Source: Desulfosudis oleivorans
GTDB taxonomy: Bacteria; Desulfobacterota; Desulfobacteria; Desulfobacterales; SURF-7
Length of the DNA: 64,000 nucleotides
Assembly: GCA_020723325.1 (NCBI GenBank)
Contig: DYJD01000030.1
Coordinates: forward strand, 1 to 64,000
Reading direction: 5' to 3'
Within the stretch, counting starts at the first letter, position 1. Each line of letters starts with the position of its first letter. The notes beneath the pieces are model-generated. The model did not search any database, was not told the DNA's origin, and saw only the letters and a program-made list of their open reading frames with translations. The position numbers and the translations under genes are program-made. Shown piece by piece: positions 1 to 64,000 of the stretch.

Positions 1-75
1 GGCTCCCGGACTTCAAATCCGGTGTGGGGCGCTAATACCGTCCCGGGTGGGTTCGATTCCCATGCACTTCCGCCA
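1..75 (+). tRNA. selC: tRNA-Sec (UCA anticodon), 5' end outside the window
   Basis: Anticodon stem-loop with CTTCAAA (anticodon TCA) at about 10-16, a long variable arm at about 22-46, a T-arm with GGTTCGATTCC at 50-60, and an encoded CCA at 73-75. A UGA-reading tRNA with a long variable arm ending in CCA is selenocysteine tRNA. The acceptor 5' strand and D-arm lie left of the window. It shows that this organism can read UGA as selenocysteine, which matters when judging in-frame UGA codons elsewhere in the window. tRNA-Sec 3' ends are also known insertion sites, and a damaged toxin-antitoxin pair follows directly. Confidence 0.93.
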
Positions 76-178
76 TATCTCCAAATAAATTAAAAAAGTT
101 AAAAATAATATAACCTTCCATGCCTGGTCCCAAACCTACCTTCAGATTTTTTTCGTGTCAAGACAACCGGCAAAATAA

Positions 179-502
179 TCACTCAACCCCAAATGCCTTA
201 AACGCTGCATTCATCGAGTCTGAATAAAAATTGGTCTGAAATTCGGAGATGATTCCTTGCTGACCGGCTTTGTCCAGCAAGTCCTTATGTGATGAGGAAG
301 ACGTCGCGACAAAAACATTCCGGGCTTTCAATATTCGTTTGATGATATTTTCCATGCCTGAATAACAGTGATGAAGGCTTGCGCCGATGGCTGACAGCTC
401 AACATAGGTCTTCTCCGCACGACCAATGGCTTCACGCATGACATCAAGAGTTTTTTGAATGTGTTCCTTTTCGATGGAGATTTCTTCAGACAGATTGTTC
501 AT
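179..502 (-). pseudogene. HepT-like HEPN toxin, C-terminally truncated
   Basis: Residues 1 to about 75 match the HepT-like ribonuclease-toxin family that begins LSxEIxIEKExI and continues with a helix around LHHCYSGMENIIKRIL. Family members are usually about 150 residues and carry the catalytic RX4-6H motif in their last third. This reading frame stops at about 107 residues with an unrelated tail (FYSDSMNAAFKAFGVE) and has no such motif. The ATG at 502 is preferred over the upstream in-frame start because it begins at the usual family position. The gene overlaps the end of the nucleotidyltransferase gene, the usual antitoxin-toxin arrangement. It was probably cut by a rearrangement next to the tRNA gene and should be inactive as a nuclease. 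Confidence 0.7.
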
Positions 503-764
503 ATATCTTGATCCCATTTTGTTCGATTGTTTCTGTAAAACGTGACTTGTTTGCCAGATTCACCACGTCAACAGGTTTGGAAAGCGAGCGTAATAGCTTG
601 CCGTAAAAGTCAAAGAATACATTCGGCGAAATCCCTCTGACAGCCAGGTCGATATCATTTGCCTCGGACTCTTTTTCAAGGCATGAGCCGAAAAGAAACA
701 ACTCCCGAACATTGAATTTTTTGGCCCAGAAAATAATGATTTGTTTGTCATGGTCACTGATCAT
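486..764 (-). CDS. mntA: MntA-type nucleotidyltransferase antitoxin
   Basis: A 92-residue minimal nucleotidyltransferase. The signature GSCLEKESEANDIDLAV supplies the GS...DxD motif that binds metal and NTP, with nine residues between GS and DxD, one fewer than usual. In characterised MntA/HepT pairs the antitoxin AMPylates the HEPN ribonuclease toxin. The ATG at 764 is chosen because AAGGA lies about 8 nt upstream; the longer frame to 842 has no such site. The gene overlaps the following hepT-like gene by 17 nt, consistent with one transcript. Its partner is truncated, so the pair is probably no longer a working toxin-antitoxin module. Confidence 0.72.
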   Translation of the reverse strand: MISDHDKQIIIFWAKKFNVRELFLFGSCLEKESEANDIDLAVRGISPNVFFDFYGKLLRSLSKPVDVVNLANKSRFTETIEQNGIKIYEQSV

Positions 765-867
765 AATTTTCGTCCTTATTCGCCTGTTGATGTCGCCGGT
801 ATAAATATTTGAAAAATTGGCTTTGTTCATAATTAAAAGCATACATTAATACCATGAAAAATTAAAC

Positions 868-2262
868 TCAATACATGAAATTTAAAGGATGCTTGTTGCG
901 GATTTCATCCAATATCCGGGGTAGCTCCTCCGCCAGATACAGGGGCAGGGACAGAAGCTGATACGTCACCGGCAAGCTGCCGGCCGCCACCTTTGCGGAA
1001 TGGGTGATTTCCTGCATTCCCGGCGGATTGAGATCGAACCGCACGCACAACCCCGCGTTTTTGTTCAGCGCAAACTGTTGCAAGGATTTAAGCGCGCCGC
1101 TTTTTCCGGCCTTGACTTCAATGGGGATGACCTGATTGCCGCTGACGGTTACAAAATCAACTTCCGCATTGGCGGATTTCGCCTCCCGGAGCCAATACAC
1201 CAGCCGGGGTGGTTCCAGTGGATTTAATAAATGCTGGCCCACAAATTGTTCCGCCAGCTTGCCTTCATTGACAAGGACCTGTCCATCCAGCCGCTGCAAG
1301 GCAATCCAGTCCATTCCGGTGAGCCAGGCCGCCATGCCCACGTCCATAAACAGCAATTTATAGACATTCTCATGGATATCCGCCATCAGCGGCACACCGG
1401 AACAAATGCTGTGGAATACCTGATGACAAACCCGCGCCTTGACCAGCAGGTCGATAACGGTCCGTACTTCCCGGGATTTTTCTTCTCTGGATATATTGCT
1501 GTATTTGACTTTATGTCCGATGATCCGGGGAATTTGCCGGAACACGGTTTGCATGAGGGCCAGATCTTTTTGTTTGGCGTATTTGGAAAAATCATCCTGA
1601 TACGTCTCTGAAATGGACCGATGGACAGCCGTGACTTCCGGCAGGGCGTTTTCGGTTACAAATGCGTTCACTGCTTCCGGCATCCCGCCCACGAACAAGT
1701 ATTCCCGCTGGCGTTTGACGAGTTTCTGATGAGCCGAAAGGGGGATGGGCCGGTCCACATGAAACCCGGAAAGATAGGGGGATAATTCAGGTTCCTTTGC
1801 GGTCAGGAATTCCCCGAAGGTCATGGGCCCCAGATGATAGTAATCGATACGGCCCACGGGCATGGAAAAATGAAGGTCCGCCAGGGCGAATTCCAGCAGG
1901 GAACCGGCGGCAATGACCGGCAGATCCGGGATGATTTCATAAAAATACCGGAGCGCCCCAATGGCATGGGGGGTGGCCTGAATTTCATCCAGGAACAGCA
2001 GTGCGTCCGGAGCATGAACGCGCCTGCCTGCCAGGGCGTCCAGCTCCCGCAGGATGATATCCATATCCAGCGACTTGAAAATCTTGTCCAGATACAGATG
2101 CCGCTCCAGATTGATTTCGTTCAATATCAGCCCGTTGTTTTGGGCGAACCGGCGCACCAGGGTGGATTTGCCCACTTGGCGGGCACCCCGGATCACCAGG
2201 GGCTTTCTGCGGTCTTTCCGGTGCCAGGCACTTAAATAATTTTCCGCGGTTCGGTGAAGCAT
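868..2262 (-). CDS. AAA ATPase with DUF4143 domain
   Basis: 464 residues. An N-terminal AAA_14 ATPase has Walker A GARQVGKST at residues 26-34 and Walker B LLFLDEIQ near residue 98. The C-terminal half has the DUF4143 hallmarks (YLFVGGMPEAV, then VDFVTVSGNQVIPIEVKAG, a restriction-endonuclease-like core). The family is very common in anaerobes and archaea, often near toxin-antitoxin loci, and its role is not established. The ATG at 2262 is favoured; 12 further codons are open upstream. It follows, on the same strand, a non-coding stretch holding a palindromic repeat. Nothing suggests damage. Confidence 0.88.
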   Translation of the reverse strand: MLHRTAENYLSAWHRKDRRKPLVIRGARQVGKSTLVRRFAQNNGLILNEINLERHLYLDKIFKSLDMDIILRELDALAGRRVHAPDALLFLDEIQATPHAIGALRYFYEIIPDLPVIAAGSLLEFALADLHFSMPVGRIDYYHLGPMTFGEFLTAKEPELSPYLSGFHVDRPIPLSAHQKLVKRQREYLFVGGMPEAVNAFVTENALPEVTAVHRSISETYQDDFSKYAKQKDLALMQTVFRQIPRIIGHKVKYSNISREEKSREVRTVIDLLVKARVCHQVFHSICSGVPLMADIHENVYKLLFMDVGMAAWLTGMDWIALQRLDGQVLVNEGKLAEQFVGQHLLNPLEPPRLVYWLREAKSANAEVDFVTVSGNQVIPIEVKAGKSGALKSLQQFALNKNAGLCVRFDLNPPGMQEITHSAKVAAGSLPVTYQLLSLPLYLAEELPRILDEIRNKHPLNFMY

Positions 2263-2368
2263 GGTCAAAACATACCATTGTTTTGACCAAAAATTCAATT
2301 AAAAATAGATTTGTTTTTTATTTTTGAGTTTTGATGCATCCGTAAAAAGTCGCAAAATACCTTTTTCC

Positions 2369-2437
2369 GTCATTCCCGCGCAGGCCGTAATCCAGTTTTT
2401 TCGAGTAGTTCTGGACTCCCGCCGACGCGGGAGTGAC
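2369..2437. repeat. Imperfect inverted repeat (REP/MITE-like)
   Basis: Arms of 27 nt at 2369-2395 (GTCATTCCCGCGC...) and 2411-2437 (...GCGGGAGTGAC) are near complementary around a 15-nt loop. The wider non-coding interval 2299-2619 holds this element plus flanking T/A-rich sequence and a 46-codon open frame at 2528-2668 that I do not consider a gene. The GTCATTCCCGCG...CGGGAATGAC theme is typical of palindromic intergenic repeats in many proteobacteria. Confidence 0.75.
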
Positions 2438-2619
2438 AGTGGTTGGGAGTTTTACAAGGCCATCCAGTTTTTGCCCGATAATTTTTTTGCAAGACATCCA
2501 GTAGATCCGTTCGTAATTCATTAGACAAATGAAATGGGTTGCAAAAGATCCGGCAAGGGATTATTTTTCAAAGCTTGACGGATCAATGACGGAAGAATGT
2601 ACAGAACTGCTGGAGAAGA

Positions 2620-3777
2620 ATGGCAAAGCGATCATTAACCATAGTACAAATGCTGCCGGAGCTGGATGAAGGCGGCGTGGAGTGTGAGACCGTGGAATTG
2701 GCCGGCTATTTGGCCGGGATGGGCCACCGCAGCCTGGTAATATCCAAGACTGGGAGAATGGTGCCGTTGCTTTCCTCGGGTGGGAGCATCCACCTCAACT
2801 GGCCCCACATCGGTGAAAAAAGCCCGCGCTGCCTGAAATACCTGCTGCCCCTGCGACGGCTGCTGATGGATTCAAAGGTGGATATTCTCCATCTGCGCTC
2901 GCGCCTGCCAGCCTGGGTAGGTTTGCTGGCCTGGAAAAGCCTGCCTTTGAGAAAGCGGCCCTATCTGGTTACGACCTTTCATGGCTTTTATTCCATCAAT
3001 GCCTATAGCGCCGTCATGACCAAAGGGCAGAGCGTCATCGCCGTGTCCCGCACCATCGCGGAACATATTACCGCGGCCTATGGTCTGCCGGGCGAAAAGA
3101 TCGATATCATTTACGGCGGGTTTGAAGCAGAGCGTTTTCATCCAGAAGCCGTGGAGCCGGAGCGGCTGAACATCCTCCGCAACCAGTGGGGGCTGGATTC
3201 CACGGCCCTGCCCGTCATTCTCCTGCCCGGACGGATCACCCGGCTGAAGGGCCATGAGCTCTTCATCCGCAGCCTTGCGGCCATCCGCGATTTGCCCTGG
3301 ATGGCTGTATGTGCCGGTGATCTTTCGGAGAATCCGGATCTGGCCCAGGAATTGTTACAGCAGGTGGAAGCCCTAGGTCTTACGGAGCGGGTGCGTTTTG
3401 TGGGATATTGCGGGGATATGCCGGCGGCCCTAATGCTGGCCCGGGTGGTGGTATCGGCTTCCACCAAACCCGAATCCTTTGGCCGGATTGCCGTTGAAGC
3501 CCAGGCCATGGGAACGCCGGTGATCGCCACGGCCCACGGCGGCAGCCTGGAAACCGTTTTGGACGGCAAAAGCGGCTGGCTGGTCCTGCCCGGAAATGAT
3601 TCGGCCATGGCCGCGGCCATGGCCGCGGCCGTCAGGGACAAGGGCCTTTGCGAGCGCCTGGGAAGCCAGGGCCGGAACTGGGTGAATCAGCAATTCACCG
3701 CCACAAAAATGTTTGAACAGACCTTGGCGGTTTATCAACGATCCGCCGGCCATACCAACGGGGAGCACGCCGACTGA
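2620..3777 (+). CDS. Glycosyltransferase family 4 (LPS-type)
   Basis: 385 residues, a GT-B fold retaining glycosyltransferase. The N-terminal acceptor domain starts with LTIVQMLPELDEGGVE, the glycine-rich start typical of GT4 enzymes. The C-terminal donor domain has VILLPGRITRLKGHE and the E-x7-E motif in KPESFGRIAVEAQAMG. GGAGAAG lies about 5 nt before the ATG. It is the first gene of a tightly packed run with a second glycosyltransferase, a lipid A-type acyltransferase and a PAP2 phosphatase, so it probably adds a sugar to lipid A/core or a related envelope glycolipid on the cytoplasmic face. Donor and acceptor cannot be read from the sequence. Confidence 0.88.
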   Translation: MAKRSLTIVQMLPELDEGGVECETVELAGYLAGMGHRSLVISKTGRMVPLLSSGGSIHLNWPHIGEKSPRCLKYLLPLRRLLMDSKVDILHLRSRLPAWVGLLAWKSLPLRKRPYLVTTFHGFYSINAYSAVMTKGQSVIAVSRTIAEHITAAYGLPGEKIDIIYGGFEAERFHPEAVEPERLNILRNQWGLDSTALPVILLPGRITRLKGHELFIRSLAAIRDLPWMAVCAGDLSENPDLAQELLQQVEALGLTERVRFVGYCGDMPAALMLARVVVSASTKPESFGRIAVEAQAMGTPVIATAHGGSLETVLDGKSGWLVLPGNDSAMAAAMAAAVRDKGLCERLGSQGRNWVNQQFTATKMFEQTLAVYQRSAGHTNGEHAD

Positions 3778-4847
3778 TGCCGTCTGTCTTATGGTGGGGC
3801 CGTACCGAACGGGACTATTCGCGCAACCGCATCGTTCTCAGCCTGTTTCAGAAACTGGGCTGGGAAATTCATTTTTTTCATCCCTTTTCAAGCCAACTGG
3901 GGCTTTTGGAATCCCTGGTTCGCCGGCCTGCCCGGCCGGACTTGTTATGGTTGCCGTGTTTCCGCCATCGCGATATCCATTCCGCCGCCTTTTGGGCTCA
4001 AAAATGGCATGTCCCCCTGGTCTTGGATCCTTTGATCTCCGCCTATGAAAAAGAGGTCTTTGAACGCAAAAAATGGCCGGCGGATTCCAGACAGGCTGAA
4101 AAACGCCGGCAATGGGAATCCCGTCTTTTTGCCAAAGGCGACATTGTGGTGGCTGATACGGCGGCCCATGGGATTTTTTTCCAGGAGCGCCTGGCGGTGA
4201 ACCCGGAAAAAACCCTGGTGTTACCGGTGGGCGCTGAACCCGGACTTTTCGAGGCCCGGCCTTTGGAAATTGCCGGTCCGCCTTATGAATTGCTTTTTTA
4301 CGGCAGCTTTCTCGAGTTGCACGGTGTGGATGTGATCGTGCAGGCTGCCAAACTCTTGAACCGCAATGATGTTGTCTGGGTCCTCTTGGGCGAGGGCGAC
4401 ATGAAGGCGAAAATCCAGGCCGAGGCCCGCTGCTTTGACAATATCCGTTTTGAATCCTGGATCCCTTATGAGAGCCTGCCTGAACGCATTGCCAGGGCAC
4501 ATATCCTGTTAGGGGTTTTCGGCCCCACGGTTTTGACGGATCTTGTCATTCCCAATAAGATGTTCCAGGCCATGGCCATGGGCCGGCCGGTGATCACCAG
4601 CTTTTCTAAAGCCTATGCCGGCACGCTGGAAGGCAAGGAGGCCATCGGCTGGGTTCCGGGCGGCCAGGCCCAGGCTCTGGCCGACAAGGTCAACGATTGG
4701 CTTAAACATCCGCAGGATCTGAAACAGCGCGGCCGGGAAACCCGGGCACTGTTTGATGCTCATTTCAGCTCGACCCGGATGGAATCGGACTTGAAGCAAA
4801 TCATAAAACAGGCCTTAAAGCACCAAAATTATGCAGACAGTGAATGA
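3777..4847 (+). CDS. Glycosyltransferase (GT-B, family 4-like)
   Basis: 356 residues. The start overlaps the previous stop (TGATG), which implies translational coupling. The N-terminal half is less typical; the C-terminal half has the nucleotide-sugar domain features YELLFYGSFLELHGVD, VWVLLGEGDMKAK and IPNKMFQAMAMGRPVIT. This is the usual GT4 layout, with the second glutamate of E-x7-E not obvious. By position it should act with the preceding enzyme on the same envelope glycolipid. Specificity is unknown. Confidence 0.82.
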   Translation: MPSVLWWGRTERDYSRNRIVLSLFQKLGWEIHFFHPFSSQLGLLESLVRRPARPDLLWLPCFRHRDIHSAAFWAQKWHVPLVLDPLISAYEKEVFERKKWPADSRQAEKRRQWESRLFAKGDIVVADTAAHGIFFQERLAVNPEKTLVLPVGAEPGLFEARPLEIAGPPYELLFYGSFLELHGVDVIVQAAKLLNRNDVVWVLLGEGDMKAKIQAEARCFDNIRFESWIPYESLPERIARAHILLGVFGPTVLTDLVIPNKMFQAMAMGRPVITSFSKAYAGTLEGKEAIGWVPGGQAQALADKVNDWLKHPQDLKQRGRETRALFDAHFSSTRMESDLKQIIKQALKHQNYADSE

Positions 4848-5817
4848 AAATGCCCCCATGAACAGACCCATTGATTGGCAATACCATCTGGTCAAAACGG
4901 CCCTCAAATGCTTTGCAGCCGTCCCCCGCCCCATCCTGGCCGCATTGGCCGTTCCCATCGGGCGGATTTGGTTTGCTTTGGACCGTCGCCACCGCCGCAT
5001 CGCTTATGAAAATATGTGTATCGCCTTTGGCAAGGAAAAGACTCCCAAAGAGATCCAGAGCCTTATTCAGGCCAATTTCATTCAACTGGCTAGATTATTT
5101 TTTGAGATCCCATCTCTCCTGCGGCTCAACCGCGAAAATCTGCACCGCTATGTCACTTTTTCCGGCTTGGCAAATATCAACAAGACCATTTCCGCCGGCA
5201 AGGGCCTGTTGCTGCTCACGGCTCACCTGGGCAACTGGGAGCTGATGGCCCTTTCCTGGGCACTGATCAGCGGAAAAAGCTGCCATGTGATCGCGCGGCC
5301 CCTGGATTATGCCCCCATGAACCGCATCATGAACGAAATCCGCAGCGCCACCGGCAATCGCGTGGTGGATAAGGACGACAGCCAGGCCCTCATCCGCCAG
5401 TTGTTACAGGACAAGGAAGCCATCGGCATTCTGCTGGACCAGAACGCCTCCTGGTATGAAGGCGTCTATGTGCCTTTTTTCGGCAAACTGGCCTGCACCA
5501 ACAAAGGCCTGGCCCTCTTTGCCCTGCGCTATGATACGCCGGTTTTACCGGTATTCAATTATCCCCTGAAGGACGGTCGATACAAAATCGTGATCGAACC
5601 GCCCCTGGACCTGGTCCGCAGCGGCGATGTGGGTGAAGATATCCTGGTGAACACTGAACGCTTTAATCGCGTGATCGAGAAATATGTTAGGATTGCGCCG
5701 GAAAGCTGGTTTTGGGTGCACCGCCGCTGGCGGATCATCGACATTCCCAAGCCGCATCTCAAAAAATACATGGCCGCCAAGGCGCGCTATGAAACCCCAG
5801 GCGGTGATCATTGTTGA
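4831..5817 (+). CDS. LpxL/HtrB-family lipid A acyltransferase
   Basis: 328 residues. It carries the HX4E catalytic motif HLGNWE near residue 133, with downstream LLDQNASWYEGVYVPFFGK and ALRYDTPVLPVF, all typical of the LPLAT lauroyl/myristoyl acyltransferases of lipid A synthesis. An N-terminal hydrophobic segment (PRPILAALAVPIGRIWFAL) would anchor it to the inner membrane. The gene overlaps the previous one by 17 nt if it starts at 4831; the ATG at 4858 (MNRPIDW) is an equally good start. It supports an envelope-lipid role for the whole operon. Confidence 0.87.
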   Translation: MQTVNENAPMNRPIDWQYHLVKTALKCFAAVPRPILAALAVPIGRIWFALDRRHRRIAYENMCIAFGKEKTPKEIQSLIQANFIQLARLFFEIPSLLRLNRENLHRYVTFSGLANINKTISAGKGLLLLTAHLGNWELMALSWALISGKSCHVIARPLDYAPMNRIMNEIRSATGNRVVDKDDSQALIRQLLQDKEAIGILLDQNASWYEGVYVPFFGKLACTNKGLALFALRYDTPVLPVFNYPLKDGRYKIVIEPPLDLVRSGDVGEDILVNTERFNRVIEKYVRIAPESWFWVHRRWRIIDIPKPHLKKYMAAKARYETPGGDHC

Positions 5818-6512
5818 ACGGAAAAACCAAAAGCTGGTTCGGCATCCCCTGGTTTGCCTGGGCCGCATTTTTCATTCTGGCAGCGCTGTTCCGATATTTT
5901 CCCCAAATTGATTTGTGGGTGTCGGGACTGGCCTGTGATTCGGACCCCACCAGGCTTTTTTATTTCAACCATCCCCTTGTTGTTCGACTGATTTATCATT
6001 CCGTGGAGGTTGCCGCCGTTGGAGTTGTGCTGATTTTGTCGGCTTTGCTGGCGGCCGTCCGGCTTTACCAGAGGCCGGTTTGGGGAATGACTGGTAAAAG
6101 TCTTTTCTATCTTTTGCTAGTGCTGGCCCTTGGTCCCGGACTGTTGGTGAATGCTGTCAGCAAGAATCTTTCCGGCCGGGCCCGGCCGGCCCATATCGAG
6201 CAATTCGGCGGCAAGCTGAAATTTTCTCCGGCTTTTGTCCTGTCCGATCAATGTCCGGGCAATTGTGCGTTTGTCAGCGGCCATGCGGCCTTGGCCTTTT
6301 ATTTCATTGCCTTTGCCATGGTCTGCCCGCACCACCGTAAAAAAATTTTCATTGCCACGCTTGCCTACGGTACGCTTGTGGGCGCTGGGCGCATTTATCA
6401 AGGCGGCCATTTCCTGAGCGACGTTGTCTTTGCCTTTTTCTTTGTCTATTTCACCGCCCGCCTGGTTTTTCATGCAATGTATGCCCGCGGCCGCGCAACG
6501 TCTACGGGATAG
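5811..6512 (+). CDS. PAP2-family membrane phosphatase
   Basis: About 233 residues with five to six hydrophobic segments. All three phosphatidic-acid phosphatase type 2 motifs are present: KNLSGRARP (K-x6-RP), VSGHAA (normally PSGH) and GRIYQGGHFLSD (R-x5-H-x3-D). The start is probably TTG at 5811 or 5814, overlapping the acyltransferase stop. As the last gene of the envelope operon it may be a lipid A phosphatase or an undecaprenyl-pyrophosphate phosphatase; sequence alone does not separate these. It converges on the START gene with an 11-nt overlap of the two 3' ends. Confidence 0.86.
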   Translation: MLNGKTKSWFGIPWFAWAAFFILAALFRYFPQIDLWVSGLACDSDPTRLFYFNHPLVVRLIYHSVEVAAVGVVLILSALLAAVRLYQRPVWGMTGKSLFYLLLVLALGPGLLVNAVSKNLSGRARPAHIEQFGGKLKFSPAFVLSDQCPGNCAFVSGHAALAFYFIAFAMVCPHHRKKIFIATLAYGTLVGAGRIYQGGHFLSDVVFAFFFVYFTARLVFHAMYARGRATSTG

Positions 6513-7269
6513 TTACGGCATAGTTGCGTGAATATGCCGCGCCGGGATTGTCCGGCTGCATTAGTTGCTGAAACTCATCGCGGCACAGCAGGATGCGGTT
6601 GTATCTTGAAAAACGGGTAAGTTCCCTGAAATTGGCAATGGAGGTGGACAGCATTGATTCTACAAGCAAATCGGCCAGGGACGGTTTGATCTTGCCGCCC
6701 AGATCAAACCGATTGGCAATGGTAAGACTGGTTTCGAACGGCTTGTTCTTCTCCAGGATGATGCTCAATTCCCCATCGGTGATGCGGATATTGGCTCCGG
6801 CCACCGGGTAGGGATAGTTCTTCAGCGCTTCCGCCCGGATGCGGATCTGATTTCGTTCCGGATCAACACTTGTTGTGAAAGCCAAAATGATTTCACGGTT
6901 GCACAGCGGCCAGGGCATGTCCATTTCCATATAAGCGATGCAAGCCTTGGCGTGGTTGCCTTCCAGCAGCACGACCTTGCTGCAATCGCGCAGCCAGCGT
7001 GAATAAAAGGAAACATCCATCAGGATGGAACCGATCACCTCAATCGGCTGGTGAATATTGGCGCGGGCTTCCAAAACTTTTTGCCCAGGAAGTTTGACCG
7101 CCTTTTGGATAATGACCAGATCCTCCCTATTTTGGACATTTTTGAAGTCCTGATCCGCCCAAGCCAGGATGGGAAACAGCAACACCCAGAGGAGTTGACC
7201 AAGTACATTCCGCCGGGCAGACAGATTCCCCCGGCCCCTTCCGATCATTGATATAAAACGTGCACGCAT
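6502..7269 (-). CDS. Exported START-domain (SRPBCC) protein
   Basis: 255 residues. The start at 7269 is fixed by GGAGGT about 6 nt upstream; an in-frame extension to 7338 lacks a ribosome site. A hydrophobic segment LLWVLLFPILAWA followed by D suggests a signal peptide cut near residue 38. The mature part resembles START lipid-binding proteins (MDVSFYSRWLRDC, MPWPLCNREIILAF, ITDGELSIILEKN). A lipid or hydrophobic-ligand role in the periplasm is inferred. It faces an operator-like palindrome in its promoter region. Confidence 0.75.
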   Translation of the reverse strand: MRARFISMIGRGRGNLSARRNVLGQLLWVLLFPILAWADQDFKNVQNREDLVIIQKAVKLPGQKVLEARANIHQPIEVIGSILMDVSFYSRWLRDCSKVVLLEGNHAKACIAYMEMDMPWPLCNREIILAFTTSVDPERNQIRIRAEALKNYPYPVAGANIRITDGELSIILEKNKPFETSLTIANRFDLGGKIKPSLADLLVESMLSTSIANFRELTRFSRYNRILLCRDEFQQLMQPDNPGAAYSRNYAVTIP

Positions 7270-7327
7270 GCAATTACCTCCAAGAAATCCGCTCATGATC
7301 ATTAGCAGAGCAGGCAAAATTCGGCCG

Positions 7328-7349
7328 TTATAAAACATACGTTTTATAA
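7328..7349. promoter_or_regulatory. Perfect palindrome, candidate operator
   Basis: TTATAAAAC - ATAC - GTTTTATAA: two exactly complementary 9-nt arms around a 4-nt spacer, 59 nt upstream of the START-protein ATG. A related half-site (AACATGCGTTTTAT) follows at 7362-7375, in direct repeat with AACATACGTTTTAT. Size and symmetry fit a TetR-family operator. No regulator gene is adjacent. Confidence 0.5.
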
Positions 7350-7458
7350 CTATAGTTACATAACATGCGTTTTATATTCCGTCAAGTAAAATTCAAATAT
7401 GGATTATTGCCTGAATTTTTACGGAAAATAATAAAAGCTGGAGCCAATCTCAGCCTGT

Positions 7459-9312
7459 TTAATTCTGTTCCAGGAGATGCAGCCGACCGGTTTTCTGAAA
7501 TTCGGTCTTCATTTCCTGAAAGGCTTCCATGGTCAGGGGGAGATAGGTGGAATCCCCCCTGCGCCTGAAATAGACCTGCATGTCCGGATGTTTTTCCAGG
7601 TAAAAATGCTGTTGTTTTAGGGGTCTGATTAAAATCTTATGGGTCTGGGTCACGGGAAATTCATCCAGAATGCGGATGTAATCCGGCATCCATTTGGGGT
7701 CCATACCGCCTTCCTGCTGCTGTTGCCTGAACCAGTCAAAGGCCTTTTGGGGTTCAAAGGTGAGGTCTTGCGCCAACTGAAGCGCCACCATGACTTTTTC
7801 ATCCGCCACCGCACAGGGCACGCCAAAAGCAGCGCTCTGCTCCACACCGGGAAATTTAAGGGCTGTGTAAGCCACATTTTCAGCGGAAAAATTTTCACCG
7901 TCCTTGCGGATCCAGTCATCGGTGCGGCCGTTGAAAAACAGAAAACGCTTGCCGTTGATGATGCGGATATGGCCGAGATCGCCGGAGCGGTAATAACCAC
8001 CCTGGAATTTTTTCTCTGTGGCCTTTTTGTTTTCAAAATAGCCGTCGAAAAAAATGTTGTCGGCCTTCATTTTCCGGGCGATTTCACCCACTGCCGCGCT
8101 GTAGTTCAATAGATTGCCGGCCTCATCGGCTATTCCGGCAGGACAGATTTCATTCTTTTCGTTCAGTATCACGATTTTTTTGGAAGTAAGGCGCCCCACG
8201 CTTTCAGGCGGGTCCCCGGGCTTCACCACGGTAGTGATGGGTGCTTCGGTGGAACCATACAATTCATAAATATGCTCCATGCCCAAATATTGCTCTAGTT
8301 TGCGGCGATCCACCGGCGGCGCGCCGTTGCCATGGGCAATGCGGAAACGGTTGCGGGGATGATGCGCCAGGGCCGAAATCACGGCTGTTTCACCACCGTA
8401 TTTATTCTCCAAGGCTGATAAAATATAATGGATGGGCTGCCCCACGTAATTCATGTACGAGACGCCGGAGGTCAGGATGTCTTCTTCAAAGGCGCTGGCG
8501 CTGAACTTCCTTTTAAGCAAAAAACTGCCGCCGGCAACCAGAATGGGCATGATGCCGAGGAGAATGGAGTTGGAATGAAACAGGGGCATGCAGATATAGC
8601 CGCGGTCGCTGGATTTCAAGCCGATGCGCCTCCGGGTCAGAAGGCCGGCGCCGATGCACTTGGCATGGGAGCAAGGCACACCTTTGGGCAAGCCGGTGGT
8701 TCCGGATGTATAGATGACGATCAAGGGACTGAAATTGTCAATGGTTGGTTTGATTCGGCCGGATATTTGCCGGTCAAGCTCCGGCAAGGACGCGGCCATG
8801 GGGGTAAACGTGCTTTCATCTTCCCCGGGCCGCCCCCCCACCATGAATATGCGCTCTTTCTCAAGGGTGCTGAGTTCCGGCAGGATTCGAAGGATCTCCT
8901 TTGAATGAGGCGAGCCGGTCATCAGAATGGCGGCCCCGGACTGGTTGATGATTTTAACCAAGGTATCGCCCCGGAAACCGGTATTGAATCCAAAAAGCAC
9001 CGACCCGCTCATGGCTGCGCCGAAAAACGCGAAGACGAATTCCGGTGTATTTTCCTGATAAAGGCCCACGGCCAGGGCCTGTTCAGGCGGTATGCGGCCG
9101 GCCGCTGCAAGCTCCTTTCGAATGGTTGTGAACAGCTCAGCATAGCGCCGGGCCTGATAAAAGGTTTCCCCATAGGTATATTGCCGGCCTTCAAATATAA
9201 AAAAAACATGTTTGCGACGGAAAGGGGAACGGGCCAGCATGCTGAACATGGAACCCACATGAAGAAAGCCGAGGGCTTTTCGAAGCAAGTTTTTGGCATT
9301 GATGGACGGCAT
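7459..9312 (-). CDS. Long/very-long-chain acyl-CoA synthetase (FATP-like)
   Basis: 617 residues of the AMP-forming adenylate superfamily. The P-loop YTSGTTGLPK is at residues 201-210, then ELYGSTEAPI (A5), YRSGDLGHIRI and the hinge FFNGRTDDWIRKDGENFSAENV, which is closest to the fatty-acid-transport-protein/very-long-chain branch rather than classic FadD. It activates a fatty or related acid to its CoA thioester using ATP. AGGAG lies about 9 nt upstream of the ATG. The promoter region holds an ACCGAACGGT palindrome. It is a single-gene unit in the same direction as the START gene, which may be functionally linked through lipid handling. Confidence 0.88.
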   Translation of the reverse strand: MPSINAKNLLRKALGFLHVGSMFSMLARSPFRRKHVFFIFEGRQYTYGETFYQARRYAELFTTIRKELAAAGRIPPEQALAVGLYQENTPEFVFAFFGAAMSGSVLFGFNTGFRGDTLVKIINQSGAAILMTGSPHSKEILRILPELSTLEKERIFMVGGRPGEDESTFTPMAASLPELDRQISGRIKPTIDNFSPLIVIYTSGTTGLPKGVPCSHAKCIGAGLLTRRRIGLKSSDRGYICMPLFHSNSILLGIMPILVAGGSFLLKRKFSASAFEEDILTSGVSYMNYVGQPIHYILSALENKYGGETAVISALAHHPRNRFRIAHGNGAPPVDRRKLEQYLGMEHIYELYGSTEAPITTVVKPGDPPESVGRLTSKKIVILNEKNEICPAGIADEAGNLLNYSAAVGEIARKMKADNIFFDGYFENKKATEKKFQGGYYRSGDLGHIRIINGKRFLFFNGRTDDWIRKDGENFSAENVAYTALKFPGVEQSAAFGVPCAVADEKVMVALQLAQDLTFEPQKAFDWFRQQQQEGGMDPKWMPDYIRILDEFPVTQTHKILIRPLKQQHFYLEKHPDMQVYFRRRGDSTYLPLTMEAFQEMKTEFQKTGRLHLLEQN

Positions 9313-9387
9313 TGGGCAGACTCCTGGGCTGAATAGATGTTTTTAATAAACTATATATTATATAAAATCAATTTTTTATAAAAACAA

Positions 9388-9397
9388 ACCGAACGGT
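9388..9397. promoter_or_regulatory. ACCGAACGGT palindrome, candidate TetR-type operator
   Basis: A 10-nt near-perfect dyad (ACCG-AA-CGGT) sits 76 nt upstream of the acyl-CoA synthetase start in an AT-rich promoter region. ACCGNNCGGT-type dyads are recognised by TetR-family regulators of fatty-acid genes in other proteobacteria. That parallel is established knowledge; use at this site is inferred. Confidence 0.45.
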
Positions 9398-9458
9398 CTT
9401 TTTATTTGGATGTCATAATCAGGCGGGTTTGTCAAGACCCCAAAAGGGCCTTTCAGAA

Positions 9459-9496
9459 CAATCGCTTTTGGTTTTTGGGGTTGGGGTCGTTACGGG
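9459..9496 (+). repeat. Degenerate member of the hexamer repeat family
   Basis: CAATCGCTTTTGG... followed by a GGGGTTGGGGTCG core matches the left part of the element at 42884 (CAATCGCATTTGG, GGGGTCGGGGTCG) but lacks the GGTATC units. It lies in the non-coding interval 9313-9876, which also has short direct repeats (GAGATGCGGGATGCGGGATG near 9508-9527), an AT-rich inverted stretch at 9551-9650 and the palindrome at 9691. Confidence 0.55.
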
Positions 9497-9690
9497 ATAT
9501 GAGATATGAGATGCGGGATGCGGGATGACGCGGTATTGGATTAGCCGTTGGTAATTGGCAATTGGCAATTGATTATTGATTAATATATGCATTTATAGCC
9601 TTTTTTTTAACGGTTAATAATCAATTGTTAATGGTCGATATATTAATGAAAAACAGTGGATGCAGGATGCGGACAGCCCCGGGGCCGTAA

Positions 9691-9710
9691 GGGCGAAAAA
9701 TTTTTCGCCC
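9691..9710. repeat. Perfect 20-bp palindrome
   Basis: GGGCGAAAAATTTTTCGCCC is exactly self-complementary, preceded by GGGGCCGTAA and followed by a C-run. It is not followed by a T-run outside the stem, so a simple terminator is unlikely. It is probably a short intergenic repeat. Confidence 0.6.
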
Positions 9711-9876
9711 CCCACCGTGCGCGATGGCTGATCAATCATACCAAGGGGCGGCCCAAACCATGATCAAGGCCGAAATTTAATTTTCGTGCGGACTTCTCCT
9801 TGACAATAAAAAGGCTTTTTCCATATAGTTGTTTCATTTTCCGTGCGCAATCAATTCATTTCAAGAGGTAGCGGTC

Positions 9877-11025
9877 ATGAAAAAGCTCATACTCACATCT
9901 GTTGTTTCAATCGGTATTGTTGCAATCCTACTATCGCTTTCACCTGATGCCTATGCTCGAAAAAAATCCTCAAAAACCCAAGACACGAAAGCCGCGGCCG
10001 GGCAGACCGAGCCAAAAGCCAAAACAGCGGCCCAAACCATTGCCAAAAGCCCGTATCTTGGAGCCATCGTTATGGATGCGGCCACGGGCAAAGTCCTGTT
10101 TGAAGACAATGCCGATACCAAGGGGTATCCGGCCAGCATTACCAAGCTCATGGATTTGCTGATCTTTCTGGAAGCCGTGCAGGCCAAACGGCTCAGCCTT
10201 CAGGATCAAGTGGCGGTGACGGCCGAGGCCTCCAAAATCGGCGGATCGCAAGTGTATCTCAAGGAACATGAAGTTTTTTCCGTGGATGATTTGCTGTATG
10301 CCCTGATTGTCCAGTCCGGCAATGATGCGGCCGTGGCCCTGGCCCTTCATCATGCCGGCAGCAAGGAGGCTTTTGTGGAGCTGATGAACAAGCGCGCCCA
10401 GGAACTAGGCATGAAAGATACGCGTTTCAACTCCGTGCACGGCCTGCCGCCGGGCAAAGGTCAGGCCGCGGATGTGTCCACGCCGCGCGACATCGCCATC
10501 CTCTGCCGGGCATTGTTAAAATTCTCGGACACCATCCGATATACCTCCACCAAGGAACGTACCTTCAGGCCGGACGCACCCAAACCCTTTATCATGCGCA
10601 GCCATAATCATCTGTTGGGCCATATGGAGGGTTGCGATGGACTCAAAACCGGCTATTTCACCGCTGCCGGTTTTTCCATTGCAGCAACCGCCGTCAAAAA
10701 CAACCAGCGGGCCATCGCTGTTGTTTTCGGCTCCCTGCATCGCAAGGAGCGCGATGCCAAAGCCCGTGAGATCCTCTCCAAAGGACTGATGACCCTGGCA
10801 GCCAGCGCGCCACCGGCGCCACCGGCGGTGGACAGCACCAAAGAAAAGAAATCAGAAGAAGCTGCCCAGGCTGAAGCCGAGACAGAGGCTGGCAAAACCA
10901 GCACCATTGAAATCAAGAAAAGCACCCTTATGGTTGCCGGCGGTGTGACCATGGGCATTCTGTGCACCATTATCCTGGTTTTGGTGATAAAAAGCAAAAA
11001 ATCCAGGGGACCTTTTATAATATAG
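9877..11025 (+). CDS. D-alanyl-D-alanine carboxypeptidase (PBP5/6 type)
   Basis: 382 residues, peptidase family S11. All three active-site motifs are present: SITK at 87-90 (nucleophile Ser87), SGN at 147-149 and KTG at 257-259. A signal peptide occupies residues 1-28 (cleavage after AYA) and is followed by a Lys/Ala-rich linker. The enzyme trims the terminal D-Ala from peptidoglycan stem peptides in the periplasm. Unlike E. coli PBP5, which has an amphipathic C-terminal anchor, this protein ends in a true transmembrane helix (GVTMGILCTIILVLVI) and a basic tail. The start at 9877 follows AAGAGGT; the upstream in-frame extension is not needed. Confidence 0.92.
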   Translation: MKKLILTSVVSIGIVAILLSLSPDAYARKKSSKTQDTKAAAGQTEPKAKTAAQTIAKSPYLGAIVMDAATGKVLFEDNADTKGYPASITKLMDLLIFLEAVQAKRLSLQDQVAVTAEASKIGGSQVYLKEHEVFSVDDLLYALIVQSGNDAAVALALHHAGSKEAFVELMNKRAQELGMKDTRFNSVHGLPPGKGQAADVSTPRDIAILCRALLKFSDTIRYTSTKERTFRPDAPKPFIMRSHNHLLGHMEGCDGLKTGYFTAAGFSIAATAVKNNQRAIAVVFGSLHRKERDAKAREILSKGLMTLAASAPPAPPAVDSTKEKKSEEAAQAEAETEAGKTSTIEIKKSTLMVAGGVTMGILCTIILVLVIKSKKSRGPFII

Positions 11026-11026
11026 C

Positions 11027-11662
11027 TCAATCTTCCCCGATTTCCGGATAATGCTTTTTAATGCACGCAGGGCAAAGGCTGTGGGTGAATTTGGCTTCGG
11101 AATGCTGGGAGATATATTGCTCCACTTGCAGCCAATAACCTTTGTCGTTTCGGATTTTTTTGCAAAAGGAGCAGATGGGCAACAGCCCGGAAAGCTGTTT
11201 GATCTGCTCAAGGGCGGTTTTCAGCTTTTCTATCAGCTCCTTTTGCTTGTCCCGGGCGCGTTTCAATTCCACGTGGGCGTTCACCCGGGCGATCAATTCC
11301 TTTGAAACAAAAGGCTTGGTCACATAATCGGCTGCACCGGCTTCGAAACCGTCCACAAGATCCTGGGTTTCGGTTTTGGCTGTCAGAAAGATAATGGGGA
11401 TATCCCTGGTCTGGGGGTCGGCTTTTAACCTGCGGCAGACTTCGATGCCATCCATCTGCGGCATCATGATGTCCAGGAGGATCAAATCCGGCAGTATTTC
11501 CTTCTGCATTTGCAGGGCAGCTTCACCGCTGAGGGCAAAGGCCACCCGGTAGGATTGCTTGCTCAGAATATTGGCGATGAATTGAATATTTTTTTCAATG
11601 TCATCCACTATCAAGATCAGGGGCAGCATCTCGGTATCTGACTTATTATTCATATCGGTCAT
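11027..11662 (-). CDS. Response regulator with C-terminal Cys4 module
   Basis: 211 residues. The receiver domain (about 15-135) has DD at 20-21, phospho-acceptor D64 in LILLDIMMP and the conserved K in VTKPF. A coiled coil (about 138-165) leads to a module with CSFC...KKIRNDKGYWLQVEQYI...CPAC, four cysteines that could bind zinc. There is no DNA-binding domain. The same module ends the protein at 35950-37284. It is the last gene of the SBP-SBP-kinase-regulator operon, 13 nt after the kinase, and probably receives its phosphoryl group. Confidence 0.9.
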   Translation of the reverse strand: MTDMNNKSDTEMLPLILIVDDIEKNIQFIANILSKQSYRVAFALSGEAALQMQKEILPDLILLDIMMPQMDGIEVCRRLKADPQTRDIPIIFLTAKTETQDLVDGFEAGAADYVTKPFVSKELIARVNAHVELKRARDKQKELIEKLKTALEQIKQLSGLLPICSFCKKIRNDKGYWLQVEQYISQHSEAKFTHSLCPACIKKHYPEIGED

Positions 11663-11675
11663 GGGTGTTCCTCCA

Positions 11676-13994
11676 TCAATCTGCCGATTTCCGCAGGCAA
11701 TTGATCAAATCCTGAAAATCATCCAATGTTTCGGTCATTTTTTGAATGTCAAACTGGCGCGCATGGTGGTCCAGGCGCACGCCCCATTCTGAAAGCATTT
11801 CCAAGCGGACGCTTTCACCGGCCTGGATCACTGCCTGGGCAAAAGCGAGGATTTCATCACAAATCATGCGTTTGCGGACATATTCCAACTGCCGGTGGAG
11901 CTGTTCCAAGGCAATTTGCAGGGATTTGCGATCCCGAAAGGGTAGATCCAGGTCTTGAAACGATCGGCTTTGGGAGGGGGCCGCAGGCGGCACGCTATCA
12001 TTCATACCGGCGGTGGAATACGGCAGGTGGCGGATCAGCTCAGCCACCAGTCCGGTTTTGTTGACTGGTTTTCGCAGATAACCCACACAACCTGCGGCCA
12101 TGGCCTTTTCCTCTTCCCCCTTAATGGCAAAGGCCGTAAGGGCCACAATGGGGATCGCTGCAAGGCTTGGCTGGGACTTAATCTGTCTGGTAGCCTGATA
12201 GCCGTCCAGCTCCGGTAATTTCATGTCCATGAGAATCAAATCCGGAGAATGCTGCAGCGCTATATTTACTGCTTCTCTCCCGTTTTCCGCCTCCAGGAAG
12301 GCCAGCTCATAGCCCCTTAAAAAGCCTTTAATCACGTCGCGGTTGGTCTTGGTATCGTCCACGATGAGGATTTTCGCCCGGTTGAAATGAATGCTGTGCA
12401 GGTCCATGGGCCGCAAGGCCAACCGGTTGCCGGCCCTTTCATCAATGATGATGTTCCGCAGGATGACCTGGAATAGACTGCCTTGGCCCGGCTCGCTTTT
12501 TACCCGGATTTCCCCGCCCATGATTTGAACCAAGCGTTTGGTGATGGTAAGCCCGAGACCTGTACCGGGGTATTGATGGACGTTTTGACCGGTTTGCTGG
12601 GTAAAGGCCTCAAAAATCCTTTCCCGCTGTTCCTTGGGGATGCCGATACCAGAGTCTTCCACGGAAAAAATCAGATCAACGGTTCTTGGCGCGTTCTGTC
12701 CGGGAAAAACATCCACGAAAAACCGGACCCAGCCCTGGGAAGTGAATTTGACCGCGTTACCCAGCAGGTTAAAGAGAATCTGGCGCAGCCGGATTTCATC
12801 CAGCAAAAGGGAGGGCGGCACGCCATCGGCGATGTCCATTTGAAATCGAAGCCCTTTTTCCTGCACTTTCCATAAGAAGATGTGATTCAATTCATTGAAG
12901 ATGGAAAAGATATCCACTGGTTGATATTGCAATTCCATCTTGCCGGCTTCGATTTTGGAAAGGTCCAGGATATCGTTGATCAAGCCCAAAAGAGTTTTTC
13001 CGCTGCTGGTAATGGCCGAGATGTATTCCTTGTGCCGGTCATCATGGATTTCTTCTGCCAAAAGCTCGCTGAATCCCAGAATGGCATTCATGGGCGTGCG
13101 GATTTCATGGCTCATGGATGCTAAAAAATCACTTTTGGCCCGGTTGGCGCTTTCCGCTTCTTCCCGGGCATCCTGAACCGCTTTGAGCATTTCGTTGAGC
13201 CGCTCATTCTTGAAATTCAGTTCATCAGTTCTTTGCTGAACTTTTTGCTCCAGGGTGCGGTTGTAATCTTCTAAAAGCTGATTAGCCCCCCGCAAGTCTT
13301 CGATCAATTGCCGGATGGAGCCGCGCATGCCGTCCAGGGCATTGGCCAGACTGCCGATTTCATCCTGACTGGAAATGGGGATAACCGTTTCAAGATTGCC
13401 CTCGGCTATGGAGGTGGCTGAATTTTCAAGGGCCAGCAAGGGCTTGAAGACATACTTGCGGGTGATGGCGATGGAGGTCAGGGAAACCGCCGAAATTAAA
13501 AAAAAGGTCAAGGCAATGATGGCGCAAATGTTGAATATCAGTTCCCGGCGGATATTGGTCCTGGATATGGCGATCTGGAAACGGCCGATGCGATCGCCGA
13601 ATTTTTTTATATCCACGGTTTTGGTGACATAGTCAGGTTTGTCTGTAAAAGCGTTAAAATTTTGGTATTGGGCATCGGGCTTGGCCTTTTCAGCCAACAC
13701 ATCTTCATCCCATAATACCCGGGCGTATACCACCGCATCGTCCATGCAAACCGCATCCAGAAAATCCCGCACAGAGGATACATCCACCTGCCAGACCGCC
13801 GAGGCCAGGCTGGTTTCCGCAAGTTTTACCAGCCGGGCCAGATCTTCGGACAAATCCGCCTCGATTTTAGCAACGTTATAAACAATCAAAATGGCAGCAA
13901 AAACAATAATAATGGTGGTTGCAATGCTGGTGAGTATGTAACTGAACCGTCGACTTAAACCGGCTTTATAGCTGAAACGGGGTTTGTTGGGCAT
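11676..13994 (-). CDS. Hybrid sensor histidine kinase
   Basis: 772 residues. TM1 is at about 17-40, followed by a periplasmic sensor of about 120 residues, TM2 at about 155-178, a HAMP ([17 protein letters not shown]...) and a coiled coil. Then come HisKA with [14 protein letters not shown] (His near 295), HATPase_c with [16 protein letters not shown] and GTGLGL, and a receiver with [12 protein letters not shown] and [14 protein letters not shown]. The last 100 residues are helical but lack an obvious HPt histidine motif. The operon begins with two periplasmic binding proteins, which suggests that ligand-bound SBPs may be its input. Confidence 0.92.
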
Positions 13995-14019
13995 GGTGGG
14001 ACTACACCTTTGGGTAAGG

Positions 14020-14829
14020 TTAGCGCCATTTGGCAGTGATCTGATCCAGCAGGCCGTTTTCCCTTATGCGTTTTTTGCCTTGGTCAAAAGCCGCAAGGAT
14101 CGCGGCTGTCTGCTGATTTTGTTTGCGGCCCAACAGGCATTCCTGGGCCGCCCCCCAGGAAGGTAGCTTCTGATATTCCGTAAGCATGTTGTTGGTTTTC
14201 AAGATGTAATCAAAAGGGATATCATAGCCGGCCATGCCGAAGGCATGTTTTTTGGCCACCATGGTAAACCCTTGGAGCACCGAATAGGCTTCGATTTTGA
14301 TGATCTCGTTGTTGGCTTCCCATTCCTTGCCGAAAGCCCAGCCTTTCACGCCCACAATCTTTTTTCCGTTCAAGGAAGGTAAGCCGGTCCATTCATGGGG
14401 TGTCTCTTTCAAGATATAAACCACAAAGGCGGAATTAATCACGGCTTCTTCTGAAAAAATAAATTTTTTTTCCCGTTCAACCGTCTTCATGGCTGGAAAA
14501 ACAGCATCGACTTTACCGGTCTCGACATAGCTCATGACCCTTGACCAGGGTGCCACGTACAATTGAATGGTGAAGCCTAGGGCATGATAGCTTTCCCGGG
14601 CCACATCCCAGGCATAACCTTGGAGTTGAACCGAGTCAGTGCCCGGGGGAATGGTTTCCATGATTTTATCCACCGCGTTTTCTTTACGAAAACAATGGGG
14701 GGGAAAATCAGAAAGGGTTGCCAGACGGACGGTTTGTTCGGCTGCAAGGCCCGGCCCGACACTGAACCATCCCAATGTAACCAAAACGATAAGCAGCACT
14801 GTCATCAAAAAACCCTTGGAAGTGTCCAT
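14020..14829 (-). CDS. Periplasmic solute-binding protein, family 3-like (copy 1)
   Basis: 269 residues from the ATG at 14829, 4 nt after the previous stop. A signal peptide ([24 protein letters not shown]) is followed by an SBP_bac_3-type fold with [39 protein letters not shown] and [13 protein letters not shown]. It is clearly paralogous to the upstream gene. No ABC permease or ATPase is nearby, so a sensory role feeding the adjacent hybrid kinase is more likely than transport. Confidence 0.85.
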
Positions 14830-14833
14830 AATA

Positions 14834-15646
14834 TTATTGCCATTTGGAGGTGATGGCCTTAAGTGTGCCGTTGCGGATGATAATCTGCTTGCCGACATCG
14901 AAATCATCCACCAGGGCATATACATATGCATTGGCCTTGTTTCCAGTTAAATATTCACTGTTTTGATCAAAATAGGGCAGCTTTTTATATTTGTTTTGTA
15001 TTCCTTCCTTTTTCAAGGTGTAGTCAAATACCAGGTCATAGCCGGCCACGCCGAATACATGTCTTTTATCCAGCATTTGAAAGCATTGCAAAACACTGTC
15101 CGACAACTCCACAATGATATCCGTTTCCGCGTTCCATTTTTCACCGTAACTCCACCCTCGTATGGCGGCAATCCGTTTGTTTTTTAAGGAACCAAGACCC
15201 TGCCAGGGCATGTCGACCTCGACCGGAAGATAAATCAGATATTTGGCTGTATTCACAATCTCTTTTGAATACACAAACAATTTTTCCCGTTCGGCGGTTT
15301 TGGCTGTGGGAAACAATACATCCACTTTTCCGCTTTTAAGATAATTCATGGCGCGCTCCCATGGCACCACAGTCAGCCGAATGGTATAACCCATGGCATG
15401 ATAGCTTTCCCGTACCACATCCCAACTATAGCCTTGCAGACGGGTGGAATCCGTACCCGGCGGGATCTGCTCCGTATTTTTTTCACCAGGATTGTCGGTT
15501 GCAAAGCAATAGGGAATGTAATCATCCAGGGTGGCGACATCCACGAGCTTTTCAGCACTCCAGGCTATTGCCGGCGGCCCCCAAAAGAAACCCGAAAGGA
15601 TGAAAATCACTGAAGTCCACTGCCTGATATCCATTTTCGTTTTCAT
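14834..15646 (-). CDS. Periplasmic solute-binding protein, family 3-like (copy 2)
   Basis: 270 residues with an N-terminal signal (FILSGFFWGPPAIAWSA). It shares many blocks with the following gene: IPPGTDSTRLQGYSWDVVRE, SYHAMGYTIRLTVVPWERA, KSGKVDVLFPTAKTAEREK and a terminal AITSKWQ versus QITAKWR. Tandem duplication is therefore clear. It is the first gene of the four-gene signalling operon, which is preceded by a 400-bp non-coding region that should hold the promoter. Confidence 0.85.
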   Translation of the reverse strand: MKTKMDIRQWTSVIFILSGFFWGPPAIAWSAEKLVDVATLDDYIPYCFATDNPGEKNTEQIPPGTDSTRLQGYSWDVVRESYHAMGYTIRLTVVPWERAMNYLKSGKVDVLFPTAKTAEREKLFVYSKEIVNTAKYLIYLPVEVDMPWQGLGSLKNKRIAAIRGWSYGEKWNAETDIIVELSDSVLQCFQMLDKRHVFGVAGYDLVFDYTLKKEGIQNKYKKLPYFDQNSEYLTGNKANAYVYALVDDFDVGKQIIIRNGTLKAITSKWQ

Positions 15647-16047
15647 TCACCTGTGCGGGAGATAAAGGGAATGCCTTCTGAAAAAGCATCATGGTTTTAA
15701 TTATTCAGCAGGCCGATTTGTTTCGCAATGAACTGTTCGGGAAGGGCTCAGGTCGCCATGTCGTTAAAAGACAGTAAGAAAAATCGTTTTCTCTCGGCCT
15801 TTGCTTTGAACCTGATTGTCGATTCATAAACAATCGTAGGTACAGTATGAAAGAAATCTCCGGTTCTGTCAATGGGATAGTCATTGACACAGGCGAGCCG
15901 TGAGGACCGGACCGCGAAAACCAAATGCAATGGCCCTGCCTGGCCGCGACAATGGGTTTGACATGCAAACTGGTTTATTTTATATTAGATCCATTTGAAT
16001 CGGACCCTTCTTTCCGCCGGACAGTTTCCAATGCAAAGGGGTTATTG
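15647..16047. other. Intergenic region between divergent units
   Basis: About 400 nt without a credible gene. It separates the leftward signalling operon from the rightward small secreted protein and should contain both promoters. I see no strong repeat or hairpin. Short open frames here have no ribosome site or recognisable product. Confidence 0.6.
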
Positions 16048-16479
16048 ATGAACAAAAAAGCCATTTTCATGTTGATCGCGGTTTTGCTTTTGGGGATTGA
16101 CTCCGGGGAATGCAAAACCCAAATCCTTCCCCAACCCGGAGTGGTTTCCGGCCCCAAATACCAAGTGGAAGAGCTGGATGCCATGATGCAGGATGAAGGC
16201 GTCTTTGTGGTAAGCGGTAAAATCCGTAACAAGGAAGCCAATCCCACCCGGGGGTATGTCATTGTTTATTTTGTGGATGACAGCGACGGGGTGGTTTCCT
16301 CAGCCGAGGCCGAAGTCAACGAAAGCACTCCCATAGAACCGGGCCAGACCGGTGATTTTGAACTGTCCCAGACCATTCGAAATCACCAGCAAGTACAAAA
16401 AACCTATATTGAATACATTGAAAGAGAAAGGGTGCTCAAGCCTATTAAACCCTTGATCGCCATGCCCAGAAAACAATAA
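16048..16479 (+). CDS. Secreted protein with FxLYD-like domain
   Basis: About 143 residues from the ATG at 16048 (AAAGGGG about 5 nt upstream). A signal peptide MNKKAIFMLIAVLLLGIDSG is followed by one small beta-sandwich-like domain with GVFVVSGKIRNKEANPTRGY, IVYFVDDSDGVV and IEPGQTGDFEL. This pattern (a comparison of a gene with its modified version, then a Pro-Gly turn) resembles FxLYD/DUF3426 domains of exported proteins. Function unknown. Confidence 0.65.
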   Translation: MNKKAIFMLIAVLLLGIDSGECKTQILPQPGVVSGPKYQVEELDAMMQDEGVFVVSGKIRNKEANPTRGYVIVYFVDDSDGVVSSAEAEVNESTPIEPGQTGDFELSQTIRNHQQVQKTYIEYIERERVLKPIKPLIAMPRKQ

Positions 16480-16518
16480 ACCCACCCTTCTATTCCATCT
16501 GACCAAGGCAGAACAGTC

Positions 16519-19500
16519 TCAGGATTCAAGCGGCGCATGGGGAAGCTTTTTCTCCAGTCGTTGAATGGCGGCAAGATAGTCGCGGGCGCAAGTCAGATAA
16601 AAAGAGAGGGCCCGGGAAAAATCACGACCGATGATGCCATCGATGAGGAGCAGACTGATTTCCCGCTCCATTTTCAAAATGAATTGGGAGCGGATCAGCA
16701 ACTGCCTCTCCTCCTCGGACATTCGCCGCAGAATGTGACGAAAAGCCGTGCGCGCCCGGGGTTGATACATCCAGAAATACAGTAAATCAAGTCCATTTAT
16801 GAACATGATTTTCAACAGTTCCTCGGTCTTGGGATTGGATGGTGCCAGCCAGAGGCCGGGGTCGTCCAGAATTTCATCCACACTGGTTTCCGTAAAATGA
16901 ATTTCCAGTTTTTCGAACAGATCGAAAAATTGACTGATTTTAAACTGATAATCCGCCAGGCGGAAGCGGATATTTTGAGCCCGATCAGCAGCACCCTCGA
17001 TGATTCCAGCCACAGTGTCCGAGGAGGCCTTGGAAATGACCGCGGCCCAGTTTTGTAAAATCCCGTTGACATCGGCAACCCCGGCCGAGGTCAACAAGGC
17101 GCCGAGCAGGGTATTGAGGCCGAAGGCAATGGGAATGGAGAACAGGCTCCGGAAAAAATTGGCGGCCGCCGCCTCTTTCTGCAATCCGCGGAAAAGATTG
17201 TGACTGGTCAGATAAAGGCCGTTGGCCAAAGCCATACAAGCGTAAAGCAGGGCCGGATTGGTCGTGGTGGTAATGCCCAGCCCCTGGCTAAGAACGAGCT
17301 TCTTCATGAAAAAATCAAGCAAAGGCACGGAAAAACCGGTATACAGCAGGGAGTCGGTCAGACGTTCCCAACTGACGTAATCGTTCCAGCGTAGCAAATT
17401 GGAACGCCGGAGCCCGCCCCCGCCGAGCACGGATTGAATGATATTGCGCAACCCGGTAATGCCGAACCAAATAAAAGCCCCGAAATACGCCAACAGCCAC
17501 CATTCATAAGAAGCAAAAAAGGTGACAAAGGCCGGAATAAAACCCACCAGCACCTTGATGATGTTTTTGAGATTGGAATTGAGATAGCGCAGGGCCGGCC
17601 GGCCTTGCTCAACATTGGTTTGGGTTAAACCGATTTCCAAGGCGTTGGAGGACTGCATGGGCAAATGCCCTAGGGTGACGATGTTGCCCTGATTGGACAT
17701 GCGCACGGATTGTTCCACGGCCACCCATTCGCGCCGGCGATGATAGCGCAGCAAAATGATGCCGGGCAGGTGGCGGAGGGTATCCCAAAAATGCCGCTGG
17801 CGCTGACTCCAGCCCTCCCGGGGCAGATAAACCGTTCGCGGATACGTATCCACATGAATGGGAATGATCTTGCGCGACGAGATTTTGTCTTTTTGGATGC
17901 ATTTCTGGGCGCGGCGCGGCAGGGTTTCCACCACGGCCAGCCCCATGCCGTGGAAGCGCGAAGAGCGGCCGGTGGAATCGCTGCCGATTCTGGATTTCAA
18001 GGGCCGGATGCGGTACATGGTTCGCAACGTGGCAATATCGTTGCGGATTTCTTTGAGTTTGGCAACACGCTCAACTGGCAGGGATTTCCCGTTTTTAATG
18101 AAATCATTGATCATTCTTTTCAGGGCAATGGTATTGCCGTCATTCAGCGCTTTTTGCAGATCGCAGATAACGATGATTTGATCCGCCATACCGGTTTCAT
18201 AGTTTTTCAAATTGAATGTTTCCAGCCGGGTGATGCGGCCACCGCATTCATACAGGATTTCAAGGGCGTCTTCGCCGCGGATGCCGGTCAGATTCAAGGT
18301 GATGCGATAGCCGGAATGTAATTCCGCCAAACGATCGATTAACCGGCAGGGGGAGAGCTGCATGATGGCCGGGACAGGTGTGGTTATGGACGGCAGGCAG
18401 CCGAACTCGGAACGGGAGCCGATCGGGCAGGCCAGGGGCAGATATTCCAGGAGCACGCCCGCATCCAAGGCGTCAAGGGCCTGCACCTGGGCGCGCATTT
18501 GCTTGCGTTCCTCGGCATCGGCCCCGGTGTAGAGATTGCGCAGCTCTTCCACCCGTTGTTTAAGGAGGGGCAAAATGGTGATGTGGATGAATTCCGCGAG
18601 ATGCAACAGGGAGGCCTGCCCGGCCCCCACGAATTGCAGGAATTTCTGCGGGTCCAGATGCGGCAGCTCAATGCCGTGTTCCAACTTGAGAATGTCCAAT
18701 GGCCGGCGGTTGATTTCCGCCAGCACTTCCAGCACGGATTCCTGTTGAAAGTGGGAGGCTTCACGGCCGGCGGCCATGAGTTCCATGACTTTGTCCTGAT
18801 TGAGGAAGTCGATGAAATCATCGGCGTCCGCAAACCCCCGGGGCACCCAGATCAATTGGACGAATTGACCGTGAAAGCGGGTGGAATATTCAATGCCGAT
18901 GCGCACCGTGATGCCCGTGATGGCCGCCGCTTCCATCAGCTCGGCGGCGACATGGGGACGAACATGGTTGTAATAAATCACCCGCAGCCTGCGGATACCC
19001 TTGATCCAGGCATCCATGATCAAATGGGTCGGGGACTTGCGACCTTTGGTATTGGCATCGTGCACATGATCGTCAAAGGCCAGTTGGGTCCAGTCTTCGG
19101 GCATTTCCAGCAAATGGTATTGGCTTAAAAAGGCGCGCACAATCCGGGGCTTGCCGGTTGCCGCCATCCGGAAATCGTGGGCCAATTCCAACTGGCGCCT
19201 CTCATCGCCGTGGGCCCGCACCAGGGCTTTCATGATTTCCAGAAGGACCCGGGCCGTATTCTTTTGAAAGGTGTTGGACTCATTGGTGAGCATTTCATTG
19301 CGCAGGGAACGCAGGGCGCTGAGCCGGTCGGCCATCTCACCCATCTCCAGTGAATCCAGCAGACGAATGACGGCATAGGCAATGCGCAGACCTTTGGTTT
19401 CGGCCATTTCCTTGATGCCGTGGGGATGGCAGTAAGGAAAGAAAATCCGTTGGGATTCCATATGGCCGGCCTCTTTTCGCAAAACGCGATTGACGATCCC

Positions 19501-19587
19501 CAGCAGCTCATGGTCGCGCCGGTCGAAAAACAAGCTCCAGGGCGTATAGGATGTTGTCGGTAATTCGGTCAACTTATTCTTTCCCAT
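16519..19587 (-). CDS. 1022-residue orphan: PHP-like region plus membrane domain
   Basis: I do not recognise a named family. Residues 173-177 DHVHD and 231-235 GIEYS, separated by a helix-strand stretch (HLIMDAWIKGIRRLRVIYYN), resemble the first HxH and the GIE motif of PHP phosphoesterases; HPHG at 54-57 is a further His pair. The middle (about 240-640) is soluble and charged. Residues about 660-850 hold four to six hydrophobic segments (VLVGFIPAFVTFFASYEWWL, LLAYFGAFIWFGI, SIPIAFGLNTLLGALL), and the tail is helical. It overlaps the upstream 126-residue gene by 14 nt, so the two are probably co-translated. Metal-dependent hydrolase activity at the membrane is only a hypothesis. Confidence 0.75.
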   Translation of the reverse strand: MGKNKLTELPTTSYTPWSLFFDRRDHELLGIVNRVLRKEAGHMESQRIFFPYCHPHGIKEMAETKGLRIAYAVIRLLDSLEMGEMADRLSALRSLRNEMLTNESNTFQKNTARVLLEIMKALVRAHGDERRQLELAHDFRMAATGKPRIVRAFLSQYHLLEMPEDWTQLAFDDHVHDANTKGRKSPTHLIMDAWIKGIRRLRVIYYNHVRPHVAAELMEAAAITGITVRIGIEYSTRFHGQFVQLIWVPRGFADADDFIDFLNQDKVMELMAAGREASHFQQESVLEVLAEINRRPLDILKLEHGIELPHLDPQKFLQFVGAGQASLLHLAEFIHITILPLLKQRVEELRNLYTGADAEERKQMRAQVQALDALDAGVLLEYLPLACPIGSRSEFGCLPSITTPVPAIMQLSPCRLIDRLAELHSGYRITLNLTGIRGEDALEILYECGGRITRLETFNLKNYETGMADQIIVICDLQKALNDGNTIALKRMINDFIKNGKSLPVERVAKLKEIRNDIATLRTMYRIRPLKSRIGSDSTGRSSRFHGMGLAVVETLPRRAQKCIQKDKISSRKIIPIHVDTYPRTVYLPREGWSQRQRHFWDTLRHLPGIILLRYHRRREWVAVEQSVRMSNQGNIVTLGHLPMQSSNALEIGLTQTNVEQGRPALRYLNSNLKNIIKVLVGFIPAFVTFFASYEWWLLAYFGAFIWFGITGLRNIIQSVLGGGGLRRSNLLRWNDYVSWERLTDSLLYTGFSVPLLDFFMKKLVLSQGLGITTTTNPALLYACMALANGLYLTSHNLFRGLQKEAAAANFFRSLFSIPIAFGLNTLLGALLTSAGVADVNGILQNWAAVISKASSDTVAGIIEGAADRAQNIRFRLADYQFKISQFFDLFEKLEIHFTETSVDEILDDPGLWLAPSNPKTEELLKIMFINGLDLLYFWMYQPRARTAFRHILRRMSEEERQLLIRSQFILKMEREISLLLIDGIIGRDFSRALSFYLTCARDYLAAIQRLEKKLPHAPLES

Positions 19588-19954
19588 TATCGGTTTTAAT
19601 GCGCGCAGACAGCTTCAGGGTGACATGCTGCCGGTCGTCCCAGGGCCAAAACATGGCCAATACCGCAGCGTTTTCAATTTTTCCGGCAAACAGAGTCTGG
19701 TTGGACCGGATACCCCGGAACTCCCGGGTCAGATTGAGATCCAGGGCCGATGGTTTTTGACCGGCCGGTTTCAACGCCGGACCCAAAAGACCTGTGAAAA
19801 GCTCATTCCACTGTTTGATATCCTTGGCAAAAAAAACCAATTCCAGATAATCTTCTTTTTGCTTTTTGATTTTCTTAATCCCCAAGGGTTCGCATTTCGC
19901 CTGCAGCGTCTTTAATATCATGTCCACATCCTGATAAAATGGTTGATACCCCAT
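19574..19954 (-). CDS. Conserved hypothetical protein
   Basis: 126 residues, soluble, no signal peptide. It has a mixed alpha/beta pattern with a strand DYLELVFFAKDIKQW and AAVLAMFWPWDDRQHVTLKLS near the C-terminus. It overlaps the 1022-residue gene downstream and is probably translated with it. No family recognised. Confidence 0.6.
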   Translation of the reverse strand: MGYQPFYQDVDMILKTLQAKCEPLGIKKIKKQKEDYLELVFFAKDIKQWNELFTGLLGPALKPAGQKPSALDLNLTREFRGIRSNQTLFAGKIENAAVLAMFWPWDDRQHVTLKLSARIKTDNGKE

Positions 19955-20088
19955 ACAGCCCGGCCTGCTCAGGGCAGAATGCTGATGAATAATAAATATC
20001 GGGATTACTGCAAAATTTCAATAAAAACATTGATCCTCGGCCTGATCTGACATTATAATGGAGTCAAAGAAAAACAAAAAGGTGCTCC

Positions 20089-20385
20089 ATGAAAAAAATC
20101 ATTGGTTTGCTCATTATCCTGTTGCTTCTGCCGGCCGCGGCTTGGGCTTATGAAACCTTCCGGTGCAATAATCGCGTGATCCAGACCGGCGACTTAAAAA
20201 GCAAGGTTTTGGAATGCTGCGGAGAGCCTGATTCCAAAGAAGATGTGGGCGAAAAAACATACTGGGAGGCAAATCAAAAAATCAAGGTGCCTGTCAGTGA
20301 ATGGATCTATGTCAAATATCAGTATGACATCGTCATCACCTTTGAAGCCAGCCGGGTTGTAAAGATCGAAAATATCTATAAATAA
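20089..20385 (+). CDS. DUF2845 family exported protein
   Basis: 98 residues with an 18-20 residue signal peptide (ending AAAWA) and the DUF2845 pattern FRCNNRVIQTGDLKSKVLECCGEP. The paired cysteines and the GD...K..V...CGEP block define the family, which is small, periplasmic and of unknown function. AAGGTG precedes the ATG. It is upstream of the pilin cluster but separated from it by 136 nt. Confidence 0.82.
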   Translation: MKKIIGLLIILLLLPAAAWAYETFRCNNRVIQTGDLKSKVLECCGEPDSKEDVGEKTYWEANQKIKVPVSEWIYVKYQYDIVITFEASRVVKIENIYK

Positions 20386-20521
20386 ATTTTCATTGACAAC
20401 ATGCAAGAAATCCGCTATGGGACCCCATAATCATTATCCCACCGAAGTTTGATTCCTACCGCAGTTTTGCATTAAGAATTTACATCAATCTCAACATACG
20501 ACTCAGCATTGGGAGGAAAAG

Positions 20522-21130
20522 ATGAACCCATTGTTGCCGACCGAAGATTTGTATCGAGAAAAGGGTAGTACTGATGAAAAAGGCATTACCCTGCTGGAGT
20601 TGCTGACGGTGATCGGAATTATTTGCATTACTGCCGCCATTGTCATGCCGATATTCATCGGCTGGCTGCCCCGCTATCGCTTGAAACAGGCCGCCCTGGA
20701 TCTTTTCACGAATTATCAACAAGCCCGTATGCTGGCCATTCGAAACAGCGGCGAATACGCAATGGTATTTGATCCCGGGGCCAATGCCTATCGCCTGGTG
20801 AGCGGCGGGGCTGATGGGCGTTATAACGGAAAGTCGATTCCCAATGATGATGTGGTGGAAAAAACCGTGCACTTATCTGATTATGGCAGTGACGTAAAAT
20901 TCGGCCATGGCGATGCCTGGTTGAATGCCACCAGCGAGCCTTCAGAAGAATTTCCGGCAGATGGGGTCAGCTACGAAGACAAAAGCGCTGAATTCAATGC
21001 CGAGGGAATCAGTCATAAAATGGGCTATGTTTATCTGACCAACAGCAGTCGCACCGCCTATGCCCTGGCAACGCCCACCATGGCCGGGATCGTGAGAATA
21101 TGCATGTGGACCGGAAAAAATTGGCAATAG
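20522..21130 (+). CDS. Minor pilin, GspH/FimT type
   Basis: 202 residues. Prepilin signal KGITLLELLTVIGI: cleavage by prepilin peptidase after Gly, methylatable Ile, Glu at +5, then a hydrophobic helix IIC..AAIVMPIF. FimT-like features follow (QAALDLFTNYQQARMLAIR). The leader of about 20 residues is unusually long. A strong GGAGGAAAAG site precedes the ATG. It is the first of four minor-pilin genes, which together prime type IV pilus or type II-like pseudopilus assembly in the inner membrane. Confidence 0.88.
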   Translation: MNPLLPTEDLYREKGSTDEKGITLLELLTVIGIICITAAIVMPIFIGWLPRYRLKQAALDLFTNYQQARMLAIRNSGEYAMVFDPGANAYRLVSGGADGRYNGKSIPNDDVVEKTVHLSDYGSDVKFGHGDAWLNATSEPSEEFPADGVSYEDKSAEFNAEGISHKMGYVYLTNSSRTAYALATPTMAGIVRICMWTGKNWQ

Positions 21131-21141
21131 GTGGGAACCAT

Positions 21142-22095
21142 ATGCGCAACCTGTTTTTGCATACCGCTCGCAACGACGGCTTCACCCTTATTGAAGTATT
21201 AATGGCCACGGCTTTAGCCGGTATTATTCTCACTGGAATCATCACCGTCTTCCTTGGCCAAAGTCATTCCTACCAAGTTCAAATCGCCACAGCCGCCCTG
21301 CAGCAAAATTTGCGGGCCGCCATGAATATGATGAGCCGGGACATCCTTATGGCCGGCTATTATACCGGCTTGGATGGAAACGTTTATCCGGGCTGCGTGG
21401 ATTGGAATCCCCTTCAAAAAGGCAAGGAGGCGCTGCGGCCGTATTTGCACGGCGTGAATCATATTGTTGGAATTCCCCATTTTCGAGATGGAAGCGATTC
21501 CATCGTGATCGTCAAGGCCGGTGACGACACGGGCCGGCTTGGTGTTGATGAAGGCGTACAAAAAGGCAGCGTGGTGATCGTGCTGCACAGCCTGGATTTG
21601 AATGCAACGGGCGCTGAAGATTTAAACACCGGCGGCAGTCGTTTCGGTATATTGATCAAGGCAGACCTGACCCGCGGCGAGATGTTCCAAATCATGAATA
21701 TCGACAAGGATGTCGCTGTAGTCGGAAAGGGTAAAATCAACCACCTTACCGTTAAGCATCCCTTTACAGCATCCTATTCGAAAAACGACATCATTGCCCG
21801 GGCAGATATCATCATCTATCGCGTGGACGATGCCAATGCGAATTTTCCGCGATCCATCCTGGCGCGCAAAAATGTCGGCAACGGCAATAAATTTCAAGCA
21901 GTGGCCGAAAATATCGTGGATCTTCAATGCGCCTATATCTTAAACAATGGCTCTGAAACAAATGATCCGGCCGGAAAGGAGGTCTCCATCCGGGCGGTAA
22001 ATTTCCGCCTTACCGGGGAGACCTACGTGCCCAGGAAGGGAAAAATCCGCAGAACCCTGGAATCGATCATTTCCGTGCGGAATACACCCAAATGA
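21142..22095 (+). CDS. Minor pilin, PilW-like
   Basis: 317 residues from the ATG at 21142, chosen because AGGTGGGA lies just upstream; the in-frame start at 21100 lies inside the preceding gene. The prepilin motif is DGFTLIEVLMATALAGIIL. A long soluble domain includes AAMNMMSRDILMAGYY, typical of PilW. The 11-nt gap to the previous stop indicates one operon. Confidence 0.88.
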   Translation: MRNLFLHTARNDGFTLIEVLMATALAGIILTGIITVFLGQSHSYQVQIATAALQQNLRAAMNMMSRDILMAGYYTGLDGNVYPGCVDWNPLQKGKEALRPYLHGVNHIVGIPHFRDGSDSIVIVKAGDDTGRLGVDEGVQKGSVVIVLHSLDLNATGAEDLNTGGSRFGILIKADLTRGEMFQIMNIDKDVAVVGKGKINHLTVKHPFTASYSKNDIIARADIIIYRVDDANANFPRSILARKNVGNGNKFQAVAENIVDLQCAYILNNGSETNDPAGKEVSIRAVNFRLTGETYVPRKGKIRRTLESIISVRNTPK

Positions 22096-22128
22096 ACCAT
22101 TGCCCGTTTTCCCATAAGGAGAAGACCC

Positions 22129-22572
22129 ATGGCGAAAAAGTTCGAAAAAAATCAAGGGGGGTTCACATTTACGGAAATCATGGCGGCCATGACCATTTTC
22201 TTGGTGGGCTTGCTGGGATTATGCGCGCTGCAACTTGCCGGAATCCGGAACAACCGTTTGAGCGGCTGTGGAACCCAGGCTCTCAGTCTGGTCCAAATGC
22301 AGATGGAGCAAATCTTGCAGGCGGATTTCCATGCCCCGCATATCAGCGATGTAAATCCCAGCAACAACCAGGATCTCATGTCCGTTGAAAATTGCGACTA
22401 TGAAAATGTGGATGCCGAAGGGAAAAAAGTCGACTGGAGCCCTTACCAGCTTATTTGGAATGTCGCCGACGGCCTGCCGGTGGCAGGCACCAAAACCATT
22501 GTGGTGACGGTGTTGTGGGATAACCGCAAAAGCAGCCGGCAACTGATAGGGGTAAAATCCCTTGTTTTTTAA
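22129..22572 (+). CDS. Minor pilin, PilV-like
   Basis: 147 residues. Prepilin motif GGFTFTEIMAAMTIFLVG with Phe instead of Leu after Thr, then LLGLCALQLAGIRNN. AAGGAGAAG precedes the ATG. The size and the alternation of a short hydrophobic start and a soluble domain match PilV-type minor pilins. Third gene of the cluster. Confidence 0.85.
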   Translation: MAKKFEKNQGGFTFTEIMAAMTIFLVGLLGLCALQLAGIRNNRLSGCGTQALSLVQMQMEQILQADFHAPHISDVNPSNNQDLMSVENCDYENVDAEGKKVDWSPYQLIWNVADGLPVAGTKTIVVTVLWDNRKSSRQLIGVKSLVF

Positions 22573-22591
22573 TGAAGGAGGGCGGAGGGGC

Positions 22592-23047
22592 ATGAAATCG
22601 CTAGGGAGGAATGCAAGCGGCTCGATTAACGGTGTTGCCCTGTTTTTCCTGGCATTGCTGACCATCGTGGGCGCCTCCCTCATTTCCATGTCCATCGGCG
22701 AAGTCTGGATTTCCAGAAATGAGCAGATTCGTAAAAAAGAATTTTATATTGCCGAAGGCGGAGCCCAAAGGGAAGCCCGGGAAATCGGCGCGGGCAATTA
22801 TCCTGCCGGGGGTGAGTCGCTGCCATTGGTGGTGGCCACGGACAAAAGCCCTTCCCTACCAGTGCCGGCCCCCCACCGCATATTGGGGGAATCCTATCAG
22901 TTCTCCATCGAATACAAGGGGGCTTTTCCAGCGCTGAAAGGTTTTTCCAGTAAAAATTTCAGCCGCTATGACTATGATGTTCAAGTTCTTCACGGAAAGG
23001 CCCAAATCAAGGCGCGCTATGCCCGTATTGGGCCCAAGATGATGTAG
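22592..23047 (+). CDS. PilX-like minor pilin
   Basis: 151 residues from the ATG at 22592 (GGAGGGG about 2-7 nt upstream). It has a hydrophobic N-terminal helix NGVALFFLALLTIVGASLIS and then EFYIAEGGAQREAREIG, the A/FYxAEAG..R..A block typical of PilX-N proteins. It lacks a canonical GFTLxE cleavage site, as many PilX relatives do. It closes the minor-pilin group. Confidence 0.78.
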   Translation: MKSLGRNASGSINGVALFFLALLTIVGASLISMSIGEVWISRNEQIRKKEFYIAEGGAQREAREIGAGNYPAGGESLPLVVATDKSPSLPVPAPHRILGESYQFSIEYKGAFPALKGFSSKNFSRYDYDVQVLHGKAQIKARYARIGPKMM

Positions 23048-23080
23048 CGAGTGATTTGATTGTTCTCTTTCATCCAGTCA

Positions 23081-23350
23081 GTCGGGGTCGGGGTCGGTAT
23101 CGGTATCGGTATTGGGTTTTTCAGCATTCACTTTTTTTGACCCCGCCCCCTGGTGCACGAAATACAAGCGCGTTTCCCCTGCTGACCTTAAGACCCAACG
23201 CGATTGCCTTGCCGTGGGGCGGTTCGCGAACCGCCCTTACCCACTGGCGAGACGCCCAGATTCATCCCCTTGGCGAATCGCCTTTGGGAGGGGGCGGGGT
23301 GAAAAAAACAAAAAAACTCGATACCGATTCCGATACCGATACCGACCCCG
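23081..23350. repeat. Inverted pair of hexamer-repeat arms with unrelated interior
   Basis: Left arm 23081-23117 reads GTCGGGGTCGGGGTCGGTAT then GGTATC units. Right arm 23319-23350 is its inverse complement in type (CGATACCGATTCCGATACC...). The interior includes the perfect palindrome GGGCGGTTCGCGAACCGCCC at 23217-23236. It fills most of the 545-nt gap 23048-23592 between the pilX-like gene and the ATPase gene; the remainder (23360-23592) shows nothing recognisable. Confidence 0.8.
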
Positions 23351-23592
23351 TAAAGTTGGATGGCAGAGACAAAACCCAATCCCTCACGAATCGCTTTGTT
23401 TTGGTGGGCAATAGTATTCGCTATCTGAAATGCTGGTATTTAATTCCTGCACATTCCGCGCCAAAATTACATGCGATTCCCCTGTCCCCCCGCTATAAAA
23501 AGACTTGATTGCATTTCCCGAGCTGGTATATCAATCCTTTTATATCACCGTATTTTTTATCCATCTTGTTCCAGAATCGGAAAGGATGTTGA

Positions 23593-25422
23593 ATGACCGC
23601 CAGCCAAGTCGACACCTCATCCGCGGAGAATGTTCTACGAATTTTGATCCATAACGGAATCATCTCCCCTGCCCAGTCTGAAAAAATCTTGCACAATCAG
23701 GAAACCATCCGCCAAAAGCTGGAAAAGGAATGGCGCAGCCAAAAGGCCCATCGCATGTATGGCGGCCGGATTGTGAATCCGGTGACGATCATCGATGTGA
23801 TTGCAGCCCTGAATCTTCGGCGGGCGGATGATCCTGAAAAGAATATCGATGAGGAAAGCCTCTATCAGATATTGGCAGGGGCCTGGGACATCCCCTATCG
23901 GAAAATCGATCCCTTGAAATTGGATCTGAATACAGTGACCATGACCATTCCGCGCTCTTTTGCCATGAAGCATCTGGTTCTGCCCATCGAGATCCAGGAT
24001 GGCACACTGACCGTGGCCACTTCCGATCCATTCAACCGCGATGTATTTGAAGACATCAACCGGGTCAGCCAGATGAAAGTCCGTGTGGTGCTCAGCTCCA
24101 AAACCGATATCACCCGCCTGATCGACGAATTTTTCGGTTTTAAGCGTTCCATTGCCGCAGCGGAAATGGAATTCGGCACCATGGGGCCGGATCTTGGGAA
24201 TCTGGAGCAATATGTCAAACTCCAGCCTGTGGATGAACTGTCCTCCAATGACAAGCATATCATCAATGCGGTCAATCATCTGTTCAGCTACGCCATCGAC
24301 CAAAGGGCCAGCGATATTCACATTGAACCCAAAAGGGAGCACAGCCTGGTGCGCATGCGTATTGATGGCGTGCTGCATACGGTCTATAAGCTGCCCAAGA
24401 AGGTCCATCTGGCCATGGTCAGCCGCATCAAGAATCTTTCGCGCTTGGACATGTCTGAAAAACGTCGACCCCAGGACGGACGCATCAAGACCGACAAAGG
24501 CAACACGGAAGTGGAAGTGCGCATCTCCACCGTTCCGGTGGCTTTCGGCGAAAAATTGGTGATGCGCATCATGGATCCGGATATTCTGTTTCAGGATTTG
24601 AAAAAGCTCGGCTTCAGCGATCATGACTTCAGCCGTTTCAGTCGCTTCATCCAGATGCCATACGGCATTGTGCTGGTTTGCGGGCCCACCGGCAGCGGCA
24701 AGTCCACCACCCTTTATTCCGCCCTGCGGGAGCTGTCCACACCCGACATCAATATTATCACCGTTGAGGATCCCATTGAAATGATCCATGAGGATTTCAA
24801 TCAGATCGCGGTCCAGCCGGCGGTGGACATCACCTTTGCATCCATTTTACGAACCATTCTGCGCCAGGACCCGGATGTCATCATGATCGGAGAAATGCGC
24901 GATCTGCAAACCGCTCAGAATGCCATCCAGGCCGCCTTGACCGGGCATCTGGTCTTGTCGACCCTGCACACCAATGATGCACCGGCGGCCCTCACCCGGC
25001 TGTTGGATCTGGGGGTGCCGCATTTTTTACTTCAGGCCACCTTGATCGGCATCCTGGGTCAGCGCCTGGTGCGGAAAATCTGCAAGTATTGCAAGGAAGC
25101 GTTTGAGGCAGATGTGGAAATGCTGGCGAATCTGGGAATCCGTGTGCCGGACAAGTCTCGGCAAATCATTCTTCACCGCGGCAAAGGCTGCATCCGCTGC
25201 CGGGGAACCGGTTATCTCGGCCGCATCGGAATATTCGAGGTACTGCCCTATTCCGAATCCATCCGGAAATTGACATCCGCCCAATCGGATCTTGAAGCCA
25301 TCAAGCACAAGGCCAGGCAGGAAGGCATGGCCACTTTGCGGGAAGATGCGGTTGATAAAATGCTGAAGGGGATAACCACCCATGAGGAGGTTCTGCGGGT
25401 GACCTGGGAAGCTCCTGAATAA
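23593..25422 (+). CDS. Type IV pilus/type II secretion assembly ATPase (PilB/GspE)
   Basis: 609 residues. An N-terminal MshEN-like region (about 85-185) is followed by the secretion-ATPase core. Walker A is GPTGSGKST at 364-372, the Asp box and Walker B region lie at 418-437 with GEMRD, and the His box is ALTGHLVLSTLHTND. A zinc-binding tetracysteine is formed by C497, C500, C533 and C536. The hexameric ATPase drives pilin or pseudopilin polymerisation from the cytoplasm. It lies 545 nt after the minor pilins, separated by a repeat element. AAAGGA precedes the ATG. PilM-Q and major pilin genes are not in the window. Confidence 0.9.
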   Translation: MTASQVDTSSAENVLRILIHNGIISPAQSEKILHNQETIRQKLEKEWRSQKAHRMYGGRIVNPVTIIDVIAALNLRRADDPEKNIDEESLYQILAGAWDIPYRKIDPLKLDLNTVTMTIPRSFAMKHLVLPIEIQDGTLTVATSDPFNRDVFEDINRVSQMKVRVVLSSKTDITRLIDEFFGFKRSIAAAEMEFGTMGPDLGNLEQYVKLQPVDELSSNDKHIINAVNHLFSYAIDQRASDIHIEPKREHSLVRMRIDGVLHTVYKLPKKVHLAMVSRIKNLSRLDMSEKRRPQDGRIKTDKGNTEVEVRISTVPVAFGEKLVMRIMDPDILFQDLKKLGFSDHDFSRFSRFIQMPYGIVLVCGPTGSGKSTTLYSALRELSTPDINIITVEDPIEMIHEDFNQIAVQPAVDITFASILRTILRQDPDVIMIGEMRDLQTAQNAIQAALTGHLVLSTLHTNDAPAALTRLLDLGVPHFLLQATLIGILGQRLVRKICKYCKEAFEADVEMLANLGIRVPDKSRQIILHRGKGCIRCRGTGYLGRIGIFEVLPYSESIRKLTSAQSDLEAIKHKARQEGMATLREDAVDKMLKGITTHEEVLRVTWEAPE

Positions 25423-25498
25423 TTTTGGATTATATGTTTTAAATTGGCTGCGCCGACCAACCGCAGGGCGGCCATTGGTCAGCGCAGCCGAATTGGGT

Positions 25499-26572
25499 CT
25501 ATTGCTGGATAGCGGTGACACCGAAACCAGGTTCAAGATCCCTTTTGTAATCTGTGACCACTGTGGTGGCTGTGGTGGCTTCCGTGCGCAATACCATCAA
25601 TTTGCCGACAAAAATCTTCTTGGTTACCGGGTCCAGCTTTTCATTGTAGTAAATACCATATTCCTGACCGGGCTTGACGCCGGCATTCTGCCCCACATTT
25701 ATGAAGGCAATGGTCTGGGCGAAAATATTTTCATGTCTTTCGGTAATCAGGATATTTCCATCCAAATTTTTTACACTCTCGGTTAACGGGATTTCCACTG
25801 GTAAACGTTTATAGGGCATGATCTTGTCTTTCAGCAGGATCTGCTGGAAGCCTTTAACTACCTTGGCTTCGGCAACGGCTGCTGCTGCATCGATCATTTC
25901 CGTGATTTCCACGATACCCGCCAGCACATGCTGGATACCCACCGGCTTGCCGGTTGTGCGGTCGATGACTTCCTCTTCCAGGGTTCGATAAACCGCATAC
26001 AGCGCTCCGGTGGTAAGGGCCGGCTTGCCGGCGCCGGTCTGTTTCACATACACCGTATCCCCTACGCTGATAAAAATTTTATCGCCCTTGACCTTGATGA
26101 TTTCCGCATCAGGGGTGAGGGCTTCATCACGAATAAAGCCCACCTGGTCCATCCATGGAAAATTGAACATGGCAGGCCCTTTGGCCTGAACCAGGGCCGG
26201 CGGAACGCCCTTGGCCGGAGGCATAACCGGCATCTTTTCTTCCGGCAAAGGCTTCTTTGCCGGCATGGCCCGCACCTCCTCAACGATGATTTTCCCGTCT
26301 TTTTCATACAAATGCAGTTGGTTGCCCGGATAAATCAAATGGGGATTGGCGATTTGCTTGTTCTTGGACCACAATTGGGGCCATAATAACGGATTGTCAA
26401 AAAATTTCTTGCAAATCCCCCAGAGGGTGTCGCCTTTTTGGACCGTGTAGTAATATTCGGTCTCTTTGGTTCGGGAGGATTTTTCATCTTCACCGGCGGC
26501 AGGGCAAACGAAAACAAAAACGGCAAACACAGCGATGAGAGCGGCAAGTTGGAATCGTGTTGTAGAATGCAT
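25499..26572 (-). CDS. Exported LysM-domain protein
   Basis: 357 residues. A signal peptide (AALIAVFAVFVFVCPAAG) is followed by one LysM domain at about 42-92 (YYTVQKGDTLWGICKKFFDN...IANPHLIYPGNQLHLY). A Pro/Lys-rich linker and a long C-terminal region repeating short beta units (KGDKIFISVGDTVYVK, VGQNAGVKPGQEYGIY) follow. LysM binds peptidoglycan, so it probably sits on the periplasmic wall. It is convergent with the pilus ATPase gene. Confidence 0.85.
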   Translation of the reverse strand: MHSTTRFQLAALIAVFAVFVFVCPAAGEDEKSSRTKETEYYYTVQKGDTLWGICKKFFDNPLLWPQLWSKNKQIANPHLIYPGNQLHLYEKDGKIIVEEVRAMPAKKPLPEEKMPVMPPAKGVPPALVQAKGPAMFNFPWMDQVGFIRDEALTPDAEIIKVKGDKIFISVGDTVYVKQTGAGKPALTTGALYAVYRTLEEEVIDRTTGKPVGIQHVLAGIVEITEMIDAAAAVAEAKVVKGFQQILLKDKIMPYKRLPVEIPLTESVKNLDGNILITERHENIFAQTIAFINVGQNAGVKPGQEYGIYYNEKLDPVTKKIFVGKLMVLRTEATTATTVVTDYKRDLEPGFGVTAIQQ

Positions 26573-26795
26573 GGCGTATCCCTACTCTATGAGATTGATG
26601 GTTGGCAAGACAGATTCTAAAATCAATTATTACCGCGGTTTTAGATGATTTGTCAAGTCTTTCAATATATTATACTTGAATTTTATTGCCCCGGTTTGGC
26701 CGCGGACTTGCAACGCCTTTGATAATATGCTGAAAATAAGCAGGTTACGTCCGTTACAAACCGGTTCAACAGTAGAAAAGGAAAAAGGAGACAAG

Positions 26796-27365
26796 ATGAA
26801 AACCATTGCCGATTTGTTGTTTGAAGCCGCCATGCTGAAGCAGGTCCCGCGCTCCGGCTATCAATTTTTGGGAACCGGACGAGAGTCGGTGGCGGAACAT
26901 GTTTTCATGACCACCTTCATCGCCTGGGTCATGGCCCAATCCGCGCCCGAAGTGGATGCCGGCCGCCTGACAGCCATGTGTCTTTTGCATGATTTGCCGG
27001 AAACCAGAACCGGGGACTTGAACACTGTTCATAAACAATATGTTTGTGCGGACGAAAAAAAGGCGCTGGCGGATTTGGCCGGCCCTTTGCCCTTTGGCCC
27101 GGCCCTGACCGAATTGATCACGGAATTCAATGCCGGCCGGACCCTGGAAGCGGCCCTGGCCCACGACGCGGATCAGCTTGCATTTATCCTGGATTTAAAG
27201 GCCCAGGCAGATATGGGCCGGCCCCTGCCCGCAGAATGGCTGCCGGCAGTGATCGGACGCCTTAAAACCGAAATCGGAAAAAAAATCGCGGCCGGGATTC
27301 AAGCAACCACCTGGGATGCCTGGTGGCGGAAAAAAATCATTGACGGATTCCAAACAAAGCCGTAA
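26796..27365 (+). CDS. HD-domain protein, YfbR/5'-nucleotidase-like
   Basis: 189 residues. HD phosphohydrolase motifs are AEHVFMTTFIA (first His), CLLHDLPETRTGD (HD pair) and AHDADQLAFILD (distal Asp). The order and size match the HD_3 family that includes 5'-deoxynucleotidase YfbR. Substrate is inferred to be a dNMP. The start at 26796 follows AAAGGAGACAAG. It lies 52 nt upstream of sdhC and may be co-transcribed. Confidence 0.83.
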   Translation: MKTIADLLFEAAMLKQVPRSGYQFLGTGRESVAEHVFMTTFIAWVMAQSAPEVDAGRLTAMCLLHDLPETRTGDLNTVHKQYVCADEKKALADLAGPLPFGPALTELITEFNAGRTLEAALAHDADQLAFILDLKAQADMGRPLPAEWLPAVIGRLKTEIGKKIAAGIQATTWDAWWRKKIIDGFQTKP

Positions 27366-27417
27366 CGATAAAAATTTGGAGATCAAATCAGACTGCAATT
27401 CTCAATGGAGCGACACG

Positions 27418-28059
27418 ATGAACTGGCTTATCAATGTGGTGAGATCTTCCATCGGCAAGAAATTGTGCATGGCCCTCACCGGAATGTGTTTTTGTGGATT
27501 TCTTATAGCTCATCTGGCCGGCAACCTCACCATTTACGGGGGCAAGGACGCTTTCAATGCCTATGCCCAGCGTCTGCACTCCCTGGGGGCCTTGCTGACC
27601 CTGGCGGAAATCGGCTTGCTGACCTTTGCCCTGATTCATATCAGCGTCGGCGCCATCCTATTCTACGGCAATCTTACGGCCCGGCCCCAGCGCTATGAAA
27701 TGAAAAAAAACACGGGCGGCCGTAGCCTGGGTTCCGCCACCATGCCTTATACCGGCTTTTTACTGCTTTTGTTCATCGTTTTTCACTTGATGAATTTTCA
27801 CTTTGTGGACAAAACCCGGCAGAGTATATTTGAAATCGTGTCCGCCGCTTTTCAGCAGCCCCTGTATGTGGTCCTGTACGTGACGGCCATGCTGGTTGCC
27901 GCCGTGCACGTGAGCCATGGCTTCTGGAGCGCCTTTCAGACCCTGGGGCTGAACCATCCCAAATACATGCCGCTGATTCGCCTGGCCGGCCTGGTCTTCA
28001 GTCTGGTGGTGGGGGCTGGGTTCGGATTTCTTCCGATATATATTTCACGAATGACTTAA
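27418..28059 (+). CDS. sdhC: Succinate dehydrogenase/fumarate reductase cytochrome b subunit
   Basis: 213 residues with five hydrophobic segments, the single-subunit type-B (diheme) anchor. Membrane histidines fall in LIAHLAGNL, AQRLHSLG, ALIHISVG, FIVFHLMNFH and AAVHVSHGFW, in positions suited to two b hemes. It anchors SdhAB and exchanges electrons with menaquinone. It is followed after 15 nt by sdhA in the order C-A-B, usual for Desulfobacterota and Bacteroidetes-type enzymes. Confidence 0.92.
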   Translation: MNWLINVVRSSIGKKLCMALTGMCFCGFLIAHLAGNLTIYGGKDAFNAYAQRLHSLGALLTLAEIGLLTFALIHISVGAILFYGNLTARPQRYEMKKNTGGRSLGSATMPYTGFLLLLFIVFHLMNFHFVDKTRQSIFEIVSAAFQQPLYVVLYVTAMLVAAVHVSHGFWSAFQTLGLNHPKYMPLIRLAGLVFSLVVGAGFGFLPIYISRMT

Positions 28060-28074
28060 TGTTAAGGAACTACC

Positions 28075-29988
28075 ATGGGACTTGAATCAAGAATTCCGGC
28101 CGGACCCCTGGCGGAAAAATGGGACCGGCATTTGTTCGAACTGAAACTGGTGAACCCGGCCAACAAGCGCAAATTCGACATCATCGTGGTGGGCACGGGC
28201 CTGGCCGGGGCTGCGGCTTCGGCCAGCATGGCCGAGCTGGGCTACAACGTCAAAACCTTCTGCATCCAGGACAGCCCGCGCCGGGCCCACAGCATCGCGG
28301 CCCAGGGCGGTATCAACGCCGCCAAGAACTATTCCAACGACGGGGACAGCATTTGGCGCCTGTTCTATGACACCATCAAGGGCGGCGATTACCGGGCCCG
28401 GGAGGCCAATGTCTACCGTCTGGCCCAGGTCAGCAATCTGATCATCGATCATTGCGTGGCCCAAGGGGTGCCCTTTGCCCGGGACTACGGCGGACTCCTT
28501 TCCAACCGCAGCTTCGGCGGAGCCCAGGTGTCCCGCACCTTTTACGCCCGTGGTCAGACCGGCCAGCAGTTGCTGCTGGGGGCTTACAGTTCCCTGTCCC
28601 GCCAGGCGGCCGCGGGGAAAGTGCGCCTGTATGCCCGCAGGGACATGCTGGACCTGGTGGTGGTGGACGGTCAGGCCCGGGGCATTGTGGTGCGCAATCT
28701 GGTCAACGGCGATATCGAGACTTATGCGGCGGATGCGGTGGTGCTGGCCACCGGCGGCTACGGCAATGTTTTTTATCTGTCCACCAACGCCATGGCCTGC
28801 AATGTCACCGCCTGCTTTCAGGCCTATAAAAAAGGAGCTTTTTTCGCCAACCCCTGTTTCACCCAGATCCACCCCACCTGCATACCGGTGCATGGCGACT
28901 ATCAGTCCAAGCTGACCCTCATGAGCGAAAGCCTGCGCAATGACGGCCGGGTGTGGGTGCCCCAAACCCCCGGCGACAAACGGGCGCCGGGCCAAATCCC
29001 CGAGGCCGGCCGGGATTATTTCCTGGAAAACAAATATCCCAGCTTCGGCAACCTGGTGCCCCGGGATGTGGCCTCCCGCAACGCCAAGGAGCAATGCGAC
29101 CAGGGCAAGGGCGTGGGGGAAACCGGCCTTGCGGTCTATCTGGACTTTGCCGACGCCATCCAACGCGACGGCCGGGAAGTAATCTCCCAGAAATACGGCA
29201 ACCTGTTCGAGATGTATGCCAAAATCACCGGCCAGGATCCCTATGAAACCCCCATGATGATCTATCCGGCCGTGCATTACACCATGGGCGGCCTGTGGGT
29301 GGACTACAACCTCATGAGTACCATTCCCGGCCTGTTCGTCACCGGCGAAGCCAATTTTTCCGACCACGGCGCCAACCGCCTGGGGGCCAGCGCCCTGATG
29401 CAGGGTTTGGCGGACGGCTATTTCATCATTCCCTACACTATAGGCGGGTATTTGACCGGTGGTGGTTACAAAAAAATCACCACCGATCATCCGGAATTCA
29501 AGGCCGCGGCCGGGGCCGTGGCCAGCCGCATCCAGCGGCTGCTGGCCGTAAAGGGCAAACGCACGGCGGACGACTTTCACCGCAGCCTGGGCAAGATCAT
29601 GTGGGAGTACTGCGGCATGGCCCGGAACAATGCCGGGCTCCTGAATGCCCGGGAAAAAATTGCGGCCCTGCGGTCGGAATTCTGGGACAACCTGCTGGTG
29701 CCGAGTACCGGTGCCCAGTTCAACCAGAGTCTGGAAAAGGCTGGCCGGGTGGCGGATTTCCTGGAATTCGGCGAACTGATGATCATCGACGCCCTGGCCC
29801 GCCAGGAATCCTGCGGCGGCCATTTCAACGAAGCCTTTCAGACCGAGGAAAACGAGGCCCGGCGGGATGACGAAAACTTCACCCATGTGGCGGCCTGGGA
29901 ATTCGCCGGGGAAGGTCAGGCCCCTGTCTTTCATAAGGAACCGCTGGTATTTGAAAATGTGAAACTATCCCAAAGGAGTTACAAGTGA
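28075..29988 (+). CDS. sdhA: Succinate dehydrogenase/fumarate reductase flavoprotein
   Basis: 637 residues. The FAD Rossmann start [20 protein letters not shown] is at about 35-54, the FAD-linking His in [12 protein letters not shown], and the dicarboxylate-site block [10 protein letters not shown] plus [16 protein letters not shown] and [20 protein letters not shown] (first residue approximate) complete the family pattern. It catalyses succinate/fumarate interconversion on the cytoplasmic side. High GC with strong codon bias explains the long antisense open frames over it. Confidence 0.95.
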
Positions 29989-30743
29989 CGACAGCCAAAA
30001 CCATCCACCTGACCCTGAAGGTTGTGCGCCAAACCGGGCCGGATCAAAAGAGCAACCTGGAAACCTATGCGGCCCGGAACGTTTCCACGGACATGTCTTT
30101 TTTAGAGATGCTGGATGTGGTCAACGAAGATCTCACCCTGGCCGGCCAGGACCCCATTGCCTTTGACCATGACTGCCGGGAAGGCATTTGCGGCATGTGC
30201 GGCGCAGTGGTGAATGGCCGGCCCCACGGCCCCCAGGAAGGCACCACCCTGTGCCAGTTGCACATGCGCCATTTTGAAGACGGCGACGAGGTGGTGATCG
30301 AACCCTGGCGTTCCCGGGCCTTCAAGGTGATCAAGGACCTGGTGGTGGACCGCGGGGCCTTTGATCAAATCATTCAGGCCGGCGGTTACATTTCCATAAA
30401 TACCGGCGGCGCACCGGACGCCAATAGCCTGCCGGTGCCCAAAGAGATGGCCGACCAGGCCATGGATGCCGCGGCCTGCATCGGCTGCGGGGCCTGTGTG
30501 GCCGCTTGCCCTAACGCTTCGGCCATGCTGTTCACCGGCGCCAAGATCTCCCAACTGGCCCTTTTGCCCCAGGGCCGGCCCGAGGCTAAAAGACGGGCCG
30601 CGGCCATGGTGGCGGCCATGGACAAACTGGGCTTCGGCAACTGCACCAACGAGCGGGAATGCGAAGCCGTCTGCCCAAAAAACATTTCCATTGTGCACAT
30701 CGCCCGCATGAACCGGGAGTTCCTGAAAGCCGGTTTTTTCTGA
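29985..30743 (+). CDS. sdhB: Succinate dehydrogenase/fumarate reductase iron-sulfur subunit
   Basis: 252 residues. A GTG start overlaps the sdhA stop (GTGA). The plant-type [2Fe-2S] ligands are in [10 protein letters not shown] and TLCQLH. The second domain has [15 protein letters not shown] and [14 protein letters not shown] for the [4Fe-4S] and [3Fe-4S] clusters. It passes electrons between the flavin and the cytochrome b subunit. A strong AAAGGAG precedes the start. Confidence 0.95.
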
Positions 30744-30800
30744 TTCCGGCCGGGAAAGGCTTTCGGGGAAAATACGGTCTTCATCGTGAGAGGAAATAGC

Positions 30801-31508
30801 ATGGCGGATGCCTTTCTGAATTGGCCCATGGAACAAATCGCTAAGGCCTTGGATTTACCGACTGCCACCGTGGACCGTTGGATCCGGCAGGGCCGGATTC
30901 CTGTCCGCAGAAAGGGACTGAATTGCATGTTCAACCGCGCCGCCCTTGAGAAATGGGCTGCGGCCCATGGCTTGCATTTCACGCCTCCGGGGCCGGCAGC
31001 GGATCAAACCAAAACCGAGATTCCGGCGACACTTGTTGCTGCCATGGGCCAGGGAGGAGTCCATCACGGCATAAAAGGAAATTCAGTGGACCAGATTTTG
31101 AGATCCGCTGTGGAATGTTTGGCTTTCCTCAAACCGGAAGCCCAAATGGAACTTCATAAGGGGCTTCTGGAGCGGGAGTCCCTGGCCTCCACCGGCATCG
31201 GCCGCGGTGTGGCTGTTCCCCACCCGCGTGCGCCCCTCACCGGAGTCATCACGAGCCCGACCATTACCACCTGCTTTCTTCAAACGCCTTTGGCATACGG
31301 GGCTGTGGATGAAAAGCCGGTATTTGTACTTTTCGTATTAGTCAGCAAAACCATTCAGGAGCATTTGCGCCTGCTTTCCCGTCTTTCCTACTGTCTGCGC
31401 AACGATGAATTCAATCGTTTTCTAAAAACCGTTCCAGCGGCCGAAGCCCTTTTAGGCCGGGTCGGTGAATTCGAAAGACAATTGGATCTTGGGGAGCATG
31501 AACATTAA
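30801..31508 (+). CDS. HTH-EIIA(Ntr-like) fusion regulator
   Basis: 235 residues. The N-terminal 60 residues are a MerR/excisionase-type helix-turn-helix (EQIAKALDLPTATVDRWIRQ, then GRIPVRRKG). The C-terminal part (about 95-230) is a PTS EIIA type-2/PtsN domain with phospho-acceptor His141 in GRGVAVPHPRAP. It may couple a nitrogen- or fructose-PTS phosphorelay to DNA or to the downstream CLC channel. Start chosen at 30801 (GAGAGGAAATAGC upstream). It follows sdhB by 57 nt. Confidence 0.83.
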   Translation: MADAFLNWPMEQIAKALDLPTATVDRWIRQGRIPVRRKGLNCMFNRAALEKWAAAHGLHFTPPGPAADQTKTEIPATLVAAMGQGGVHHGIKGNSVDQILRSAVECLAFLKPEAQMELHKGLLERESLASTGIGRGVAVPHPRAPLTGVITSPTITTCFLQTPLAYGAVDEKPVFVLFVLVSKTIQEHLRLLSRLSYCLRNDEFNRFLKTVPAAEALLGRVGEFERQLDLGEHEH

Positions 31509-31581
31509 CAACTGATAATTGATAATTAATTATTAATAATCAATTGCTAACGAATGATTATCAATAGGCCATTAACGGGGA

Positions 31582-33336
31582 ATGCTCGATGGGCAAAAGG
31601 GAAAAACCTTGAAGAAGATCGATGGTTCATGGCGTTTCTCAGTAAAGTGGACATCTTTTCGCCTGGATGATCGTCTACTGCTCATTCTCATGGGAATGTT
31701 GGTAGGTCTGTCAAGCGGTCTTGCGGCCCTGGCCCTGAACCGCGCCCTGGTGGGCGTATTCTCCTTTCTGCAGGTCTTGCGGCAATACTGGTGGGCGTTT
31801 GCTTTGCCGGCTGCCGGGGCGTTGCTTTCAGCCATTTTTCTTGAAAAAATCGTGAAAGAAGGTGCCGGCCACGGCGTGCCGGATGTCATCGAGAGTGTTC
31901 TGCGCCACGGCGGAAGATTACGCTTGCGATCCACCTTCTCACGTCTGGTTTCCGCCTGCCTCACCATCGGCAGCGGCGGATCAGCCGGACCCGAAGCGCC
32001 GGTGGTCACCAGCGGGGCTGCCATCGGGTCCAACATCGCCCGTTTGTTTGCGTTGAATGAACGCCAGCGCATCACCCTGGTGAGTTGCGGTGTGGCCGGC
32101 GCCATTGCCTCCATTTTCAACGCCCCCATTGCCGGTATGATCTTTGCCGTGGAAGTAATTCTGGGAGAATGGTCGGCTCTGAATATCATCCCCATTGCCT
32201 TTGCCGCCGTGGCCGGAACCGAAATCAGCCGCAGACTGCAGGGCAACCGCATCGTTTTCGCCCATCAGGCCTTTGAAATCGGCTTCGCGGATATCCTGGC
32301 CTGCATCGGCCTGGCCGTGCTGACCGCCGTCATGTCCATTCTGCTGACCCGCCTGTTGCGGAATCTGCATCACTTGACAAACCGGACAGTGCCGACCCTC
32401 TGGCTGCGGGCGGCCCTGGGCGGCGCGGCCGTGGGCGGGATCGCCGTTCTTTTCCCGGATGTGCTGGGAGAAGGCTATCATGCCATCGAAGGCATGATAG
32501 CCGGGAAATATTCCAAGGGCATTGCCGTGGTGGGAATGATGGTGCTGGCTAAAATCCTGGCGACTTCCCTGACCATCGGATCCGGTGGTTCCGGCGGGAT
32601 ATTCGCCCCTTGTCTGGTGGTGGGCAGTTTTACCGGTCTTCTGTGGCATCGTTTGCTTGTGTATATCTGGCCGACCACGACCTGGGTGGGTGAAGGCTGT
32701 TTTGCCCTGATCGGCATGGCCGGCATGATCAGCGGCATCTTACAGGCGCCGCTGACCGGCATTTTTTTAATCGTGGACATCACCGGCGGCTATGACGTGA
32801 TCCTGCCGTTGATTCTGGTTTCGGCGGTTTCGACCGCCCTCTGCCGCTACCTTGAACCGGCTTCTTTCTATCTGCGGGATCTGATCGAAAAGGGCTGGTT
32901 TCTGCTACCGGGAACCGACGGCCGTGTTCTGGCGGATTTGCGTGTGGATGAACTCCTGGAAAAGGACTGTATAATCGTCCATCAAAACATGTTGTTGCGG
33001 GAATTCATCCAGATTGTAAAACGTTCCCATCGCAATCATTTTCCAGTGGAAGATGCACTTTCCGGACATTTTCTCGGCATGGTCCATCTGGACGACATCC
33101 GGCCGTTTCTGTTCGACACCATCATGTACGACACAGTGATTTTGGACCAGGTCATGCACCGGGAAGTGGAAACCGCCCAACCGAATGACAACCTGGCGGC
33201 CATCCTGCAGAAGATGGACGATAAACATCTATTCAGCATGCCGGTAATCCAGGACGGCCGTTTCCTGGGCATGCTGTCCAAGGCGACTCTGCTGGACCAA
33301 TACCGCAAGGAATTAAGAGTGCAGACCGATCATTGA
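31582..33336 (+). CDS. CLC-family chloride channel/antiporter with CBS domains
   Basis: 584 residues. CLC selectivity-filter segments: GAGHGVPDVIES (about 95-106), GSGGSAGPEAP at 130-140 with the gating Glu138, and SGGSGGIFAP near 335. Two CBS domains follow (about 450-580) with LLEKDCIIVHQNMLLREF and HLFSMPVIQDGRFLGML. It moves Cl- (or another anion) across the inner membrane, probably against H+, and CBS domains usually bind adenine nucleotides. It follows the HTH-EIIA gene and a short AT-rich inverted stretch (31509-31570). Confidence 0.9.
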   Translation: MLDGQKGKTLKKIDGSWRFSVKWTSFRLDDRLLLILMGMLVGLSSGLAALALNRALVGVFSFLQVLRQYWWAFALPAAGALLSAIFLEKIVKEGAGHGVPDVIESVLRHGGRLRLRSTFSRLVSACLTIGSGGSAGPEAPVVTSGAAIGSNIARLFALNERQRITLVSCGVAGAIASIFNAPIAGMIFAVEVILGEWSALNIIPIAFAAVAGTEISRRLQGNRIVFAHQAFEIGFADILACIGLAVLTAVMSILLTRLLRNLHHLTNRTVPTLWLRAALGGAAVGGIAVLFPDVLGEGYHAIEGMIAGKYSKGIAVVGMMVLAKILATSLTIGSGGSGGIFAPCLVVGSFTGLLWHRLLVYIWPTTTWVGEGCFALIGMAGMISGILQAPLTGIFLIVDITGGYDVILPLILVSAVSTALCRYLEPASFYLRDLIEKGWFLLPGTDGRVLADLRVDELLEKDCIIVHQNMLLREFIQIVKRSHRNHFPVEDALSGHFLGMVHLDDIRPFLFDTIMYDTVILDQVMHREVETAQPNDNLAAILQKMDDKHLFSMPVIQDGRFLGMLSKATLLDQYRKELRVQTDH

Positions 33337-33361
33337 GCGAGAACGGCAAGACCTCAATACT

Positions 33362-34056
33362 TCAATCGGCACCCAACTGGAGATTATCCATTTCCACAGC
33401 TTCGGCAATCCGGTCCTGAAAGTCGGGGATAGCCGCGATGATCTTCTTCAGGGTTTTGATGAGCGGGGTGTAGAACAGGCGCATCACTCGGCCGTAAAGG
33501 CGATCCGTGGAACGGGCGTAATAGCCCTTGCTGAACTCGATGTCGATGGCGGGATGGATGAGGGGGTAGACCAGACGTGCCAACAATTCGCGTTTGTAGT
33601 TCACGATGTCGCAGTCGTCCAGGGCGATGGTTCTCACCGTGGAATCCGCCAGGATATAGCCTAGCGTCATCCACACCGACTGGCCCTTGCCGGCTTTGTC
33701 CATTTTAAAATCGCTGGCCTTCAGTTCCTGGTAAAACTGCTGCATGCGCGGGCCGTCGTGCCAGACGATGCGGACTTCGCAGGGCAGGCCGGACATGATC
33801 TGTTTGACCTGCTTGAACTGGGCCGCGTCGGCCCGGTCCAGGGACAACACGATCTTGGCCAGATAATTCGCGCCTTTCAGTTCTTCAATGATGCGCGGCA
33901 TAGCCGGGCCATCGAATTCGCTCACCAGTGCCGGCAGCAGCAGCACAAGTTTGCGTTTGCGCGTGTGTTTCTCGATCTCTTTTCGATCTCCGCAATGGGC
34001 CGCTCCTTTAGTTTTTGCAGGGTGGTGATGCCGTCGTTCTGGCAGAAGTCGGTCAT
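33362..34056 (-). pseudogene. GpgS-like glycosyltransferase, frameshifted and 3'-truncated
   Basis: The N-terminal frame MTDFCQNDGITTLQKLKERP (ATG at 34056, GGAGGACTTGAGCC upstream) must shift by one base near 33980, beside an A-run, to reach LVLLLPALVSEFDGPAMPRI. The continuing part (IALDDCDIVNYKRELLARLV, EFSKGYYARSTDRLYGRVMR) matches glucosyl-3-phosphoglycerate synthase-type enzymes (GT81). Family members are about 390 residues; this frame ends soon after RLFYTPLIKTLKKI and lacks the region around LDSFRYPLAGEF. It would have made glucosyl- or mannosyl-3-phosphoglycerate for the phosphatase encoded upstream. Inactive unless the assembly is wrong. Confidence 0.72.
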
Positions 34057-34059
34057 GGC

Positions 34060-35031
34060 TCAAGTCCTCCTTTCCCAAAGGTCCACCAGATAGTCCTTCA
34101 TATCCTCAAAGGTCCGGGCCTGGGTGTCGAAGTACTGCTCGGCCCGGCTTTGATTCATGTCCTTGACTTCGTTGGCCAGGGAGGCCACCCGGGCATAGTA
34201 GAGCGGAATCATGGTATCCAGGAGTTTGAACCGCTGCCTAGGGGTGGCGTGAAAAGCGTCGGCGTAGCGGTACACTATGCGCACCCAAGTTTCAGCCGGT
34301 ATGTGGAATTCCTGGCCGGATTCCTGACGGCTCAAGGCTTGGATGAGCTGCATGTCCTGCTCTTCCACGATTTGCCCCCACACGCCGTTGAAATTCCAGA
34401 AGCCGATTTGGAAGTACTCGATTAGATGCGCCTGGTCGATGGTAAAGGCGGCGGGCCAGCTTGAGGGATACTCCGAAATCCCCGCCGATAGGCTGCCGGA
34501 TGCGGGCGCCTTAAAGGGCGCGGGTCAGGTTGTAGGCTATGGTGTTGGTGATGGTGGCATCCAGCTTGAAGCGGTTGTAGTCCGGGGCCACAAAATCATA
34601 GCCTTCCTGCACGGGCTGGATGACGTTGCGGATCCAATCCGGCGTGATGGAAATGAGATCCGAGTCGAACACCGCCAGGGCCTGGGGCCGCAGAAATTTG
34701 GCCACTTCGAAAATGGCCCTGAGGGCCGAGCCCTTGCCGGGGATGCCGCGGTAGATGGAGACGATTTTTTCGATGTTATAGGACTTTTCATCATAGGCCC
34801 GGGCCACGTCGCGGGTGTCGTCCGTGGACCCGCCGTCCGCCACCATGACCACCGCCTTGGTACCCGAGAAATGGAGATTCAGCCCTTTGCCGATGGTCTT
34901 GATCACATGCACGATGGAATCCTCGCTATGATAAGCCGCCCCCCCACGACAATGTCGGCGCCGCCCAGGCGTTCAATCTTCTCCCAGACATAATCCCTTA
35001 ATGCTGTTAAAAATCTTCGCTCCATGGCCAT
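34060..35031 (-). pseudogene. Mannosyl/glucosylglycerate synthase-like glycosyltransferase with several frameshifts
   Basis: Pieces in different frames join into one GT-A protein: MERRFLTALRDYVWEKIERL, then a break in a G7 run near 34945, then AAYHSEDSIVHVIKTIGKG to NLTRAL, a break near 34507, IRQPIGGDFGVSLKLA, a break near 34450, and AAFTIDQAHLIEYFQIGFWN to the end. ADGGSTDDT and AVFDSDLISI are the GT-A nucleotide and DxD-type motifs. At least three shifts make it a pseudogene, or mark a poor-quality stretch. It lies between the gpgS-like remnant and the intact phosphatase, in the same direction, so the three formed one compatible-solute operon. Confidence 0.7.
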
Positions 35032-35045
35032 GGCATCATTCCTCT

Positions 35046-35942
35046 TTATTCATGGTTGGTAGAGAAACCGTTCCGCACCAATTCCCCAAGCAAGGTCGTG
35101 ATCACCGCGTTCCAGCCCTTGCTGCCGGACTGTGGGGCTTTGACAATCCGTGGCAAATCAAAGGTCTCATATTCTCCATCGGGATGAGGAATCAGTACCG
35201 GGACATCCACATTGCGCAACAAAGGAAAATCATTGGGGCTGTCCCCAAGTCCGATGGTCAGGATTGGACGGGAAAGATGTCTTTGAAAAATGGATTTGGT
35301 GAGTTCCACGGCCGTGCCTTTGTCGTTGCCCTCGCCCATGAGATGCCAGAAGCGTCCCCCGCGGACCAAGCGCAAACCAGCAGCCCGGGCCGGGGTAAGC
35401 AGGTCGTCCTTACCCACATCTTCATTCAGAAGCAACGGTTCCGTGAATTCGCGCTTCTTGGCCATGGCCGCCTGCTCCACGGACAAACCGGTCAATCTGG
35501 CGATCTCCGCCGTTTCCATATCGCTGAACCCGCGCAGGGGGAAATGCTGCCGTACATGATCCACCACGATGCGCACAAGGGGATAGGGCGCGCCCAACGG
35601 AATCATCCGGTATCCGTTGCGATGGACTGCTTCGGGGATATGGAAACCGCGATAGCTGGCCGGAAAAAAAATTCCGCCGCCGTTTTCCACGATAAATGGA
35701 TCATCCATGTCCAACTCGCTACGCAGAACCTCCACCTCAGCCCGGGTCTTGCTGGTACACAGGATCAGGGGAATGCCAAGTTGCCGGATCATCAAAAGTG
35801 CCGTTCGGGCTGCTTCAAAGGAATAATCGTCATGGTTCAGCAAGGACCCGTCCAGATCTGTGAAAATCAACACCGGTCCGGACTTGGCTCGTCGGATGTT
35901 GTTTATTTTTATTTGCATCTGTAGGCTTTTAAGTTTAATCAT
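35046..35942 (-). CDS. Mannosyl/glucosyl-3-phosphoglycerate phosphatase (HAD, Cof-like)
   Basis: 298 residues from the ATG at 35942 (starts at 35918 or inside the upstream gene are possible). HAD motif I is FTDLDGSLLN with D29 and D31, motif II ILCTSKTRAEVE, motif III around KGTAVE and motif IV IGLGDSPNDFPLL. The block ENGGGIFFPASY and the cap domain identify the MpgP/GpgP branch, which removes phosphate from mannosyl- or glucosyl-3-phosphoglycerate to give the osmolyte. The synthase genes downstream are broken, so its substrate must come from elsewhere or the pathway is lost. Confidence 0.85.
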   Translation of the reverse strand: MIKLKSLQMQIKINNIRRAKSGPVLIFTDLDGSLLNHDDYSFEAARTALLMIRQLGIPLILCTSKTRAEVEVLRSELDMDDPFIVENGGGIFFPASYRGFHIPEAVHRNGYRMIPLGAPYPLVRIVVDHVRQHFPLRGFSDMETAEIARLTGLSVEQAAMAKKREFTEPLLLNEDVGKDDLLTPARAAGLRLVRGGRFWHLMGEGNDKGTAVELTKSIFQRHLSRPILTIGLGDSPNDFPLLRNVDVPVLIPHPDGEYETFDLPRIVKAPQSGSKGWNAVITTLLGELVRNGFSTNHE

Positions 35943-35949
35943 AGCCTTT

Positions 35950-37284
35950 TCAAGTCTCATCATCTTTTTTGTTGACCAGTTTTCCGACAAAATCTGGATA
36001 CAACTTCTGCATGCATTCCATGCACACACTATGAGAAAACTTTGCGTCCGTACAATTGGTGATAAAGACTTCAACCTGGTGCCAATAACCATGGTCGTCA
36101 CGGATTTTCTTGCAAGAGGAGCAAATCGGTATCAACCCCTTGAGGGTTTTCACCTGTGCCAGGGCGTCCTGCAATTGTCCAATGAGCCGGGTTTTTATCT
36201 TTTCCAGTTTTCGGCGCTCTGCCAGTTCCTGACTCAGCACCCGATGAATGTTTTCCAACTTTTTGTTCAATTGCACGACATGGATTAAAAACCCGCTGAT
36301 GACCGCAAATATGATGAAAATGCCGACACCCCATCCCCAATGCTGACGCAGGGCCTGCCCCAGCGTCACTTGGCCATAGCCGATGTACGGGCCGATTTTC
36401 AGTTCCCTTAAGCAGTCGTTTACGCTGCGATAATTTTGGGGGGCCACCCAACCGGTGTAGTCCCCGGCCACAGCCGCCGGGGAATCGGCCGGCATGGCCA
36501 GCAATGATAGGGACACTTGCCGGCCGAGCTCTATCGGTACGTGCTGCATGCGGGAAAAAGGCCATTCCGGGTAAAGCTCTGTGCTATGAGCATATGGATA
36601 AATCGGGTGCTGCCGGGGTGAAACGATTCGTAACCCAGAGATGTCCAATTCATTTTGGATTTCCATCATTTTTAAATCATGGGAATTCAGCGAACCGGCG
36701 TCGACTTCTCCTTCCAAAACCGCCTCCACCACAGCATGGGATGTCCCACCAAAGCTCAGTGAGGCAAATTGCTTGATGGGATCAAGCCCCGTTTTCTTGA
36801 ATTCGCGCCGGACCATTGTCCAACCACAAAAAGCATGCTCATTGACGGCCATGAAATGCCGGTTGGGAAGATCTTCCAAGTGCGCAATGTCGCTCTCTGC
36901 CCGGCTGATAATCACACCACCGTATTCAATATTGCCTCCGTTTAAGCGATGGTTGTTCAGGGTAGCGATGGCATTGATACCCACAGTCATCTCCAGGGTG
37001 ACATACTGAGCCGGATTGCTCAGCAGGAAATCGATATACTCACGCTTGACGGCCGGCTCAATCTCATCCGCTGCCAGGGGAATAATTTCAAATCGGTACC
37101 CGGCTATCTTGTCAGTCAGATAATCCGCCGTTGGCCCCCATTTTTGCATACACGGCTTTTCGCCGAGTGGAGCCCAAACACCGATTTTCACGGTGTCGTC
37201 CCCGGCAGTGGATGGGAAAGGTGAACCCATGACCAGTAACCCAATAATTGCAATCAAGTAATATGTCGGAATCTTCCGAATCAT
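35950..37284 (-). CDS. PhnD-like periplasmic sensor with C-terminal Cys4 module
   Basis: 444 residues from the ATG at 37284. A signal/anchor (YYLIAIIGLLVMGS) precedes a phosphate/phosphonate-type binding domain (VKIGVWAPLGEKPCMQKWGP, DFLLSNPAQYVTLE, SLSFGGTSHAVVEAVLEGEV). A transmembrane helix near 325-345 (VGIFIIFAVISGFLIHVV), a coiled coil, and a cytoplasmic module CSSCKKIRDDHGYWHQVE...CMEC follow. The last module matches the tail of the response regulator at 11027. There is no kinase domain; the protein could pass a ligand signal through the membrane to a partner. Upstream sequence in its frame is remnant nhaA. Confidence 0.83.
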   Translation of the reverse strand: MIRKIPTYYLIAIIGLLVMGSPFPSTAGDDTVKIGVWAPLGEKPCMQKWGPTADYLTDKIAGYRFEIIPLAADEIEPAVKREYIDFLLSNPAQYVTLEMTVGINAIATLNNHRLNGGNIEYGGVIISRAESDIAHLEDLPNRHFMAVNEHAFCGWTMVRREFKKTGLDPIKQFASLSFGGTSHAVVEAVLEGEVDAGSLNSHDLKMMEIQNELDISGLRIVSPRQHPIYPYAHSTELYPEWPFSRMQHVPIELGRQVSLSLLAMPADSPAAVAGDYTGWVAPQNYRSVNDCLRELKIGPYIGYGQVTLGQALRQHWGWGVGIFIIFAVISGFLIHVVQLNKKLENIHRVLSQELAERRKLEKIKTRLIGQLQDALAQVKTLKGLIPICSSCKKIRDDHGYWHQVEVFITNCTDAKFSHSVCMECMQKLYPDFVGKLVNKKDDET

Positions 37285-37299
37285 GAATACGCCCCGTTT

Positions 37300-37877
37300 T
37301 CGTGGAATGCCGGTATTGACCAGGACAAAAGCGGCTATAACCAAGATGGCCACCGGCAGATGGAGAAAATCTTGCAAACTCCGGAAGTCAAAAACAACAA
37401 CCAAGTTGAAACGCCGATAATCAGATAAGGCAATCTATTCCTCACGCCGCCAAGATTCATGAACATCAGCAAAAAAAAGAAAAAAACCGCTCCCTCCAGG
37501 GGGGCGAAATTCAATGAGGTTGTGTAGAAAATGGCGATGACCAATACCGCACCGATATCGTCCACAATGGCCAATGAAACCAGAAAAATCATCAAGCCCT
37601 CGTTTACCAGTTGTAAGATGGTGAAGTGTTTATTCCAGTGGCCGATTTGTATAATGATTGGAAGCTGAATGATTTTTTCATAGGCACCTTGCAAAGGTGA
37701 ATTCATCATTAGTAAGGCCGTTGTTCCGGCAAGGAAAAGCAGGATGCCGCCGACGGTCTGTCTCTGATCGAATTCCTGAAAGGGTGTCAGGAAGCGATTT
37801 AATTGCGACTCCCATGGATAATAATCCAATCCCTGGAAGGAAATGCCCTTGGCTTGGTTTTTAGTGCTTGTCATCAA
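37300..37877 (-). pseudogene. nhaA: nhaA (Na+/H+ antiporter) with internal deletions
   Basis: The frame starts normally (FLTPFQEFDQRQTVGGILLF, TALLMMNSP, LQLVNEGLMIFLV) but jumps from helix II straight to the catalytic region LAIVDDIGAVLVIAIFYTTS, losing helices III-IV. After VSTWLLFLTSGV the frame is lost, and HLPVAILVIAAFVLVNTGI, typical of a later NhaA helix, appears one frame over, now leading into the PhnD-like gene. Normal NhaA is about 390 residues with 12 helices; about half is missing. The conserved Asp pair (VDD) survives. Confidence 0.8.
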
Positions 37878-37917
37878 TGCCGCCTTTTCCTTTTCAAACA
37901 GTGAGGGTGTGTTAAAT

Positions 37918-37955
37918 AAAAAAGGCCGCCATCCGACTTTCGTCGGATGGCGGCC
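37918..37955 (-). terminator. Strong intrinsic terminator in the nhaA leader
   Basis: Stem GGCCGCCATCCGAC (37955-37942), loop GAAA, complementary arm 37937-37924, then TTTTTT (37923-37918) on the minus strand. It lies 41 nt before the nhaA ATG and ends transcription before the gene, so it is regulatory rather than a gene-end terminator. Confidence 0.85.
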
Positions 37956-37997
37956 CGACCATCCCTCTGTCCTCCGGAGTCAATGCCCTCCGGACCC
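37918..37997 (-). promoter_or_regulatory. Attenuator-type leader upstream of nhaA
   Basis: Transcribed from right to left, the leader first forms the hairpin TCCGGAG-N8-CTCCGGA (37994-37973). A segment GGATGG (37964-37959) follows that can pair with CCATCC (37950-37945), the 5' arm of the terminator just downstream. Two exclusive stems before a Na+/H+ antiporter gene suggest a riboswitch or attenuator. Lithium-sensing nhaA-I and nhaA-II RNAs are known at such sites; I cannot confirm a match to either. Confidence 0.55.
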
Positions 37998-38088
37998 TGA
38001 GAAAGATAATTTTTTTAGATTATTGAAACCATACAAGCCTTTAACCTAAAAATCAACCGCAAAATAAATGGTTACAGCATGGGAAAAA

Positions 38089-38111
38089 CCCGATACCGAT
38101 GCCGATGCCGG
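38089..38111 (-). repeat. Single degenerate hexamer-repeat arm
   Basis: CCCGATACCGATGCCGATGCCGG repeats the CCGATA/CCGATG unit of the dispersed repeat family but has no inverted partner nearby. It lies in the gap 37998-38201 between the nhaA leader and the lipoprotein gene. Confidence 0.6.
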
Positions 38112-38201
38112 CTCTTGATATTTGCTGCAAAAACGCTAATAATATTATTATGGTCATATTCGAAATCCAAATAACATGATCAAACAATCCAAGCGGTGCA
38201 T

Positions 38202-38693
38202 ATGATACGGCTTCGATTCTGCAAAAATTTCCGTGCATTCCCGGTTCTTCTTTTTACTTTCGTTTTATTGGCATTCGGTTGCGCAACCAATCGCCACAAT
38301 AGCCAGAATAACATCACCGGTAATTGGAAATGGACCCTGCGGGAAGGCAATACCACTGTTAAAGGGACCTCTCATTTTTACAATGACGGCAATCTGCGTC
38401 ATAACGGCAGCATTGTGGTGAGGATAGGCGACAAAATGGCCGTGTATGACTTCCGTGATTCCCTGAAATGGAAAATAGAAAACAATTATCTCATCGAACT
38501 ACCGGAGTCCATGCCGCAATTTTTCAATTTCCGAGGGGATCCCGAGGCTGTTGAAGCGGCACAAAACAATATCCGCCGCGATGAAGTCAAGGAAATAAAA
38601 TCCAAAATATTGCACTTATCCAAAGATAATTGTGTTTTGCTGATCGATCACGGCAATAACACACTGGAACTGATTCTGAGCCGGATAGACTAA
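38202..38693 (+). CDS. Small lipoprotein of unknown function
   Basis: 163 residues from the ATG at 38202. A hydrophobic leader with lipobox LAFGC is followed by an Asn-rich start and a beta-rich domain (NITGNWKWTLREGNTTVKG, FYNDGNLRHNGSIVV). The layout resembles lipocalin-like single-sheet lipoproteins, without a firm match. Probably attached to the outer membrane or periplasmic face. Its 3' end overlaps the convergent STAS gene by 4 nt. Confidence 0.72.
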   Translation: MIRLRFCKNFRAFPVLLFTFVLLAFGCATNRHNSQNNITGNWKWTLREGNTTVKGTSHFYNDGNLRHNGSIVVRIGDKMAVYDFRDSLKWKIENNYLIELPESMPQFFNFRGDPEAVEAAQNNIRRDEVKEIKSKILHLSKDNCVLLIDHGNNTLELILSRID

Positions 38694-39043
38694 TGGGAAG
38701 CAATGAAGCTTTCAAATGCTTGAATCCCTTCACCCACGGACGGCATTATCGGTAAAAAAGTGTCAAACCCGGAGATCTCAAACACTTCTTTAACATAATC
38801 CTGCATGGCGCAAAGCACCAGATGCCCTTCCGTCCGTTTCAGGTCCTTGGTGGCTTTTAAAATGATCCGCAGCCCGGCGCTGGAGATGTATTCCAGGTCT
38901 GAAAAATCCAGCAGAACCTTTTTGGCGCCGGCTTTGATGGCGCTGAAAATTTTATCCTCGAATGCGGTGGATGTATTGGAATCCAGCCGGCCCTGAATAC
39001 GGAAAATAACGATATCACTTTGTTTGGTTTCGGTGAGTTTCAT
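38690..39043 (-). CDS. STAS-domain anti-sigma factor antagonist
   Basis: 117 residues from the ATG at 39043 (AGGAGTACTG upstream). SpoIIAA-like: IVIFRIQGRLDSNTSTAFED, then LLDFSDLEYISSAGLRIILK, with Ser in the SSAG phospho-site. In partner switching the antagonist is phosphorylated by an RsbW-type kinase (the next gene upstream, 17 nt away) and reactivated by a SpoIIE/PP2C phosphatase, two of which lie at 43.2 and 49.4 kb. Confidence 0.9.
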   Translation of the reverse strand: MKLTETKQSDIVIFRIQGRLDSNTSTAFEDKIFSAIKAGAKKVLLDFSDLEYISSAGLRIILKATKDLKRTEGHLVLCAMQDYVKEVFEISGFDTFLPIMPSVGEGIQAFESFIASH

Positions 39044-39060
39044 CAGTACTCCTATCTTGT

Positions 39061-39540
39061 TCAATCCGCGCTTGTCTTTTTCATTCCGGCAGGCAGCTTC
39101 GGCCCCTCGCCGCAGGCTAGCCCGGCTAGGCATTTTTTCATTTCCAGAATATTCACTTTTCCACAACGCCGGTAAGCCAGATGATTCATCACATGCCGGA
39201 CCAGATGGATCCCCATCCCGCCGATGGCCCGCTCCGTAAGACAGCAGGTAAGATCCGGCGGAATACATGCAAGCGGATTGAAGGCGGTGCCGGTATCCTC
39301 CATTTTGATGAATAGGTCATCGGCCTTCAGTGTAATGGAAAAGCGCACAAAATGTTCGTTGCCTTCGGCGCACCCGTAAGAAACCAGATTTGTAAAGAGT
39401 TCATCCAGGGCCAGGTTGATTTCCAGGACCGATTTGGCAGGCAGCCCGGTCCGTCGGCCGAATTCCGTGATTTTCCGATGCAAGGCATCCAATTCCTTCA
39501 TCCGGCATTTTAATTTGAATGTCAAGGATTTGTCTTTCAT
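39061..39540 (-). CDS. RsbW/SpoIIAB-like anti-sigma factor kinase
   Basis: 159 residues, HATPase_c_2. N-box region NLALDELFTNLVSYG, then IKMEDTGTAFNPL (G1) and RAIGGMGIHLVRHVMN (G2). It would bind and phosphorylate the STAS partner encoded downstream. No sigma factor gene is adjacent, so the pair may regulate another output, as in many deltaproteobacteria. Confidence 0.88.
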   Translation of the reverse strand: MKDKSLTFKLKCRMKELDALHRKITEFGRRTGLPAKSVLEINLALDELFTNLVSYGCAEGNEHFVRFSITLKADDLFIKMEDTGTAFNPLACIPPDLTCCLTERAIGGMGIHLVRHVMNHLAYRRCGKVNILEMKKCLAGLACGEGPKLPAGMKKTSAD

Positions 39541-39611
39541 AACCCGGCATAACCCTTGTAGCGCATTTCAGCCACTTTCTATCCATGCTAATCGGCTATT
39601 ATTTTAGCCGC

Positions 39612-39800
39612 GATAATCAAATTCGAAATTCTAAAACCGAAATCCGAAACAATTTCAAAATTTCAATGACCCCAAAAAAGCAAAACAAAAAACAGCTATT
39701 CAATGGCCAAATCAATGTCGTGTTTGTTTTTTTAAATTTTAATGATTCGAATTTGTTTCGCATTTCGATATTCGAATTTCGGATTTTTTCTAACTGGCCA
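39612..39800. repeat. AT-rich imperfect long inverted repeat
   Basis: The left half (ATCAAATTCGAAATTCTAAA... through TTTCAAAATTTCAATGACC) and right half (...TTTTAATGATTCGAATTTG through CGATATTCGAATTTCGGATT) are partly complementary around a central A/C-rich segment. It looks like a MITE-type element and fills most of the gap 39541-39826. Confidence 0.6.
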
Positions 39801-39826
39801 TAACGTCAACCAAGACCGAATTATTC

Positions 39827-40354
39827 TTATACTAGAATCGCCCCCAGTTTACCGATACATGTTTCGCATTCATCCCCGTGTTCCACCAGGAAACGTTCCT
39901 CCCAGACCCGGATGCGATCGATCATGGCTTGAATCACCTTGGGTTTCAGTTCCGGAAAGCGCTCCATGGCCAGGATGAATTTATCGCGGGTGATCATTAA
40001 AAAGCTGAGATCCGAAACCGCCCGCAGGGTATACAACTGCCGCAGTTTTCCCAGAAGCGCCAGCCCGCCCAGAAAAACTCCGGGGCCGTATTCCCGCAGG
40101 GGTTTTTCCTTGCCATGAACATTGCGAAACAGGGCCGCGGTTCCCTTTATGATGTAAAAAGCCCGATCCATCTCTTCATATTCCTGGAAAAGGGTTTCTC
40201 CGGTTTTTACGCTTTCCCGGCTGCACAGATAAGCAAAGCCCTTAATCATCTCCAGGGGCATTTGCGAGAAAAAATTGATTCCCCGCAATACCGTGAGATT
40301 TTCCTGGAATTCACAGGCCCCGCAAAGCTCATTTTTTTCCATGGACGAGTTCAT
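39827..40354 (-). CDS. Cyclic-nucleotide-binding domain protein without HTH
   Basis: 175 residues. A Crp-like beta-roll (about 20-135) with SVKTGETLFQEYEEMDRAFY and PGVFLGGLALLGKLRQLYTL, then a helix. The C-terminal DNA-binding domain of Crp is absent. CGAC near the start and CETC near the end add cysteine pairs. It overlaps the preceding ABC transporter gene by 26 nt and may be a regulatory subunit of it or a sensor for it. Confidence 0.83.
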   Translation of the reverse strand: MNSSMEKNELCGACEFQENLTVLRGINFFSQMPLEMIKGFAYLCSRESVKTGETLFQEYEEMDRAFYIIKGTAALFRNVHGKEKPLREYGPGVFLGGLALLGKLRQLYTLRAVSDLSFLMITRDKFILAMERFPELKPKVIQAMIDRIRVWEERFLVEHGDECETCIGKLGAILV

Positions 40355-42839
40355 ACAGCACCCCGTGTTTCTTCAGAAGCTCTTCATAGGCTCCTATTTC
40401 AACAATTTTGCCTGCCTTCATGACAGCGATTTTATCATATCCCTTGACAATGTCCAGCCGGTGAGCCACGGAAATAACCGTGGTATTCCCCCGCAGACGG
40501 GTTTCGATCATATTTTGAATGCGCGCCTGGGATTTATTGTCCAAGGAAGCGGTGGCTTCATCCATGAGCAACACCTTGGGCTGTTTCAAGAGCACCCGGG
40601 CCACTGCCAACTTCTGCTTTTGCCCCCCGGAAAGATTCTCGCCCTTGCTTCCGACCATAAATTGCATGCCGATTTCGATCATCTGCTCCAGCAACCCCTC
40701 CTCAATCAACAGGTGGATGATATTCCGGCCGATTTTTTCCCGCACCCATGGGGCGCTGCTCTTGAGCTTGCCATAGAGGATGTTGCTTAAAATGCTCTCG
40801 GAAAAAATATAGGTGGATAGCCGATAGAAGATAAATTCATCCGGCCGCTTTTTGTCCGCCAAATGCCTGAACTGTTGCCGGCCCTCTAAAATCCTGGTTT
40901 GCAATGCCGTGGATAAGGCGACCATCTTGTGCTTACCCGGACAGAAACGCAGCCCCAGGGTCAGCAACCGCCTGCGTTCCGCCTCTGAAAAACGCGCTGA
41001 CGACCATTCTTTTACAGATCCGAACCAGTCCTTGTAGGTGCTGAATTCCTCCATCAGAATGGGACTCTGCTCAAAGAAAACCGCTTCCAGGGGAAAGTCG
41101 CCCAGGATATCCACGGTCTGCTTTGCAAGATCAAAGCCCAGGGAGATGAGGGGCTGGAGCAATCCCGCTCTTTCCAGGAATGAAATGAACAAAGGGTCAG
41201 CGGCAAGGGCGGCCGGGTCAAGGCGCCAGATACGGGAAGCGCCGAAGATCAGGTTCTCGGCCACGCTGGAATAATAAAGATAATGGTCTTCGCTGAAAAA
41301 TTCCACATGCTGGGCCAGGTTTTCCCCAAAATCCTTTTGAAAATTATGGCGGGTGCGGATCAGCAAAGGCACCATGCTGCCGTATTTATCCGTATCCAGC
41401 ACCGCATTCAGGCCGAAATTGAGCACATCCGTAAACAAACCCACTTGCTGCAACACCGCCGCCATCTGATCCAGATGGGGCGGCGGCCCGGGCGGCCCCT
41501 GGCCGTTCTCCTTGGCAGCCCAGGAATAGAGCAGGTTGTCCTGAATGGTTCCGTCAAAAATAAACGGCGCCTGGGAAATGATGCCGATATGGTCGATGAT
41601 CTCTTTTTTAGATAGATCCGCGATCTCCCGGCCGTCCAAGCGGGCATGACCGCCGGTATATTTGAACAATTGCCCGAGGCATTGAACCAATGTGCTCTTG
41701 CCGCTGCCGGAAAAACCCACCAGGGCCAGATGCTCGCCGGGATTGAGCTCAAAGGAAACATCATCCAACAGGCGCATGCCGTCGTCGGTTGTAAAGGAAA
41801 GCCGGTCCACTGTCAGGCGCCCTGCAAAGGTCTGCCCGGACTGCTCCAGGGGCAGCAATTGAAATTCAGGCGCCCCCCGGAAATACTCCATGGTTCGCCG
41901 GTAACGCACGGCCGCATCCTGATACACCTGGTAATAATCGATCAATTCCTTCCAGGGGTCGTAGAGTTTTTCCTGGGCGGACAGAAAAGCCACCAGGGCG
42001 CCCAATTCCAGCCGGCCCCGCATGGTCAGGTAGCCGCCGATGATGAAGATCAACAAGGGGCCGATGCTGCTAAACAGGTTGTTCAGGCTTTTTACCCCGT
42101 TCATAAACATATTCCAGACAATGCGGATGCGCTGCAGTTTGATCACTATTGCGGTGTATTTGCGGTTTTCAATGGTAAAGGCGCCGTTGGCCTGGATCTC
42201 CTGGATGCCGCTCACGGCCTCGGAGATCTTGCCGGAATATTCCCGGGATACGTCCACCCGCCGTTTGTTCTGGATATTGGCACCCCGCTGCACCAGGGGC
42301 ACCAGGATCAGCACCAGCGGATAAATGGAAAGGGAAATTGCGGCCAAAAGCGGATTCAACCAAAACAGATAACCGGCAAAAGCCAGCAAGGTCAAAACAT
42401 TGACAAGGGGCGTGGCCAAGGCCATGCCGGCGAAATTCCCGGCTGTACTGAGTTCGGTGAGCAGAAAGGAGACCACGGTGCCGGGCTGGGATTTGCGGAA
42501 AAAGATAAGGGGCAGAACCAGGATATGCTCGAACAGGGCCATGCGCATGTTTTTCAAGGCGCGTTCGCTGATGACCGCCTGCAATACGTTGATCAAATAT
42601 TTCATGATATTGGAAACGATGATGGCTGAAAGGTAAATTCCGCAATAATAGGCCAATAGGTCTATCTGTCGGAATTTAATGGCTTCGTTTACAATGCGTT
42701 TCTGCATTTCCAAAGGCACCACCCGGGCGGCCACGGCGATCATGATGACGCCGAACAACAGGGCCTGCAGTTTGCCGTTGGAGGCCAGGGCCCATGATGT
42801 CATGGATTTTTCATATACCGGGGTTTTCTTTTCAGCCAT
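40329..42839 (-). CDS. ABC exporter with greatly expanded nucleotide-binding domain
   Basis: 836 residues from the ATG at 42839 (GAAGAGGG upstream). The type-1 exporter membrane domain covers about 20-315. The NBD has Walker A GFSGSGKS at 375-382, Q-loop Gln423, signature LSGGQ at 736-740, Walker B VLLMDE at 756-761 and switch His793. The distance from Q-loop to signature is about 310 residues instead of 50-60. The extra 250 residues contain two further Q-loop/helical-subdomain-like units and a degenerate signature (ARFSEAERRRLLTLGLRF). The overlap with the cyclic-nucleotide-binding gene suggests a joint complex. Substrate unknown. Confidence 0.87.
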   Translation of the reverse strand: MAEKKTPVYEKSMTSWALASNGKLQALLFGVIMIAVAARVVPLEMQKRIVNEAIKFRQIDLLAYYCGIYLSAIIVSNIMKYLINVLQAVISERALKNMRMALFEHILVLPLIFFRKSQPGTVVSFLLTELSTAGNFAGMALATPLVNVLTLLAFAGYLFWLNPLLAAISLSIYPLVLILVPLVQRGANIQNKRRVDVSREYSGKISEAVSGIQEIQANGAFTIENRKYTAIVIKLQRIRIVWNMFMNGVKSLNNLFSSIGPLLIFIIGGYLTMRGRLELGALVAFLSAQEKLYDPWKELIDYYQVYQDAAVRYRRTMEYFRGAPEFQLLPLEQSGQTFAGRLTVDRLSFTTDDGMRLLDDVSFELNPGEHLALVGFSGSGKSTLVQCLGQLFKYTGGHARLDGREIADLSKKEIIDHIGIISQAPFIFDGTIQDNLLYSWAAKENGQGPPGPPPHLDQMAAVLQQVGLFTDVLNFGLNAVLDTDKYGSMVPLLIRTRHNFQKDFGENLAQHVEFFSEDHYLYYSSVAENLIFGASRIWRLDPAALAADPLFISFLERAGLLQPLISLGFDLAKQTVDILGDFPLEAVFFEQSPILMEEFSTYKDWFGSVKEWSSARFSEAERRRLLTLGLRFCPGKHKMVALSTALQTRILEGRQQFRHLADKKRPDEFIFYRLSTYIFSESILSNILYGKLKSSAPWVREKIGRNIIHLLIEEGLLEQMIEIGMQFMVGSKGENLSGGQKQKLAVARVLLKQPKVLLMDEATASLDNKSQARIQNMIETRLRGNTTVISVAHRLDIVKGYDKIAVMKAGKIVEIGAYEELLKKHGVLYELVHGKK

Positions 42840-42883
42840 GCAAACGGCCCTCTTCAAGGGGTGAACTATGGCAGGCGGTCAAG

Positions 42884-43057
42884 GCAATCGCATTTGGTTT
42901 TCGGGGTCGGGGTCGCTATCGGTATCGGGGTCGAATTGCTGACCGTTGAAACAAGCCAAGCCTCCTTCTGTCATGACCCGCTTGCTTTATCGGTGTATTG
43001 AAAAAGGGAATTGATTTCGATACCGATTCCGACCCCGATACCGACCCCGAAAAAACC
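42884..43057 (+). repeat. Complete hexamer-repeat inverted element (copy 1)
   Basis: The left arm CAATCGCATTTGG... runs into GGGGTCGGGGTCGCTATC and GGTATCGGGG. The right arm 43017-43057 reads TCGATACCGATTCC then CCGATACCGACCCCG. The interior of about 80 nt (ACAAGCCAAGCCTCC, CGCTTGCT, ATTGAAAAAGGGAATTG) matches the interior of the element at 63386-63548 in reverse orientation. It occupies the gap between the divergent ABC exporter and SpoIIE genes (42840-43196). Confidence 0.85.
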
Positions 43058-43196
43058 ACATGCACTCTCCTGCTGTTTGTCGAACCAGGCTACTCATTCC
43101 CGCCAAACTATGGTATTGAACGTATTATGCACCAAAGCGGCTGTTTGGACAAGCACAAGCATAGAAATACGCTGAATTCATTGAGGAGCAAACCCC

Positions 43197-45329
43197 ATGC
43201 GCTACCAGTGGAAGCTCTTGCTGTTGATGCTCACCGTTTCCATCCTGCCTTTGCTCATGATGCGCAGCGTGGGCCTGAACATGGTCCGCAAGATGGGCGA
43301 CAATTTTGCGGGACGTTCCTGTAAACTGCTCACTGAAAACGCCGAGCGCCAGCTTAAAAGCCTGGTGGATGACTATACCGCCCTCATTTGGCGGGGCCGG
43401 GAACTGTATGAGGCCGCCCTCATGTACCAGGCCGCGGCTGCGGAACAATGCCTTTCAGAACCGCCCCCTGCATCAGCCCCGATCTTTTTCACGGAAGATT
43501 TTGAGACTGGCAAAGGCCCGCCCCCAGGGGATGCGGAGCCTTCCTTGATCCATTTGCGATGGGAGCAAGACCGTCCTTCAGAGGCCCTTACCATATCTTA
43601 CGGCCACCAAGCGTTTAAACCTGCGCCGGGTCAAAATCGGGAAGCAGCCCTGCCCCAAGCCCGACGCCTTGCAGCCATGCTCCCCAATTATCAGCGCATA
43701 TACCGGTTGATGCAAGAGCGGCGCCTGTTTTGGCAGCATATCGCCCTTGCCGGCGGGCTCTTCAGCACCTATCCCGCCGCCGGCAGGCTGGCCGCCGACC
43801 TGGACCCCCGGGAACTTCCCTGGTATCAAGGAGCCCTGGAGCAATCCAAGGAAATCTGGACCGCCCCTTATGTGGATCCGGCCACTCATCAGATCGTGCT
43901 GGCAGTATCGACCCCTATTAAAACCCAGAGCGGAACCATACTCGGAGTGACCGCCCTGGTAATTCCAGCCAATTCGCTCTTGGAAAACGAACGCTTGTTG
44001 CAGAACATCCCGCCGGGGACACATTCTTTTATGACCTATCTTGCCCAGCGGCCGGATACCGGACAAAAAGGCCTGGCGGTTCTGTCCAGCAGCGGCAATA
44101 CTCCTCAAGCCAAACCGACCTTGATCCCGCTGATGAGCCGTTGGCTGACCTCGGATGATGCCGACCAATGGCAGGCTCTTTTGAATGATTGCACCATTGG
44201 CGTCAGCCGAATCCGCCGTCTCTCCTATGAAGGCCGGGATTGCATGTGGGCCTATGGCCCTTTGAGCAACCGTTCCCATTTGGTGCTCATTTCGCCCTAC
44301 GAAGAAATCCTGAAACCGGCCCATCTGTCCGACCAATATGTCAAGGCCCAGATCGACCGGGTTGTAACCATCACCGGTATTGTCATCCTCATCCTGGTAG
44401 GCATTGTCTTTTTTCTCTCCCTGACCTTTGCCCGCACTGTCACCAAACCCATCCGCACCCTGGAAAAGGGCGCCCTGCTGCTGGCCGAAGGCGATTTCAA
44501 TGCCAGGGTGGCCATCCACTCCAACGACGAGTTCGGTCGCATGGGCCAGGTGTTCAACCAGGTGGGGCCGCAATTGCAGGAACATTACCGCATGCGGCAT
44601 GCCCTGTCCTTGGCCATGGAGGTCCAGCAGAATCTGTTGCCCAAAACCCTGCCGGTCATCGCCGGACTGGATATTGCCGGCGCCAGTGTTTACTGCGACG
44701 AAACCGGGGGGGATTATTACGATTTTTTGACCAGGGACGACCAGCCAAAGTCTTTGGCGGTGGTGGTGGGGGATGTTTCCGGCCACGGTCTGCCTTCTGC
44801 CTTGCTGATGGCCGCGGCCCGGGCGCTTTTGCGGCAACGCTATGCCCTGGAAGGAACCTTGTCCCAGGTCATTACTGATGTGAACCGCATGTTTTCAAAA
44901 GATGTGGCAGACAGCGGCCGCTTCCTGACCCTGTTTTTTTGCGAAATCCGGCCTGGCAGCCGGTCCATCGCCTGGGTCAATGCCGGTCATGATCCGGCCC
45001 TGCTGTATGACGCCCCAACCGACCGGTTCGAGGAGTTGGCCGGCAAAAGCCTGCCCCTGGGTGTGAATGCAGCCGGTTTTTATCCTGAATCCAGCCGTTC
45101 CCTGGACAACGGCCGGCTCCTTGCCATTGGAACCGACGGAATCTGGGAAACCCGCAATCCGGCAGGGGAAATGTTCGGCAAGGAGCGCTTCAGAGCCCTC
45201 ATCCGCACCCATGCCCATTTCCCGGCCGACGCCATTTTACAGGCTATCATAGCCGCCGTTGATGAATTCCGTGGCCCCCAGTCAACTGAAGACGATATCA
45301 CCTTGATTGTCGTTAAGGCGTGTTGGTGA
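43197..45329 (+). CDS. SpoIIE-type PP2C phosphatase with Cache-like sensor and HAMP
   Basis: 710 residues. TM1 is at about 6-25, a large periplasmic sensor of about 350 residues follows (Cache-like, with DLDPRELPWYQGALE, IWTAPYVDPATHQIVLAVST), then TM2 at about 385-407, HAMP at 407-460 and a SpoIIE phosphatase at about 480-707 (LDIAGASVYCDETGGDYYDF, VGDVSGHGLPSALLM, GTDGIWETRN, EDDITLIVVK). It dephosphorylates STAS antagonists in response to a periplasmic signal. The last codons KACW differ from the duplicate copy (KVA), so its 3' end was rewritten at the island junction. GAGGAG precedes the ATG. Confidence 0.9.
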   Translation: MRYQWKLLLLMLTVSILPLLMMRSVGLNMVRKMGDNFAGRSCKLLTENAERQLKSLVDDYTALIWRGRELYEAALMYQAAAAEQCLSEPPPASAPIFFTEDFETGKGPPPGDAEPSLIHLRWEQDRPSEALTISYGHQAFKPAPGQNREAALPQARRLAAMLPNYQRIYRLMQERRLFWQHIALAGGLFSTYPAAGRLAADLDPRELPWYQGALEQSKEIWTAPYVDPATHQIVLAVSTPIKTQSGTILGVTALVIPANSLLENERLLQNIPPGTHSFMTYLAQRPDTGQKGLAVLSSSGNTPQAKPTLIPLMSRWLTSDDADQWQALLNDCTIGVSRIRRLSYEGRDCMWAYGPLSNRSHLVLISPYEEILKPAHLSDQYVKAQIDRVVTITGIVILILVGIVFFLSLTFARTVTKPIRTLEKGALLLAEGDFNARVAIHSNDEFGRMGQVFNQVGPQLQEHYRMRHALSLAMEVQQNLLPKTLPVIAGLDIAGASVYCDETGGDYYDFLTRDDQPKSLAVVVGDVSGHGLPSALLMAAARALLRQRYALEGTLSQVITDVNRMFSKDVADSGRFLTLFFCEIRPGSRSIAWVNAGHDPALLYDAPTDRFEELAGKSLPLGVNAAGFYPESSRSLDNGRLLAIGTDGIWETRNPAGEMFGKERFRALIRTHAHFPADAILQAIIAAVDEFRGPQSTEDDITLIVVKACW
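45017..45318 (+). repeat. Left 302-bp direct repeat bounding the island
   Basis: Aligns without gaps to 49122-49423. By hand count, there are 10 mismatches in the first 108 nt and none in the last 194 nt (45125-45318 versus 49230-49423). It is the 3' end of the SpoIIE phosphatase gene. Just after this block the two copies diverge completely. Confidence 0.95.
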
Positions 45330-45386
45330 TCAATCAGAGTCGGAGGCATTTTCGATCCTACCAAAGTGAGATTACGTGTATACTTA

Positions 45387-45560
45387 TCATATCAGCTTCG
45401 GCTGGAAAAAATACGGTCCTCTTTGCTGAGGTGTTTTTTGTCTTTGGAATTTTGGGGAGAAAAAGTTCGTTTTATGTGTAATGCCCAAGCCAGAGGCATA
45501 GATTAATCCGAAATTGTGCTCCAGGCCGAAACCTCGTGGGGTATGATAGGTCTTGGAGAA
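45387..45560 (-). pseudogene. Probable transposase C-terminal fragment
   Basis: A leftward frame reads KTYHTPRGFGLEHNFG, a pattern like the (R)G..LEHNFGHG block near the end of some DDE transposases, then runs into unrelated sequence and stops at 45387. It lies just inside the left island boundary. The remainder of the gap 45330-45952 is AT-rich and holds no credible gene; short frames near 45553-45753 lack support. Confidence 0.4.
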
Positions 45561-45952
45561 CAATCAAAAAAATTCATGCGTCAGCGATGTCTCACAACAT
45601 AACACCTTGAAAATAATTTTTATAAATGTTAAGAAGGATATAATCTCGAGGAACGAATTTTTCATCCCCCAAATGGTAAATTTTGAGGAATACTCTAACG
45701 GCTCGTGCTCATCGACATTACGTTCCTGGCCATATCTAGCATATCACACATAGCTGTCACAAAAGGGAATTATTGTTGAAGTTATCCAAAAACCACCAAT
45801 GATGGCCTCAATCGTTCTTTGAGGCGAAAAAGCGTTATTGGTCCGGATAATATATTTTTTTGGAATAATAATCTTCCAATATCAAACCGATAACTCTGGC
45901 GCCCCTGTAAAATCCTCGGCATTGTGGCACCTTTGGCATGGAGGCAGAACTG

Positions 45953-46963
45953 ATGCAAAAAATATTGATAGCTTTAATGATGATGGTTTTGGTTTTTTTA
46001 CAGGGTGGATGTCAGATGACACCTGCAAAAAATAATGCGCCTTATCATGAGATTGCTACAACAAATGCTCAAGTTGCAAAACCTATAAAGAGTCTCAAAG
46101 ACGATGCGACTGCTAATGAGATTGCTAAAACATATACGCAAATTGCTGAAACGATGAAGAGTCTTAAAGGCGATGCGACCGCTAATGAGATTGCTAAAAC
46201 ATATGAGCGAATTGCAGGGACGATAAAAGACCTTAATGATGATGTAACTGCCTTGGAGATTGCCAAGGTAACATACACACAAGTAGCTGAATCTGTAAAA
46301 GCACTTAATGATAATGCAACAGACAAGGAAAATGATCAGGTCACGTATTCACAAATCGTTGAATCAGTAAAAGCCCTTGATGATAAAGCAACTGTCCAAC
46401 AAATTGCTGATATGCTTACGTACTTAGAGGCTGTATATATAGCCGAGCAAGATCGCCCGAAGGTAGAAAATATTGAGACAAACCTTATTGGCCGCCTTCG
46501 TGCTAAAATCAAGCGTGAAATATCAATTCTTCACAATAGAGCACTTAAGGCTTCTTCTTACAGAGGGGGATATGCGATTGCGCGGGATGCTGGAGCAGTA
46601 CTCGCGCTGTACCCTCTCTCGGACGCTCCGGCTGTTATAAACGAGGCCGAAGAACTGTCGTTTAAACAAAACGAAGTGATGCGCCGTCTCGAATTGATTC
46701 GTAAGCAGCGATACAATCATTGGGCGGCAGGGCAGGCTGAGGAAGCCCTGAAAAAGCTTCGGGAAAAGGGTAAGGATGGCACGGAAGCCGGGATTGCCTA
46801 TCTGTGCGTCATTGAGCCTTCTCTGCTTGAATCTTCAGTTGCCTCGCTCTATTCTTACTGTGTGAATGAAATTATGGATAAGTACAAGAAGGATGAAAGG
46901 GCAAACGTGACGAAGAAACTTACAAACCCTTCAACCGTCCGACGCAGCCTGGAGGACTTCTGA
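45953..46963 (+). CDS. Repeat-containing lipoprotein (island)
   Basis: 336 residues from the ATG at 45953 (GGAGGCAGAACTG upstream). A signal peptide with lipobox LQGGC (Cys20, then Gln) sends it to a membrane, probably the outer one. Residues 33-150 are five tandem 23-24-residue units of the form EIAKTYTQIAETMKSLKDD, visible also in the DNA (46049-46402) with a 69-72-nt period and predicted to form a helical or coiled-coil rod. The C-terminal half is helical. Its stop overlaps the next ATG (TGATG), so the two are translationally coupled. AT-richer than neighbouring genes. No family recognised. Confidence 0.8.
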   Translation: MQKILIALMMMVLVFLQGGCQMTPAKNNAPYHEIATTNAQVAKPIKSLKDDATANEIAKTYTQIAETMKSLKGDATANEIAKTYERIAGTIKDLNDDVTALEIAKVTYTQVAESVKALNDNATDKENDQVTYSQIVESVKALDDKATVQQIADMLTYLEAVYIAEQDRPKVENIETNLIGRLRAKIKREISILHNRALKASSYRGGYAIARDAGAVLALYPLSDAPAVINEAEELSFKQNEVMRRLELIRKQRYNHWAAGQAEEALKKLREKGKDGTEAGIAYLCVIEPSLLESSVASLYSYCVNEIMDKYKKDERANVTKKLTNPSTVRRSLEDF

Positions 46964-48312
46964 TGAATGCAAGTATGATATTTGGATTCATTTTTGTATT
47001 TGTAGTAACCAACAAGTGCTACTGTCAAAACCTATCGGCTATTTATCGGCCATTGGGAGCGAATTCATCAAGCGCATATGCGATGTGGGATTCATTAAGG
47101 CAAGCATCAGCAGCGCCGACTGCGGAAGGAGACCGCCCCGTGTTGCCAGGAGTAACTGGGCGCAATCTAGAACTCCTGCAAGACGCAGTCGCAAGGAAGT
47201 ATCCACGTGTTACGAAGGGAAGTTCCTTACCCATAGCCCGCAAAATCTTAGCCAATACATCACAGAGAAGCGTTCCTAAACTAAGGGGATATATGGCTGA
47301 AGCCATGTTTCTGGATCGCAATCCCGAATGGAAATACGTAAAAAATCCCAACGCTCCTCAGCACGATGTGTGGGCGAAGCCACCTGACGGAAGGCGAGGC
47401 CAAAAGACTGGCCAAGTGAAATTTATTATGAACGGCGATAAATTGTCGTACGCCAACCATATGATTAAAGACAATAAATCCGGAAATTTTTTTGTCCCAG
47501 ATGATCATGTAGATCAGCTTAAAGCATACTTTAAGGCGAAGGCGGAAAAACTTAGTGCAGAAGGGGACAAAAAGGGAGCTGGGTACTATTATAGAGAAAT
47601 GAATCGAGTTAAAGGAATCGGTGCGACTTCCACCCAGATCGATCATGCAACTCGGCAAGCGATTGCAGAAGCTCGACTTGTACGTGTTGCGCCATATGTA
47701 TTCGTCGGTGTTGCTGCCACTTTGCTGATTGCTCCCACAATGTGGGATTATTACCAAGGGGATATCGACAGCAATGAAGCCGTCTATCGACTTATTACGG
47801 GGGGCTCTGGAGTGGCCTCGGGTATTGTTGCCGACCAAGCGCTCAAAAAATGGAAAGGAGGACTCCTTCGTGGAACCATACGGGGAAATGTCATTACCAC
47901 CTTCATCGTACTGGTGGTTGATACCTCATGGCAAGTCTATGAGTACGGCGGTTTCCATACAGCCATACAATCGCCTGATTTCATATCTAATTTTGTCGGC
48001 AGTCTATCCGCTGCTTCTTGTTGGCTTGCTGGTGCCGGTGTCGGAGCAATAGGCGGTGCGAAAGCGGGAGGAGCTATCGGAGCTTTTTTCGGCCCCGAGG
48101 GCGTTCCAATAGGCGCATCAATCGGCGGCAGTGTCGGTGGTTTGGTGGTAGGATCAGCCGCTGCAGCAGCAGGCTACTTTGGAGGCTCGAAAGGCGCGAG
48201 ATGGGTTATGGAGACATACTGCCCTGAGAAATTATATGATCAAGAACGTGGTTTTATTAAAAACTTGCGTGATGGTATTGATGAGTCTATTAGAAATATG
48301 CAAACCATTTAG
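46963..48312 (+). CDS. Secreted/membrane protein with nuclease-like E-D-QxK motif and glycine zipper (island)
   Basis: 449 residues. An N-terminal signal (MIFGFIFVFVVTNKCYC) is followed by a domain with Glu113 in LRGYMAEAMFLDRN, Asp135 in APQHDVWAKP and Gln151-x-Lys153 in GQVKF, the spacing pattern of PD-(D/E)XK-fold nucleases with the QxK variant. A transmembrane helix near 239-258 and a long Gly/Ala-rich zipper at about 345-390 (AGAGVGAIGGAKAGGAIGAF) could insert into membranes. Coupled to the lipoprotein upstream. A toxin or defence role is plausible but unproven; the nuclease assignment rests on motif spacing only. Confidence 0.72.
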   Translation: MNASMIFGFIFVFVVTNKCYCQNLSAIYRPLGANSSSAYAMWDSLRQASAAPTAEGDRPVLPGVTGRNLELLQDAVARKYPRVTKGSSLPIARKILANTSQRSVPKLRGYMAEAMFLDRNPEWKYVKNPNAPQHDVWAKPPDGRRGQKTGQVKFIMNGDKLSYANHMIKDNKSGNFFVPDDHVDQLKAYFKAKAEKLSAEGDKKGAGYYYREMNRVKGIGATSTQIDHATRQAIAEARLVRVAPYVFVGVAATLLIAPTMWDYYQGDIDSNEAVYRLITGGSGVASGIVADQALKKWKGGLLRGTIRGNVITTFIVLVVDTSWQVYEYGGFHTAIQSPDFISNFVGSLSAASCWLAGAGVGAIGGAKAGGAIGAFFGPEGVPIGASIGGSVGGLVVGSAAAAAGYFGGSKGARWVMETYCPEKLYDQERGFIKNLRDGIDESIRNMQTI

Positions 48313-48531
48313 AATGGCGGTCCAAAGATAAAAATATTGATAATAAGATTTAAAGGGAAATTACGAACGCCCTAAATTTATTTACTTTAACCAGGTCCAT
48401 CAATTCTTATTCCATTATTGCTTTCCCATATATGAATATTCCGCGTTGGCTCTTCGCATATTATACTTGAATAGATCCGAATTCGAGCCTATATTCAGTA
48501 TCAAAATAAACTCAAATAAACTGGTGCTCAA

Positions 48532-48795
48532 ATGAAATCATTAAATGTCTCGAAAAACATCGTTCCTTTATCAATATTTAAGACCAAGGCATCCCAAATG
48601 CTACATGAAGTCCAACACTCGCATCACCCTATTGTGATCACTCAAAACGGTAAAGCAGCGGCAGTCCTTATTTCCCCGGCTGATTTTGACTTTCTCACAG
48701 AACAGGTTCGCTTTATCGACTCTGTCCAGAAGGGATTAACGGATGTTCAATATAACCGGATAGTGTGTGATGAAGATCTGGACCTGGAATCATGA
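48532..48795 (+). CDS. Phd/YefM-family antitoxin
   Basis: 87 residues. The N-terminal Phd/YefM fold has IVPLSIFKTKASQMLHEVQ, HPIVITQNGKAAAVLISPAD. These antitoxins bind DNA and neutralise a RelE/ParE toxin through an unstructured C-terminus. Overlaps the toxin gene by 4 nt (ATGA). Located inside the island, near its right boundary. Confidence 0.9.
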   Translation: MKSLNVSKNIVPLSIFKTKASQMLHEVQHSHHPIVITQNGKAAAVLISPADFDFLTEQVRFIDSVQKGLTDVQYNRIVCDEDLDLES

Positions 48796-49088
48796 AACTG
48801 TTTTGGACTCAAACAGCCAAGCAGGATCTAATTGATATCCGAAGGTATATTGCTACTAATAATCCGACTGCAGCCAAAAGATGGGTCGAACGGCTGAGAA
48901 ATCGTGCCAGAAATGCTCTCCATTTTCCGCTTGCAGGTCGCACAGTGCCTGAAATTTCTCGTGACGATATTCGAGAATTGATCGAAGAGAATTACCGTAT
49001 CGTGTATCAAGTACTGCCAGATCGTATTGTAATACTAACCGTTTTTGAGGGGCACGCGCTTTTTCCGATCAAAAAATTGAACAAATAG
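48792..49088 (+). CDS. RelE/ParE-superfamily toxin
   Basis: 98 residues: LFWTQTAKQDLIDIRRYIA, GRTVPEISRDDIRELIEENY, RIVYQVLPDRIVILTVFEG. This is the ParE branch (gyrase-directed) rather than a ribosome-dependent RelE, judging by the ELIEENYRIVY block and short size, but the branch is not certain. It forms an operon with the preceding antitoxin. Such pairs stabilise mobile regions, which suits its position beside the repeat copy. Confidence 0.9.
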   Translation: MKLFWTQTAKQDLIDIRRYIATNNPTAAKRWVERLRNRARNALHFPLAGRTVPEISRDDIRELIEENYRIVYQVLPDRIVILTVFEGHALFPIKKLNK

Positions 49089-49121
49089 CCGGTTCGATCA
49101 TGATTTAAAAATGGCACAAAG

Positions 49122-49423
49122 AACCGACCGGTTCGAGGAGCTGGCCGGCAAAGGCCTGCCCCTGGGGGTGAATGCAGCCGGTGTTTATTCGGAATCCGGT
49201 CGTTCCCTGGACAATGGCCGGCTCCTTGTCATTGGAACCGACGGAATCTGGGAAACCCGCAATCCGGCAGGGGAAATGTTCGGCAAGGAGCGCTTCAGAG
49301 CCCTCATCCGCACCCATGCCCATTTCCCGGCCGACGCCATTTTACAGGCTATCATAGCCGCCGTTGATGAATTCCGTGGCCCCCAGTCAACTGAAGACGA
49401 TATCACCTTGATTGTCGTTAAGG
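49122..49423 (+). repeat. Right 302-bp direct repeat bounding the island
   Basis: The second copy of the SpoIIE phosphatase 3' end (see 45017-45318). It begins abruptly in AT-rich island sequence and continues without break into the convergent SpoIIE gene, so this copy keeps the native 3' end (KVA, TGA). Confidence 0.95.
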
Positions 49424-49431
49424 TGGCTTGA
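49122..49431 (+). pseudogene. 5'-truncated SpoIIE phosphatase fragment
   Basis: An open frame of about 103 codons encodes only the end of the PP2C domain (TDRFEELAGKGLPLGVNAAG, GTDGIWETRN, EDDITLIVVKVA). It lacks the sensor, HAMP and the metal-binding N-terminal part of the phosphatase, so it cannot be active. It is 10 nt from the end of the convergent SpoIIE gene. Confidence 0.88.
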
Positions 49432-49441
49432 GATTGCCGCC

Positions 49442-50974
49442 TCATGCCAGCCTGATGGTCACCAGGGTAACATCATCCTCCTGGGGAGCCCCGTCCCGGA
49501 ACTGATTCAATTGTTCCAGGATGATGTTTTGGATGCTTTCCGCCGGCAGGTGGCCATGCTCCCGAACCGCGGCCCGCAACCGTTCCAGACCGAACATCTC
49601 ACCTTGCCGGTTGCGGGTTTCCCGGACACCATCAGTATGCATCAGCACCACACTGCCGGAAGCCCAGCCGTTGCGCCAGCTTTCCTGAAAAGACAATTCC
49701 GGGATGACGCCTAAAGCCGTGCCAGGACCGTTGAGCTCTTCAAAACGCCCCCCTCTCGGGTCAAAATAAATAGCCGGCTCATGGCCGGCACGCACCCAGC
49801 AAAGCCGTCGTTGTTTCACATCGATTTCCAAAAAAAACAGGCTGGTGAATCGGCCGGTACCAGCGCTGTCCGCCACCAACAGGGTATTGACCGCTGCCAG
49901 CAATTTGGCAGGTCTTTCATAGCGGGCTGAATGAGCGCGCAGCATGGCGCGCACAGAGCTGATATACAGGGCCGCGCCGATGCCGTGACCGGAGGCATCG
50001 GCGACCACGATTCCCAGGCGGCCGTCAGGCAAAGGCAAATAGTCATAGTAATCGCCGCCCACCCGATCACAATACAAACTCGTTCCGGCCGTATTCAGCC
50101 CCTCAAAATCAAGTCCTTTTTCAGGCAACAGATTCTGCTGCAATTCCTCGGCTAGTTTCAGAGCCGACAGCAGCCGGAAACGCTGGCGCAAACCTAAAAT
50201 CATCATGTTGGTATACCCGGCGATGACCCCGAATTCATCGTTGGTGGCAACCGGCACCAGACTGTTCAGATCCCCTGTGCTGACCCGTTCCAGCACCGCC
50301 GTTTGGCTTTTAAAAAGAATGGAAAGATTCTTGGAAAAAGAAACAATCAAATTCAGGGCCATACCCAGCAAGACCGCCATGATAAAAATGATTTCATATA
50401 CTACGGTGCGGAGTGCCTGATTGAATAGCTTCTCATTCCTGCTCAAGATCACCAGCCAGCGCATATCATTGGAGATCACGATGGTCAGGATAATGGAGAC
50501 CAGCACAATGGCCGCAATGCTGATAAAAAGAAACCGTCGCGTCATGGAAACCAAACGAACAGGCTGTAACAGGTTTGCTTCCCTAGTCTTGGCAGTGGTA
50601 ATGGTCCGGCGCACCTTTGCCAGGGCCAAATCCAGGGCTGAAAAAAAGCCGACTCCGCCCAGTCCCATGATCATCTTCAAGCTGCTGTTGAAAGGCAGGC
50701 CATGAAAATGGTCCAGGTAAACCACCACCATTATGCCGGCGGTCATGATCAGCGCCAGATCAAATATGAACTGGGGCCACAAGCGGGCGATGGCGGCGTC
50801 ACTGGAAATGAAGCGGCTTTCCAAGGGCTTTCGCAACATGAACATGATTCCCAACGCAGTCGATACAATCGCCCCCAGGCTCACGGGGGGCAAGGCCGCC
50901 ATCAACGGTCAGATCTGGCCGCCGTAAACCGTCATCACAACCGCAGAAAACAGATAATGCAGTACAATTCGCAT
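49442..50974 (-). CDS. SpoIIE-type PP2C phosphatase, membrane-bound, in-frame UGA near start
   Basis: From the TTG/ATG at 50905/50902 the protein is about 487 residues: TM segments, a HAMP-like linker (TAVLERVSTGDLNSLVPVAT) and a SpoIIE phosphatase (GTSLYCDRVGGDYYDY, VADASGHGIGAALYI, HTDGVRETRN, EDDVTLVTI). Upstream, the same frame is open and reads as natural membrane protein from the ATG at 50974 (MRIVLHYLFSAVVMTVYGGQ; GGAG 9 nt upstream), interrupted only by TGA at 50911-50909. Either the gene starts after the TGA, the TGA is a nonsense mutation, or it is read as selenocysteine. It lacks the large periplasmic sensor of the other phosphatase. Confidence 0.85.
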
Positions 50975-51077
50975 AAGCACAAACTCCAGGCCGGTATGGG
51001 CCATAATCGGTATTTTGGTTTTGACTTTAATGCTTTTTTGATACTATGGTTCAATTCTTTTAACAAGCATGAGGGGT

Positions 51078-51275
51078 ATGATGGAATTTTTTTTATGTGT
51101 GGTCGGCATGGTCATGATTGTGGAAGGGCTGCCCTATTTTGCCTTTCCTGAAAAAATCAAAGGCTGGGTCCTGCGCATCAGTGAAATGCCGGAAGGGGCT
51201 TTGCGCCGCTTCGGCTTTATCCTGATGCTGGTGGGGCTCGGCTTGGTGTATATCGGCAGACATCATGGCCGCTGA
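51078..51275 (+). CDS. DUF2065 (YjeT-like) small membrane protein
   Basis: About 65 residues with two hydrophobic helices (EFFLCVVGMVMIVEGLPYFA and GFILMLVGLGLVYIG) separated by a short charged loop. Matches the two-helix YjeT/DUF2065 family. GAGGGGT lies just before the ATG at 51078. It directly precedes queA. Confidence 0.83.
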   Translation: MMEFFLCVVGMVMIVEGLPYFAFPEKIKGWVLRISEMPEGALRRFGFILMLVGLGLVYIGRHHGR

Positions 51276-51282
51276 TCTTTGT

Positions 51283-52344
51283 ATGTTCGCACTCTCGGAT
51301 TACGACTACACCCTGCCGGAAGAATGCATTGCCCAGACCCCCGCGGCCAAGCGGGAAAATTCCAGGCTGCTGGTTCTGAATCGCCCCAGCGGCGCCGTCG
51401 CCCACCATCATTTTTTTGAACTCGGTGATTTTCTGACTCCCAAGGACATTCTGGTGGTCAACAATACAAAGGTGGTGCCGGGGCGGATATTCGGCCGCAA
51501 GAAAACCGGCGGCCAAGTGGAGGTTTTGATTCTGGACTATGTGGGCGGCCTGGAAAAGCTGAGGGCCCAGGGGGAATTCGAATGCCAGTGCTTATTGCGG
51601 GCCTCTAAAAGGGCCAAAATCGGCAGCCGTATTTTCTTTACAGAAGACTTGAGCGCCGTGGTCACCGGCTTTGCGGATAATATCTACACGCTTTGTTTCG
51701 AAGCTACAGCAAGCATAGACGATCTCCTTGAGCGCATCGGCCATATGCCCCTGCCCCCCTATATCCGCCGCGATCCACAAGCCGAAAATAGCCAGGACCG
51801 CGCTTCCTATCAAACCGTTTATGCCGCCCAAAATGGCGCCATTGCCGCACCCACGGCCGGACTGCATTTCAGCAACGAGCTGATGATGAAGATCAAATCC
51901 ATGGGTGTCACGGTGGCCTCCCTGACCCTGCATGTCGGCTATGGTACTTTTTTGCCCGTGCGGGTGGACGATATCCGCCGCCATCACATGCATCCAGAGC
52001 GTTATACCCTTTCACCCGAGACCGCCGCGGCCATCAACGCGGCCCGGGACAAGGGCGGCCGGGTGATTGCCGTGGGCACCACCGCCGTGCGCACCCTGGA
52101 GCATCTCACGGATAAGGACGGCCGGCTTGTGGCCGGCACCGGTGTCTGCGATCTTTTTATTTATCCAGGTTATACTTTCCGCATGGTGGACGCCATGATC
52201 ACCAATTTTCATCTGCCCCAATCCACCCTGCTCATGCTGGTGTCGGCCTTTGCCGGACGGGAGTCCATCCTGCGCGCTTACGCGGAAGCCATTCAATTGA
52301 GATACCGTTTTTACAGCTATGGCGATGCCATGTTGATCATCTGA
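51283..52344 (+). CDS. queA: S-adenosylmethionine:tRNA ribosyltransferase-isomerase
   Basis: 353 residues from the ATG at 51283 (MFALSDYDYTLPEECIAQ), the usual QueA start; an in-frame ATG at 51265 also exists. Family blocks: VVNNTKVVPGRIFG, AAPTAGLHFSNELM, TLHVGYGTFLPVR, ITNFHLPQSTLLMLVSAF. It converts preQ1 in tRNA to epoxyqueuosine, the step after Tgt. The pair queA-tgt is often an operon, as here (28-nt gap). Confidence 0.95.
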   Translation: MFALSDYDYTLPEECIAQTPAAKRENSRLLVLNRPSGAVAHHHFFELGDFLTPKDILVVNNTKVVPGRIFGRKKTGGQVEVLILDYVGGLEKLRAQGEFECQCLLRASKRAKIGSRIFFTEDLSAVVTGFADNIYTLCFEATASIDDLLERIGHMPLPPYIRRDPQAENSQDRASYQTVYAAQNGAIAAPTAGLHFSNELMMKIKSMGVTVASLTLHVGYGTFLPVRVDDIRRHHMHPERYTLSPETAAAINAARDKGGRVIAVGTTAVRTLEHLTDKDGRLVAGTGVCDLFIYPGYTFRMVDAMITNFHLPQSTLLMLVSAFAGRESILRAYAEAIQLRYRFYSYGDAMLII

Positions 52345-52368
52345 ACAGCACGAATGAATTGGAAATAG

Positions 52369-53520
<1,152 letters not shown>

Positions 53521-53737
53521 AATTTGAACAAAATGTGAAAATGGCCGGCGGTGCTTTTCAAACAGGACCACAAAAAAATATTGAATGATTCTAAATAATT
53601 TTCTAAATATTATTTTCAAGATCGAATTTCAACTGGCAAATTCGTTTAGAGGCATTTTACATGAAATATTTACGAAACGTAGAATCCACCTAATTATGCT
53701 TTAGCCATCTATAACTGATTCATAAAAAGGTAACAAC

Positions 53738-54232
53738 ATGGATACAAGTGATGTCAACTCAATTTGCACATTTACTTTGAAGGAAAAAATCTATGCGCAA
53801 TTTACATTCAATGCAGGAGTTTTAACTGGCGCATATGGTCTCTTTTTGAACAATACGATTCTTGGAATTTCTTATTTGCTATATTCATATATTGGTATTT
53901 TACTCTTGATGAGATTCACCGTATGCCCAAGGTGTCCTCATTTACATGTAGCCAATGATTGTGTTCAACTACATCCTTCAATAACCAAAATCATTGTTTC
54001 TCCAAAGCGCAAAGGACCACTTAATATGTTTGAAAATATATTATTTATTATGGTTCTTTATGGGATATTAATACTACCAATTTATTGGATATATTCGAAC
54101 ACAGTCATCTTTGTGCTCTTTTTAATATTCTATGGAGGTCAGCTGTTGGGATTACATCTTCATTTCTGTCGAGAATGCCAAAACCATAGCTGTATCCAAA
54201 ATAGAAATAAAAATTTAAAATCAGAGTCTTAA
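53738..54232 (+). CDS. Hypothetical membrane protein with paired cysteines
   Basis: 164 residues, AT-rich relative to its left neighbours. There are four hydrophobic segments (VLTGAYGLFL, ISYLLYSYIGILLLM, NILFIMVLYGILILPIYWI, VIFVLFLIFYGGQLLGLHLH). Between and after them lie CPRCPHLH and HFCRECQNHSC, which could bind a metal on one face of the membrane. AAGG precedes the ATG. No family recognised; stands alone. Confidence 0.6.
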   Translation: MDTSDVNSICTFTLKEKIYAQFTFNAGVLTGAYGLFLNNTILGISYLLYSYIGILLLMRFTVCPRCPHLHVANDCVQLHPSITKIIVSPKRKGPLNMFENILFIMVLYGILILPIYWIYSNTVIFVLFLIFYGGQLLGLHLHFCRECQNHSCIQNRNKNLKSES

Positions 54233-54250
54233 GATTGGCTAATCGGGTAA

Positions 54251-54271
54251 GGGCGGGTCTCTCTCCCGCCC
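54251..54271. repeat. Small GC hairpin
   Basis: GGGCGGG-TCTCTCT-CCCGCCC, with 7-bp perfect arms, lies 19 nt after the membrane-protein stop. No T-run follows on either strand, so it may stabilise the mRNA end rather than be a strict terminator. Confidence 0.5.
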
Positions 54272-54359
54272 TCCCAACATCGACTATCATGGGGGATGAC
54301 CATTTGTAAATTTTGCGGCAGAATCCCTAAAATCATTGCCCAGCAGTCCGGAGATCGAT

Positions 54360-55478
54360 ATGCGGCCGATAATCAAAACCAGTGAAGCGCATCACGCCTC
54401 ACAACAGCTTACTAGACGTCTGCTCCTCCAAAAAGGGGGCTGGATGTTATTCGGTTTGATGGCTTCATTTTCCGGGATGAGGTTTTTATCCGCTTGCACG
54501 GGGTCACGCACGCAGAATGGAAAGCCGCGTCCCGGCAATTACGACGGTTCCGTTTATCTTCCTCCAGGATATATGAAACCCCGCGGCTTTCTGGATATCA
54601 TTAAATGGCGGCTTACCAGCGACCGGAGTCCATGGCCGGAAAACCTTGCATCCTCATACGGGGAAACTCCGCCGGAGCGCTTCAAAAACCAAGGTATCCA
54701 CTATACAGTCATCAATCATTCGTCTGTCTTAATTCAGGTTGACGGGGTGAATATCCTTACCGACCCGATCTGGTCGGAGCGCTGCAGCCCGTTCTCATGG
54801 ATCGGCCCCCGTAGGGTGATTTCACCCGGCTTGCGCCTTGATCAATTGCCACCCATCGACATCATCCTGATCAGCCACAACCATTATGATCATCTTGATA
54901 TTCCCACCCTGCAAAAGATCTGTAGGAAAAATGATCCGGCCGTGCTGACCGGCATGGGTAATGCTGAACTCCTTGAAGAAAACGGTATCAAAAACACCAT
55001 CGAGCTCATCTGGTGGCAGTCGGAAACACAGAAGGATCTTGAATTTCACTTTGTGCCGGCCATGCATTTTTCCGGGCGCGGTTTGATCGACCGCAACAAA
55101 ACCTTGTGGGGGGGGTTTGTCATCCAAACCAGCCGGGGAAGTATTTATTTTGCAGGCGACACAGGCTATGGCGGTTTTCTGAAATATGTAAACGAGCGCT
55201 TCGGGCCTTTTGCCTTGGCATTTTTGCCCATCGGGGCTTACCGGCCGCAGTGGCTGATGCAAGATGTACATCTGGACCCTGAGCAAGCAGTCCAGGTCCA
55301 CAAAGAACTGAAGATTGAAAGATCCGTGGGCATCCATTTCGGCACGTTTCAACTGTCCGACGAACCGTATGATGAGCCGGGCAGATTGCTGCAGGAATCC
55401 CTGGCAAAAGCAAACATGGCGCCGGAAAGCTTTGAGGTACCTTGTTTCGGTCAAAGCAGCGTATTTCCTTTAGCCTGA
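54360..55478 (+). CDS. Metallo-beta-lactamase-fold hydrolase, NAPE-PLD/UlaG-like, exported
   Basis: 372 residues from the ATG at 54360 (GGAG 7-8 nt upstream). Motif HNHYDHLD supplies HxHxDH; further ligands are in VPAMHFSG, GDTGYGG and VGIHFGTF. The sequence around FTLTDPIWSERCSP-type block (ILTDPIWSERCSPFSW) and GAYRPQWLMQ is typical of the N-acylphosphatidylethanolamine phospholipase D-like branch. The N-terminus has TRRLLLQKGGWMLFGLMA, a Tat-like signal, followed by a possible lipobox (SAC). A lipid phosphodiesterase role in the envelope is inferred. Confidence 0.83.
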   Translation: MRPIIKTSEAHHASQQLTRRLLLQKGGWMLFGLMASFSGMRFLSACTGSRTQNGKPRPGNYDGSVYLPPGYMKPRGFLDIIKWRLTSDRSPWPENLASSYGETPPERFKNQGIHYTVINHSSVLIQVDGVNILTDPIWSERCSPFSWIGPRRVISPGLRLDQLPPIDIILISHNHYDHLDIPTLQKICRKNDPAVLTGMGNAELLEENGIKNTIELIWWQSETQKDLEFHFVPAMHFSGRGLIDRNKTLWGGFVIQTSRGSIYFAGDTGYGGFLKYVNERFGPFALAFLPIGAYRPQWLMQDVHLDPEQAVQVHKELKIERSVGIHFGTFQLSDEPYDEPGRLLQESLAKANMAPESFEVPCFGQSSVFPLA

Positions 55479-55739
55479 AACAAAGCGGGATTTCCGGCAA
55501 AGCTTCCTCAAGCTTTTTGCGTCAACGGCTGATGCTGATTGCTTGCACGAGCGGTTGGCCGCATGATCTCGACATTCGGAATATATTCGCTTGACGCCGG
55601 CGGTGAGCTGTTGCTAAATTCATCTTTAAATCGTGGAGATTATGAATTTTTTAGGGCAGGGCGCCACCGGAATCGTAAAAGTTTGGAACCCGGTATCCGG
55701 AAAAAAAGCATTATCACGGAAAGGGACCAGCTTTAATCC

Positions 55740-56345
55740 TCATCGGAGGGCATTGAATTCCCATAGCGCCAAAACCGAGCTGCGGCTCTGTCCGACAAAA
55801 CGACGACACAGACGAAAGCGTGTGCGATAAAGGAACCGATCGGTGCGGGTGATCCGGTAGTCTTTTTTCCGCTTCTTGTCCACGGTTTTCTGATCGATGC
55901 CTTTTCCTTTTTCTCCCTTCACACTTCTCCCTTCAGCCTTCTTAATGGCTCCGGCTTCGTACAAGAATTTCCGGTAAAGGCGCAAACGTTCCTTGGCATC
56001 CAGCACTCCGAACTCTTTCAGGCCGAAATCCAGGGAAAGAAAATCCCCCTTGTTTTTCTGCTGGACATGATAGCCGATGGAATTCCAGCGGTAATCCTCG
56101 GGTTTCGCCACCAGCCCGGCCCGCACCGGGTTGAGGTCGATATAGGCCAGGCAGTTGATCAGGGTTTCACCCTTTTCCACAATCAGGCTATTGAAGCGCT
56201 CGCCCCAGAAAAAGCCCCGGCGGCCATGGCGTTTGTTGTAAAACGGGAAAAGGTCTGCTTAAGTTCTTTGCAAAATTCAGAAAGGCTGGTCCATTTTTGT
56301 TTCAGAGACGGAATCTGGTCGTCCAGAAAGATCTGGGCTGATGAA
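55740..56345 (-). pseudogene. REP-associated tyrosine transposase (RAYT) remnant
   Basis: The main frame (from 56180) has CLAYIDLNPVRAGLV and the YRWNSIGYH block typical of RAYT/IS200-like transposases. Upstream sequence continues the protein (LKQKWTSLSEFCKELKQTF, then YNKRHGRRGFFWGERFNSLI) only after a one-base shift near 56237. Everything before about 56345, including the HUH metal site, is missing. RAYT proteins mobilise REP/BIME palindromes, so this may be the trace of the machinery behind the repeats in this genome. Confidence 0.78.
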
Positions 56346-56531
56346 AATCAGCCCTCAAATGTCCTAAAGCACAGGCTTAAAAATGATCATTTTTGTTCCC
56401 GGCGTAGTCAATTTTTGATGATAACTATTTGAAATATATATCGAAAAATAAAACTATACTTTTGTAATGTTATCAGCTATTTAAACCTCACGCAATGTAA
56501 ACCCATCAACATCTTTCGTGAGGCGACACGG

Positions 56532-57562
56532 ATGAATGAGAAGCAAAAGAACAAAGCAACTAAAAAAGAATACAAAAGCCCGCAACAAAAGCTGCTTCAT
56601 TTTTTTAACAAAAGCCGCGACAAATGGAAAGAAAAATGCCGGACGACAAAATACAATCTCAAGCTACGTCAAAACAAGATTCGATATCTTGAGAAAATCA
56701 GAACCGAAATGAAAGAAACAATCGCTGAGCTTGAAAATGAGCTGGAGCAGATGAAAAAGAAAGAGATGGAACATAACAAGGAGAGTGAACAAGTAAAAAA
56801 AATTCCCTACCCAAGGGCTGAATCCGGCTATAGCCAATTTTGACCAACCCTTACGGATGCACAAGTTTTCCGTTGGGCATGTTTTTTTTGTTCGTATCGC
56901 TGGTATTATCTACATCAGCGCCGAGTTGGTATAGCGGACGTCTTTGGCTTTTGCGAATCGGATATTACAAGCTCACCCGGCCGAAGGAACAGGCCGATGA
57001 TTGGATATGGATTATCGACAATACCATTCAGTGTGGGCAAGAGAAATGCTTGCTGATTGTGGGCATTCGTCTGAGTGCACTGCCGGCGGCAGAAACGATT
57101 CTTAATCATGATGATCTTGAGCCGCTTGCATTATTTCCGGTGACCAAATCAAACGGAGAGATCGTATATCAACAACTGGAAGAGACCATGAAAAAGACGG
57201 GCGTTCCGCGGGAGATCATCAATGATTGCGGCAGCGATATAAAAGCCGGAATTGATCTATTCTGTGGCAAGCACCCTGAGACCTGTTTTATTTATGACAT
57301 AAAGCACAAAGCCACAGCGATTTCCTTTGAAGATGAGCATTTGAATATTAATAATGGCTGTCATAAAATTAGTATTTTAAAAGACCAAATAATTGACATA
57401 GAAAACGCAGAGCGTAAATTAAATTTAAGATTGAATGGAATAGAATACAAACTTAGCTTAAAAGGTTATAATCCATCTGAAACAAAAATCTTTTTTGAAA
57501 AAATAAAAAGAAATAAAACTGATAAATTCGATCCTCTGACGACTCGGTTCCCTCGCACCTGA
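56532..57562 (+). pseudogene. Transposase in two frames, with chimeric 3' end
   Basis: The first frame (56532-56843) is a basic coiled-coil region (KWKEKCRTTKYNLKLRQNKI). The second (56840-57562) continues with GMFFLFVSLVLSTSAPSWYS, GRLWLLRIGYYKLTRPKEQ, DDWIWIIDNTIQCG and DCGSDIKAGIDLF, two Asp of a DDE-type transposase. Comparison with the usual layout suggests an internal loss before PSWYSGRLW. After YDIKHKATAI the frame changes character to lysine-rich, AT-rich sequence unrelated to a transposase. CCTCACG/CGTGAGG (56487-56525) flank the start and may be a terminal repeat remnant. Confidence 0.6.
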
Positions 57563-57592
57563 GACCGGCCGTTGGATTTCATGGAGAACAAA

Positions 57593-58078
57593 ATGCTCCA
57601 GTATCGTCCATTCTTAAAACAAGATCTTCAAGCCATCTGCTCATTTCCTCAGAGCGAGGAGGAGCTGTTCTATTTTTATCCAAAAGCTGTATATCCATTA
57701 ACTCCAGAGCAATTGCAAAGGGCAATAGATCAGCGGTCTGATTCTACTGTATTCGTTCAAAATGGCTCTATCGTTGGGTTTGCAAATTTTTATCATTGGG
57801 AGAACGGCATCTGCTGTATCGGTAATGTTATCGTAGCACCATTTGCGAGAGGCCGAGGTGTGGCAAAATTCATCGTTGAAACAATGATCTCGCTGGCTGA
57901 TCATAGGCATTCAGCAAACACCGTCCAAATATCGTGCTTTAATCAAAATATTGCTGGGCTCTTATTGTACAAGAAACTCGGTTTTACACCCTTTGACATA
58001 GAAGAACGTAAATATATTGATGGGAAAAGAGTAGCGCTCATACATATGCACTATCAATTAACCAAAACCCGATCATAG
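57593..58078 (+). CDS. GNAT-family N-acetyltransferase
   Basis: About 161 residues. The acetyl-CoA site is in CIGNVIVAPFARGRGVAKFI (the R/Q-x-x-G-x-G/A loop is RGRGVA), followed by the helix and the C-terminal NQNIAGLLLYKKLGFTP. Start ATG at 57593 follows GGAGAACAAA; an ATG at 57581 is also possible. Substrate unknown. It sits beside transposase remnants and may be accessory. Confidence 0.87.
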   Translation: MLQYRPFLKQDLQAICSFPQSEEELFYFYPKAVYPLTPEQLQRAIDQRSDSTVFVQNGSIVGFANFYHWENGICCIGNVIVAPFARGRGVAKFIVETMISLADHRHSANTVQISCFNQNIAGLLLYKKLGFTPFDIEERKYIDGKRVALIHMHYQLTKTRS

Positions 58079-58196
58079 CTTTAAGGATGTAGTGTGTGTG
58101 TTTTTCTCCAGTCTTCTGAATGTCTCACGGGTCAAGCCGGTTTCCCCACCCGTCGGGACGCGACAATCAAGCTTTTTCCCAACATTTTTGTTGCCC

Positions 58197-58224
58197 TCGA
58201 TTGCGACCCCGACCCCGAAAAAAC
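58197..58224 (-). repeat. Single hexamer-repeat arm
   Basis: CTCGATTGCGACCCCGACCC and following CGAAAA match the outer end of the full elements (GCGACCCCGACCCCGAAAA next to CAATTGCGATTG at 63513-63548), without the GATACC units or a partner arm. Confidence 0.65.
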
Positions 58225-58257
58225 GGCTTGTGATTCACCGATTGCCGTACTAGCCCG

Positions 58258-59781
58258 TTACGCTTCGCTGTTGCCCTTGCCCTCTTCCTCATCCCCGGCG
58301 GTCACCAGCCCCCATTCCTGGATGTATTTCTTGACCGTGCGGCGATCCAGGCCGGTGCGGCGGGAGACTTCCTCAAAAGTGCGGTGGCGTTGATACAGGA
58401 GGGAGCAATAGGCTGAGGTCAGGTGCTGGGCGCTGATGTCGCCGCTGTCGATATGATGTTTGAGTTTGGCGTTCAATTCCGTGGCCGCCGGCTGGAAATC
58501 TCCGGCGTAGGAACCTTTCAGCAGAACCCGCCGTACGCACTGCTCCAGCTCCCGGACATTGCCGGGCCAGGCGTAGTTCTCGCCCAGTTGTTTGTGGATC
58601 ACGGAACGTACCGTGGCCACCAGCTCGGCCGAAGGTTTGCCGATCATTTTTTCCACGGTAAAGGCGAGGAGTTGGTCCAGTTCTTCCGGCGCTTCCTGCA
58701 GGCGCTGGCGCAAGGGTGGCATGGTGATGATGTCCGAGCATAAGCGGTAGTAGAAATCGTCGCGAAAGGAGCCTTTGGCCCGGATCTCATCCAGGGGCCG
58801 GTTGGTGGCGGCGATGACCCGGCCGTGAAAACGGTTTTTTTTCTGGCTGCCCACCGGACAGAAAATGCGTTCCTGCAAGACCTGGAGTAATTTGATCTGG
58901 ATCTGGGCCGAAACCTCGCCGATTTCATCCAACAGGATGGCGCCATAAGGGCTGCAACGGTCGAATACACCGTTGTAATCCTCCACGGCACCGGTGAAGG
59001 CGCCCTTTTTATGGCCGAACAATTCCGATTCGATCAAGGTTTCCGGAAATTGGGAAAGATTCAGGGATACAAAGGAACGGGTAAAACTCTCCACAAAAAT
59101 ACGCTTGCGTTTGTCCAGGGGAATGAAACCGGAGCGGCCAATGGCCAGGGCCGCCGTACCCTTGCCGGTGCCGGTCTCGCCCAAAATCAGGGTGGAAAAA
59201 TCCTCCAACCGGTTCCATAAATAGCGGTCGTAAAATTCCACATTGTGGGTGAAGACATTGTTCCACAGGTTCAAACGCAGCATTTTCATGCTGTGGCTGT
59301 TGCCCACCAGACTGCGGTCGATGAAAAAAAAGGCCCGCCGGGCTTGAAACCCCAGCTCAAAATAGCGACGGAAAAAATCTTCGGTAAAGCCCCGGCGCTG
59401 CATGAGGGCAAGGGCCTCCGGGTAAAACGGAATCTTGATGGGGGTGTCGCCGGCCTGGCTTTGATCCAGGATGAGCTTGTCAAAACGGTCTTTGAATCGA
59501 TAAAAAAAATCGAACAGAAAAGTTTTTTCCAAAATAACCCGGTCTTCACCGGCATACAAATTGATATCCGCCCGCTTTTCGTTTTCAAGAACAGTGATGC
59601 GCCGGGCCACTTCCTCCACGGCCTTTTGAATGATTTCCCCCCGGCCGGCCGACGGGTATTCGCCGGCGATGCGGCCATCTAAATCGCTGCGTTCATCGCT
59701 GAAGGGATTGGCAAAGGTGGCGCGACCCACCAGACTGAAAAATTCCTTTTCACCGGCGCTGAGATGTTTTTGATTTTGCAT
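58258..59781 (-). CDS. Sigma-54-dependent transcriptional regulator
   Basis: 507 residues from the ATG at 59781. The N-terminal about 190 residues are an unrecognised sensory region with no receiver, PAS or GAF signature. The AAA+ domain has Walker A GETGTGKGT, the sigma-54 contact loop GAFTGA, Walker B ILLDEIGE and sensor RVIAATNRPLDE, then WPGNVRELEQCVRR. The C-terminus is a Fis-like HTH (RTFEEVSRRTGLDRRTVKKY). It activates sigma-54 promoters, targets unknown. It follows a small Cys-rich protein gene by 28 nt. Confidence 0.9.
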   Translation of the reverse strand: MQNQKHLSAGEKEFFSLVGRATFANPFSDERSDLDGRIAGEYPSAGRGEIIQKAVEEVARRITVLENEKRADINLYAGEDRVILEKTFLFDFFYRFKDRFDKLILDQSQAGDTPIKIPFYPEALALMQRRGFTEDFFRRYFELGFQARRAFFFIDRSLVGNSHSMKMLRLNLWNNVFTHNVEFYDRYLWNRLEDFSTLILGETGTGKGTAALAIGRSGFIPLDKRKRIFVESFTRSFVSLNLSQFPETLIESELFGHKKGAFTGAVEDYNGVFDRCSPYGAILLDEIGEVSAQIQIKLLQVLQERIFCPVGSQKKNRFHGRVIAATNRPLDEIRAKGSFRDDFYYRLCSDIITMPPLRQRLQEAPEELDQLLAFTVEKMIGKPSAELVATVRSVIHKQLGENYAWPGNVRELEQCVRRVLLKGSYAGDFQPAATELNAKLKHHIDSGDISAQHLTSAYCSLLYQRHRTFEEVSRRTGLDRRTVKKYIQEWGLVTAGDEEEGKGNSEA

Positions 59782-59809
59782 GATTTTTATTGTTTCGTGC
59801 TCCCTTGTC

Positions 59810-59974
59810 TTAATCCAGGGATTTTTTCCTGCTGAACCAAATCGGACAGGCTGTACGAAATTTGCAATACAATTCCGGATCACGGCAGATGAGACAATCC
59901 CCACAGAGGTAAACCTCGTGTTTCAGGCAGACAAAGCGGGTCTCCCGGTCCGGATGATTCACACATTTTCCCAT
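59810..59974 (-). CDS. Small Cys-rich (B-box-like zinc) protein
   Basis: 54 residues, easily missed by length cut-offs. Sequence order: CVNHPDRETRFVC, LKHEVYLCGDCLIC, then RDPELYCKFRTACPIW. The C-x2-H ... C-x2-H ... C-x2-C-x2-C pattern resembles a B-box/RanBP-type zinc fold; eight cysteines and two histidines are available for one or two metals. It lies 28 nt upstream of the sigma-54 regulator in the same direction and is probably co-transcribed. The ribosome site is weak. The open frame with strong motif density argues that it is real. Confidence 0.68.
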   Translation of the reverse strand: MGKCVNHPDRETRFVCLKHEVYLCGDCLICRDPELYCKFRTACPIWFSRKKSLD

Positions 59975-60140
59975 AGACTTGTTTTCAAAGATAGCTTACA
60001 TTGCACGCAAGTATTGTAATGACGGCCCTTTTTTCGAGTATAAAACGCAGTGCGGTTGTCCAGCGCTGCGCTCTCTATCGTAAGTGCATGAAACCGATTG
60101 TCAAGGTTCGGCATATCATTATCATGGATGACATGGATCA

Positions 60141-61370
60141 ATGAAGGATTTTTTCAGTGTAGCGGATCTTCCGGATGTCATGGCCATTTGCGTCGGACTT
60201 GAGCCCCTGGACAGCGAGACGATTCCTTTGCTGGCCGCCCCAGGCCGGGTGCTGGCGGAAGCAATCCAGGCGGAAACGGATTTGCCCCCCTTTCCCCGCT
60301 CCGTCATGGACGGGTATGCGGTCAGAGCCGCCGATACCTTTGGTGCCGGGGAAAGCAATCCCGCCTGCCTGCGGCTTACGGGTGAAATCACCATGGGCGC
60401 CGCGCCTGACAAGACCATTGCAGGCGGGCAAGCCATGGCCGTCGCCACCGGCGGCATGCTGCCCCAAGGGGCCGACGCCGTGGTGATGGTGGAGCATGCC
60501 GGTTTGATGGATGCGGAAACCCTGGAAGTATATCGCAGCGTGGCCCCTGGGCAGAACATGGTGGCGGCCGGGGAGGATTTTCCAGAAGGGGCCCTGATTC
60601 TGCCTGCCGGCTTACGCCTGCGGCCCCAGGAAATGGGGCTTTTGGCCGCCCTGGGCAAGGAACAAGTCCTGGTTTTCCGGCAACCGGTCATCGGTATCAT
60701 TTCCACCGGTGATGAGTTGGTAGGAGTGGATCAAGTTCCCGGCCCCGGCCAAATCAGAGACATGAACACCTATACCCTGGCCGGATTGATCCAGGCCGCC
60801 GGCGCAGTGCCGCGGGTATACGGCATTGTAAGGGACAATGCCGCAGACCTGTCGGCCAAGATCCGCCTTGCGGAGCAGCAAACCGACATGGTCATCCTGT
60901 CCGGCGGGAGTTCCGTGGGCATGCGGGATCTGACCATTCAGGCCATTTCAGCCCTGCCGGATACATCCGTTCTGGTCCACGGGATTGCCATCAGTCCCGG
61001 CAAGCCCACCATTCTGGCCAAGGCCGGCCGCAAATGGATTTGGGGCCTGCCCGGCCATGTGGTTTCAGCCATGATCGTCTTCCAGGTGGTGGTGCGGCCC
61101 TTTATTGAACAACTGGCCGGACTCTCCGCCGACCAGCGCAAGCGTTTTGATATTTTCGCCATCCTCTCCCGCAACCTGCCCTCGACCCAGGGCCGGGTGG
61201 ATTTCGTGCGGGTGCGCTTGTACCGGGACGGTGACCGGGTGATGGCCGAGCCGGTGCTGGGAAAATCCGCCCTGGTCAACACCATGGTCAAGGCCGATGG
61301 TTTGATCGTGATTGAACGGGATATGGAAGGACTGGAGAAGGGGGCGGTGGTAAATGTAATGCCTATCTGA
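60141..61370 (+). CDS. moeA: Molybdopterin molybdenumtransferase
   Basis: 409 residues, full length. Domain order is typical: PPFPRSVMDGYAVRA (conserved MDGYA), ATGGMLPQGADAVVMVEH, GIISTGDELV, VILSGGSSVGMRD and PTILAKAGRKWIWGLPGHVV. It inserts molybdate (or tungstate) into adenylated molybdopterin. Divergent from the regulator pair at its left; 61 nt before a second moeA-type gene. Confidence 0.93.
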   Translation: MKDFFSVADLPDVMAICVGLEPLDSETIPLLAAPGRVLAEAIQAETDLPPFPRSVMDGYAVRAADTFGAGESNPACLRLTGEITMGAAPDKTIAGGQAMAVATGGMLPQGADAVVMVEHAGLMDAETLEVYRSVAPGQNMVAAGEDFPEGALILPAGLRLRPQEMGLLAALGKEQVLVFRQPVIGIISTGDELVGVDQVPGPGQIRDMNTYTLAGLIQAAGAVPRVYGIVRDNAADLSAKIRLAEQQTDMVILSGGSSVGMRDLTIQAISALPDTSVLVHGIAISPGKPTILAKAGRKWIWGLPGHVVSAMIVFQVVVRPFIEQLAGLSADQRKRFDIFAILSRNLPSTQGRVDFVRVRLYRDGDRVMAEPVLGKSALVNTMVKADGLIVIERDMEGLEKGAVVNVMPI

Positions 61371-61431
61371 AAATTTGAGATTTCAGATTTGAGATATAAA
61401 AGGCAAAAAACGGAAAAGAAGAGCAGCATCA

Positions 61432-63366
61432 ATGAATCATCAGCGTAACATTTATTTGCATATGAAGCCCCTGGGGGAGGCCCGGGAAATCTTGTTTAAA
61501 ACCTTTGCCGATTTTCCCAGGCTGGAGTCGGAAAACGTGCCTGTGCCGGAAGCCGTGGGCCGGGTGCTGGCCGGACCGGTTACGGCGGTATTGTCCTCCC
61601 CCCAGTTCCACCTGGCCGCCATGGACGGCATTGCCGTGGATGCAGCCGCCACCTTCGGCGCCGGTCCGGCAAGCCCCAAGCAATTCCAGGCCGGTAAGGA
61701 CGCTTTTTTTGTCAACACCGGCCATATAATGCCGCCCGGTACCAATGCGGTGATCATGATCGAATACCTTCAAGAAGCAGAAAGTGGCGGCATTACCATC
61801 GAAGCCCCGGCCTTTCCCTGGCAGCATGTGCGCCGGGTGGGGGAAGACATGGTGGCCACAGAACAGCTATTTCCCGGCAATCATCTGATCACACCGTATT
61901 GCCTCGGCGCCCTGCTCACTGCCGGTGTGGGACTTGTATCCGTGAAAAAAAAACCCAGGGTTTTGTTGATCCCCACCGGCTCGGAACTGACTGATTACCA
62001 AAGCGTATTGACCCAGGGACTCAAACCCGGACAGGTGATCGAAACCAATTCCCATGTGCTTGGGAAGCTAGTGGAAGCCTGGGGCGGGAGTCCTGAACGC
62101 CATACTCCGGTGGGCGATGAGCCGGCCAAAATCCAATCCGTGCTGAAAACCGCCGTGGAAGGTGAATTTGATGTGGTGTTGATTACCGGCGGATCATCGG
62201 CCGGTTCCGAGGATTATGCCCGCAGCGCCATCGCCGACCTCGGGCAGGTCCTGGTCCACGGCGTCACCATCATGCCGGGCAAGCCCTTGATCATCGGCGC
62301 AATCAACCGGAAGCCCGTGTTCGGCATTCCCGGCTATCCGGTTTCGGCCGTCATTGCCTTTGAACAGTTTGTGGGCCCCCTCCTGTGCCGCCTCCTGGGG
62401 CTGCCGGAAAAGCAGCGGGAACGCATCCTGGTAACCCCCACCCGCAAAATACCCTCCAAACTCGGTGTGGAGGAATTTTTGCGGGTGAAATTAGGCAAAG
62501 TGGGCGACCGCATTGTGGCCACCCCCCTGGGCCGGGGTGCCGGCGCCATTACCACCCTCACCGCTGCGGACGGTTTAATCCGCATCCCCCAGCAAGTGGA
62601 AGGTCTCAGGGAATTTGTGCCGGTGGAGGCGGAACTGCTGCGCCCCCTTGCCGCTGTTGAACACACCCTGGTGGTGGTGGGCAGTCATGACAATACCATT
62701 GATGTACTTGCTGACCGGCTGCGGGCGGCCCACCCGGAAATGACACTCTCCTCAAGCCATGTGGGCAGCATGGGCGGTCTCATGGCCGTCAAACAAGGCG
62801 CCTGTCATCTGGCCGGCATCCACCTGCTGAACACGGAGGACGGCAGCTACAACCGCGCTTATATCCATAAATATCTGCCGGATCAGCCCGTAAAGCTTGT
62901 CAACCTGGTTCTGCGGGACCAGGGCCTGATCGTGGCCAAAGGCAATCCCAAACAAATCCGCGGCATCCAAGATCTCAGCCGCGGGAATGTGACCTTCATC
63001 AACCGCCAGACCGGTTCCGGCACACGCATTTTGCTCGACTTTCGGCTGAAGCAACTGGGCATTAGTCCCAGCGCCATCAAGGGCTATGAAAACGACGAAT
63101 TCACCCATATGGCGGTGGCGGTGGCGGTCCTGAGCGGCGCCGCAGATGCGGGCCTCGGCATCTTTGCCGCGGCCCGGGCCCTTGATCTTGATTTTATCCC
63201 GGTGGTCACGGAGCAGTACGACCTGGTCATTCCCGAATGCCATTTTCATTCTGAAGGAGTTCAACTGCTGTTGCAGATCATCGCCTCCAATGATTTTAAA
63301 CAAAGGGTTCAGGCCCTGGGGGGTTACCACACGCAAAAAACCGGCGAAATAATTTCCCTGCCTTAG
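61432..63366 (+). CDS. MoeA fused to a periplasmic-binding-protein-like (PF12727-type) domain
   Basis: 644 residues. Residues 1 to about 400 are MoeA-like (AAMDGIAVDAAATFG, IMPPGTNAVIMIEY, LIPTGSELTDYQ, TGGSSAGSEDYA, GIPGYPVSAVIAFEQ). Residues about 410-640 are a LysR-substrate/PBP-like domain (TLVVVGSHDNTIDVLADRL, SSSHVGSMGGLMAVKQG, FINRQTGSGTRILLDF). No signal peptide, so the binding domain is cytoplasmic, possibly sensing molybdate/tungstate or holding the cofactor. Such fusions are common in anaerobes with several Mo/W enzymes. Confidence 0.92.
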   Translation: MNHQRNIYLHMKPLGEAREILFKTFADFPRLESENVPVPEAVGRVLAGPVTAVLSSPQFHLAAMDGIAVDAAATFGAGPASPKQFQAGKDAFFVNTGHIMPPGTNAVIMIEYLQEAESGGITIEAPAFPWQHVRRVGEDMVATEQLFPGNHLITPYCLGALLTAGVGLVSVKKKPRVLLIPTGSELTDYQSVLTQGLKPGQVIETNSHVLGKLVEAWGGSPERHTPVGDEPAKIQSVLKTAVEGEFDVVLITGGSSAGSEDYARSAIADLGQVLVHGVTIMPGKPLIIGAINRKPVFGIPGYPVSAVIAFEQFVGPLLCRLLGLPEKQRERILVTPTRKIPSKLGVEEFLRVKLGKVGDRIVATPLGRGAGAITTLTAADGLIRIPQQVEGLREFVPVEAELLRPLAAVEHTLVVVGSHDNTIDVLADRLRAAHPEMTLSSSHVGSMGGLMAVKQGACHLAGIHLLNTEDGSYNRAYIHKYLPDQPVKLVNLVLRDQGLIVAKGNPKQIRGIQDLSRGNVTFINRQTGSGTRILLDFRLKQLGISPSAIKGYENDEFTHMAVAVAVLSGAADAGLGIFAAARALDLDFIPVVTEQYDLVIPECHFHSEGVQLLLQIIASNDFKQRVQALGGYHTQKTGEIISLP

Positions 63367-63385
63367 CAGGAGGTATTTCAAATTT

Positions 63386-63548
63386 GGGTCGGGGTCGGTA
63401 TCGGAATCGGTATCGAAATCAATTTTCTTTTTCAATCTGCCGATTCAGCAAACGCTTCATGAAAGAGAGGCTTGACTTGTTTATTCGATAATATTTTCGA
63501 CCCCGATACCGATAGCGACCCCGACCCCGAAAACCAATTGCGATTGCA
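63386..63548 (-). repeat. Complete hexamer-repeat inverted element (copy 2)
   Basis: Left arm 63386-63424 (GGGTCGGGGTCGGTATC, GGAATCGGTATCG); right arm 63498-63548 (CCCCGATACCGATAGCGACC, then CCGAAAACCAATTGCGATTG). The interior, read on the minus strand, matches copy 1 at 42884 (ACAAGTCAAGCCTC, CGTTTGCT, ATTGAAAAAGAAAATTGATT). It lies between the second moeA gene and the archease gene. Confidence 0.85.
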
Positions 63549-63570
63549 CTGTTTAAAAGAGTTTGAAGCC

Positions 63571-64000
63571 TTGACAAATCCATCCGCCGACTACTACTCT
63601 TTGATTGACCACACCGCCGATTTGGGCATTCGCGTGGTCGGTCCGGATTCAAAGACACTATTTGAAAACGCCGCAGCCGCCTTGTTTGAACTGCTGGCCG
63701 ATTCGGAAAACGTTACTGAACAGCTATGCTTGGGCCTTGAAATTTCCGGCCACGACTATGCGGAGCTCATGTTCAACTGGCTGCGGGAGCTGTTGTATTT
63801 ACGGCACGGCAAAAATTTGATCGGCAAGCGCGTGATGATTTCATCACTCACGGAAACCGGCCTTTGCGCGCGGGTATGGGCCGAAACCCATGATCCCGAA
63901 AGGCATAGAATCGATCATGAGATCAAGGCCGTGACCTATCACCAGTTAACCGTGGAAGAAAAGGCCGAGGGCTGGACGGCTCAAATCATTTTCGATGTTT
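63571..64000 (+). CDS. Archease, 3' end outside the window
   Basis: About 143 codons are visible. SLIDHTADLGIRVVGPDSKT and FENAAAALFELLAD are the archease start; FNWLRELLYL, HRIDHEIKAVTYHQL and the final visible QIIFDV follow the family. Asp in DHTAD is the conserved metal ligand. Archease activates the RNA ligase RtcB by promoting its GMP-linking step. The start is probably TTG at 63571; other in-frame starts exist upstream inside the repeat. RtcB may lie to the right. Confidence 0.87.
   Translation, partial: MTNPSADYYSLIDHTADLGIRVVGPDSKTLFENAAAALFELLADSENVTEQLCLGLEISGHDYAELMFNWLRELLYLRHGKNLIGKRVMISSLTETGLCARVWAETHDPERHRIDHEIKAVTYHQLTVEEKAEGWTAQIIFDV

What the first reader, a model, noticed from the sequence alone, without database searches (positions are those of the whole stretch)
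40329..42839. ABC exporter whose NBD contains a triplicated Q-loop/helical subdomain unit
Between the Q-loop (Gln423) and LSGGQ (736) lie about 250 extra residues. Three segments look like versions of the same unit: PFIFDGTIQDNLLYS...LQQVGLFTDVL, YLYYSSVAENLIFGA...LERAGLLQPLI and YIFSESILSNILYGK...LIEEGLLEQMI. The middle one is followed by ARFSEAERRRLLTLGLRF, resembling a decayed signature helix. This implies internal duplication of part of the NBD, possibly giving a built-in pseudo-NBD.
Basis: partly seen in the sequence, partly recalled or inferred. Interest (0 to 1): 0.62.

Follow-up and report, generated by a model that had tools for sequence, protein, structure and literature searches.

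The report
ABC exporter with tripled helical subdomain
This bacterial membrane pump carries three copies, instead of one, of the helical part of its ATP-driven motor; relatives in two bacterial phyla keep all three copies and a small cyclic-nucleotide-binding-type partner, even where the motor has lost its ATP-burning residues.

Summary
The minus-strand ORF 40329-42839 (836 aa) is an ABC half-exporter with intact ATPase motifs. Walker A to signature is 361 residues, against 104 in 19 of 19 scorable unrelated exporters. The extra 257 residues are tandem copies of the ABC-alpha helical subdomain, Q-loop strand to signature helix: module pairs match at E 4e-9 to 2e-6, and a profile of unrelated exporters matches all three. 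There is no second Walker A/B core, so 'pseudo-NBD' is wrong.

A cyclic-nucleotide-binding-fold (CNB) protein is the steady partner: next gene in 76 of 80 named loci, fused in three Alphaproteobacteria. In most Desulfobacterota loci seen, kinase-type ATPase and STAS genes follow. Unexpected: eight of eight alphaproteobacterial sequences examined have lost Q-loop, Walker B and H-loop residues yet keep all six module landmarks.

Most likely the surplus modules are docking and regulatory surfaces for CNB/STAS partners, as MlaB docks on MlaF's helical subdomain; this is inferred. New variant of a known kind.

The parts
40329..42839 (-). ABC half-exporter, 836 aa (PF00664 + PF00005), tripled ABC-alpha subdomain
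   Evidence: AlphaFold2 model mean pLDDT 82.8
41850..42782 (-). transmembrane domain, residues about 20-330
   Evidence: PF00664 at 47-288; helices in model
41691..41717 (-). Walker A GFSGSGKST, residues 375-383
41319..41606 (-). module 1 (residues 412-507): real Q-loop Gln423, PFIFDGTIQDN, signature-like helix 489-504 with R497, no LSGGQ
40848..41327 (-). module 2 (residues 505-664): YLYYSSVAEN, degenerate signature helix with R654
40929..41108 (-). about 60-residue helical insertion inside module 2 (578-637), also present in three alphaproteobacterial homologues aligned
40860..40916 (-). degenerate signature helix of module 2, LSTALQTRILEGRQQFRHL (642-660)
   Evidence: VIA alignment end points, hhalign M2-M3
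40575..40850 (-). module 3 (residues 664-755): YIFSESILSN, VGSKGENLSGGQ, real signature helix with R748
40620..40634 (-). signature motif LSGGQ (736-740)
40551..40571 (-). Walker B LLMDEAT (757-763)
39827..40354 (-). CNB-fold protein, 175 aa; its start codon lies inside the end of the ABC gene (26 bases overlap)
   Evidence: PF00027 E 2.6e-15; next gene in 76 of 80 named loci
39061..39540 (-). HATPase_c_2 kinase-type (RsbW-like) protein, 159 aa
   Evidence: PF13581 E 5.5e-22; 57 of 73 loci
38690..39043 (-). STAS-domain protein (ORF open to 39268; start taken at the M where conservation begins)
   Evidence: PF01740 E 2.9e-23; 62 of 73 loci; ISSAGLR in the consensus
43197..45329 (+). divergent SpoIIE-type PP2C phosphatase with a Cache-type stretch and HAMP; possible part of the system
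   Evidence: PF07228 E 8e-47; a SpoIIE-like ORF lies within 28 of 80 named loci

Best explanation
Shown: a family of type IV ABC half-exporters in which the ABC-alpha subdomain (Q-loop strand to signature helix) is present three times in tandem. In the predicted model one complete canonical NBD remains (239 of 239 residues of the ComA NBD superpose at 1.5 A), so two further helical modules and a 60-residue helical insertion are additions to it. A CNB-fold protein is the steady partner, as next gene or fused. Inferred: the surplus modules form a cytoplasmic platform on each half of a homodimer, on which the CNB protein sits and through which its state is passed to NBD closure. In the main Desulfobacterota branch a STAS protein, set by its kinase-type partner and often with a SpoIIE-type phosphatase gene nearby, is a second input, probably docking on an ABC-alpha surface as the STAS protein MlaB docks on the helical subdomain of MlaF. 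In Alphaproteobacteria ATP hydrolysis has probably been lost and only a sensing or gating role is kept.
For: Tripling. The unit 3 profile against solved structures lists 26 sequences, 25 of them ABC proteins (2ghi is called 'transport protein' there and MDR2; the exception is an S-layer protein), but only two, both ABCB19, are below E 0.001. Structure: insert alone pLDDT 90, pTM 0.86; second look places module 2 on the helical subdomain of CFTR NBD1 (Z 4.4, 2.4 A, 72 residues), TAP1 and MsbA; the full model holds a complete NBD. Conservation: N435, N529, N686, R497, R654, R748 in 55 of 55 rows of A1 and in 8 of 8 alphaproteobacterial sequences, two of which are S. meliloti strains. Partner: CNB in 76 of 80 named loci, 69 of 73 with room by a search with the window gene, fused in UR115, Azospirillum B510 and Ruegeria AD91A. 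The divergent Desulfobacterota clade shows CNB next to 8 of 11 copies and no HATPase or STAS match beside them, so CNB looks like the older partner. Analogue: the MlaB site on MlaF is centred on the helical subdomain, with the phosphosite in the interface (PMC7367683 section 9, read).
Against: No binding or transport data; docking is inferred from gene order and fusion. The Desulfobacterota CNB lacks the Glu of the phosphate-binding cassette in at least 93 of 95 rows (the window gene counted twice), so it may bind no cyclic nucleotide. Four of 80 named loci have no CNB next door. Foldseek found nothing for the insert below E 1.4; the second-look Z scores are under 5 and an unrelated designed protein stands at rank 4. 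Which module fills the canonical place is unknown.
Confidence: 0.5

Rival explanations
1. The surplus modules are structural: they lengthen the NBD interface and hold the two NBDs of the homodimer together or apart, with no partner docking on them. The CNB protein acts elsewhere, for example on the transmembrane domain.
For: The insert is predicted as one compact unit by itself (pLDDT 90); it is kept in the 4 of 80 named loci without a CNB neighbour.
Against: CNB is the next gene in 76 of 80 named loci and is fused in three proteins, so a shared role is likely.
Confidence: 0.2
2. The protein is no longer mainly a pump but a membrane signalling or gating protein built on an exporter; the ATPase-dead alphaproteobacterial forms show its main use.
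For: In 8 of 8 alphaproteobacterial sequences the Q-loop Gln, the Walker B Asp-Glu pair, the aligned H-loop His and GK(S/T) are lost, while module landmarks are kept; the CNB partner was seen in the seven with a readable context, adjacent or fused. Their CNBs keep the cassette Glu in 6 of 7.
Against: The 55 rows of A1 have invariant Walker A Lys381, Gln423, SGGQ, Asp760, Glu761 and His793. Four rhizobial copies follow three glycosyltransferase genes, which suits an export or polymer role.
Confidence: 0.15
3. Module exchange: modules 1 and 3 compete for the canonical place, and partners shift the balance, switching the ATPase on or off.
For: Queries that close the NBD with module 1 or with module 3 score nearly alike against solved NBDs (best chain 299.3 and 300.5 bits).
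Against: Similarity shows only common origin; several P-glycoprotein chains score a few bits better with module 1; no evidence of two conformations.
Confidence: 0.08
4. One reading: a duplicated, decayed second NBD (pseudo-NBD).
For: A degenerate signature helix does follow module 2.
Against: No second Walker A or Walker B seen; profile of 570-660 against the real signature/Walker B part gives probability 0.5%, with 29 of 100 shuffles reaching.
Confidence: 0.03

Closest known systems
Type IV ABC half-exporters (MsbA, TM287/288, SAV1866, TAP, P-glycoprotein)
   Same: PF00664 transmembrane domain and a complete NBD; full-exporter chains superpose on the model at Z about 30 over 425-453 residues (rows shown)
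   Different: Walker A to signature 361 instead of 104 residues; three ABC-alpha copies
MlaF-MlaB (STAS protein on an ABC helical subdomain)
   Same: Small STAS protein acting with an ABC ATPase; MlaB sits on the helical subdomain of MlaF (PMC7367683, abstract and section 9 read)
   Different: MlaF belongs to an MCE transport system and has one helical subdomain; contact here is inferred
UvrA / Ecm16
   Same: An ABC ATPase with an insertion domain in the NBD that links binding of another molecule to ATPase (PMC10192343, passages seen)
   Different: A DNA-binding insertion, not extra ABC-alpha copies
Rad50/SMC ATPases
   Same: Long insertion between the Walker A half and the signature half (recalled); weak PF02463 match of 31.2 bits, below cut-off 40
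   Different: Coiled coil there (recalled); compact ABC-alpha repeats here
TIGR03896 bacteriocin-type transport-associated CNB protein
   Same: A CNB protein tied to transport; the S. meliloti CNB matches at E 1e-12
   Different: 47.8 bits against cut-off 161.05; a different transporter family
SpoIIE/RsbW/STAS partner-switching modules
   Same: Kinase-type HATPase, STAS with ISSAGLR, PP2C phosphatase nearby
   Different: An ABC exporter and a CNB gene in the operon; no sigma-factor gene was noticed among the conserved neighbour clusters listed, of which only some were annotated

Membership tests
Type IV ABC exporter | ABC_membrane transmembrane domain | tested here: met
   PF00664 E 2e-24, above cut-off; structural match
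Type IV ABC exporter | Walker A, Q-loop, LSGGQ, Walker B, H-loop | tested here: met
   All present in the window protein; the alphaproteobacterial homologues do not meet it
Type IV ABC exporter | one complete NBD fold | tested here: met
   On the predicted model: 239 of 239 residues of 3vx4_A at 1.5 A, 248 of 251 of 2ixe_A at 1.8 A
MsbA (TIGR02203) | curated score cut-off 602 | tested here: not met
   291.1 bits
NHLM_micro_ABC2 (TIGR03797) | curated score cut-off 709.4 | tested here: not met
   245.3 bits
Second (pseudo) NBD inside the protein | second RecA core with Walker A/B remnants | tested here: not met
   No such motif read in 445-735; profile test negative
cAMP-binding CNB proteins | phosphate-binding cassette Glu | tested here: not met
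   Gly in the window protein; at least 93 of 95 rows not Glu, though the cassette Arg column is Arg in 79 of 95; Glu in 6 of 7 alphaproteobacterial CNBs
TIGR03896 CNB proteins | curated cut-off 161.05 | tested here: not met
   47.8 bits for the S. meliloti protein; not listed for the window protein
Anti-sigma factor antagonist superfamily (TIGR00377) | curated cut-off 53.45 | tested here: met
   85.4 bits for the STAS protein
RsbW / SpoIIAB | curated cut-offs 145 and 135 | tested here: not met
   22.5 and 22.6 bits; the domain HATPase_c_2 PF13581 is met, 78.6 against 27.4
Anti-phage defence proteins (PADLOC) | a match not explained by a generic ATPase or CNB domain | tested here: inconclusive
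   Matches lie in the ATPase part (mad3, mad8, AriA) or the CNB part (Pycsar effectors); no cut-off is given

The most novel reading that the evidence does not exclude
A class of ABC proteins in which the ABC-alpha subdomain has become a reusable docking and switching module: three tandem copies, two of which could complete the catalytic NBD by sequence, take input from a CNB-fold partner (and, in one branch, from a STAS/kinase/phosphatase trio) and, by exchanging or shifting modules, open or close the transporter. In Alphaproteobacteria the same device works with the ATPase burnt out, as a cyclic-nucleotide-controlled membrane protein.
Probability: 0.15. Interest if true: 0.9.

Novelty: new variant of a known kind. 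Interest (0 to 1): 0.72.

Why it matters
The ABC-alpha subdomain couples ATP binding to movement in ABC proteins and is normally present once per NBD (established knowledge, recalled). A family that carries three copies in two phyla, by common descent or old transfer, and keeps them where the ATPase residues are lost, separates the roles of this subdomain from catalysis. How ABC transporters are regulated after translation is not well understood (abstract of PMC7367683). A homologue on pSymB of the laboratory strain Sinorhizobium meliloti 2011 makes the question testable.

Tried and rejected
Rejected: assembly or translation artefact (the insert is found in 76 of 291 genomes of the order, some as fragments, and in another phylum). 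Rejected: unrelated fused domain (profile evidence, with weaker structural support). Rejected: full pseudo-NBD.

Led nowhere: viral contigs gave no relative. Foldseek of the insert model gave no match below E 1.4. PADLOC matches lie in generic parts. The unit 2 profile alone finds PglK at the expected place but only at E 0.13, with one unrelated match (Csy1) of three. Of ten literature searches, eight looked for the architecture, operon or locus and two for analogues; none of the listings seen shows a paper describing this architecture. Only listings were seen (one search listed 10 of 45), and the library lacks most subscription journals. In the Clr transcriptome paper PMC5498481 12 of 19 passages were seen; none was recognisable as this pSymB locus, whose locus tag I do not know.

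Dropped before counts: 6 of 25 unrelated exporters without an SGG motif; 7 of 80 loci with under 2.5 kb downstream in the operon count; in the alphaproteobacterial profile S. meliloti 2011, S. medicae and the split R11 copy were not used; S. medicae was aligned but is not among the 8. The 40 rows shown of 257 and 10 of 241 are all I saw of the plasmid hits.
Full report
What is there. All catalytic motifs of an ABC ATPase are present: Walker A GFSGSGKST 375-383, Gln423, LSGGQ 736-740, LLMDEAT 757-763, His793. Walker A to signature is 361 residues. Of 25 unrelated exporters of the same order or genome (21-28% identical in the listings), 19 have a recognisable SGG signature and all 19 have a distance of 104; 6 lack the motif and were dropped.

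Is the tripling real? Profiles of the three units cut from an alignment of 55 homologues (A1) match each other: E 4e-7, 2e-6 and 5e-12, with 0 of 100 column shuffles reaching each score. Pairwise hhalign E-values are rough, hence the shuffles. Of 595 pairs of non-overlapping 80-residue windows along the protein, the first pair that does not fit a module offset is rank 49 (a fit means an offset within 6 of the landmark offsets). A profile of the 19 unrelated exporters, Q-loop strand to signature helix, matches module 1 (E 8e-16), module 2 with its 60-residue insertion left out (E 3e-7; with it E 5e-6) and module 3 (E 3e-24), with 0 of 60 shuffles each. Against solved structures the unit 3 profile lists 26 sequences, 25 of them ABC proteins and one an S-layer protein; only two (both ABCB19) are below E 0.001, and the two alignments shown lie on the TIxENIxxG stretch. 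Unit 2 finds PglK at E 0.13 only. The test was repeated with 7 alphaproteobacterial sequences alone and gave the same three matches (E 7e-8, 4e-7, 1.5e-10; 0 of 40 shuffles); there the unrelated-exporter profile matches module 2 weakly (E 1e-4, probability 55%).

Extent of the unit. When the 60-residue insertion of module 2 is left out, modules 1-2 and 2-3 align through the signature helix (E 5.5e-8 and 4e-9), so that R497, R654 and R748 correspond; modules 1-3 align only up to the loop before it (E 2e-6). Tested as short stretches, module 1's helix resembles module 2's (0 of 100 shuffles) but not the real one (41 of 100). N435/N529/N686 and R497/R654/R748 are identical in 55 of 55 rows of A1 and in 8 of 8 alphaproteobacterial sequences. 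Spacing N to R in the A1 rows is 63-65 in 40 of 55, 125 in 47 of 55 and 62 in 53 of 55; in the alphaproteobacterial rows module 1 is longer, 96-100. So the unit most likely runs from Q-loop strand to signature helix, the whole ABC-alpha subdomain. Only module 1 has the Q-loop Gln and only module 3 has LSGGQ.

Structure. The full model has mean pLDDT 82.8, with the insert mostly 80-95. The insert alone (484-735) has pLDDT 90 and pTM 0.86. Foldseek finds nothing for it below E 1.4. The second look by VIA-align 2 ranks NBDs highest: CFTR NBD1 5tfi (Z 4.4, 2.4 A, 72 residues, chain 494-565), TAP1 2ixg (Z 4.1, 2.9 A, 75) and MsbA 7ndf (Z 3.7, 2.8 A, 75, chain 424-498), these three ending at insert residue 176, which is residue 659. 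If the last residues are matched without gap, R654 falls on CFTR R560 and MsbA R493, the Arg of the signature helix (those numbers are recalled). These Z scores are low, a designed protein stands at rank 4, and the tool warns that such values are common; the weight comes from agreement with the sequence mapping. For the whole model, the ComA NBD superposes over 239 of 239 residues at 1.5 A and the TAP1 NBD over 248 of 251 at 1.8 A. In the model one canonical NBD is therefore complete, and the rest is added. Queries that close the NBD with module 1 or with module 3 score nearly alike against solved NBDs (299.3 and 300.5 bits for the best chain; several P-glycoprotein chains a few bits better with module 1), so sequence does not say which module fills the canonical place.

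How widespread. The insert is found in 2 of 12 genomes of the family, own genome included, 76 of 291 of the order and 28 of 395 of the phylum. In the named collection 106 of 261 candidate stretches are relatives; the 80 kept carry Desulfobacterota or Deltaproteobacteria-type names except one short contig labelled Aminicenantes (L115). That the window is from this phylum is inferred from those names. With a query from the transmembrane and N-terminal NBD part in 116 genomes, every hit at 44% identity or more has an open frame of 776 residues or more, apart from three fragments (two at contig ends, one with a stop); the next hits are exporters at 21-28%. So no insert-free close relative was seen. 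In the plasmid collection the window's insert finds 241 records, all of Hyphomicrobiales genera (26-28% identity in the 10 rows shown). The UR115 stretch as query finds 257, with Azospirillum and Ruegeria added (21-37% to UR115 in the 40 rows shown, itself apart).

Partners. In the window the CNB gene overlaps the ABC gene by 26 bases and is followed by an HATPase_c_2 gene and a STAS gene; a SpoIIE-type phosphatase with Cache and HAMP matches is divergent upstream. Of 73 named loci with room downstream, 69 have the CNB gene, 62 STAS and 57 HATPase; by clustering, CNB is present in 76 of 80. A SpoIIE-like ORF lies within 28 of 80 loci, of unequal length. Next to the divergent Desulfobacterota copies a CNB match is seen in 8 of 11 and no HATPase or STAS match beside them; of the three misses L065 and L067 have under 0.8 kb downstream and L066 has room. 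In Mesorhizobium, Rhizobium NXC14, Shinella and S. meliloti R28 a CNB gene follows directly and three glycosyltransferase genes precede. In UR115, Azospirillum B510 and Ruegeria AD91A the CNB domain is fused to the C-terminus; in the last two the ABC_tran score is below Pfam's cut-off.

Reciprocal loss. In the A1 rows Lys381, Gln423, SGGQ, Asp760, Glu761 and His793 are invariant. In 8 of 8 alphaproteobacterial sequences (two of them S. meliloti) GK(S/T), the Q-loop Gln, the Asp-Glu pair and the aligned H-loop His are gone. UR115 keeps a Walker A Lys and a Glu after Asn, Ruegeria keeps the Asp and has a His one place on, and Mesorhizobium keeps LTGGQ. Their CNBs keep the cassette Glu in 6 of 7 (Asp in Ruegeria), while at least 93 of 95 rows from the loci do not; the cassette Arg column is Arg in 79 of those 95. 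The alphaproteobacterial proteins form one group in a FastTree tree of the shared core (support 1.0); without an outgroup the direction of change is not shown.

How it may work. Shown: anatomy, conservation, partner linkage. Inferred: the surplus modules are docking surfaces. [quoted passage not shown] abstract). A family that multiplies this subdomain and carries a CNB and, in one branch, a STAS protein with a kinase-type partner fits the same idea. The loss of ATPase residues in Alphaproteobacteria says that the modules do something other than hydrolysis.

Novelty. None of the literature listings seen describes the architecture (calls in Tried and rejected). No NCBIfam model reaches its cut-off for the ABC protein among the rows shown (25 of 188). 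I call it a new variant of a known kind.

Noticed in passing
L182, L183, L187-L192: Alphaproteobacterial homologues, S. meliloti pSymB included, are ATPase-dead by motif yet keep all module landmarks; where annotated they are called ABC transporter ATP-binding or transmembrane-domain proteins.
   Followed up: partly
L083, L105, L120, L155: The four named loci without a CNB gene: three (L105, L120, L155) sit beside a convergent Na+/Ca2+ exchanger gene (PF01699), the fourth beside a PF04199 gene.
   Followed up: partly
median about 1.5-1.9 kb downstream of the ABC gene in 42-43 of 80 loci, e.g. L093:3225-4518: A convergent gene pair, one with a PqqD domain and one of about 300 aa with no Pfam match above cut-off in the member tested, recurs next to the operon.
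   Followed up: no
L072, L071: Broken or truncated copies of the ABC gene in two genomes (G064, G159) that also hold a full-length copy.
   Followed up: no
L180:7242-10011: The S. meliloti R11 copy is split over two frames; strains R28 and 2011 have one open frame.
   Followed up: no
L161, L162, L163, L177, L179, L003: Six of 25 ordinary exporters used as controls have no SGG motif at all, perhaps degenerate partners of heterodimers.
   Followed up: no
window 37335-37877: An ORF with only part of an NhaA-type Na+/H+ antiporter domain, perhaps a remnant.
   Followed up: no
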